From NCBI GenBank assembly GCA_944325045.1, contig CALUYR010000001.1:1-32465 (forward strand): a stretch of DNA of 32,465 bases, read 5' to 3'. Positions 1-32,465 of the stretch are shown in pieces (the stretch's first letter is position 1; each line of letters begins with the position of its first letter). Source of the DNA: Candidatus Gastranaerophilales bacterium (GTDB lineage: Bacteria; Cyanobacteriota; Vampirovibrionia; Gastranaerophilales; Gastranaerophilaceae). The position numbers were made by a program, and so were the translations under genes. Under the pieces are notes generated by a model. It was given only the letters and a program-made list of their open reading frames with translations, was not told the origin of the DNA and made no database searches.

Positions 1-579
1 CAGAAATCATGTTATAAAGCAGCATTGAAATCCGGAGCAGACATCGTTGTGATGCTGCATCCGGATTATCAATATACACCAAAACTTATCCCGGCAATAG
101 TTTCTATGATGGCGTTTGAAGAATATGACGCAGTGCTGGCCTCAAGAATGCTCGGAAACTCCGCACTTAAAGGCGGAATGCCTTTATATAAATTTATAGC
201 AAATAAGTTTTTAACTGCATTTGAAAACATATTAACTAATCAAAAATTATCAGAATATCATACCGGATTTAGAGGTTTTACTTCAAAAGTTTTAAGAGAA
301 CTGCCGCTTGCCCAGTGCGATAACGATTTTATTTTTGATAACGAAATGATTGCGCTGATGTTTTATAACAACTACAATATCGGAGAAATTTCGTGCCCAA
401 CAAAATATTTTAAAGAAGCGTCATCTATTAACTTTATTCGTTCTTGCAAATATGGGATCGGAGTTCTGCTGGTAAGCATAAAATACAGACTTGCAAAATT
501 AGGGATAAAATCAAAAATATTTAATCCAAATGCCAAAAAGCTTGATCTGGATACAGATATTGAATATTATTTTAAATAA
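1..579 (+). CDS. GT2-family glycosyltransferase, C-terminal part (5' end outside window)
   Basis: The frame is open from base 1, so this is the 3' part (192 visible codons) of a longer gene. A TTG at 25 is in frame but lies inside the conserved domain and is not a real start. Visible motifs fit GT-A family 2 enzymes of the dolichyl-phosphate-mannose-synthase type: a DPDxQYTP-like stretch (here HPDYQYTPKLIP), SRMLG, a KFIANKFLTxFEN segment, LSEYHTGFRGF and a C-terminal CPTKYF-EASSINF block. Family members transfer a sugar from a nucleotide donor to a lipid or polysaccharide acceptor at the inner membrane. No C-terminal membrane helix is obvious in the visible part. The acceptor cannot be read from the sequence. 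No terminator is visible before the next gene. Confidence 0.85.
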   Translation, partial: QKSCYKAALKSGADIVVMLHPDYQYTPKLIPAIVSMMAFEEYDAVLASRMLGNSALKGGMPLYKFIANKFLTAFENILTNQKLSEYHTGFRGFTSKVLRELPLAQCDNDFIFDNEMIALMFYNNYNIGEISCPTKYFKEASSINFIRSCKYGIGVLLVSIKYRLAKLGIKSKIFNPNAKKLDLDTDIEYYFK

Positions 580-649
580 ATAACACTAAACAAGCCAAAC
601 CATCTAAAGATATGATAAAAATTTTACGTTTTTTTATTAATATAAAATT

Positions 650-973
650 ATGTATGATTACGAATTAGAAACAGAAGATAAGGAATTAAAAAAAGTCGGG
701 CTGGAACTAATGTTTATGACGCCCGAGAAATGCAGCAGCGAAAAAGGGATTACCGCTGTCGAACTTGCCAAGCTTGTAGATCTCCCGCTTGAAACAGTAA
801 AGAAAAAACTTACAATACTAAAAGATGCCGGGATCGTTCGCGTCATAGGGATTAACCCGAAATATTGGAAATTTGATGACTATAATTTCCAAAGAATTGA
901 CGAAAATGATGACGTATACAGGCTTTTGTGTAACTTTGACGATGTGGACTTTGACAGATTTTTTCAATATTAA
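650..973 (+). CDS. small winged-helix (HTH) protein
   Basis: A 107-residue protein. Residues about 32-68 (GITAVELAKLVDLPLETVKKKLTIL followed by DAGIVRVIG) read as a helix-turn-helix with a following wing, as in MarR/ArsR-like or Rrf2-like DNA-binding folds. The C-terminus (about 80-107) is very acidic and aromatic (DENDD, DDVDFDRFFQY), which is unusual for a DNA-binding tail and suggests a protein contact. No ligand-binding domain is present. It lies 147 bp upstream of murC on the same strand. The box TAATAT at 638-643 sits exactly six bases before the ATG, so a leaderless transcript is possible, and no clear Shine-Dalgarno is seen. A role in controlling the wall operon is only a guess from position. 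Confidence 0.7.
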   Translation: MYDYELETEDKELKKVGLELMFMTPEKCSSEKGITAVELAKLVDLPLETVKKKLTILKDAGIVRVIGINPKYWKFDDYNFQRIDENDDVYRLLCNFDDVDFDRFFQY

Positions 974-1076
974 CCCCGCCCCGAAAATCCCTGAAAATAT
1001 TTTGCTTAAAAGGTTAAATTTTAAATTAAAAATGTAAATAATTGATAAAAATACAGACGTAAAAATTTTTATGTAT

Positions 1077-1082
1077 TATAAT
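1077..1082 (+). promoter_or_regulatory. -10 box for the murC operon
   Basis: A perfect TATAAT at 1077-1082 predicts transcription from about 1089 and a leader of about 31 nt before the murC TTG. No good -35 hexamer lies 16-18 bp upstream. Confidence 0.45.
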
Positions 1083-1120
1083 TGGAATGTTACGTTATTA
1101 ATTGATTAGGAATATAAATT

Positions 1121-2506
1121 TTGAATAAGAAGAAATATCATTTTATAGCAATAGGCGGAGTCGGGATGAGCGGACTCGCAAAATATTTACTTGAAAACGG
1201 ATGTGAAGTATCAGGCTCGGATGTTTGTGAAAGCAAATATGTAAAACAAGTCAGAGAATTGGGCGGGAAAGTCTATATCGGACATAGCAAAACAAATGTT
1301 CCCGAAGATTGTATAGTAATAGCAAGCACAGCCATAAGAGATACAAATCCTGAAATAATCAGAGCAAAAGAATTAGGACTAAAAATTTATCACAGATCGG
1401 ATCTGCTTGCGGAAATATCCCGTGAAGGAAAATTTTTCCTGGGGTATTCTGGCACCCACGGAAAAACAACAACGAGCGGACTAAGTTCATATATTTTGGA
1501 AAAATCCGGGCAGAAACCATCTTATGTTGTAGGCGGAATAATACCGGAGCTTGACACAAACGCAAACTGCCAAGACGGCCGTTTCTTCATAGCAGAGTTA
1601 GATGAAAGCGACGGAACAATTGTTAAATACAGCCCTAACATCTGCGTAATTAATAATCTTGAAGCAGATCACCTGGATTTTTACAAAAAAGGTCTTGATT
1701 CAATACTTGAAACGTTTGAAAAATTTATTTCCAAACTGCCTGATACCAGCATAGTGCTAGTTAATAATGACTGCCAGGCTTCCAAAGGTTTGAAAAGCCA
1801 CAAGACAATGACTTTTGGTCTGGATGATTCCGGTGCGGATTATTACGCTTCCAATATAGAATATAAGGAAGATTGTACAACATTTGATGTCTACTATAAG
1901 GGAGAATTTTTAACAGATATAAAAATAATCCTGAAAGGGCGGCATAATGTATATAATTCTTTGTCTGTATTTGCAAGCCTTCATCAGGCCGGAATTGACA
2001 TAGATCTTATAAAGCCGCATTTTGCAACATTCACAGGCATGGGAAGAAGATTTCAAAAAGTCGGGGAATTTGACGGGATCGCGATATACGACGATTACGC
2101 CCACCACCCGACAGAAATTAAAGCAACATTATCAGCCGCAAGCGGCTTTAAGAATAAACATATTATAGCTGTTTTCCAGCCACACAGATACAGCCGGCTG
2201 AAAAATTTATGGGATGAATTTTTAAATGCATTTGATAACGTAGACAAAGTTATAGTAACAGATGTTTACGCCGCCTCTGAGGATGCAATTGAGGGTATAA
2301 ATTCCCAAAACTTTGTGAAAGATTTATCTAACAAGCTTTCAATCCCGTGTCAATACATACCTGGAGATATGTTTGAAGTTGCAAAACAAATATTTCCTTC
2401 ACTAAAAAAAGGAGATTTATTAATAGGTCTTGGAGCCGGAAGTATAAATATGTTAGGCAAAGAACTTATAAAATTGAGCAAAGAGGTTGTTAATGCCGGA
2501 CAGTGA
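1121..2506 (+). CDS. murC: UDP-N-acetylmuramate--L-alanine ligase MurC
   Basis: A cytoplasmic ATP-dependent ligase that adds L-alanine to UDP-MurNAc, the first step in building the peptidoglycan stem peptide. At 461 residues it has the usual family length. Visible motifs are the N-terminal nucleotide-sugar loop IGGVGMSG (11-18), the Mur ligase P-loop GTHGKTTT (111-118), the DESDGT metal/ATP segment, and the C-terminal YDDYAHHPTEI and HRYSR blocks. The start is TTG at 1121 with TTAGGA about 10 nt upstream, and the protein begins where MurC proteins normally begin. It is first in a tight operon, and murB starts inside its last codons (14-nt overlap from the preferred murB ATG). Confidence 0.97.
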   Translation: MNKKKYHFIAIGGVGMSGLAKYLLENGCEVSGSDVCESKYVKQVRELGGKVYIGHSKTNVPEDCIVIASTAIRDTNPEIIRAKELGLKIYHRSDLLAEISREGKFFLGYSGTHGKTTTSGLSSYILEKSGQKPSYVVGGIIPELDTNANCQDGRFFIAELDESDGTIVKYSPNICVINNLEADHLDFYKKGLDSILETFEKFISKLPDTSIVLVNNDCQASKGLKSHKTMTFGLDDSGADYYASNIEYKEDCTTFDVYYKGEFLTDIKIILKGRHNVYNSLSVFASLHQAGIDIDLIKPHFATFTGMGRRFQKVGEFDGIAIYDDYAHHPTEIKATLSAASGFKNKHIIAVFQPHRYSRLKNLWDEFLNAFDNVDKVIVTDVYAASEDAIEGINSQNFVKDLSNKLSIPCQYIPGDMFEVAKQIFPSLKKGDLLIGLGAGSINMLGKELIKLSKEVVNAGQ

Positions 2507-3398
2507 AGTCAAAGAGAATTTTGATATAAAAAATTTAACCAGTTTTAAAATTGGCGGAGCAATAAAGAAAGCATATTTTCCAAAATCAATTTCAGAATTT
2601 GAGGAAATATATAATTATGAACCCGCGGCACAAGTTTTCGGGAACCTGTCTAACACACTTGTTTCAAGCAGCGGATATGACGGAACAGTTATAATCACAA
2701 CCGGAATAAATGAAATCATAATTAATGGCCGCAGCGTATATGCCGGCTGCGGCGTAAAAGGGCCGAAACTTGCACAAACAGCAGCAAAAAACGGTCTAAG
2801 CGGATTTGAGTTTATGATAGGTTTTCCCGGTTCGCTCGGCGGGAATGTATTTATGAACGCTTCAGCCCATGGACAATGTATAAGCGATAAACTTGTCAAG
2901 GTAAAATGTTTTTCTAAAGAAAAAGGATTGTTTGAACTTAACAAGGACGAGATGGAATTTTCTTACAGAACATCAATTTGCCAAAAGGAGTCAATAATTA
3001 TACTTGGAGCGGAGTTTGAACTTACACCTGCGAATCCGGAAGAAATTCAGGCAAAAATGGACGAGAATCTTGGTTTTAGAAAAACCCACCAGCCGTCTTT
3101 AGCTCTGCCAAATTGCGGAAGTGTTTTCAGAAATCCGGACGGGGATTCTGCCGGACGCCTGCTTGAGGCCGCCGGAGCAAAAAAACTTTCTGCCGGAGGG
3201 GTTCATGTTTGGGAAAATCATGCGAACTTCATTATTAATTCAGACAACGGAAGTTCCCTGGATGTTTTAGAATTAATGTACAAGATGTACATGTCAGTGA
3301 AAGAAAAATTTGGAATTGAATTAAAACCCGAGGTAAGATTCCTTGGCGGAAACAACTTAAGGGAGGGAGAATTATGCAAAATATTGAATATAAAGTAG
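2493..3398 (+). CDS. murB: UDP-N-acetylenolpyruvoylglucosamine reductase MurB
   Basis: An FAD/NADPH enzyme that reduces UDP-GlcNAc-enolpyruvate to UDP-MurNAc, giving the substrate of MurC. The length (301 residues) and lack of a type I insertion fit type II MurB. Visible are an N-terminal NLTSFKIGG FAD segment, FGNLSNTLVS (a variant of the usual GxGSNxLVxD), GFPGSLGGNVFMNA, the FSYRTS catalytic-arginine region, NCGSVFRNP with SAGRLLEAAGAK, and HANFIIN with a late glutamate in KPEVRFLG. ATG 2493 is preferred over TTG 2487 because AAAGAGG (2480-2486) lies six bases before it. It overlaps ddl by 25 nt at its 3' end. Confidence 0.96.
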   Translation: MPDSEVKENFDIKNLTSFKIGGAIKKAYFPKSISEFEEIYNYEPAAQVFGNLSNTLVSSSGYDGTVIITTGINEIIINGRSVYAGCGVKGPKLAQTAAKNGLSGFEFMIGFPGSLGGNVFMNASAHGQCISDKLVKVKCFSKEKGLFELNKDEMEFSYRTSICQKESIIILGAEFELTPANPEEIQAKMDENLGFRKTHQPSLALPNCGSVFRNPDGDSAGRLLEAAGAKKLSAGGVHVWENHANFIINSDNGSSLDVLELMYKMYMSVKEKFGIELKPEVRFLGGNNLREGELCKILNIK

Positions 3399-4327
3399 AT
3401 AAAAACGCTAAAATAGCAGTTCTGTGCGGCGGAATGTCATCTGAGGCAGAAATTTCAATGAGATCAGGAAAAGGCTGCTTTGAAGCGTTAAAAAGGTTAG
3501 GATATAACAATGCAGAATTAGTAGTGGTAGATCAAAATATTGCCCAGAAATTATCTGAGGGCAAATATGAATATGCGTTCAATGCACTTCATGGCAAGTA
3601 CGGAGAGGACGGGTGTATTCAGGGTGTTTTAGAAATATTAAAAATACCTTACGCAGGCTGCGGGGTTATGGCAAGCTCAATTTGCATGAACAAAGAATTT
3701 ACCAAAAGGGTTCTTTCAACCTGCAAAGATATTCCGCTTATCAAGTCAGTGTTTGTAAGAAAAGGCGAAGATGCAGCAAAAGCTTGTGAAGGCTTAAGAT
3801 ACCCGCTGATCACAAAACCGGTTTGTGAAGGCTCAAGTTTCGGGATGACAAAAGTTAATACTCCTGATGAACTTATTCCGGCTTATGAAGAGGCTGTAAA
3901 ATATAATTCAGATGTTCTTATAGAAGAATTTATTGACGGATTTTTTATAACCGTCGGAGTGCTGGAAAATGAAGGTAAAGCTTTTGCCACTGAAATTTTA
4001 GAGATAAGACCAAAGAATGAATGGTATGATTTTGAAGCAAAATATACAAAAGGCATGTCCGATTTCATTGTTCCATCAACAGCTTTGTCTGAACAAGCGA
4101 CCAAAAGAATTAAGGAAATAGCAGTAAAAGCACATGAAACAGCCGGCTGCTCCGGAGTGTCAAGGGTAGATTTTATGGTTAAGGACGATGAGCCGTATTT
4201 TCTTGAAATAAATACAAGCCCGGGGATGACCGAAACAAGCGATCTTCCTGCTCAGGCTGCTGCAATGGGAATAAATTACGACGAGTTGGTATTATTAATT
4301 TTAAACAGCGCAGGCTTAAATAAATAA
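3374..4327 (+). CDS. ddl: D-alanine--D-alanine ligase
   Basis: A cytoplasmic ATP-grasp enzyme that joins two D-alanines for the end of the peptidoglycan stem peptide. The 317-residue length is typical. Motifs are GGMSSEAEISMRSG (19-32), NALHGKYGEDGCIQG, the glycine-rich CEGSSFGMTKV loop, the omega-loop WYDFEAKYTKG, and the metal-binding LEINTSPGMT. The YDFEAKY omega loop resembles D-Ala-D-Ala rather than D-Ala-D-lactate ligases, so intrinsic vancomycin resistance is not suggested. A strong site (AGGGAGGGAG) precedes ATG 3374. The gene overlaps murB by 25 nt and is followed by ftsQ after 7 nt, consistent with one transcript. Confidence 0.97.
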   Translation: MQNIEYKVDKNAKIAVLCGGMSSEAEISMRSGKGCFEALKRLGYNNAELVVVDQNIAQKLSEGKYEYAFNALHGKYGEDGCIQGVLEILKIPYAGCGVMASSICMNKEFTKRVLSTCKDIPLIKSVFVRKGEDAAKACEGLRYPLITKPVCEGSSFGMTKVNTPDELIPAYEEAVKYNSDVLIEEFIDGFFITVGVLENEGKAFATEILEIRPKNEWYDFEAKYTKGMSDFIVPSTALSEQATKRIKEIAVKAHETAGCSGVSRVDFMVKDDEPYFLEINTSPGMTETSDLPAQAAAMGINYDELVLLILNSAGLNK

Positions 4328-4334
4328 GGTAAAA

Positions 4335-5198
4335 ATGGAAGATCAAAGACATGAAATTCAAGAAGAAGTTATTGATCCGGCGAAATTAGTCAAAAAGGTT
4401 CGGAAATCACGCAAGGTTCGAAAAGGCCGGCGTAAGCAGACTGTTTTCAGGAAGTCTTTCCGCTTTTTTATGACAATATTTCTGATATTTGCATTTGTGT
4501 ATGTTTCCAAAATGCCGCAGTGGTATTTGAGTAAAAAGGCTTACACTACAGCAAACAACAACACAATTATCATAGAAAATAACCGGATCGTTAAATCATA
4601 CAGAATACTTGCATTTTTAAAACTTCATCAGGTTCCTGATGTTCCTATATATATGATGAAAACAGCAGACATAGAACGGGATATAAAAAAACTTCCGCCA
4701 ATAGAAGATGTTTACATAAGAAGATACGCATTTCCTGCAAGATTGCAGATAATCGTAAAAGAAAGAAATCCAGTAATATCTATTGCTCCGTCAGAACAAG
4801 TTCCGCCTGTGGCAGCGTACACAGATGACGGAACTCTATTGGGACATGAATTTATGCCAATGGATCCGCGTATAAAAACCATCAAAGTGCTTTCCTTCGG
4901 CAATAAAGGCGATGACTACACAAAATGGGATCTAAAGAAAATTAACGAGATACAAAAAATTGCAAAATATGTGGAAAATTATTCAAAAGAACATGTCGAA
5001 TATATAGATATGCGAAATCCAAACAACGTTTTTGTAAAAATTAAAACAGTAAATATAAGATTAGGAAAACTTGACGGCGGGGTTTATGAACGCATAAAAC
5101 GTATCCCGTCAATTCTGCCTCAGGTAAAACTTGTTGATGCAAAAGTTCAATACCTTGACTTAAGCTGGGAAAAAGTAAATTACTTAAAACTTGAATAA
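4335..5198 (+). CDS. ftsQ: cell division protein FtsQ (POTRA domain)
   Basis: A single-pass inner-membrane divisome protein. The layout is an acidic start, a strongly basic cytoplasmic stretch (about 20-41), one membrane helix (about 43-59), then a POTRA-like segment (about 75-150, with DIERDIKKLPPIEDVYIRR and LQIIVKERNPV) and the FtsQ beta domain. It ends near LDLSWEKVNYLKLE, comparable to the LDLR-type end of the family. Sequence similarity in this family is low, so the call rests on architecture and on its place after murC-murB-ddl, the standard dcw order. Neither ftsA nor ftsZ follows: the next gene is convergent. Confidence 0.9.
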   Translation: MEDQRHEIQEEVIDPAKLVKKVRKSRKVRKGRRKQTVFRKSFRFFMTIFLIFAFVYVSKMPQWYLSKKAYTTANNNTIIIENNRIVKSYRILAFLKLHQVPDVPIYMMKTADIERDIKKLPPIEDVYIRRYAFPARLQIIVKERNPVISIAPSEQVPPVAAYTDDGTLLGHEFMPMDPRIKTIKVLSFGNKGDDYTKWDLKKINEIQKIAKYVENYSKEHVEYIDMRNPNNVFVKIKTVNIRLGKLDGGVYERIKRIPSILPQVKLVDAKVQYLDLSWEKVNYLKLE

Positions 5199-5241
5199 TC
5201 CCGGTTCAATTACAGAGTGAGTTATATTAATTTTTAAAATA

Positions 5242-5260
5242 GCGAATTATTCGCGGGAAT
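5242..5260. terminator. weak possible bidirectional terminator between ftsQ and the flavoprotein gene
   Basis: GCGAA-TTA-TTCGC (5242-5254) is a short perfect hairpin between the convergent gene ends. It overlaps the stop codon of the minus-strand gene. The loop is only three bases and the downstream T-run on the plus strand is interrupted, so it is a weak candidate. Confidence 0.25.
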
Positions 5261-6392
5261 TTTTGATGGAACTTGCCGCACAATAAGCAGTTGACCAGCA
5301 GTTCTGGAGGTTAAACCCTCCGCAAAATCCGTCAATATCCATAACTTCACCGCAAAAATATACACCCTGTACTAAGCGGGATTCCATGGTTTTAGGATTA
5401 ATTTCCCTTAAATCAACCCCGCCGGAAGTTACAACCTCTCCGCCCCGTGAAGGAGAAGTTATCGTTACTGTAAAGTTATGCAGAGTTGAAAGAATTTTAT
5501 CCCTTGTTTTTCCATCAATTGTATGGCACTTTTGATCGTAATCTATGCCGCATTTTTGTAAAATCAATTCAGAAAACGATTTCGGCACAAATTCCGCAAT
5601 TAAATTCTTAATACTTTTATGCGGATTAGAGTTTAACCTTTCCTGCAAATCAATTTCAGGAATTAAATCAAACGTAATTTGATACGGGAAATTTTCTCTT
5701 GCCTTGATTGAAGAAATTTTATACACAAGCGGGCCGGAAACACCTTTATGCGTAAACAGAATATCATCAGCCATACCGCAGGCATGAGCATTCTTTATAC
5801 TGACGCCCGCAAGAGAACTCAAATCCTCAACCGTGTTTAGGGCAGTCAAAGCAGGTCTGGGCTCTATTATATTATGCCCTAAATTCTCTGCAATATGAAA
5901 ATTACTGTGCCCTCCGATTGAAACTATAATTTTATCAAACACGTAAGTCCTTTGACCTGTAACAATCGTCAGCGGATCTTTATCTATTCGTAAAACTTTT
6001 TCTTTGACAAATTTAACCCTTTTCAAATTATTCAAAAATTTTGCCCTGACATCAGCAGACGACTCAGAGATAGGAAAAACCCTCATATCATCCTGCACAA
6101 AAGTATCTACGCCGATATTGTGAAAAAACTCCAGAGTTTCAGCGGCTGCAAATCTTGAAAATACCGAATACAGAAACTTTTCACCACGCGGGTAATTTTT
6201 TGCAAGCTCCTTGAAATCAAACTCGTAATGAGCAAGATTACATCTTCCGCCGCCGGTTGGCAGCAAAGTTTTCAAAGGTTCATCCGCTTCAAACACTGTC
6301 ACATTAAAATCATCCTGCAATAAGTATGAGCAAAAACAACCGGCCGGCCCGCCGCCAATAACCGCTATATTATATATCAACCCTTGTTCCAT
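5247..6392 (-). CDS. FAD-dependent oxidoreductase, HI0933/BaiN-YhiN family
   Basis: A 381-residue flavoprotein with an N-terminal Rossmann FAD site (VIGGGPAG, 11-18), the family signature PTGGGRCNL (45-53) and a conserved C-terminal FAD-contact block (GVYFCGEVMDIDGFCGGFNLQNCWSTAY). The family is widespread, and most members have no assigned substrate. One gut member (BaiN) has been linked to bile-acid dehydroxylation, but that cannot be inferred here. The start overlaps the end of folK by 23 nt, so the two are co-transcribed. The protein is somewhat short but contains all three family blocks. Confidence 0.88.
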   Translation of the reverse strand: MEQGLIYNIAVIGGGPAGCFCSYLLQDDFNVTVFEADEPLKTLLPTGGGRCNLAHYEFDFKELAKNYPRGEKFLYSVFSRFAAAETLEFFHNIGVDTFVQDDMRVFPISESSADVRAKFLNNLKRVKFVKEKVLRIDKDPLTIVTGQRTYVFDKIIVSIGGHSNFHIAENLGHNIIEPRPALTALNTVEDLSSLAGVSIKNAHACGMADDILFTHKGVSGPLVYKISSIKARENFPYQITFDLIPEIDLQERLNSNPHKSIKNLIAEFVPKSFSELILQKCGIDYDQKCHTIDGKTRDKILSTLHNFTVTITSPSRGGEVVTSGGVDLREINPKTMESRLVQGVYFCGEVMDIDGFCGGFNLQNCWSTAYCAASSIKNSRE

Positions 6393-6876
6393 ATAAAAAT
6401 ACCATCTCAGGATTTTCTAAATCATTGTGTAAGTCGCTTATTGTTTTATGCAAAACCGGATGCTCAAAATCAGGAATTAATTCGAGCAAAGGCACAAGAG
6501 TAAACGCTCGCAAGTGTAAAAATTTATGCGGAATAACAAGATCTTTTTCATTAATAATTTCTTTGCCATAAAACAAAATATCAATATCAATAGTTCTGTC
6601 AGCATAACCGCTTTTTTCTGCTGTAAAGCGGCCAAGCTGTTTTTCAATCCGCTTACACTCGTTAAGAAGATCTTGCGGAGATAACGATGTCTTAAGTTCA
6701 ACCACCGCGTTGACAAACCAAGTGTCAGTTGACATTCCCCAAGGCTCTGTTTCATAAAAAGCCGACGTTCTGATAATCGTAATATTATCGGTTAAATTCA
6801 ACAAACTTGTTGCCTGCTGTATATAACCTATTCTGTCACCTATGTTTGAACCTAAACTTAAATAAACTATTGTCAT
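6370..6876 (-). CDS. folK: 2-amino-4-hydroxy-6-hydroxymethyldihydropteridine diphosphokinase (HPPK)
   Basis: This enzyme transfers pyrophosphate from ATP to 6-hydroxymethyl-dihydropterin in folate synthesis. Motifs are YLSLGSNIGDR (5-15), FYETEPWG (40-47), FVNAVVEL (54-61) and the metal-binding RTIDIDILF (94-102), with the late PHKFLHLRAF block. The protein is 168 residues, normal for HPPK. ATG 6876 is chosen over ATG 6882 because HPPKs begin about five residues before LSLGSN and because the promoter (TTGACA-N17-TACAAT) places transcription start on the A of this ATG, predicting a leaderless mRNA. It is first in a two-gene unit with the flavoprotein. No other folate genes are in view. Confidence 0.95.
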   Translation of the reverse strand: MTIVYLSLGSNIGDRIGYIQQATSLLNLTDNITIIRTSAFYETEPWGMSTDTWFVNAVVELKTSLSPQDLLNECKRIEKQLGRFTAEKSGYADRTIDIDILFYGKEIINEKDLVIPHKFLHLRAFTLVPLLELIPDFEHPVLHKTISDLHNDLENPEMVFLYGTRVDI

Positions 6877-6882
6877 AATCAT

Positions 6883-6911
6883 ATTGTAAAATTTTTTGAA
6901 TTTGATGTCAA
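6883..6911 (-). promoter_or_regulatory. promoter of folK, leaderless
   Basis: On the minus strand TTGACA (6906-6911) is followed after exactly 17 bp by TACAAT (6883-6888). The predicted first transcribed base is 6876, the A of the preferred start codon. Confidence 0.65.
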
Positions 6912-6993
6912 CTAAGAATTATTTTTTATACAGTAGCAAAAAAAAATTTTCACGAATTTTATGAAAATTAAATAAAGTTAAATGGAGAAATAT

Positions 6994-7380
6994 ATGAACA
7001 TCAAAATTCAAACTGCCCCGCGAAAATACGTAACCAATATAAAACATTATAAGAATAGTGTCAGCTACACCAAAAGAAATATAGAAAACAATAAAAAAGT
7101 TTCCTCATTAACCGTCTACACCTCCGGCTACAATAAAGGGAAATATATTTTTCATTCATACGAAAATAACGGAGACATTACAACAATCAAATACGATCCG
7201 GAAATATCAGCCCGCTCATTATACTCTAAAAAACAAGGTCAGGAAGAAACATTATTGCAAACTCTTTATAAAGGTATCCCCGGAATATACGAATGGCACC
7301 TGGATTTATTCAACTCAACCGGACAAAGAATTAAACAAATAGTTAAATTTCCTAAAGGTATAAGTGAAAAAAATTTTTAG
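6994..7380 (+). CDS. hypothetical protein, 128 residues
   Basis: I do not recognise a family. The start is ATG 6994 rather than 6982, because TGGAGA (6983-6988) lies at the right distance before it. The protein is basic, has no signal peptide or membrane helix, and alternates beta-rich stretches (SSLTVYTSGYNKGKYIFHSY, DITTIKYDPE, GIYEWHLDLFNSTGQRIKQIV), suggesting a small beta-sheet fold. It stands alone on the plus strand between two minus-strand units. Its TAG stop overlaps the TAA stop of the convergent TPR-NHL gene. Confidence 0.6.
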   Translation: MNIKIQTAPRKYVTNIKHYKNSVSYTKRNIENNKKVSSLTVYTSGYNKGKYIFHSYENNGDITTIKYDPEISARSLYSKKQGQEETLLQTLYKGIPGIYEWHLDLFNSTGQRIKQIVKFPKGISEKNF

Positions 7381-8219
7381 AGTTTATATCTAACAACAGT
7401 ATTTGTACCCTGCGATGAAACAAAAAGCATACCGTCAGCAATATGCAGGCAGTAAGGCTTTTTAACATTTCCGAGAAGTTGTGTGATCGTACCCGCCGGA
7501 GTAATTTTAACAACATTATCAGCATTGTAATTAGCTGCGTAAATATTTCCGTTACTGTCAGAGGCAATATCTATAGGGCCGTTAAGTTTAGGACTTTTCA
7601 CGAAAACACTTCTTGCCCCGGCCGGAGTAATTTTAGTTATAGAATTGCTGCCGAAACTTGCAATATACAGATTACCGTTTTTATCAGTAGTAATTCCCGT
7701 AGGACTGGAAATATTAGTATAATTACCGTTAGACTGCGGAATTTTAGGTTTTACGGCAGAAACTTTTGCTGCAAAATCTTTCTTAATTGTCTGCAAGTCA
7801 GTATTCATAGAAGCCGCAAGCGCTTGAGCCTTAGGAATTATCGGACTTGTCTGCGGGATAATAGAAAGGTATTGTTTAGCATTTTCTACCTGCCCCATTC
7901 TGGCGCTTAGAGAGGCCGCATTATACACAGCCTCGTAATCACTCGGTTTACGGACAATTATTTGTTTAAAAACACCTAAAGCCGCGTCATTTTCGTTCAT
8001 CTGCTCCAGAACAACCCCAAGGTTATAATAAGCATCAATGTAATTAGCGTCAATAGCAATAGCCTTCTTAAACGCATCCGCGGCCTGTTCAAATTGCCCA
8101 AGACGATATAAATCTACACCTCTGTTATATTGTAATTTAGCTTCGTTGCTGACTTCCGCACAAGCAATAGTGCAGGATAAAGCCATAATACAAGCTGTAG
8201 TTATAATTTTTTTAATCAT
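7377..8219 (-). CDS. secreted TPR plus NHL-repeat protein
   Basis: A 280-residue protein in three parts. First is a signal peptide (MIKKIITTACIMALSCTIACA, cleavage after ACA). Next come about three tetratricopeptide units (about 22-125; NRGVDLYRLGQFEQAADAFKKAI, AYYNLGVVLEQMNENDAALGVFKQI). Last are NHL/Vgb-like beta-propeller repeats (about 165-280; SPTGITTDKNGNLYIASFGSNSITKITPAG is repeated as GPIDIASDSNGNIYAANYNADNVVKITPAG). Only two to three propeller blades are present, too few for a closed propeller, so it may oligomerise or be a reduced form. ATG 8219 is preferred over GTG 8231 because it opens the signal peptide. It starts one base after the malQ stop, so the two are probably translated from one message. 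It is predicted to act in the periplasm or outside the cell. Confidence 0.8.
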   Translation of the reverse strand: MIKKIITTACIMALSCTIACAEVSNEAKLQYNRGVDLYRLGQFEQAADAFKKAIAIDANYIDAYYNLGVVLEQMNENDAALGVFKQIIVRKPSDYEAVYNAASLSARMGQVENAKQYLSIIPQTSPIIPKAQALAASMNTDLQTIKKDFAAKVSAVKPKIPQSNGNYTNISSPTGITTDKNGNLYIASFGSNSITKITPAGARSVFVKSPKLNGPIDIASDSNGNIYAANYNADNVVKITPAGTITQLLGNVKKPYCLHIADGMLFVSSQGTNTVVRYKL

Positions 8220-8220
8220 A

Positions 8221-10083
8221 TTATATTTCACTCAACTCTTCTATTAATTTGTGATTTTTTTGCGCAAACTTTTCACCTCTGGCTATTATAGCAAGTTTTA
8301 AAATATTTGCAAGATTAATCGGCGTAAGTGATTTGAAATTATCAGGCAAACGCAGGCTCCAGTTTGCATCTCCGGCAGTTCCCGGACGATTATATACGTC
8401 GTAAATATTGAAATAATCCGTAAAGAAAATTTGAATATTTTCAGCCTTAGATGCAAAAATTTCAACCAGCTTAGTCTGAGCAAGAAACTCTGCATTCTTA
8501 GTCAGTTCAACAATAAGCGCATCTTTATCATCCCAGTCAGGGAAACAAAGATCTTCAACAAGATTTTTCACATGCAGATAGCCTTCGTGAGTATTAACCA
8601 TAGAATCGGCCCACATTTTAACAGGCTGGTTATCGTGAGTTCCGACCATAGCCCAGCATTTTTCGCCGATATTTTTATAGCGGTAAGGATCCTCCGGTTT
8701 TTCAGGTTCGGTAAACTGCGTTAACTTCATACCCTGCAAGCCGTACTCCTTCATAACAGCGGCAACCGGATTAGTCAGTGTACCAAGATCTTCGCATACA
8801 ATTGCGTCTTTATCCAGACCTTCTTCTTCAGCCGCGGCTATAACTATTTTTTCAATAAGGCGGCCGTATAATTTAATCTGTTTTTTGGATAAAGTTTTAA
8901 CACGTTTTTCCTTATCAGCTTCAAGCTCAAGATCCAAATCGTCCATTGAGGCAATAGCAAATTTTTTCAGGAAAGGATGTTCAGGAGAAGAATATAATCT
9001 TCCTGCCCCTTCTTCAATTTTCGGCTTTTTACCGGCTTTATAAACCCACGGATCAATTAAACCTACAATATGATCAATTCTGACTCCGCCCGGATTTTCT
9101 TTAAACATTTTTTTGAACAGATTTTTCATCAAAATGCCGCCGTCATCAAGAGAACCGTCAGCTTTGTATAATCTTTCAGGATTCATAACCGGGAATCCCC
9201 ATGCCTGACCGTCTTTAGAAAAATAATCCGGCGGGCAGCCAAGCATCCATCCTTCAAGGAACAAAGACTGATAAGCCCAGCAGTCTCTGTCAGAAAAAGC
9301 AACCTGACGGTCTGCAATCATTTTAATACCTTTTTTCTTAGCATATTCAAGCGTTTTTTCATTTTGTTTACTTAGAACAAACTGGACGAATTTATAAAAA
9401 TCAATTTCATCAGCATATTTTTTAGAAATTTCTTCAATACGTTTTCCGAATTCTAATTGCTGTTCAATAGATTTCGGGTTAAACAAGTTTTTGTCGGTTT
9501 CAGAGTCCCAAAGCGGCCAGTAATCATTACCGTGTTCAATCGTTAAGGCTTCATACAAACTGTCTTTATCAAGCCAGGAATCGTTTTCTCTTTTGAAAAC
9601 GGTAAATTCCTTCATTAATTTTTTATCATTTAATGATTTAAAATTTTCCCAAGCTTCACGCAAAGCTTCTCCCTGCATTTTGTAAATATAAGAGTAAGCT
9701 GTTTTGTTAGTATTTTTGTTAGGGTTGTTTGCAACTATGTTATTATAAGTATCAACCGGCAAAATATTGTGCCATTCTTTTTCTGTAAGCTGTTTCAAGT
9801 CAATAAAGAGAGGGTTACCTGAAAAAATTGTACCGGTATAAGGAGAAGAATCACAGCTTTTAGTTTTGCCTGCCGGCCCAAGCTGAATTGAGTTAAAAAT
9901 ACCGCTGGCCCAATCAATAATTTCTCTGCCGCCGTTAGAATTTACAGAACCGAAACCTGTATTTTCACCTTCGGCAGAAGGAAAACTGCCGCTATGCATG
10001 ATAAATGCAAAATTCTTTTTTCCGAGAACTTTCAATGCTTTTTCAATAGTTTTTGCTGCGTTTTTCTCTAATATGCAAACCAT
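8221..10083 (-). CDS. malQ: 4-alpha-glucanotransferase (GH77 amylomaltase)
   Basis: A cytoplasmic enzyme that moves alpha-1,4-glucan segments between chains in glycogen/maltodextrin metabolism. At 620 residues it is slightly long for GH77. Family signs are the N-terminal SPYTGTIFSGNPLFIDL block, YWPLWDSE, RIDHIVGL around the catalytic aspartate (usually RxDHFxG), CEDLGTL with the acid/base glutamate, and VGTHDNQPVKMW (usually GTHDNxT). The departures from consensus in the last two blocks suggest a divergent subgroup. A good site (AAGGAG) precedes the ATG. The gene is divergent from the carrier-protein operon, and an inverted repeat at 10121-10153 lies in its upstream region. Confidence 0.88.
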   Translation of the reverse strand: MVCILEKNAAKTIEKALKVLGKKNFAFIMHSGSFPSAEGENTGFGSVNSNGGREIIDWASGIFNSIQLGPAGKTKSCDSSPYTGTIFSGNPLFIDLKQLTEKEWHNILPVDTYNNIVANNPNKNTNKTAYSYIYKMQGEALREAWENFKSLNDKKLMKEFTVFKRENDSWLDKDSLYEALTIEHGNDYWPLWDSETDKNLFNPKSIEQQLEFGKRIEEISKKYADEIDFYKFVQFVLSKQNEKTLEYAKKKGIKMIADRQVAFSDRDCWAYQSLFLEGWMLGCPPDYFSKDGQAWGFPVMNPERLYKADGSLDDGGILMKNLFKKMFKENPGGVRIDHIVGLIDPWVYKAGKKPKIEEGAGRLYSSPEHPFLKKFAIASMDDLDLELEADKEKRVKTLSKKQIKLYGRLIEKIVIAAAEEEGLDKDAIVCEDLGTLTNPVAAVMKEYGLQGMKLTQFTEPEKPEDPYRYKNIGEKCWAMVGTHDNQPVKMWADSMVNTHEGYLHVKNLVEDLCFPDWDDKDALIVELTKNAEFLAQTKLVEIFASKAENIQIFFTDYFNIYDVYNRPGTAGDANWSLRLPDNFKSLTPINLANILKLAIIARGEKFAQKNHKLIEELSEI

Positions 10084-10120
10084 ATTTTAACCCTTTCTCC
10101 TTATAAACTAATCTCTCTTA

Positions 10121-10153
10121 TTTATGACAAACAATCTTATATTCAGTCATAAA
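10121..10153. promoter_or_regulatory. inverted repeat upstream of malQ, possible operator
   Basis: TTTATGAC (10121-10128) and GTCATAAA (10146-10153) form a perfect 8-bp inverted repeat with a 17-bp spacer. A related half-site, CAGTCGTAAA, lies at 10194-10203, exactly 50 bp from CAGTCATAAA at 10144-10153. The layout suggests regulator binding on one face of the DNA. The regulator is unknown. Confidence 0.35.
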
Positions 10154-10257
10154 TTGATAGTACCACGAGTAAAATTTTTTGGCAATAGGAAGTCAGTCGT
10201 AAAACTATAGCCGCATAAACCGCAAATAAGCATAAGAAAAATTTTTAACTAATAAAA

Positions 10258-10286
10258 TTGACATTATTGCATAATTATGCGATAAC
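10258..10286 (+). promoter_or_regulatory. promoter of the carrier-protein/ligase operon with palindrome in the spacer
   Basis: TTGACA (10258-10263) and GATAAC (10281-10286) are 17 bp apart, and a TG three bases before the -10 gives an extended -10. The spacer contains the perfect 12-bp palindrome GCATAATTATGC (10269-10280), a likely repressor site. The predicted start of transcription is about 10293. Confidence 0.55.
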
Positions 10287-10307
10287 TATATTAAGGAATT
10301 GAGATTT

Positions 10308-10565
10308 ATGAGTATTGAAAAAGATTTAAAAGAATTAATAATATCATCACTTGAACTAGAGGACATACAACCGGAAGATATTGAAGATGAAGCCCCTCTT
10401 TTTATTGACGGCCTCGGACTTGATTCTATAGATGCATTAGAACTTGGAATGGCAATAAAGAAAAAATATAATCTTGAACTAAATTCTGATAAGGATGAAA
10501 ATAAAAAATATTTTTACTCGGTTAAGACACTTGCAGATTTTATAAGGAGTAATACAGTTGGGTAA
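10308..10565 (+). CDS. acyl carrier protein, APE type (first of two)
   Basis: An 85-residue acidic carrier protein. The 4'-phosphopantetheine site is Ser40 in GLGLDSIDALELG (36-48). It is followed by the helix AIKKKYNLEL and a FYSVKTLADFI end, closely matching the ApeE-like carrier of aryl-polyene clusters. The start is ATG 10308 (AAGGA at 10293-10297) rather than TTG 10299. It is first in an operon with a second carrier, a membrane protein and an acyl-AMP ligase. It would carry the starter or growing acyl chain after modification by the transferase at 15662-16297. The stop lies 8 nt inside the next gene. Confidence 0.88.
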   Translation: MSIEKDLKELIISSLELEDIQPEDIEDEAPLFIDGLGLDSIDALELGMAIKKKYNLELNSDKDENKKYFYSVKTLADFIRSNTVG

Positions 10566-10812
10566 AAAATTTACAAGAGAAGAAATTTTTAATAAATTAT
10601 CCGACATTCTTGTTGATGATTTTGAAATCGACAAGGCATTAATTACTCCTGAAGCGAATCTTTTTGAGGACTTGGATCTGGACAGTATTGACGCTGTGGA
10701 TTTGGCAGTAAAATTGCAATATTTTACAGACAAAAAAATTTCGCCGGAAAATTTTAAACAAATTCGTAATATTGAAGATGTAGTTAACGCAATAGAAGAA
10801 CTTATAAAATGA
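10558..10812 (+). CDS. acyl carrier protein, APE type (second of two)
   Basis: An 84-residue carrier protein with Ser43 in DLDLDSIDAVDLAVKL (38-53), the ApeF-like pattern. The start is TTG 10558 with AAGGAG at 10544-10549 eight bases upstream, and it overlaps the first carrier gene by 8 nt. Two adjacent carriers with different surroundings of the serine are a mark of aryl-polyene and dialkylresorcinol-type loci, where one is thought to hold the starter and the other the extender chain. The last codon overlaps the next start by the ATGA pattern. Confidence 0.88.
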   Translation: MGKKFTREEIFNKLSDILVDDFEIDKALITPEANLFEDLDLDSIDAVDLAVKLQYFTDKKISPENFKQIRNIEDVVNAIEELIK

Positions 10813-11210
10813 AATTAAAATTTCTAATGCCGTTGTGCATTACTTTGACAGTTATTATTTTGTTTCATTATACAAAAATTTTTGCCGTGAAGTTATATCC
10901 TGTGGTTGTAAACTTTTTAATTTGTACAATTTTTTGGGGCTCGCTTTTTGCCAAAGAAACAATCATACAAAAATTTGCCAGGGCGATTGACGGCGAACTT
11001 AACGATTTCGGAATTGTTTATACAAAAAATTTAACTTATATATGGTGTGCATTTTTACTGATAAACTTTTTAATCTCAGTATGGACTGTATTTTTAAATG
11101 AACATATATGGGCACTGTATAACGGATTTGTCTCATACATTTTACTTGGAAGTCTTTTTATTGTTGAATATACTATAAGAAGAATCTTAAAGAAGAAAAA
11201 AATATTATGA
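10809..11210 (+). CDS. small membrane protein, COG4648/ApeG-like
   Basis: A 133-residue protein with four hydrophobic segments (about 5-24, 30-47, 76-94 and 101-119) and a basic C-terminus (RRILKKKKIL). A protein of this size and position, between the carrier pair and the acyl-AMP ligase, is standard in aryl-polyene clusters, where the COG4648 family is found. Its function there is unknown. The GSLFAKETIIQKFAR stretch after the second helix is reminiscent of that family. Both ends overlap neighbours by four bases (ATGA), so translation is coupled. Confidence 0.7.
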   Translation: MKLKFLMPLCITLTVIILFHYTKIFAVKLYPVVVNFLICTIFWGSLFAKETIIQKFARAIDGELNDFGIVYTKNLTYIWCAFLLINFLISVWTVFLNEHIWALYNGFVSYILLGSLFIVEYTIRRILKKKKIL

Positions 11211-12775
11211 TACTGGAAAAATTTTATACTGATAAATATGATAACGAAACAGTAATCGAACACGGAAAAAAGCTTATATCAATGAGAGAATTGAAAGAGT
11301 ATGTTCATTCTGTTCAAAATATTTTTTCGCGTACAGATATCCCGAACGTTGTTATAACCGGCCGGGACGGGCTTGATTTTATCGTAAACTTTTTTGCAGC
11401 AATATTTTGCGGGAAAAAAATCTACCTTCTGACCGACAAAAACAGAATAAAAACTCTCAACTTTAATTACATACCGGAACAAACCAACAATACATCAGTC
11501 TTAAAAGAATACAGCACCCCGCAAGCCGGATTTAAAAAAATAAATCCCGAAGAGGTTCTTGTGAATTTTTATACATCAGGCTCAACCGGCGAGCCTAAAA
11601 CTATTGTCAAAAACCTGACAAATATGGAAGAAGAAGCCGTTGAAATTCTGAGTATGTTTAATTTTATTGAGGATTTAGTTTTTTATTCAACAACAACAAT
11701 GACCCACATGTTCGGAATAGTATTCCATTTTGTAATTCCGTTTTCAGCCGGCTATATAGTCAATACTGAAAGAATAGAATATCCTGAGCAGATACAAACC
11801 TCTAAACCCTATGTTCTGATTTCAACACCATCTTTTTTGGAAAAAATGGCAAAATATGATATAAAATTTTCTTCGGCTCCATATAAAATTTTCACAGCCG
11901 GAGATAAATTAAGCACAAAAATAAGAGATTTTTTCAATAAAACTTCGGAAATAATTGATATATATGGCAGTACAGAAAGCAGTACTATAGGTTACAGAAC
12001 AAATACCAAATATTTTAATAAACTGGAAAGCGTAAAAATTTCACAAAACAGCAACGGCTGTCTCATTGTAAATTCAAAATTCTTTATCGGCAAAGAACTG
12101 TATATGGAAGATAAAATAGAAAAATTAACAGATAAACAATTCTATCTATTGGGCAGAAACGACCGGATTGTTAAAGTCAGAGAAAAACGGATTTCTTTAC
12201 CGGAAATAGAAAATATACTGAATAATCATAAAGACGTAATAGAATCATACTGCTTTAAATATGAAAACAATTTGGTATGCGCAATAGTAACAGATAACAA
12301 AAATTTAACACCGAAAGATCTAAAAGAATACGTTTCGGAATATTCCGAAATAACACCAAAAAGATGGCGTTTTTTGGACGAGCTGCCTAAAAACCAGAGA
12401 GGGAAAATTGATAAGAATAAATTAGAAAAAATTTTCGGACTAAATCTTTCATATCCGCTCGTAACGGGCAGAAAAAAGATTGGAGAATCTTTCGAGATAA
12501 AACTCATGTTCAAAGCGAACTCAAACTTTTTCCGCGGACATTTTGATGTAATGCCGGTATTACCCGGGGTTGTGCAATTATTTTACGCAAACTGGTTTGC
12601 AGACGAAGTATTTAATATCAAACTTTCAAACATTGAGGCAAAACGAATAAAATTTTCCAATATAATTAAACCCGACGAAGAATTAATCCTAAAATTAACA
12701 AATAAAGATAATTCAGTCGAATTTACCTACCTGGGGGATGACAAAATATATTCATCAGGTATATTTGTAAAATAA
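11207..12775 (+). CDS. acyl-AMP ligase fused to a hotdog dehydratase-like domain
   Basis: A 522-residue two-domain protein. Residues about 1-410 form an ANL adenylating domain: TSGSTGEPK phosphate loop (123-131), YGSTESS (253-259), GRNDR (316-320) and the C-terminal PKNQRGKID with the catalytic-type Lys400. It should activate a carboxylic acid with ATP and load it on the adjacent carrier. Residues about 425-522 resemble FabA/FabZ/ApeI hotdog dehydratases: GHF with the catalytic-type His445, then PVLPGVVQL. The acidic residue found after this motif in FabA (Asp) and FabZ (Glu) is Phe459 here, so dehydratase activity is doubtful. In E. coli-type clusters these are separate genes. The natural substrate (aryl or fatty acid) cannot be read. 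Confidence 0.85.
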   Translation: MILEKFYTDKYDNETVIEHGKKLISMRELKEYVHSVQNIFSRTDIPNVVITGRDGLDFIVNFFAAIFCGKKIYLLTDKNRIKTLNFNYIPEQTNNTSVLKEYSTPQAGFKKINPEEVLVNFYTSGSTGEPKTIVKNLTNMEEEAVEILSMFNFIEDLVFYSTTTMTHMFGIVFHFVIPFSAGYIVNTERIEYPEQIQTSKPYVLISTPSFLEKMAKYDIKFSSAPYKIFTAGDKLSTKIRDFFNKTSEIIDIYGSTESSTIGYRTNTKYFNKLESVKISQNSNGCLIVNSKFFIGKELYMEDKIEKLTDKQFYLLGRNDRIVKVREKRISLPEIENILNNHKDVIESYCFKYENNLVCAIVTDNKNLTPKDLKEYVSEYSEITPKRWRFLDELPKNQRGKIDKNKLEKIFGLNLSYPLVTGRKKIGESFEIKLMFKANSNFFRGHFDVMPVLPGVVQLFYANWFADEVFNIKLSNIEAKRIKFSNIIKPDEELILKLTNKDNSVEFTYLGDDKIYSSGIFVK

Positions 12776-12788
12776 CGAAAGGAAGTTT

Positions 12789-13202
12789 ATGATATTTGAA
12801 GCGGAAACAGTATTAACCGTACAATTTTATGATCTTGATCCTATGAATGTTGTATGGCACGGGAATTACATCAAATTTCTTGAAACAGCCAGATGTGATT
12901 TACTGAATAAAATCGGATATAATTACGATGATATGCGAAACGACGGAATTGCATACCCTGTTGCAACAATGGATTTAAAGTTTATAAAACCCTGCTATTT
13001 TAATCAGGTGCTGCGGGTTAAAACGGTATTGGAAGAAATAGAACCGTGCATAATTATAAAATACACAATCTTTGATGAGAAATCCGGGGAAAAAGTTTTC
13101 AAAGCCAAAAGTATGCAAATCTGCATAAATACGACAACAAAAGAAAGTGTTTATACAGCTCCTGAGAATTTGAAAAAAATGCTTTCTTGTTGTAAAGTTT
13201 AA
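12789..13202 (+). CDS. acyl-CoA/ACP thioesterase, 4HBT hotdog (YbgC-like)
   Basis: A 137-residue single hotdog domain. The active-site motif FYDLDPMNVVWHGNYIKFLE (13-32) matches the YbgC/4-hydroxybenzoyl-CoA thioesterase pattern, with Asp17 in the catalytic position and the HGNY helix start. It would hydrolyse a thioester from a carrier protein or CoA, and such a gene is usual in aryl-polyene clusters. ATG 12789 has AAGGAAG upstream, and the gene follows the ligase after 13 bp. Three bases separate it from the next gene. Confidence 0.85.
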   Translation: MIFEAETVLTVQFYDLDPMNVVWHGNYIKFLETARCDLLNKIGYNYDDMRNDGIAYPVATMDLKFIKPCYFNQVLRVKTVLEEIEPCIIIKYTIFDEKSGEKVFKAKSMQICINTTTKESVYTAPENLKKMLSCCKV

Positions 13203-13205
13203 ATT

Positions 13206-13736
13206 ATGAAAAAGGTTATTATTTTATTATTTGGAATTTTGATTAGTACAGCATACGGCATTTCTGTTTTTGCAGCTGAAGGGATTTTTTCCCATAAAGT
13301 TCAGCCTGACCAGATTAATATCCCGGAATTTAAAAATGCTTCTTGCAAATTTACCCAGGAAAAATTATTAAATAACTCCCAAAATGTTTTGAGATCAGGA
13401 GGGAATTTCCAATTTATAGAAAAAAAAGGGGTGGTGTTTGATACACTTTATCCGGTAAAATACACCACATCTTACACATCAGGACAAAATAAATATATAA
13501 CAGATATAATTGTATCAATTTCCAAGAAAGATTATTCTTATGTTGAAAAAAACTTTGATATGTATTTTCAAAAACAAGGAAACAAATGGCAGCTTGCTCT
13601 GAAACCAAAGGCAAAAAGTCCGGCAGCGTCACAGCTGAAAAATATAATTATACTTGGTGAAACAGTGATTAATCAAATAAACATTAACACTTTAAACAAC
13701 GGAAGTACAAAACTAAATTTTACACAATGCAGCTAA
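13206..13736 (+). CDS. LolA-like periplasmic lipoprotein-carrier protein
   Basis: A 176-residue protein with a clear signal peptide (cleavage near SVFA/AEG, about residue 23). The mature part has the LolA-type pattern: KFTQEKLL, then LRSGGNFQFIEKKGVVFDTLYPVKYTTSYT, a polar central part and hydrophobic strands. Stand-alone LolA-like genes beside an MMPL exporter are typical of aryl-polyene clusters and are thought to carry the lipid product across the periplasm. It is far enough from housekeeping LolA that I regard it as pathway-dedicated. It is followed after 3 nt by the exporter. Confidence 0.78.
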   Translation: MKKVIILLFGILISTAYGISVFAAEGIFSHKVQPDQINIPEFKNASCKFTQEKLLNNSQNVLRSGGNFQFIEKKGVVFDTLYPVKYTTSYTSGQNKYITDIIVSISKKDYSYVEKNFDMYFQKQGNKWQLALKPKAKSPAASQLKNIIILGETVINQININTLNNGSTKLNFTQCS

Positions 13737-13739
13737 GGT

Positions 13740-15881
13740 ATGAAAAAATTTCTTAGAATATTATTTATAATACTAATCCTAAGCCTTGGAATTATAACAC
13801 TTATCCGTCCGGCGGGAACCGAGACAAATATATTGCGGGCTGTTTTTGCCAAAGATCAGAACAGCGACTTAATCGTAACGCTTAGTAATCAGTATTCGTC
13901 CAAAATAAATGTCATCATTGAATGCAGCGAATCCGAAAATTGCGAAAAAACATCAGAAAAATTTCTCGGCAAAACAGACCGGAATATTTTTAAATCAGAA
14001 TCAACGGATGTTAAAACAATTCTTGAAGGATATAAAAAATACCACCGAAATTTGCTTTCTGATAGTTCAAGGAAACTACTTGCGGAAAAAGATTTTGAAG
14101 CAGTAAAACAACAAGGTTATGAACGGCTTTTAAATCCACTCGGTGTTTCTTTACTTCCGATAGAAGAGGATCCTTTTTTATTGTTTACGGATTATCTTAT
14201 GAATCTTGCAGACGGTCAGGATTATCTGGCAGCAGGTCTTATAAATCATAACGAAAAATTTTACAAAATAATACCGCTCACGGTTAACAGGGATCTGGCA
14301 CTTTCTCCGACAATCTTAAACACCGGAATAAAAACTCTTAATAAAATAAAAAAAGAACTTTCAGTCCAAAACGCTAAAATATATCTTACAGGGGCACCGA
14401 TCCACTCATATTACGCAAGTTCAAAATCCATAGTAGAAATAAACTTAATCTGTATATTATCGACATTATTTATAATCTGGCTTTGCTATTTTTATTTCAG
14501 GAATTTAAAACTTCTTATCCCTGCAATGACAAGTCTCGGACTTGGTATATTTACAGGTTACGCGGTTGTGTCGCAGATTTTTGGCTCAATTCACGTTCTG
14601 ACATTCGTTTTCTCTACAACTCTTATAGGAATTTGCATTGACTATTCACTTCATTATTTTGTGGAAAAAAATCTGGATAAAATTTTCAAAAGTTTAACGG
14701 TAAGTCTTTTAACAACTGTTTCTGCATTTTTTATTCTGCTGTTTTCAGGCCTGGAAATGCTTAAACAAATTTCTTTATACACAATTACCGGCCTTGTAAC
14801 TGTTTATCTTTTTGTTGTACTTTTTTATCCGCTTATATGCAAAAATTTATTTAACAATTACGAAAAACATCTTTCCGTAAATATTCCGAATAAGATCAAA
14901 GCCCTAATTTTAGGATTAATGATTGTGATAACAACAGCCGGATTTTATTCAATAAAATTTAATGATGATATCAAAAACATGTATATTCCATCCAAAGAGC
15001 TTATGAAATCGGAAAATTTGTTCAAAGAACTTACCAATTCCAATTATAAAACATCTTTTGCAGTTGTTGACGGAAAAAATATTGAAGAAATTCTGCAAAA
15101 AGAAGAAAAACTTGCACAAAACCTCAACACATACCAATCACTATCAAAGTTTATCCCATCACACAAACGCCAGGATGAGAATCAAAAATTTATAAACGAA
15201 TTGTACAAAACATCACTTAAAGATTACGCCTCATTTTTAACTCCTGCGCAAATTACAAATCTAATAACCCCCAAACAGCCGGAAGGATATTTAGACTATA
15301 ATCCGAATTCATATCTTTCAGAATTTATGCTGGGGAACAATAAATCAGTTATGGTCTTATACGACATTGAATCCCCTGAAAAAATAAAAGGAGAAGGAAT
15401 ACAATACATTAATCTGCAGGAAGATATTTCAACAAAGATTAAAGAATGCCGCGTACATTGCCTGAAATTAATATTTCCTATTCTTACAATCTTACTTATA
15501 TTATTGGGAATAATCTATAGAAGTATTTTAAAAGCATTACAAATAACACTTCCTTCAATATTGGCCGCGTGTTTTTCGATCGGCCTTGTAAGTGTATGCG
15601 GTCAGGAAATCAATATGTTTCATGTTATGGCAATATATTTGATAATGGGTTTTGGTCTTGATTACTCGGTTTTCAGAGCAAGCGGAGTGAAAAATTCCTC
15701 AGGCGCTGTAATTCTTTCTTGCGCAACCAGCGTATTTTCATTTGCGCTGCTTGCATTTACAAGTTTTAAATTAATCAGTTCATTAGGATTTATACTTGCT
15801 GCCGGACTGTTGAGTTCGTATATTTTGAGCCTTGTTTTAATCCCTTCATCAGGATTTGAAGATAAAACCGAAAGCATATAA
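13740..15881 (+). CDS. MMPL/RND-type lipid exporter
   Basis: A 713-residue inner-membrane transporter. One N-terminal helix (about 5-22) is followed by a large periplasmic domain (about 30-230), a five-helix bundle (about 235-366), a second half opened by a helix at about 388-403, a second periplasmic domain (405-573) and a final bundle (about 575-700). Each half has the family's glycine/aspartate motif: IGICIDYSLHYF (296-307) and GFGLDYSVF (637-645). The internal duplication is characteristic of RND/MMPL proteins. In aryl-polyene loci such exporters are predicted to move the finished lipid. It is the last gene of the operon starting at 10308. Its 3' 220 bp are overlapped on the other strand by the transferase gene. 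Confidence 0.9.
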   Translation: MKKFLRILFIILILSLGIITLIRPAGTETNILRAVFAKDQNSDLIVTLSNQYSSKINVIIECSESENCEKTSEKFLGKTDRNIFKSESTDVKTILEGYKKYHRNLLSDSSRKLLAEKDFEAVKQQGYERLLNPLGVSLLPIEEDPFLLFTDYLMNLADGQDYLAAGLINHNEKFYKIIPLTVNRDLALSPTILNTGIKTLNKIKKELSVQNAKIYLTGAPIHSYYASSKSIVEINLICILSTLFIIWLCYFYFRNLKLLIPAMTSLGLGIFTGYAVVSQIFGSIHVLTFVFSTTLIGICIDYSLHYFVEKNLDKIFKSLTVSLLTTVSAFFILLFSGLEMLKQISLYTITGLVTVYLFVVLFYPLICKNLFNNYEKHLSVNIPNKIKALILGLMIVITTAGFYSIKFNDDIKNMYIPSKELMKSENLFKELTNSNYKTSFAVVDGKNIEEILQKEEKLAQNLNTYQSLSKFIPSHKRQDENQKFINELYKTSLKDYASFLTPAQITNLITPKQPEGYLDYNPNSYLSEFMLGNNKSVMVLYDIESPEKIKGEGIQYINLQEDISTKIKECRVHCLKLIFPILTILLILLGIIYRSILKALQITLPSILAACFSIGLVSVCGQEINMFHVMAIYLIMGFGLDYSVFRASGVKNSSGAVILSCATSVFSFALLAFTSFKLISSLGFILAAGLLSSYILSLVLIPSSGFEDKTESI

Positions 15882-16297
15882 TAATCATTCAGCTTTAAAC
15901 AAAATTCCTGCTTAATTTCTGCCTGAATTTTAATCTTTGCCTCAAGGTTAGTCCAAAATCTGTAAAAAAGTTCCCTTCCGTCAGCCCTTATACCATAATG
16001 CGCAAAAAGTTCCCTGAAATTTCTCTCACGCATGAACTCAACATCAACACCCAAAGGCATACTATCAAATGCTGCCAGGACTATATCATTTGAATGCGAA
16101 ATATTAAAACATAAATCACAATGAAGGAATTTAGGTTTGCCGTTTTCCTCAACAACCTCTCTGTCTTTGACGTTATAATAAAAATTTGCAACATAATCAA
16201 CAATATACCGCCCAAGCTGAGACTGAAGTTTTTTCCTTTCCGTTCGGCTCATTTGCGGCAGGTCGTAACTGCTAAGGTTTAAATAAAAAATCTTCAT
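15662..16297 (-). CDS. 4'-phosphopantetheinyl transferase (Sfp type)
   Basis: A 211-residue enzyme that moves phosphopantetheine from CoA to carrier-protein serines, presumably the two carriers at 10308-10812. Motifs are NGKPKF and FNISHS (64-69), the magnesium site GVDVE (83-87), and FWTNLEAKIK (114-123), where the usual WTxKEAxxK has Leu in place of the first Lys while Glu119 and the last Lys are kept. Residues 139-211 are encoded antisense to exporter residues 641-713. At least the first part of this overlap (YYMLSVLSSN, IKTRLKIYEL) looks like genuine C-terminal strands. The start is leaderless, with TAAAAT exactly six bases before the ATG (16304-16309). Its promoter overlaps that of the methyltransferase. 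Confidence 0.87.
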   Translation of the reverse strand: MKIFYLNLSSYDLPQMSRTERKKLQSQLGRYIVDYVANFYYNVKDREVVEENGKPKFLHCDLCFNISHSNDIVLAAFDSMPLGVDVEFMRERNFRELFAHYGIRADGRELFYRFWTNLEAKIKIQAEIKQEFCLKLNDYYMLSVLSSNPDEGIKTRLKIYELNSPAASINPNELINLKLVNASSANENTLVAQERITAPEEFFTPLALKTE

Positions 16298-16309
16298 GGT
16301 ATAATTTTA
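16297..16309. promoter_or_regulatory. overlapping divergent promoters of transferase and methyltransferase genes
   Basis: Plus strand: extended -10 TGGTATAAT (16297-16305), predicting transcription from about 16312, six bases before ATG 16318. Minus strand: TAAAAT (16304-16309), predicting transcription from 16297, the A of the transferase ATG. Only 20 bp separate the two start codons, so the polymerases must compete for the site. Confidence 0.55.
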
Positions 16310-16317
16310 ATATCAAT

Positions 16318-17403
16318 ATGGAAAAAAATGCAACAAAATTAAAATACAGACGAAAAAGAACAAAATATCCCAAACGCTTGGAAGCTTTTACAAAAGCGCA
16401 GGAAATAATATTTGCTCCGTTTACTTTTCAGGTAATAGCGGCCCTTATCGACTTCGGTGTACTGGAAATGCTTAATGCCGGGCCGGCTGATATCAGCGAA
16501 ATAATTTCCGGGTGCAAAATTTCAAAATACTGTGCAAAAACATTATCAGAAGCCGCAATCGTTTCCGGAATTATTGATTTTAAGGACGGGAAATTTTACC
16601 TGACAGATCTTGGCCGAACGTTTTTGGAAAATGAAATGACAAGAGTTAACTTCAATTTTATGAAGGATGTCTGCTACCTTGGTGCAAGTGAAATCGAAAA
16701 TTCTTTCAAAAGCGGAAAACCGGAAGGGTTAAAAAAATATCTGGGAGATTATCCGACAATTTATCCTGCATTATCCAAACTGCCTGAACAAGTTCAAAAA
16801 AGCTGGTATGAATTTGATCACTATTACTCTGACACTTGTTTTAATAAAGTTTTAAATATCATTTTTAAGAATAATCCTAAAGAAATTTTTGATATCGGCG
16901 GCAACACCGGCAAATTTGAAATGGCATGTTTACAATACAATAATAACTGTAAAATTACACTTCTTGATTTACCTGAAAATCTTGACAGAGCTAAAAGCTG
17001 CGTTCAATCGGAAAGATGTGATTTTTACGGAATAAACGTCATTGCAGAAGATGCCAAATTTCCTCAAATGTCCGGGGCTGTTTTTATGAGCCAGTTTTTA
17101 GACTGCTTTTCAGAAGAACAGATTGTGTCTATACTTAAAAATATTTCTAAAGTTTCAGAAGATAATACGCACATTTATATTCTCGAACCATTTATAGATA
17201 ATCAAAATTTCAAAGGCGCCGAATATTCTTTAACCCATATATCACTTTATTTTACCTGCATGGCAAACGGAAACAGCAAAATGTATTCCGAAAAAGATAT
17301 GAGAGAACTTATAAATAAATCCGGACTAAAGGTTAAAGAAAAATATACAGTAGGAAAACATGATTATACTCTTTTGGAGTGTATAAAAAATGAAATGGTA
17401 TGA
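16318..17403 (+). CDS. SAM-dependent methyltransferase, O-methyltransferase type
   Basis: A 361-residue enzyme. The N-terminal winged-helix dimerisation domain (about 30-105, FTFQVIAALIDFGVLEML to DLGRTFLEN) is followed by a class I Rossmann fold with SAM motif I FDIGGNTGKF (191-200) and ITLLDLPENL. This is the architecture of plant/bacterial small-molecule O-methyltransferases. A methyltransferase occurs in many aryl-polyene clusters, where it is linked to methylation of the aryl head group. The first 20 residues are strongly basic. The gene forms a two-gene unit with the acyltransferase (14-nt overlap). The leader is only about six bases with no Shine-Dalgarno. Confidence 0.85.
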   Translation: MEKNATKLKYRRKRTKYPKRLEAFTKAQEIIFAPFTFQVIAALIDFGVLEMLNAGPADISEIISGCKISKYCAKTLSEAAIVSGIIDFKDGKFYLTDLGRTFLENEMTRVNFNFMKDVCYLGASEIENSFKSGKPEGLKKYLGDYPTIYPALSKLPEQVQKSWYEFDHYYSDTCFNKVLNIIFKNNPKEIFDIGGNTGKFEMACLQYNNNCKITLLDLPENLDRAKSCVQSERCDFYGINVIAEDAKFPQMSGAVFMSQFLDCFSEEQIVSILKNISKVSEDNTHIYILEPFIDNQNFKGAEYSLTHISLYFTCMANGNSKMYSEKDMRELINKSGLKVKEKYTVGKHDYTLLECIKNEMV

Positions 17404-18283
17404 AATAAAAGAACAAGCAGCAGGTACTAAACGATTATTTACGCTGTATTTTATACATAAAATTTTCGGTAAAAATGCAGTAAAATTTGTTACTTTTTTT
17501 ATAACATTATTTGTATTTGCAGGAGCGAAAGATATCCGTTCGTATTCAGCAAAATATCTTTTAAAAGCCGGGATAAAACCAACGTTATTTAATATTTTCC
17601 GTCATTTTTTAAACTACTCGTATGCATTAATCGACAGAATGGAAATATTTTCAGGCCAGTATCCTCCTGAAAAAATAACATTTGCCGACAATGAAGAAAA
17701 AGAAAAATGGCTGAATGACTTAAAAGCCAAAAAAGGAGTATTTTTTATATGTAATCACGCAGGCAACATAGATGTAATGCGTGTATTTATGAATACAAAC
17801 ATAAAAGAGACCTGCAACGGTGTATACATTTTTATGGCTAAAGACCAGTGTAAGATTTTTAACGGATTTTTAAAGCAGATAGCAAACGATGTTCCAATGT
17901 ACCCATACCCGGTTGAAGAAATAAACATAAACACCTCCATTGAGATGAAAGATAAACTTAACAACGGCGGTATAATTTTTATGGCCGGAGATAGAATATC
18001 TGCAGGAAGCACAAATTTTGAAGGGAAATTCCTAAATAGTACAGTTGAATTCCCTCTCGGCACATTCAGATTTGCGCAGCTTATGGAAGTGCCGGTGTAT
18101 TTTGTAAGCGCAATTAAGGAAAAAAACGACCGATACAAAATTTATCTGAAAAAATTCTACAACGAAGATAAAAAATCTCTGACTCTCGAAAAAATGAAAA
18201 AAGAATTTATAGAATTTTTAGAAGCAATGACCAAACTTGCGCCTTTTCAACTATACAATTTTTATGACATGTTTAAAGAATAA
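17390..18283 (+). CDS. lysophospholipid/lipid A-type acyltransferase (LpxL/HtrB-like)
   Basis: A 297-residue membrane-associated acyltransferase. A hydrophobic N-terminal segment (about 30-46) is followed by the catalytic HX4D motif NHAGNID (122-128, His123 and Asp128) and by the substrate block GGIIFMAGDRIS (193-204). Layout and length match the LpxL family of lipid A acyltransferases, one of which sits in most aryl-polyene clusters and is thought to join the polyene to a lipid anchor. Here it would take acyl chains from the nearby carrier proteins. The start lies within the methyltransferase 3' end. No terminator is visible after it. Confidence 0.85.
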   Translation: MKWYEIKEQAAGTKRLFTLYFIHKIFGKNAVKFVTFFITLFVFAGAKDIRSYSAKYLLKAGIKPTLFNIFRHFLNYSYALIDRMEIFSGQYPPEKITFADNEEKEKWLNDLKAKKGVFFICNHAGNIDVMRVFMNTNIKETCNGVYIFMAKDQCKIFNGFLKQIANDVPMYPYPVEEININTSIEMKDKLNNGGIIFMAGDRISAGSTNFEGKFLNSTVEFPLGTFRFAQLMEVPVYFVSAIKEKNDRYKIYLKKFYNEDKKSLTLEKMKKEFIEFLEAMTKLAPFQLYNFYDMFKE

Positions 18284-18339
18284 ATATGTAATACTAACTT
18301 AAGCCCATGAGGGATTTAAAACCCGCCTGAAGTCTAATG

Positions 18340-18392
18340 AAAAAGTGTCCATAGATGATTACAATTTATTTGTAATAACAGGAGCACTTTTT
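18340..18392 (+). promoter_or_regulatory. leader hairpin that hides the ribosome-binding site of the 18394 gene
   Basis: AAAAAGTG (18340-18347) pairs with CACTTTTT (18385-18392), and TCC (18348-18350) pairs with GGA (18381-18383), with one bulged G. An inner stem ATTACAA/TTGTAAT (18358-18364/18370-18376) closes a 5-nt loop. The Shine-Dalgarno AGGAG (18380-18384) is inside the structure, next to ATG 18394. Upstream, CCC/GGG/CCC triplets (18304-18324) could form alternative pairs. I recognise no known riboswitch class. Confidence 0.45.
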
Positions 18393-18393
18393 T

Positions 18394-18873
18394 ATGAAAA
18401 AAATTTTTTACCTGCTTATATGTATGTTAATCCTATGCGTATTCAGCAATACAGTGTTTGCAGATGACAAGCAGGAGGCAGTTAAATTTTTTAAGAAATA
18501 TGTTTCGGCAGCAAACAATTATGATCCGGAAGTCATAAAAATGTATTCTCCAAATGCCAAAATTATCCGCCAGGTAATTAAGCCGGACGGCAGCCTTGTA
18601 GATGTAGAAACAGATACCGATACATATATTAAACAACTTAAAATAGGACAGAAAACAGCAAAAATCCGAAAATACAAAAATTCATACACAGATATTACGT
18701 CGGAAAAAGTTACAAACGGATATAAAATATCATCGCTGCGGCAGCCTGCAGGAGAAAATTATAAACTAAAAACATATATGATAGTAAAAAAACAACCCGA
18801 CGGGAAATGGCTTATCGTAGAAGAACTTATGCAGACAAAAGTACAAACATTTTTAAAATACGCAAAAAAATAA
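18394..18873 (+). CDS. secreted NTF2-like (SnoaL-type) hypothetical protein
   Basis: A 159-residue protein with a signal peptide cleaved near VFA/DD (about residue 23). The mature part begins with DKQEAVKFFKKYVSAANNYDPEVIKMYSPNAKI, which reads as the first helices of an NTF2-like cone fold. It ends with MIVKKQPDGKWLIVEE, the usual last strands of such domains. No catalytic residues can be assigned. It is probably periplasmic. The AGGAG site at 18380-18384 lies nine bases before the ATG and inside a predicted hairpin. A strong terminator follows, so it is a single-gene unit or the end of the preceding one. Confidence 0.72.
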   Translation: MKKIFYLLICMLILCVFSNTVFADDKQEAVKFFKKYVSAANNYDPEVIKMYSPNAKIIRQVIKPDGSLVDVETDTDTYIKQLKIGQKTAKIRKYKNSYTDITSEKVTNGYKISSLRQPAGENYKLKTYMIVKKQPDGKWLIVEELMQTKVQTFLKYAKK

Positions 18874-18878
18874 TTTGT

Positions 18879-18903
18879 AAACCGGGATATTTTCCCGGTT
18901 TTT
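18879..18903 (+). terminator. rho-independent terminator after the NTF2-like gene
   Basis: AAACCGGGA (18879-18887) and TCCCGGTTT (18893-18901) form a perfect 9-bp stem with a 5-nt loop, running into TTTTT. Confidence 0.85.
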
Positions 18904-18961
18904 ACGTTTATTAATAAGAAAATGTTTCAAATGAACAGAGAATTGTAACATTTTACACTGT

Positions 18962-18990
18962 TTGACGGAAAAAATTTTTTTGTTTATATT
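18962..18990 (+). promoter_or_regulatory. promoter of the coiled-coil gene
   Basis: TTGACG (18962-18967) and TATATT (18985-18990) are separated by exactly 17 bp. Transcription is predicted from about 18997, leaving a leader of only seven bases before ATG 19004. Confidence 0.6.
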
Positions 18991-19003
18991 TTAAAATTAT
19001 TGT

Positions 19004-19669
19004 ATGGAGAAAAATGAAAAGAAAAACATATTTTCAACACTAAAAGGAGCAGAAACCAATTGGCTTTTGACTCCCCAACAGTCAATATCCATCTCTAACC
19101 TTGTCACAAATCCCAAAAGGCTTAATGACCTGGACTCTGCAATTCTTGAAGAAAAAGCCTACCTTAATGTAGAAGATGAATCCCTTAAACTTGAATACAA
19201 AATAGAAGATAAAGAAAAAATACTAAAAGACCTTAACGAAAAAATAAAAATAGCTGACAACGTAGGCAACCAGCAAGATCTTTTCAGCCTGCGGGTAAAA
19301 AAGCAAAGAATAGAACAGGAATTACGGGATCTGTATAAAGAATACTCCAGTCAGGATCTTCCATCAAAAATTTCAGACGGAATAACCCATGCCGTCACCG
19401 GCGTCAGCCAACGCAAAATGCCGATTATAAACGCCGTTAAAAGATTTATAAAACGCCGCATACTTGCAAAAATTTCTAAACGTTTTAAAACTCTTGAAAT
19501 TCTGGGAGACTCACTTGAAACACTTGCAACAATCAATAAAAATGTAGATGAACTTATAAAAATGAAAACTCCTTACGGAGAAACGGCGCAAAATTACGAA
19601 CGATTAACCGAATACCTCTACAAAGCAAACAAAATCCGATCCCAAATAAATAAATCCATGAAAAAATAA
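19004..19669 (+). CDS. coiled-coil hypothetical protein
   Basis: A 221-residue cytoplasmic protein with no recognisable family. Residues about 48-120 are a strongly charged heptad-like coiled coil (EEKAYLNVEDESLKLEYKI, ILKDLNEKIKIAD, RIEQELRDLYKEY). A basic stretch follows (about 145-165, NAVKRFIKRRILAKISKRF) that could touch nucleic acid or membrane phospholipids, and then a second helical part. There is no signal peptide or membrane helix. It has its own promoter with a very short leader, and the next gene has a separate promoter only 42 bp after its stop. Confidence 0.6.
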   Translation: MEKNEKKNIFSTLKGAETNWLLTPQQSISISNLVTNPKRLNDLDSAILEEKAYLNVEDESLKLEYKIEDKEKILKDLNEKIKIADNVGNQQDLFSLRVKKQRIEQELRDLYKEYSSQDLPSKISDGITHAVTGVSQRKMPIINAVKRFIKRRILAKISKRFKTLEILGDSLETLATINKNVDELIKMKTPYGETAQNYERLTEYLYKANKIRSQINKSMKK

Positions 19670-19710
19670 TTACCCCCATGTCCAATCTTATAAACAGAAG
19701 ATATTTTTCA

Positions 19711-19719
19711 TGGTATAAT
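19711..19719 (+). promoter_or_regulatory. extended -10 promoter of the TPR gene, leaderless
   Basis: TGGTATAAT (19711-19719) places the first transcribed base at 19726, the A of the ATG. It shares the 12-mer TCATGGTATAAT with the promoter at 16294-16305. Confidence 0.6.
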
Positions 19720-19725
19720 CATTTT

Positions 19726-20685
19726 ATGAAAAAAAGGGTTGTTTTGTTGATCATAATGCTTGCGGCTGCGCTGCTGCCTGCAAAATCCGCAACGGATGAG
19801 ATTATAGAAGATTACATGGATATAGTATCAAACGACTGTATCCTTGGAGATTACGCCGATGCCGTAACGTATCTGGACAGAATAATAAAACTTAAGCCGG
19901 ATAATCCGGAATTTCCAAAATTGAAAAATCTTCTCTATCAGCTGGGAACCAAAAACCAAAAATCTTTTATAACAGGTTTTAATCCACAGTTAGATAAAGC
20001 TTTTGCCTACAAAAAAACAGGTGACAGAGTTAATGAAGGAAACGCGTTGAAAGAAGCGCTTAAGAACGGAAATTTCTGGGCATACAGCTATCTTGGCGAT
20101 TACTACAGAGAAAATAAAGAATATAAGCAGGCAATTGATGCATATTTTGCGGCTTACCAAATGCAGCCGTCGTTTACCCAGGCGCTGCTTGCAATTGCCA
20201 TGTGTTATCTGGATTCCGGCATGTACGAGTTGGTTAATGAACCTATAAAAAGATTTTTGTACTATAACCAGCAGAATGATTTAGCCTACGCAATCCGCGC
20301 AAAAGCCTACTTAATGCAAGGACAGCTCGTTGACGCTGAAACAGAAATTATTACAGCACTTGCACTTAATGAAGATATTGAATACAAATTAATTCACGGA
20401 ATTATACTCTACAAAAGAGGCAACTATAAAAAGGCCATCGAAATCCTTACAGAAGTTTCCCGGGAAGTTCAAACTTCAGATGTATTTAAATATTTAGGAC
20501 TGAGTTACCTCGGACTTAAAGAATACAGCAACGCCATGCTTAACTTGGATAAAGCAATCATTCTATCTGATGATGATAAAGAATTAAATGCAAAGTATAA
20601 TGAAACAAAAGCTTTGATAAAAAACATAAATTCAAAACAACTCGAACATGAAGAAAGACCGGAAGTAAAAAATATTTATGAGTAG
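19726..20685 (+). CDS. exported TPR-repeat protein
   Basis: A 319-residue protein with a signal peptide (MKKRVVLLIIMLAAALLPAKSA, cleavage about residue 22) followed by about seven tetratricopeptide-like units (for example NFWAYSYLGDYYRENKEYKQAI, FTQALLAIAMCYLDSGMYEL, LAYAIRAKAYLMQGQLVDAE, VFKYLGLSYLGLKEYSNAML). ATG 19726 is chosen over 19678 because it opens the signal peptide and coincides with the predicted transcription start. TPR proteins of this kind act as periplasmic scaffolds. The stop overlaps the next gene by eight bases, so it is translated together with the metallophosphoesterase. Confidence 0.8.
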   Translation: MKKRVVLLIIMLAAALLPAKSATDEIIEDYMDIVSNDCILGDYADAVTYLDRIIKLKPDNPEFPKLKNLLYQLGTKNQKSFITGFNPQLDKAFAYKKTGDRVNEGNALKEALKNGNFWAYSYLGDYYRENKEYKQAIDAYFAAYQMQPSFTQALLAIAMCYLDSGMYELVNEPIKRFLYYNQQNDLAYAIRAKAYLMQGQLVDAETEIITALALNEDIEYKLIHGIILYKRGNYKKAIEILTEVSREVQTSDVFKYLGLSYLGLKEYSNAMLNLDKAIILSDDDKELNAKYNETKALIKNINSKQLEHEERPEVKNIYE

Positions 20686-21664
20686 AAAAAGATCAAAGAA
20701 AAAAGAAAAAAGAAAAGAATCTATGATATCCCGTGCCCTAAGCGGGATGTTTACAATAATCTTAGCCGGCATAATGGTATACGGACTTCAGTGCTACAGC
20801 GCAAGCGACCTTAAATTTGCGCAGGTATCAGATGTCCATTTTTCCACAAGAAATGTCAATACATCATTCAAACTTACGGCAGAATCCCCAAAACTTCTCG
20901 ATGATGTTATTGCACAAATAAATGAAACCCCGGATATAAATTTTGTCATGTTTACAGGTGATTTGATAGACAAACCTTTTGAAAAAGAATTAACAGCAGT
21001 GCTTCCGCATGTGGAAAAACTAAAATATCCGTGGTATTTTGCATTTGGCAATCATGACCCTTGTGTCGGCGGATTTTTGACAAAAAATCTTTATCTTGAA
21101 ATTTTAAGAACTCATAATGAAAACTTTAAATTTACAAAACCGTATTATTCATTCAGTCCGAGAAAAGGTTATAAAGTAATAGCGTTAGACACAATAATTG
21201 ACACAAGAATTACATCTAACGGCGAAATCAGTCAGGAGCAGCTGCAATGGCTTGACAAAGAACTAAGCAGTGCAAAAAAAGATATTGTTTTGATCTTTAT
21301 GCATGTGCCTATCATCGAACCGTTTCCGAGCGAAGGTCACAGACTTCTTAATGCCGGAGAGGTTCAGGCTTTGATCGAAAAATACAAAAATCCGATCGCA
21401 GTTTTCCAGGGGCATTACCATGCCAACAAAATTACACAGCGCGACAATGTTTTATACGTAAGCTCCCCGGCATTGGTGTCTTATCCGAATGCTTTCAGGA
21501 TAATTAACATAAAAAACGGGAGAAAAAAAGTTACATTTGATATCCGGCAGAAAGATACAAGGGAAACAAATATCAGAAACCTTGCAAAAATGATGGTATT
21601 TTCTTCAAGCTTGTATGCAGGTGAAGAAAAAGACCGGAATGGTGTTTTTGAAATTAAAAAATAG
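20678..21664 (+). CDS. membrane-anchored calcineurin-like metallophosphoesterase
   Basis: A 328-residue phosphoesterase. A very basic N-terminus (2-13) and one membrane helix (about 22-40) would anchor it with the catalytic domain outside the cytoplasm. All metal-site motifs are present: QVSDVHF (49-55), TGDLID (93-98), GNHD (124-127), a late MHVP (208-211) and GHYHAN (245-250). The substrate is not evident. UDP-diacylglucosamine hydrolases, nucleotidases and 3',5'-cAMP phosphodiesterases all share this fold. It overlaps the preceding TPR gene by eight bases, and the MBL-fold gene follows 12 bases later. Confidence 0.88.
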   Translation: MSRKRSKKKEKRKESMISRALSGMFTIILAGIMVYGLQCYSASDLKFAQVSDVHFSTRNVNTSFKLTAESPKLLDDVIAQINETPDINFVMFTGDLIDKPFEKELTAVLPHVEKLKYPWYFAFGNHDPCVGGFLTKNLYLEILRTHNENFKFTKPYYSFSPRKGYKVIALDTIIDTRITSNGEISQEQLQWLDKELSSAKKDIVLIFMHVPIIEPFPSEGHRLLNAGEVQALIEKYKNPIAVFQGHYHANKITQRDNVLYVSSPALVSYPNAFRIINIKNGRKKVTFDIRQKDTRETNIRNLAKMMVFSSSLYAGEEKDRNGVFEIKK

Positions 21665-21676
21665 CGGGGAAAGAAT

Positions 21677-22609
21677 ATGAGCGAATTTAAAATTAAATTT
21701 AGAGGTGTAAGAGGAAGCTACCCGGTAATCGGGAAGGACTATCTTGAATATGGAGGAAATACCTCGTGCGTAGAAGTCCATGCCGGAAACCACCTTATAA
21801 TACTTGACGCCGGCACAGGTTTGATAAATGTCGGAGATGAATTAACCAAACAGTATATTATGTCCGGAGTAAAAACAGAGGACAGAACCCCTATTAATGC
21901 CGTAGTGTTGCTGTCACATATCCACCAGGATCACATACAAGGGTTTACATTTTTCAGGCCTTTGCATATTCGCTCAACAGTTGTGGATGTATATGGAAAT
22001 GTTAATTATAATGAAAGCCTTTCGGATGAACTTGCGACCCTTTTGTTCGGGAAATCATTTCCGCTTGACCTTGGCGACATCGCAGGGAATTTAAATATTC
22101 ATAACATAAGCGAAACAGAAGGAATACTTTTAAGAGATAACCAGCCGCCGGTAATAAAACGTATTGAGCTTGACACAGACCAGGAAATCGGCGCTGATGA
22201 TGTTTTAATTACCTGCTACCGATCTTACGCCCATCCGCAGGAAGGTGTGATTATATACAAAATAACTTATAAAGGAAAAACTCTTGTATACGCAACAGAC
22301 AAAGAAAGTTACGCAGGAGGAGATAAAAAACTTGTAAACTTTGCAAGAAACTGTGATTTAATAATACATGACGCGCAGTATACAACAGAGGATTACCTTG
22401 ATCCTTTTGTAACAAAACAGGGATACGGTCATTCAACATTTGATATGGCAGTTGAGTGCAGGAAACAGCTAAAAGCAAAACAGCTTGTATTTTTCCATTA
22501 TGACCCTTCTTATGACGACGAAAAACTTAACCAAATTAAAGAAGAATACAAAAGTATTGATCCTGATTCGATACTTGCTTATGAAGGTTTGGAAATTGAT
22601 CTTTTATAA
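21677..22609 (+). CDS. MBL-fold metallo-hydrolase
   Basis: A 310-residue cytoplasmic hydrolase of the metallo-beta-lactamase superfamily (PhnP/RNase Z-like branch). The start FKIKFRGVRGSYPV with YGGNTSCVEV and LILDAGTGL is typical of this branch, followed by the metal motif SHIHQDHIQG (HxHxDH). The later metal ligands are probably the Asp in YATDKES or HDAQY, the GHST pair and the final FFHYDPS. Members act as phosphodiesterases on cyclic nucleotides or nucleic acids, or as lactonases. The substrate cannot be chosen here. A site GGGGAAAG precedes the ATG. It is probably the last gene of the unit begun at 19726. Confidence 0.85.
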   Translation: MSEFKIKFRGVRGSYPVIGKDYLEYGGNTSCVEVHAGNHLIILDAGTGLINVGDELTKQYIMSGVKTEDRTPINAVVLLSHIHQDHIQGFTFFRPLHIRSTVVDVYGNVNYNESLSDELATLLFGKSFPLDLGDIAGNLNIHNISETEGILLRDNQPPVIKRIELDTDQEIGADDVLITCYRSYAHPQEGVIIYKITYKGKTLVYATDKESYAGGDKKLVNFARNCDLIIHDAQYTTEDYLDPFVTKQGYGHSTFDMAVECRKQLKAKQLVFFHYDPSYDDEKLNQIKEEYKSIDPDSILAYEGLEIDLL

Positions 22610-22661
22610 TTATATAAATTATATAAATAAAAGTCAGCGGATTTAACAGGCAGATTTCTGT

Positions 22662-23216
22662 ATGAAAAAATTTTTTGTTACAACTTTATTAGCAATTGCG
22701 ATCATATTTTCAGGGTACAAAAAGTCTGAAGAATATGTAATTGAGTCCGAGCAAAACGCTTATCTTCATAACAACATGGGGCTTATATATATGGAGGAGC
22801 GAGCTTATTATCCGGCGACCCAGGAGTTTAAGATTGCAATAAGCCTTGCGCCGGATGTACAGGCGAGCTCAGTATTTTACAACAATTTAGGTGAATGCTA
22901 TATGAAACTTGGCAAACCCGAACTGGCGCAGGACTGTTTTGAACGCGCGCTGCAGCAATTCACGCTGAATTTTAAATATTACCAAAATCTTGCTGAATGC
23001 TATTACCAACTTGGTTATGCAGACGAACAGATTGCAAAATCATATAATGACCATAACCCGCTTGGGATAATTTTACGCGGCTTGCTGCTGGAACAGAAAG
23101 GGGATATTGTAAATGCTATAACAACACTGGATGAATTTGCGGCCAAAGAACCGGATCTTATGATAACAGAAGCTGTAAAATATCACATTAAGGAGCTTGT
23201 ACGCAAAACTTATTAA
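22662..23216 (+). CDS. exported TPR protein with a near-lipobox
   Basis: A 184-residue protein. The N-terminus MKKFFVTTLLAIAIIFSGY looks like a lipoprotein signal, but the expected Cys after FSG is Tyr19 (TAC, one base from TGC), so it may instead be an uncleaved anchor or a type I signal. About three tetratricopeptide units follow (LHNNMGLIYMEERAYYPATQEF, VFYNNLGECYMKLGKPELAQDC, KYYQNLAECYYQLG). No catalytic part is seen. It stands alone, with a bidirectional terminator after it. An AT-rich stretch with the direct repeat TTATATAAA lies before it. Confidence 0.72.
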   Translation: MKKFFVTTLLAIAIIFSGYKKSEEYVIESEQNAYLHNNMGLIYMEERAYYPATQEFKIAISLAPDVQASSVFYNNLGECYMKLGKPELAQDCFERALQQFTLNFKYYQNLAECYYQLGYADEQIAKSYNDHNPLGIILRGLLLEQKGDIVNAITTLDEFAAKEPDLMITEAVKYHIKELVRKTY

Positions 23217-23270
23217 CGGAATTTCCGCTATTAAAAGAGTTATAAGAAGCGTAAAAATAAAAGCAAATTA

Positions 23271-23300
23271 AAAGGCAGGCCATATAATCAGCCCGCCTTT
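23271..23300. terminator. bidirectional terminator between the TPR gene and ferritin
   Basis: AAAGGCAGGC (23271-23280) pairs with GCCCGCCTTT (23291-23300), 10 bp with one mismatch and a 10-nt loop, between two convergent genes and flanked by AT-rich DNA on both sides. Confidence 0.7.
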
Positions 23301-23323
23301 AAATTAATTATCCGTAAAATTGC

Positions 23324-23833
23324 TTATCCGATAACCGGCGCAACAAAAGTTCTTGTAGCAAGTTCCTTATCGAGTGCCAATAATCCGTTAGAATCATTTC
23401 CTATAAGTTTCAATGTAGCAAGAACATTACCGACATTATCTTCTTCTTCAACTTGTTCTTTAATGTACCAATTCAAAAAGTTCAAAGCAGCTCTGTCTTT
23501 AACTTCTTCAGCGACATCTGCAACTTTATTTATTAAAGAAGTAACAAGTTCTTCATGTTTCAAAACATCTTCAAAAACTTCCAAAGGTGAATTCCACTCT
23601 GTTTTTGGAGCGTCAATAGCCTTTAAAGTAACCTTGCCGCCGCGGCTGTTTATGTAATCAAACATACCCATAGCATGAGCGTGTTCTTCCTGAACCTGAA
23701 CATCCATCCAGTTTACAAATCCTTTAAGGTTTAATGTTTCAAAATATGCTTTCATTGAAAGATACAGATATTCCGAATACAATTCAGCGTTAATCTGGTC
23801 ATTAAAAGCTTTTTCCATTTTTTCGTTTATCAT
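23324..23833 (-). CDS. ftnA: bacterial ferritin (FtnA type)
   Basis: A 169-residue iron-storage subunit that should assemble into a 24-mer cage and oxidise Fe(II). The ferroxidase residues fall exactly where they do in E. coli FtnA: Glu17, Tyr24, Glu50, His53, Glu94, Gln127 and Glu130. No haem-binding Met of the bacterioferritin kind is evident. ATG 23833 is preferred over the upstream ATG 23860, since AAGGAG lies eight bases before it and the family begins there. A dyad at 23889-23909 containing GATAAT-like sequence is a possible iron or peroxide regulator site. Confidence 0.95.
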   Translation of the reverse strand: MINEKMEKAFNDQINAELYSEYLYLSMKAYFETLNLKGFVNWMDVQVQEEHAHAMGMFDYINSRGGKVTLKAIDAPKTEWNSPLEVFEDVLKHEELVTSLINKVADVAEEVKDRAALNFLNWYIKEQVEEEDNVGNVLATLKLIGNDSNGLLALDKELATRTFVAPVIG

Positions 23834-23888
23834 CTTTTTCTCTCCTTTTACTAAATACATATAAAGTTTATCACGTAAAAATTTTTAG

Positions 23889-23909
23889 ACAAAATTATCA
23901 TTGTTTTGT
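23889..23909. promoter_or_regulatory. dyad upstream of ferritin, possible Fur/PerR-type operator
   Basis: ACAAAA (23889-23894) and TTTTGT (23904-23909) form an inverted repeat with nine bases between. On the gene's strand the centre reads AATGATAATTTT, which resembles Fur half-sites. The regulator is inferred only from the neighbouring gene. Confidence 0.3.
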
Positions 23910-23967
23910 AATATACAAAGTGCTTGCATAATTATGTATTTTTTCAAGCTCGTCATAGGAGGACTTT

Positions 23968-24174
23968 TCAATTATATATAAAATATTGTTTTTTTAACTC
24001 TTCCATAGAAGGCAAATCCGTATACTCAAATAACTTACTCGGGGCTACTTGTAACTTCTCGGAAATTTTTGCTATTAAAGCCGCTGAAGGAAAGCTGTTT
24101 CCGCTTTCAATAAAACTAATATGTTTCTGATCAACATCAAGCATCTCCGCAATTTGCATTTGCGTATAGCCCAA
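23968..24174 (-). pseudogene. Xre-family HTH regulator, 5' end lost or start unclear
   Basis: The reading frame encodes a whole Cro/C1-type helix-turn-helix: GYTQMQIAEMLDVDQKHISFIESGNSFPS, then ALIAKISEKLQVAPSKLFEYTD, ending QYFIYN. The only usable in-frame start is TTG 24174, inside the first helix. Reading further upstream gives YFGKNVKKYRKSL, the normal N-terminus of this domain, up to an in-frame stop at 24211-24213 with no ATG, GTG or TTG. The true start has therefore been removed, apparently at a junction near 24205-24213 with a truncated prepilin. It may still be expressed from TTG but would lack part of helix 1. Confidence 0.6.
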
Positions 24175-24199
24175 AGACTTTCTATATTTTTTTACATTT

Positions 24200-24781
24200 T
24201 TCCCAAAATATTATGAAAAAGATGAAAACGGCAACTTTGTCCTCGACGAAAACGGAAATAAACAGAAAAGTGAAGAAGCAAAAAACAGCTCAAACTTAGT
24301 TCGGAACAGGCTTTTATCGTATATGAAGACAATATCGGTCTGCCAGGATGAAAGCTGTGCACGAACAGTAAGCGAATATTATCTTGACGGCTCAATAAAA
24401 AATCAGAAAATAAAATTTTATCCGGTAATATTAGCTGATGGTATAGGTATCTCCTCAATATTTGTAGCTACAGACGGAAAATGCAGCTTAAAATGGGGAA
24501 AATCAAAATTATTACAAAACGGGTGCGGAGATATGTATATTATGTTAAAACCTAAGATGCCATCACATACATACGGAAAAGATTTTTTCAGATTTGCCAT
24601 AACAAAATACGGCATATTACCATCCGGCACACCTCAAGACAACGGAGATGACGGCAATATGAAAAACTGCTTATCAAAAAAATCCTGGTCTGATTGTACC
24701 GGCTGGGTTATATACAAAGAAAATATGGATTATCTGCACTGTGATAACTTATCCTGGGACGGCCCCTACAAATGCAAATAA
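24200..24781 (+). pseudogene. truncated type IV prepilin-like gene (3' part only)
   Basis: An open frame (24170-24781) whose C-terminal end, DCTGWVIYKENMDYL then LSWDGPYKCK, closely matches the end of the complete prepilin at the right edge (CTAWVIYNENMDYL, LSWSGKHKCK). The FTLAEVLITLG helix and the first part of the globular domain are absent, and the visible protein starts abruptly at FPKYYEKDENGNFVLDENGN. The first in-frame ATG (24323) would give 152 residues with no signal. I read this as a 5'-deleted paralogue, possibly a silent donor for recombination. It converges on the carbonic anhydrase gene with three bases between stops. Confidence 0.7.
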
Positions 24782-24784
24782 AAA

Positions 24785-25390
24785 TTACTCAATCAGATCA
24801 ACAAGCCCTGTAGAATGGTCAAGGTGACATTTTGCAATATAGAGTTCTTTATTATCAACAGCATTTTTAATTATCTTAGACTTTTCCATCAAAGTATCTT
24901 CAACCCACTTGGTATGCTGCTGAGCAAAGTAGTTGTGGCAGGTAACATCTTCTTCCTTGTCCAGAACCGGATAAACGCACTTAAGAATTGACTGGAAATC
25001 GTCAGTAATTTCAGGGTAATGATCTTTTGCATACTTCATAACCCCGCAGTCATCATGCCCGAGAAGAATTAATAAAGGGGTCTTAAGTTTTTTAACAGCA
25101 TACTCAATACTTTCAATAACGTTTGGCCCTGCAGTAATTCCCGCAACCCTTACAACAAAAAGTTCTCCAATGCCGCAGTCAAAAATAATTTCAGGCACAA
25201 CCCTTGAATCCGAACAGCTGAGAACAACTGCATAAGGTTCCTGATGAAACGCATATTTTTTCAAATGCTCAAGAGACATATTATCAGCCGTCGGAGTGCC
25301 GTTTACAAAATTTCTGTTTCCCTTAAGAAGCTTTACTAACTCTTTTTCTGCTTTAGGAATAATATTTTCCGGGATATTAAATTCTTTCAT
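24785..25390 (-). CDS. beta-class carbonic anhydrase
   Basis: A 201-residue zinc enzyme that interconverts CO2 and bicarbonate in the cytoplasm. Zinc ligands Cys59, His112 and Cys115 and the catalytic Asp61/Arg63 pair are visible in CSDSRV (59-64) and GHDDCGV (111-117). The VVRVAG block (79-84) is also conserved. ATG 25390 has AAGGAGAG just upstream. No terminator separates it from the HAD gene 63 bp upstream on the same strand, so it may share that message. Bicarbonate supply for fatty-acid and nucleotide synthesis is the likely use in a non-photosynthetic cell. Confidence 0.93.
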   Translation of the reverse strand: MKEFNIPENIIPKAEKELVKLLKGNRNFVNGTPTADNMSLEHLKKYAFHQEPYAVVLSCSDSRVVPEIIFDCGIGELFVVRVAGITAGPNVIESIEYAVKKLKTPLLILLGHDDCGVMKYAKDHYPEITDDFQSILKCVYPVLDKEEDVTCHNYFAQQHTKWVEDTLMEKSKIIKNAVDNKELYIAKCHLDHSTGLVDLIE

Positions 25391-25453
25391 ATTCTCTCCT
25401 TTTTTACAAAATAAACATCAGGGGCAAGACTTATCCGCCGCCGGCAAAAATTT

Positions 25454-26257
25454 TCAAACCTTAATCCTGCAGAACTTTTCAACAGCTTTAACAAAACCGT
25501 CATTCATGACATCATCTGTAACATAATCAGCGCAAGATTTTAATTCAGGCGTTCCGTTACCCATTGCAACAGCAACACCGCCGGCTTTTAAAAGCTCAAT
25601 GTCATTATTTTGATCACCAATCGTTAAAATCTCATCCTTTTTTATTCCCCACATGCGGCTTAAAAAATCCACAGCACAAGATTTTTTAGCCTCCATATTT
25701 GAAATTTCGCAAAAATAAGGAGTAGATTTAACAACATAAAGTTCAGGCATTTCTTTGTTCAGATACTCAACCCAGCTTGTAACACGTTCTGCATCATCAA
25801 AATCTATAGCCAAAATTTTATTAACATGCTTTATTTCAAGCTCATCAAAATTACAAACCTGATATGGGATATATCGTTCATTAGTGTAACGCTTTACGGC
25901 AATATCGTCATTTTCAACATAAAGAACATCATCCATATAAAGATTTATATGAATATTATTTTCTTTTGCCCATTTAATAACCTCTTTGGCTCTCTTAACA
26001 GAAAGTGTTTTTTCATATAAAACTTTACCGTTTTCACCCTGTTCTTTTATCAGCCCGCCCTGATATGAGACAATCGGAGTATCAATACCAAGTTCTTTTG
26101 CAATTTTAAGCGCAGCATAATGCATTCTGCCGGTAACAAGAACAACCTTTACGCCATTTTCGCATAACTTTTTAATGCAGTCTTTAACCGCAGGATTAAA
26201 CACAAAATCATATCTCAAAATAGTGCCGTCAATATCTGTTGCAACCATTTTTATCAT
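25454..26257 (-). CDS. Cof-type HAD-superfamily phosphatase
   Basis: A 268-residue HAD hydrolase of the Cof/YidA type. Motif I is DIDGTIL (8-14) with nucleophile Asp8, motif II is VTGR, and motif IV is IGDQNNDIELL, followed by GVAVAMGNGTPELK and the ADYVTDDVMNDGF end typical of subclass IIB enzymes. These dephosphorylate sugar phosphates or flavin precursors, and the substrate is not readable. ATG 26257 is chosen because it overlaps the Nudix stop as ATGA and has GAGAGG upstream, while an upstream alternative adds nine unrelated residues. It is co-transcribed with the Nudix gene. Confidence 0.9.
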   Translation of the reverse strand: MIKMVATDIDGTILRYDFVFNPAVKDCIKKLCENGVKVVLVTGRMHYAALKIAKELGIDTPIVSYQGGLIKEQGENGKVLYEKTLSVKRAKEVIKWAKENNIHINLYMDDVLYVENDDIAVKRYTNERYIPYQVCNFDELEIKHVNKILAIDFDDAERVTSWVEYLNKEMPELYVVKSTPYFCEISNMEAKKSCAVDFLSRMWGIKKDEILTIGDQNNDIELLKAGGVAVAMGNGTPELKSCADYVTDDVMNDGFVKAVEKFCRIKV

Positions 26258-26781
26258 AAGTATAACCCTCTCATAACAGCACAAATTGTCTTGGCGTCGT
26301 TAATTTCCCCATTTTTTATCATAGACATAAGATCAGAAATTTTAATCTCAAAAGCCTTTAAAACTTCACCCTCATCAGGATGTTCTCCGACAAAATGCAA
26401 TTCCTCGGCTTTATAGAGATAAAGCTTTTCATCACAAAATCCCGGCGTTGTATGAATATATCCGAGAGAAGTCCACTTATCTGCCTTAAACCCTGTTTCT
26501 TCTTCCAGTTCACGCCTGCAAGCAAAATCAGGATTTTCGCCTTTTTCCAGCTTACCTGCCGGAAGCTCCAAAACAGTCTTATTCACCGGATATCTGAACT
26601 GTTTAACAAGCAATACTGTTTCAGAATCCTTCAACGCCAAAATAACAACACCGCCCGAATGTCTTACAACTTCCCGGAAAGATTTTCTGCCGGTAGATAT
26701 CTCGACCTCGTCACGCAAAACTCTTAAAATTTTACCGTCATAGACACATTCTGATGTTAATGTTTTCTCCTGAAAATCCAT
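26254..26781 (-). CDS. Nudix hydrolase, ADP-ribose pyrophosphatase type
   Basis: A 175-residue hydrolase. The Nudix box GX5EX7REUXEEXGU is complete: Gly76, Glu82, Arg90-Glu91, Glu94-Glu95 and Gly97. VLLVKQFRYPVNKTVLELPAG before it and SLGYIHTTPGFCDEKLYLY after it are the pattern of NudF-like ADP-ribose pyrophosphatases, which clear ADP-ribose to AMP and ribose-5-phosphate. The start is leaderless: TGGTATAAT (minus strand, 26788-26796) puts transcription at the A of the ATG. The HAD gene is translated from the same message by an ATGA overlap. Confidence 0.9.
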   Translation of the reverse strand: MDFQEKTLTSECVYDGKILRVLRDEVEISTGRKSFREVVRHSGGVVILALKDSETVLLVKQFRYPVNKTVLELPAGKLEKGENPDFACRRELEEETGFKADKWTSLGYIHTTPGFCDEKLYLYKAEELHFVGEHPDEGEVLKAFEIKISDLMSMIKNGEINDAKTICAVMRGLYL

Positions 26782-26787
26782 AATTTA

Positions 26788-26796
26788 ATTATACCA
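26788..26796 (-). promoter_or_regulatory. extended -10 promoter of the Nudix gene, leaderless
   Basis: The minus-strand sequence TGGTATAAT is identical to the boxes at 16297 and 19711. The last T is at 26788, and seven bases further is 26781, the first base of the start codon. Confidence 0.6.
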
Positions 26797-26861
26797 CAAA
26801 CAGAAATTTAACCAGCGGTATACCATTCGCGCAGCAAGCCTGCCCGTTCAAACAACAGAAT

Positions 26862-28031
26862 TTATAATGCTCTTATAATGGATTTGATATTCTCATCTGT
26901 AATTTTCAACAACGCAACTGTTTTTGCCGTATTATCAAGAGAATTAAGTTTTTTTAAAATTTCGGCTGTTTTTAAAATTATTGTTTGGTTTCCGCACCTC
27001 AAAAGCTCCCTGACAGCCTCAACATTGTCGGTATAATCCAAAGCTGTATAAACAAAAAGGCTGTCCTCACGCAATTCAGGAATTAGCATGGATTGTAATT
27101 CTTTTTTGTTAATGCCGTTAAGAAGTTTTTTAATATCATTGATCTCGTCTCTGGTATTTTTATCTTCATCAAAAAGATACTCATCATTTTCAGTAAGCGT
27201 ATTAAACTTGTCCCGGGCGTTAAGCAGAACAACCGCGGAAACACTGTCAAAAGGTCTTGTAAGCAAATATTCAAAAACGTTAAACAAATCGTAATTTAAA
27301 ACTTCATAAAGCCCTAAAATTTCACCAAGACCGCTGATTATATTATTTAAAACAAGCATGCCGTCTGAATAACTTGACGAAATGAGCTCAGACAAATCCG
27401 TAAGATACGGAATATATCCTGCTATATTTTCGGCCATTGTAGAACTTTTCATTGCAGCAAGAATATTATTTAAGGCATCTTTATTTCCATAGATGACCAG
27501 AAACTTAACAGCAGATAATTTTTCAAATTCATCCTCACTATCAAGCTTTGCAATTGCAAAATTATACGACTCCTCATCCTGCAAAATGCCAAGAGTTGCT
27601 GCGCAATTTGCGTTTAAAGATTCATTATCAGTATAGGAATTTGCTCTTAGCAAATCAATGGCAAGAGGATCTTGAATATATGAAAAAAACTTTGCACAAT
27701 AACATTTTTCATCATCGGTGCCGTTTTCAAAAATCTCAAGAATTTCATCTGTTAAATCTTCATCCGCAAAGTTTGCCAGAACCGAAACAATTGCCTCATC
27801 ATACGAAGGGGAGTAATATTTGAAAAAAGCCAGCAAATTTCTGTAATTATTTTCATTACACGCATTGAAAATTCTTTGCGCAACATTTTGCTTTACAAAA
27901 TCAAATAAAAAGTTATCCTGCTTAACGAGTTCAGAAAACAACTCTGCATCACAATCGTTCACCAAATGAGAAGCAGCGGCTTCATAATCATTTTTATTTT
28001 TTCCCGTAAGTTTTTTTAATAGTTCACTCAT
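26862..28031 (-). CDS. HEAT-repeat-like protein
   Basis: A 389-residue, acidic, all-helical protein with no signal peptide. Repeated helix pairs such as EKCYCAKFFSYIQDPLAIDLL, NANCAATLGILQDEESYNFAI and EKLSAVKFLVIYGNKDALNNIL have the hydrophobic spacing of HEAT/armadillo repeats (about 90-200). The C-terminal part repeats the pattern (DNVEAVRELLRCGNQTIILKTAEIL). Such solenoids serve as binding platforms. No partner can be named. It is separated from the Nudix gene by an 80-bp stretch in which I see no gene. Confidence 0.72.
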   Translation of the reverse strand: MSELLKKLTGKNKNDYEAAASHLVNDCDAELFSELVKQDNFLFDFVKQNVAQRIFNACNENNYRNLLAFFKYYSPSYDEAIVSVLANFADEDLTDEILEIFENGTDDEKCYCAKFFSYIQDPLAIDLLRANSYTDNESLNANCAATLGILQDEESYNFAIAKLDSEDEFEKLSAVKFLVIYGNKDALNNILAAMKSSTMAENIAGYIPYLTDLSELISSSYSDGMLVLNNIISGLGEILGLYEVLNYDLFNVFEYLLTRPFDSVSAVVLLNARDKFNTLTENDEYLFDEDKNTRDEINDIKKLLNGINKKELQSMLIPELREDSLFVYTALDYTDNVEAVRELLRCGNQTIILKTAEILKKLNSLDNTAKTVALLKITDENIKSIIRAL

Positions 28032-28120
28032 AATAATACTAGCTCTAAAGACGAAAAACCGCTAAGAACTATTTTTCCAAAAAGATCCGGCATAAAATCA
28101 TCTTAACGGATTTCAAAAAC

Positions 28121-28720
28121 TTAATCTAAATAGAATACAGTAATAACTTTGTGACCCTCTTCCGCATACTGAACAGCGTTATGCAAAGTTTTACTTGTAT
28201 GAGACAAGAAACAAATCAACTGGTCGCATTCATCAATAATTTCTCTGTTACAAACGCGGGAAGCATCAGCCAAAGTCATCATAGCTCTGTCAGCGTGTTC
28301 AACAATATTAGGAACGCCGATTAACTGATCCTGAACATCGCTTGGCTGCTGGCCGATTGTCTGCGGCAAGATAACACGTAACTTTTCAGGATTAGCTTTC
28401 ATAGCACCGCGAATGGCAGCGGCATTAGTCCCGGAAGAACCGCCTGAAGTAATTATTGTATTTCCCTGCATAACAAGTGCAGTGGAAAGAGTTTCAATCA
28501 TTTGCTGATGAGTAATAGGTAAATTCCGGCTGCCTATAATTGCGACTTTTTTTGCCGATTGTCTTAAAGTTGCAAGTTCCTGGGCTAATTCATCAACGGT
28601 ATGCGGGGAATCCGCTTTTACAATGTCCATATCATCCATCGGAACCATTATTGAAGGCTGATTATCCTGACCGTTATTATCTTCGGAATTCATTAAAATA
28701 TTAATTTCATTTTCTACCAT
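28121..28720 (-). CDS. short DprA/LOG-like Rossmann protein
   Basis: A 199-residue protein. An acidic disordered N-terminus (1-40) precedes a Rossmann-like domain with AIIGSRNLPITHQQMIE (60-76), a phosphate loop TSGGSSGTNAAAIRG (91-105), an LPQTIG strand, CNREIIDECDQLICF and a final VITVFYLD strand. The motifs are those of the DprA/Smf and LOG fold. From memory, short proteins with nearly this layout are annotated in Cyanobacteria as 'DNA recombination-mediator protein A', which supports the proposed lineage. It lacks the extra domains of true DprA, so a role in transformation is not assured. AGGA precedes the ATG. The promoter overlaps that of pcrA. Confidence 0.8.
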   Translation of the reverse strand: MVENEINILMNSEDNNGQDNQPSIMVPMDDMDIVKADSPHTVDELAQELATLRQSAKKVAIIGSRNLPITHQQMIETLSTALVMQGNTIITSGGSSGTNAAAIRGAMKANPEKLRVILPQTIGQQPSDVQDQLIGVPNIVEHADRAMMTLADASRVCNREIIDECDQLICFLSHTSKTLHNAVQYAEEGHKVITVFYLD

Positions 28721-28764
28721 TTTTCCTACTTTCTCATTGCAATAATTATATTTTTCGATTATGC

Positions 28765-28774
28765 TGATTATAAC
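28765..28774. promoter_or_regulatory. overlapping divergent -10 boxes of the DprA-like and pcrA genes
   Basis: Minus strand: TGTTATAAT, with TATAAT at 28767-28772, gives a leader of about 40 nt. Plus strand: TATAAC at 28769-28774 gives a leader of about 23 nt. The two hexamers share the palindrome TTATAA, so only one promoter can be used at a time on a given DNA molecule. Confidence 0.45.
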
Positions 28775-28803
28775 ACAAAACTTTAATTTTGGGAATAGGG
28801 TAT

Positions 28804-31296
28804 ATGGAAAATATATTGGAAAATCTTAATAAAGAACAGAAAGAAGCTGTTCAAACGACTAAAGGCCCCCTCTTAATCCTTGCCGGGGCAGGCAGCGGAA
28901 AAACAAAAGTACTTACCTCGAGAATAGCTTACCTCATACAAAACGGAGTACGGCCGAAAAATATTTTAGCAGTAACTTTTACAAATAAAGCCGCAAAAGA
29001 AATGAAACAGCGTCTGGGAAGCATCTTAGGCGAAAACACCGTGAAATACATGTGGGTTGGAACATTCCACGGAATCTGCGGCAGAATTTTGCGCGAAAAT
29101 ATTGAAAACTATAATTTCCAATCAGGCAAAAGATTAGACAAAAATTTTACTATTTACGATGACACGGACACAAATGCCGTTATAAAACAAGCGATAAAAA
29201 AATTAAACATTGATGACAAAGTTTATCAGCCAAAACTTGTAAAGGCAGTAATTTCAAATGCTAAAAACAAAATGCAGGATGCATACACTTTTGCAACATT
29301 TGCCAGAGATTTTAAATCGCAAAAAATTGCCCAAATATATGAAGAATACGAAAACACCCTGAACAACAATAACGCAATTGATTTTGACGATATGCTTATG
29401 CTGACCGTAAAACTTCTTGAGCAAAACCCAAATGTAAGAAGGGATTACTACGAAAGATTTGAGCATATACTTGTTGATGAGTACCAAGACACAAACCTTG
29501 CACAATACAAACTTGTGAATATGTTGTACACAAATGCGCAGGCGGAAATTCCTGAAGAACGTTCTTTGTGTGTTGTGGGTGATGTTGATCAGTCAATTTA
29601 CAGCTGGCGCGGGGCGGATTACACAATAATTATGAACTTCCAAAAAGATTTTAAAAATACTAAATTGATTAAACTTGAACAAAACTACCGTTCAACAGCC
29701 AATATTCTGAATGTTGCCAACGCAATCATTGAAAACAACACCGAACGTGTTGAAAAGGTTCTGTATTCAAACAAAGGCGAAGGAGAATTAATAGATTACT
29801 TTGAAGCCCAGGATGAATCTGATGAGGCAAACTTTATTGCAAGCAAAATAAAACAGGATAGCGGCGGAAATTATAATCAATACGCAATTCTTTACCGCAC
29901 AAACTCCCAATCCCGTGCATTAGAAGAAGCTTGTATGGCAGCAGGTATTCCATACAGAATTTACGGCGGGTTAAAATTCTATGACCGGAAAGAAATAAAA
30001 GATATTATCGCATACCTTAAACTTATTTATAATACAGATGATTCCCAGAGTTTTAAAAGAATCATAAATGTTCCGAAACGCTCAATCGGGGACACAACGG
30101 TTAAAAGATTGCAAAACTTTGCAGATAAAGAAGATATAAGCTTGTTTGAAGCAGCAAAGCAGATTGAGGAGGATAACGAAATTCCGCCGCGAACACGCTC
30201 AAAAATAACTGATTTTGTTAATCTTATTTTAAAATTTAAAGACGCAAGCAAATCTTATAACTTAAGAGAATTTGTAACTCTTGTTATTGAAAAAAGCGGA
30301 TATCTTGCAGAATTACAACTGCAAAATACGCCGGAAAGCGAAGCAGATATTGAAAACCTTCAGGAACTTGTAAACGTTGCAGAAGAGTTTGTTCCAGAAG
30401 AGGATGACAACGTTCTTGGGGAATTTTTAACCCAGGTTTCATTGGTTTCTGATATTGACAGCATGGACAACATTGCAAATAATGTTACTCTAATGACGCT
30501 GCACGCAGCCAAAGGTCTGGAATTTCCTATTGTATTCTTAGCAGGAATGGATGAAGGCGTGTTTCCGCACCAGAGAACATTCAATGTACCATCCGAAATG
30601 GAAGAAGAACGGCGGCTTATGTATGTAGGAGTGACCCGTGCAGAGGAAAAACTCTATCTCACATCAGCAAAACGGCGTCAAATGTGGGGAGAATACAAGT
30701 ACTATAATCCGTCAAGATTTATTGAAGAAATTCCAAGGCAATTACTGAACACAATAGGTTTTGAGGGCAGCACTGATAACTCTTCAACATTCAGAAACGC
30801 AGTATCTAAGGCCAAAACCGGTGATGCTGGCTATTCCTACTCAGCGGCCCAGTCAGACAGTTACGGTTATGTTAAACCTTCAACCGGATTCGGTAAAGGT
30901 TTTGTTGCACCACAAAAACGCTCGACAACTACAGTTCAGTCAAACAGAACTCCGGCAAGAACAATTATTGTTAAGTCGCAGGAAAATAAAAAACGTGATG
31001 AAGAAAAAATTAAAGAATTTTTCAAAGATAACGCGATAAAACGTATGCTGGAAGAAAAACGACGGCTTGATTTCCAAAAAGCCAATGAACAGGCCGAAAG
31101 AGAAAGAAAAATTCAGGGAATTGATGTGATGACTGACCTCTTCAATGTTGGAGAGAGAGTTTTCCACGACAAACTTGGTATAGGACATATTTTAGAAGTA
31201 ATTCCGGTTGGCGAAAGCACTATGTATACAATAGATTTTGGCAAACAGGGCAAGAAAGCTATGGATGCTTCTTACGCAAAACTTAAAAAGTTTTAA
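28804..31296 (+). CDS. pcrA: ATP-dependent DNA helicase PcrA/UvrD
   Basis: An 830-residue superfamily 1A helicase (3'-5') for nucleotide-excision and replication-fork repair. All main motifs are present in order: Q-motif LNKEQKEAV, Walker A AGAGSGKT (27-34), VGTFHG, the DEYQDTN Walker B, GDVDQSIYSWRGAD, QNYRS, TLHAAKGLEFPIVFLAGMDEG and RRLMYVGVTRAEEKLYL. After a low-complexity Ser/Lys-rich linker comes a Tudor-like C-terminal domain (VGERVFHDKLGIGHI to KLKKF), as in Gram-positive PcrA. ATG 28804 is preferred over TTG 28789 because AGGG lies just before it and the family begins close to NLNKEQ. Confidence 0.95.
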   Translation: MENILENLNKEQKEAVQTTKGPLLILAGAGSGKTKVLTSRIAYLIQNGVRPKNILAVTFTNKAAKEMKQRLGSILGENTVKYMWVGTFHGICGRILRENIENYNFQSGKRLDKNFTIYDDTDTNAVIKQAIKKLNIDDKVYQPKLVKAVISNAKNKMQDAYTFATFARDFKSQKIAQIYEEYENTLNNNNAIDFDDMLMLTVKLLEQNPNVRRDYYERFEHILVDEYQDTNLAQYKLVNMLYTNAQAEIPEERSLCVVGDVDQSIYSWRGADYTIIMNFQKDFKNTKLIKLEQNYRSTANILNVANAIIENNTERVEKVLYSNKGEGELIDYFEAQDESDEANFIASKIKQDSGGNYNQYAILYRTNSQSRALEEACMAAGIPYRIYGGLKFYDRKEIKDIIAYLKLIYNTDDSQSFKRIINVPKRSIGDTTVKRLQNFADKEDISLFEAAKQIEEDNEIPPRTRSKITDFVNLILKFKDASKSYNLREFVTLVIEKSGYLAELQLQNTPESEADIENLQELVNVAEEFVPEEDDNVLGEFLTQVSLVSDIDSMDNIANNVTLMTLHAAKGLEFPIVFLAGMDEGVFPHQRTFNVPSEMEEERRLMYVGVTRAEEKLYLTSAKRRQMWGEYKYYNPSRFIEEIPRQLLNTIGFEGSTDNSSTFRNAVSKAKTGDAGYSYSAAQSDSYGYVKPSTGFGKGFVAPQKRSTTTVQSNRTPARTIIVKSQENKKRDEEKIKEFFKDNAIKRMLEEKRRLDFQKANEQAERERKIQGIDVMTDLFNVGERVFHDKLGIGHILEVIPVGESTMYTIDFGKQGKKAMDASYAKLKKF

Positions 31297-31327
31297 AAAA
31301 GTTTAAAAAAATAAACCTAAGCAGTAT

Positions 31328-31366
31328 AATAAACCTTCCGACGTAACAAAGTTCGGAAGGTTTATT
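31328..31366. terminator. bidirectional terminator between pcrA and the prepilin gene
   Basis: A perfect 14-bp stem (31328-31341 with 31353-31366), core AAACCTTCCGA/TCGGAAGGTTT, with an 11-nt loop, lies between two convergent genes. Confidence 0.8.
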
Positions 31367-31372
31367 TAAATT

Positions 31373-32464
31373 TTACTTACACTTATGTTTACCACTCCAG
31401 CTTAAGCCGTCGCATTTTAAATAATCCATATTCTCATTATATATCACCCAAGCAGTACAACCGTAACCGTTATAATCTTTTGCTGTATTGCGTAAGCAAT
31501 AATCCTCAAATGAACGTCTATTGTCTCCATTTATTCCAATAGGACTTATCCTATTACTATATACTCTAAAATAAAATATATCTCGGCCGACAACATTAGG
31601 ACGATTTGAGCCGTTAAGATCAACAGAGAAATCTACACAATGAGTATCCCCCTGGCAATTTAAGTTATTTACCCATCCTCCTGAAAAAATAGTGCCATCA
31701 TTTAAAACTATACGGGGGATATAATCCCCTCTGGAAGTTGAAGATCCTAAGTAAAAATGTGGATATGTAGCACATCGGTCGTCGTCAGAATCAAGGCATG
31801 ATGAAATTGTTTTCAAATATGGTTTCAAACGGCTCCAAAATAAATTTGCGCTGTTCTGAGCCAGATCTCCTACAACCATATCACCGGTGTCCGGATCTTC
31901 TTCAAGTTGTGACTCAGAAATCCCCCAATTATCAATAGTTCCAAGATCATTTAGAGCTTGCAGGTATGCCTGATTTAAAATACTATAAACCTTTTTTAAG
32001 CGTGTAACAGTTTCTTTAGCCTTATAATCATTTATCAAAGTCGGTAAAGTCATCGCGGCAACAACTCCGATTATGCCTAGGGTTATAAGAACCTCCGCCA
32101 AGGTGAACGCGACTTTACGAGGCGAGTGGTAGTATGGTAAAAAGACCTCTGCAAGAGTGAATGCGGGGACTAAGTCCCCTCTTATATGACGCTGCGCTGT
32201 ACGAGACGCAGAGAGTATATTGTTGATGTTTTCTGGCGACGGTATAATGTTTCGGTGGCAAGATCCTGAAACAAGTTCAGGATGACATAATTGCTTGGAC
32301 AGCCACTCAGTCTCGCTTTCTTTTTGGGGGACGTAGTCCCCGCTTACTTGACGCTGCGCTGTGCGTGACGCAAAGGGTATATTGTTAGTTTTTTCCTTGG
32401 TCGGTATAATGTATCGGTGGCAAGATCCTGAAACAAGTTCAGGATGACATGGGGTTAATGTAGC
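31373..32464 (-). CDS. type IV prepilin-like (pseudopilin) protein, N-terminus open to window edge
   Basis: The core is a pilin: AFTLAEVLITLG then GVVAAMTLPTL forms the processing site and hydrophobic helix, with peptidase cleavage expected before Phe at 32105-32107. A cysteine-bearing globular domain (about 220 residues) follows. The only in-frame start, TTG 32101, lies after the cleavage site and cannot be real. Upstream no ATG, GTG or TTG exists, yet the frame has no stop for 122 codons up to the window edge. It reads through two repeats that each encode CHPELVSGSCHR, NNI, SRTAQR and a GD-VP motif. A second AFTLAEV occurs 19 codons before the first. The start therefore lies outside the window or is non-canonical. 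The product is probably a minor pilin or type II secretion pseudopilin. Confidence 0.7.
   Translation of the reverse strand, partial: ATLTPCHPELVSGSCHRYIIPTKEKTNNIPFASRTAQRQVSGDYVPQKESETEWLSKQLCHPELVSGSCHRNIIPSPENINNILSASRTAQRHIRGDLVPAFTLAEVFLPYYHSPRKVAFTLAEVLITLGIIGVVAAMTLPTLINDYKAKETVTRLKKVYSILNQAYLQALNDLGTIDNWGISESQLEEDPDTGDMVVGDLAQNSANLFWSRLKPYLKTISSCLDSDDDRCATYPHFYLGSSTSRGDYIPRIVLNDGTIFSGGWVNNLNCQGDTHCVDFSVDLNGSNRPNVVGRDIFYFRVYSNRISPIGINGDNRRSFEDYCLRNTAKDYNGYGCTAWVIYNENMDYLKCDGLSWSGKHKCK
32165..32288. repeat. 124-bp repeat, copy A
   Basis: Copy A of a direct repeat with a 162-bp period. It contains the palindrome GGGGACTAAGTCCCC (32165-32179) at one end and the hairpin ATCCTGAA-ACAAG-TTCAGGAT (32263-32283) at the other, giving a REP-like layout. 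It differs from copy B mainly in the middle, and the last 37 bases are identical. Confidence 0.85.
32327..32450. repeat. 124-bp repeat, copy B
   Basis: Copy B, the same length as copy A, with GGGGAC-GTA-GTCCCC (32327-32341) and the identical hairpin at 32425-32445. The period of 162 bp is 54 codons, so both copies are read in the same frame as the prepilin on the minus strand. From 32102 to the edge nothing else is seen besides these repeats and the prepilin leader region. Confidence 0.85.
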
Positions 32465-32465
32465 T

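Follow-up and report, generated by a model that had tools for sequence, protein, structure and literature searches.

The window, a stretch of 32,465 nucleotides from Candidatus Gastranaerophilales, an uncultured gut bacterium, very probably encodes half of a pathway of the aryl-polyene (APE) type, with the other half at a separate chromosomal locus, and by analogy with known APE systems the pathway would most likely yield an aryl-polyene lipid, a pigment of the membrane. From the sequence alone, positions 10308–18283 had been read as an aryl-polyene-like locus in a probable non-photosynthetic relative of Cyanobacteria, with genes for loading, tailoring, and export and none for chain elongation. 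The host assignment agrees with the nearest relative, itself a Candidatus Gastranaerophilales genome (G041), and with a lineage statement in a passage of PMC8863827. The type of locus is borne out by a set of ApeO-, ApeC-, ApeP-, FabG-, ApeD-, and ApeR-like genes on another contig (C48) of the same genome.

Loading, tailoring, and export genes in the window

The genes of the window module, and the glucanotransferase gene that adjoins it, are as follows (profile scores in bits).

8221–10083, minus strand: 4-alpha-glucanotransferase, the flank beside the break and outside the pathway (Glyco_hydro_77, 240)
10308–10565, plus strand: acyl carrier protein 1, ApeE-like (PRK09184, 100, cut-off 70; PP-binding, 34; GLGLDS motif)
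10558–10812, plus strand: acyl carrier protein 2, ApeF-like (PRK05350, 113.6, cut-off 65; DLDLDS motif)
10809–11210, plus strand: small hydrophobic protein of 133 amino acids in the ApeG (COG4648) position, assigned from its place in the gene order and from its translated sequence, conserved in relatives
11207–12775, plus strand: acyl-AMP ligase with an ApeI-like hotdog dehydratase domain, an ApeH–ApeI fusion (AMP-binding, 69.9; AMP-binding_C, 31.3; ApeI-like, 31.1)
12789–13202, plus strand: YbgC/FadM-type thioesterase, ApeK-like (TIGR00051, 77.3, cut-off 68.7)
13206–13736, plus strand: predicted LolA-fold periplasmic carrier, ApeL-like (LolA2_flexi, 22.5, weak against a cut-off of 125)
13740–15881, plus strand: MMPL/HpnN-like RND transporter, ApeM-like (PF03176, 28.3, above the Pfam cut-off; HpnN, 58, below cut-off)
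15662–16297, minus strand: 4'-phosphopantetheinyl transferase (weak matches to the AcpT, AusB, and HetI models, none reaching its cut-off; best E 1.6e-9)
16318–17403, plus strand: FlxJ-family SAM methyltransferase (NF053543, 393.7, cut-off 560; Methyltransf_2, 44.4)
17390–18283, plus strand: membrane acyltransferase of predicted LpxL/LpxM and PatA fold (PF01553, just below the Pfam cut-off)

The two carrier proteins, the ligase with its hotdog domain, the thioesterase, and the MMPL protein named in the sequence-only reading are all present with scores above profile cut-offs. The ORF of carrier protein 1 opens with TTG at 10299, and the in-frame ATG at 10308 is the start adopted in that reading; DS attachment motifs are found in both carriers. 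In the ligase fusion, which has the motifs TSGST, YGST, and GHF, the AMP-ligase and the C-terminal ApeI-like domains both exceed their Pfam cut-offs, and the hotdog domain resembles PDB entry 6qsr_A (E 7.7e-6). The LolA-like protein and the LpxL-like acyltransferase score below profile cut-offs and are recognized by their predicted folds: the AlphaFold model of the former (pLDDT 78) has the solved LolA 8t5j as its best match (E 4.4e-10), and Foldseek relates that of the latter (pLDDT 81.4) to PatA (3.1e-8) and LpxM (3.6e-8). The phosphopantetheinyl transferase and the methyltransferase are likewise present with matches below cut-off. The former has no Pfam match, and its gene is convergent to, and overlaps, the transporter gene. 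The assignment of a COG4648-like membrane protein stands in so far as a hydrophobic ORF occupies the ApeG position; the protein has no match in any profile library searched, so the tie to COG4648 is one of position.

The reported absence of ketosynthase, chain-length factor, and ketoreductase holds for the window and fails for the genome. None of the 30 window ORFs that were scanned with Pfam matches a ketosynthase family (the window has 62 ORFs of at least 70 amino acids), and a genome-wide search with PF00109 gives no match inside the window. That search returns two matches in the own genome, both on contig C48 (10,396 bp), where all three missing functions are found.

The elongation module and known polyene systems

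Contig C48 belongs to an assembly of 365 contigs (87.45% complete, 3.44% contamination) and carries the following genes.

ApeO-like ketosynthase: best PDB match 6qsp_A (E 1.6e-67); TAC, HGTGT, and GHC motifs all kept
Half-size ApeC-like chain-length factor: Ketoacyl-synt_2, best PDB match 6qsp_B (E 6.1e-10); VHN-A where the ketosynthase has its cysteine position
ApeP-like dehydratase: 60.8 bits
FabG-type short-chain reductase, ApeQ-like ketoreductase: FabG models above cut-off; FlxB, 298.6 bits (cut-off 340)
ApeD-like acyltransferase: PlsC
ApeR-like second ketosynthase, running off the contig end: PRK09116, 310.5 bits in the 215 residues that the contig retains

Entry 6QSP is given in a passage of PMC8358021 as Xenorhabdus doucetiae ApeO–ApeC. 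The contig ends inside ApeR, the region of which is full-length in relatives, and beyond ApeD it continues with 6 kb of non-ape genes.

Compared with the APE cluster of E. coli CFT073 (apeA–R) and that of X. doucetiae, counterparts are found for ApeC, D, E, F, G (by position), H, I, K, L, M, O, P, Q, and R, with a methyltransferase in the ApeB role, and both gene list and order match the ape table for CFT073 as it appears in part of PMC8253772. Across the two modules we find an ApeO–ApeC pair, ApeR, the ketoreductase ApeQ, and the dehydratases ApeP and ApeI; the window contributes a pair of dedicated carrier proteins and a putative starter acyl-AMP ligase, the latter assigned by sequence. Several differences are noted. 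The ligase forms a single protein with ApeI (a passage of PMC8358021 mentions an ApeH-Nt of Acinetobacter), a phosphopantetheinyl transferase is included in the cluster, and O-P-Q-R diverges from the remaining genes. In Pfam scans of the two loci, ApeA, ApeN (DUF3261), and the glycosyltransferase part of ApeJ have no counterpart. Furthermore, the genes are not in one cluster in the own species, nor in G041, but at two loci. A one-cluster layout is a usual, not a chemical, trait of the aryl-polyene family.

Some of the profile matches point towards the flexirubin clusters of Bacteroidota, and a flexirubin-type pathway, in which the polyene acid would be esterified to a dialkylresorcinol, is the strongest competitor, although an unlikely one. 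The FlxJ methyltransferase, FlxB reductase, and LolA2_flexi models all match (393.7, 298.6, and 22.5 bits), but each falls short of its curated cut-off (560, 340, and 125), and because these NCBIfam flexirubin models match below cut-off we do not call the pathway flexirubin. In addition, an aromatic ammonia-lyase (PF00221; control matched in 5/14) is found in none of the 146 genomes sampled, whereas flexirubin of C. pinensis, according to a passage of PMC3992019, starts from tyrosine ammonia-lyase (TAL).

Co-inheritance and separation of the two modules

Among the 146 genomes, an ApeO-type ketosynthase occurs in every one of the 64 that bear the ligase. These counts take only matches of at least 190 bits, a threshold that removes 19 of 83 ligase genomes, where other AMP ligases match weakly (~42 bits or less), as well as 75 of 141 ketosynthase genomes (ordinary FabF-type matches); a strong ligase is thereby found in 64/146 genomes, a strong ketosynthase in 66/146, and both in 64/146. 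The associated Fisher value of 1.1e-39 assumes that related genomes are independent and is descriptive only. The two halves are not always inherited together, as seen in G143, which has the elongation half and gives no ligase or transporter match (the transporter search of G143 and G136 had no in-search positive control). Both modules are under purifying selection in the 16 genes compared, with in-frame stops absent in both species and dN/dS of 0.038–0.146, values that are approximate since dS (0.5–1.8) is partly near saturation.

As another option, the sequence-only reading suggested that an acyl group is ligated, methylated, and exported with no extension, which would yield a new lipid class. 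With no elongation gene in the window, and the modules physically apart in both the own species and G041, a self-sufficient window module that also attaches the group to a lipid might be envisaged. Given the elongation set in the own genome, the presence of the ketosynthase in all 64 genomes with the ligase, and the retention in the ligase of an ApeI-like dehydratase domain with its GHF motif, which would be useless without extension, such a pathway is highly improbable. The split cluster that the same reading had proposed is instead what is found.

In G041, both modules lie on a single 126,382-bp contig, approximately 70 kb apart, and the neighbors of each are those of the window module and of the C48 module, respectively. 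The glucanotransferase adjoins the window-type module there too, and the window flank is collinear with G041 as far as the right end of the window. Since G041, the only genome in which linkage of the two separate modules on one contig was seen, repeats both modules along with their neighbors, the two-piece layout is real and not a misassembly. The fragmentation of the assembly, together with a contiguous cluster in 52 of 64 sampled genomes, might suggest a cluster wrongly joined or broken in the metagenome-assembled genome, with the missing genes adjacent beyond the error, but an artefact is extremely improbable given the 8–10 kb of other genes preceding the first carrier protein, the stretch beyond ApeD on C48, and identical flanks in the separately binned G041. 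A contaminant origin of C48 was considered and rejected: its ape proteins are 83–95% identical to those of G041 (71–95% for the window module), and the remaining C48 genes match G041 as well.

In the 64 genomes with both markers, ligase and ketosynthase are divergent within 5 kb in 52, one has a 6.7-kb insertion, nine, spread over five genera, are split, and two are unresolved. The orders C-D-E-F-G-H-I-K-L-M and O-P-Q-R are preserved in the contiguous relatives, and the ketosynthase is upstream of the ligase in 62 of 80 loci in GTDB genomes. The split most likely came about through rearrangement of a cluster that stays contiguous in most sampled relatives. The window-type module of G041 is reversed in orientation relative to these, which is compatible with an inversion; in the stretches fetched around the glucanotransferase in four genus-mates and in G010, neither an ape gene nor a junction proving an inversion was found.

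Proposed pathway and starter unit

The enzymatic steps, like the product and where it resides in the cell, are all proposed by analogy with the Escherichia, Xenorhabdus, and Acinetobacter systems. The ligase would charge a carrier protein with an aryl acid, ApeO/ApeC and ApeR would extend the chain, and the reductase and dehydratases would form the polyene. The methyltransferase may tailor the head group, the thioesterase and the two acyltransferases could provide release and lipid attachment, and the MMPL and LolA-like proteins would probably transport the product towards the outer membrane.

In E. coli, 4-hydroxybenzoate is supplied by UbiC, the gene of which lies outside the ape cluster. 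As for the ammonia-lyase, neither UbiC (PF04345; control matched in E. coli) nor an Rv2949c-like lyase (PF01947; control matched in 3/14) is found in any of the 146 genomes; chorismatase (PF21168) is also found in 0/146, but its control gave no match either. We tentatively consider a less probable scenario in which the starter does not come from the usual routes and is a plant-derived phenolic acid acquired from the gut of the host or an acid produced by an unrecognised enzyme, so that the head group would differ from known aryl polyenes. This scenario includes the suggestion that the recurrent separation of ApeD from ApeE would reflect a true boundary between a chain-building and a loading-and-export module, each separately kept or lost, with G143 having only the first.

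Cluster detection at the level of the window or contig would find half a pathway here and label it as new, and the present case illustrates how split clusters appear and how they can be resolved. We found no report of aryl-polyene-type genes in Gastranaerophilales in the open-access literature searched. Such genes are now indicated in a large share, 64 of 146, of the genomes sampled from this family, whose gut-dwelling members are related to Cyanobacteria and do not photosynthesize.

Elongation genes and the position of the break

Profile searches, predicted folds and, for one small membrane protein, gene position recovered every gene that the sequence-only reading had named in the loading, tailoring and export module of the window (10308-18283), and the PF00109 search gave no ketosynthase match there. 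That reading had taken the lack of ketosynthase, chain-length factor and ketoreductase as a sign of either a split cluster or a pathway that ligates, methylates and exports an acyl group without extending it. The absence holds for the window but not for the genome, where both PF00109 matches of the genome-wide profile search lie on another contig, C48 (10,396 bp). The following open reading frames were read there (locus L003):

6100-6840, minus strand, acyltransferase
6842-7447, minus strand, half-size ketosynthase-like protein (PF13723)
7477-8559, plus strand, ketosynthase (PF00109/PF02801)
8564-9016, plus strand, dehydratase (ApeP-like, PF22817)
9022-9753, plus strand, reductase (short-chain reductase families, Pfam)
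9750 to contig end, plus strand, second ketosynthase, running off the contig

The ketosynthase retains TAC, HGTGT and GHC motifs, which we take to be active-site residues, and the half-size protein has VHNAS at the matching stretch. Among the NCBIfam models, those for FabG exceed their cut-off, PRK09185 reaches 340 bits (cut-off 407), and PRK09116 reaches 310.5 bits (cut-off 470) over the portion of the second ketosynthase that is present. By sequence, the structures closest to the ketosynthase and the half-size protein are 6qsp_A (E 1.6e-67) and 6qsp_B (E 6.1e-10), respectively; PMC8358021 identifies 6QSP as ApeO-ApeC from X. doucetiae and describes the chain-length factor as roughly half as large as its partner. 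The two ape ketosynthases are the only PF00109 matches in this genome, whereas most relatives have an additional FabF-type match; the housekeeping FabF-type gene probably falls in the missing part of the 87% complete assembly.

In contiguous relatives, ApeR-Q-P-O run in one direction and ApeC-D-E-F-G-HI-K-L-M in the opposite direction, and ApeM is often followed by a phosphopantetheinyl transferase on the opposite strand and a methyltransferase, and then by an acyltransferase. The break in the window species lies between ApeD and ApeE, the first carrier protein. In its nearest relative, G041 (Candidatus Gastranaerophilales bacterium BRZ_EE__bin31), both modules are on one contig (C1, CALUYU010000001.1) and about 70 kb apart, from the end of ApeD (34,339) to the start of the other module (104,528; loci L034 and L035). 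Each has the same neighbours as in the window and C48, and the remainder of the window likewise matches this contig.

Distribution of split and partial clusters

Among 146 sampled genomes of the family, with matches counted at ≥190 bits for both genes, the ligase is found in 64 and the ketosynthase in 66, two of which (G143 and G054) have no ligase match. The co-occurrence across relatives raised in the sequence-only reading is complete (64/64 ligase genomes with a ketosynthase). The two genes share a contig in 54 of these 64 genomes and lie on separate contigs in 10; in 52 they are divergent and within 5 kb. In G118, a 6.7-kb insertion separates ApeD from ApeE and brings the distance to 9.1 kb, and in G041, 77 kb separates the two genes on one contig. 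In the stretches examined from the window genome, G059, G072, G078, G104 and G124, other genes or open sequence lie past the break on the side of the carrier proteins, and past ApeD the sequence runs on for 0.5 kb or more. The break in G108 is between ApeC and ApeD, and G031, seen from the ligase side alone (L096), has 9 kb without an ape gene ahead of the first carrier protein. The split genomes number nine, a count of genomes rather than of events on the tree that leaves out G067 and G135 (genes on separate contigs); they are spread over five genera (g1, g5, g13, g24 and g31), the first four of which also have contiguous members. A separate GTDB scan, overlapping with this sample, gave for the best 80 of 484 relatives 62 loci with the ketosynthase upstream (two with a 6-7-kb insertion), 12 whose first carrier protein is preceded by at least 3 kb free of ape genes, 3 where the contig ends with ApeD or ApeC still present, and 3 that stop near the carrier protein.

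The reverse of the window is seen in G143 (99% complete), where the elongation half is present (L047, contig C7, 6226-11085) with no ligase match, and no transporter match in a search that had no positive control. Three loci (L095, L097 and L109) have the carrier proteins through LolA, and no transporter, methyltransferase or acyltransferase match in the remaining ~9 kb; they are possibly further splits or contain very diverged genes. In G136 (same genus, 99% complete) there is no ligase match and the sole ketosynthase match is FabF-type; the pathway is therefore dispensable within the genus. A full Gastranaerophilales-type cluster under the title 'uncultured Brachyspira sp. isolate RUG745' (L067) is probably a mislabelled MAG.

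Gene assignments, predicted pathway and starter

Between the window genome and G041, the 16 ape genes (10 in the window, 6 on C48) have no in-frame stops and dN/dS values of 0.038-0.146, with 0.025 for the neighbouring glucanotransferase; judged from these sequences, both modules look functional. Predicted folds identify the LolA-like protein (pLDDT 78; closest solved structure LolA 8t5j, E 4.4e-10) and the terminal acyltransferase (pLDDT 81.4; PatA E 3.1e-8, LpxM E 3.6e-8). Below-cut-off model matches tentatively suggest the phosphopantetheinyl transferase, and gene position a small ApeG-like membrane protein. The transferase (minus strand) and transporter (plus strand) reading frames share 220 bp tail to tail (15662-15881), and comparable overlaps occur in L035, L037, L038, L041 and L052.

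By analogy with the pathway described for E. coli (PMC8253772) and with the work on the ketosynthases (PMC8358021), an aryl acid would be loaded onto a carrier protein by the ligase, extended by ApeO-ApeC and ApeR, reduced and dehydrated by ApeQ, ApeI and ApeP, tailored by the methyltransferase, released and attached by the thioesterase and acyltransferases, and exported by the MMPL and LolA-like proteins. The carriers would be activated by the putative dedicated phosphopantetheinyl transferase, which, according to PMC8253772, the E. coli cluster lacks. Chorismate synthase is found in 143/146 genomes. Aromatic ammonia-lyase, UbiC and Rv2949c-like families each gave 0/146 (controls positive in 5/14, 1/14 and 3/14, respectively), and the starter may therefore be taken up, made by an enzyme outside the families searched, or other than 4-hydroxybenzoate. 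PF21168 also gave 0/146, but its control matched nowhere.

In searches of the open-access literature, no report of an aryl polyene or flexirubin in Melainabacteria or Gastranaerophilales was found among the papers listed. As carriers of aryl-polyene clusters, the accessible parts of PMC8863827 give Treponema, Lentisphaerae and Prevotella, those of PMC9769736 give Bacteroidetes, Lentisphaerae and Verrucomicrobia, and those of PMC9964075 do not name Gastranaerophilales or Melainabacteria. The pathway is of the aryl-polyene type and in two pieces, with ordinary enzymology and an unusual layout.
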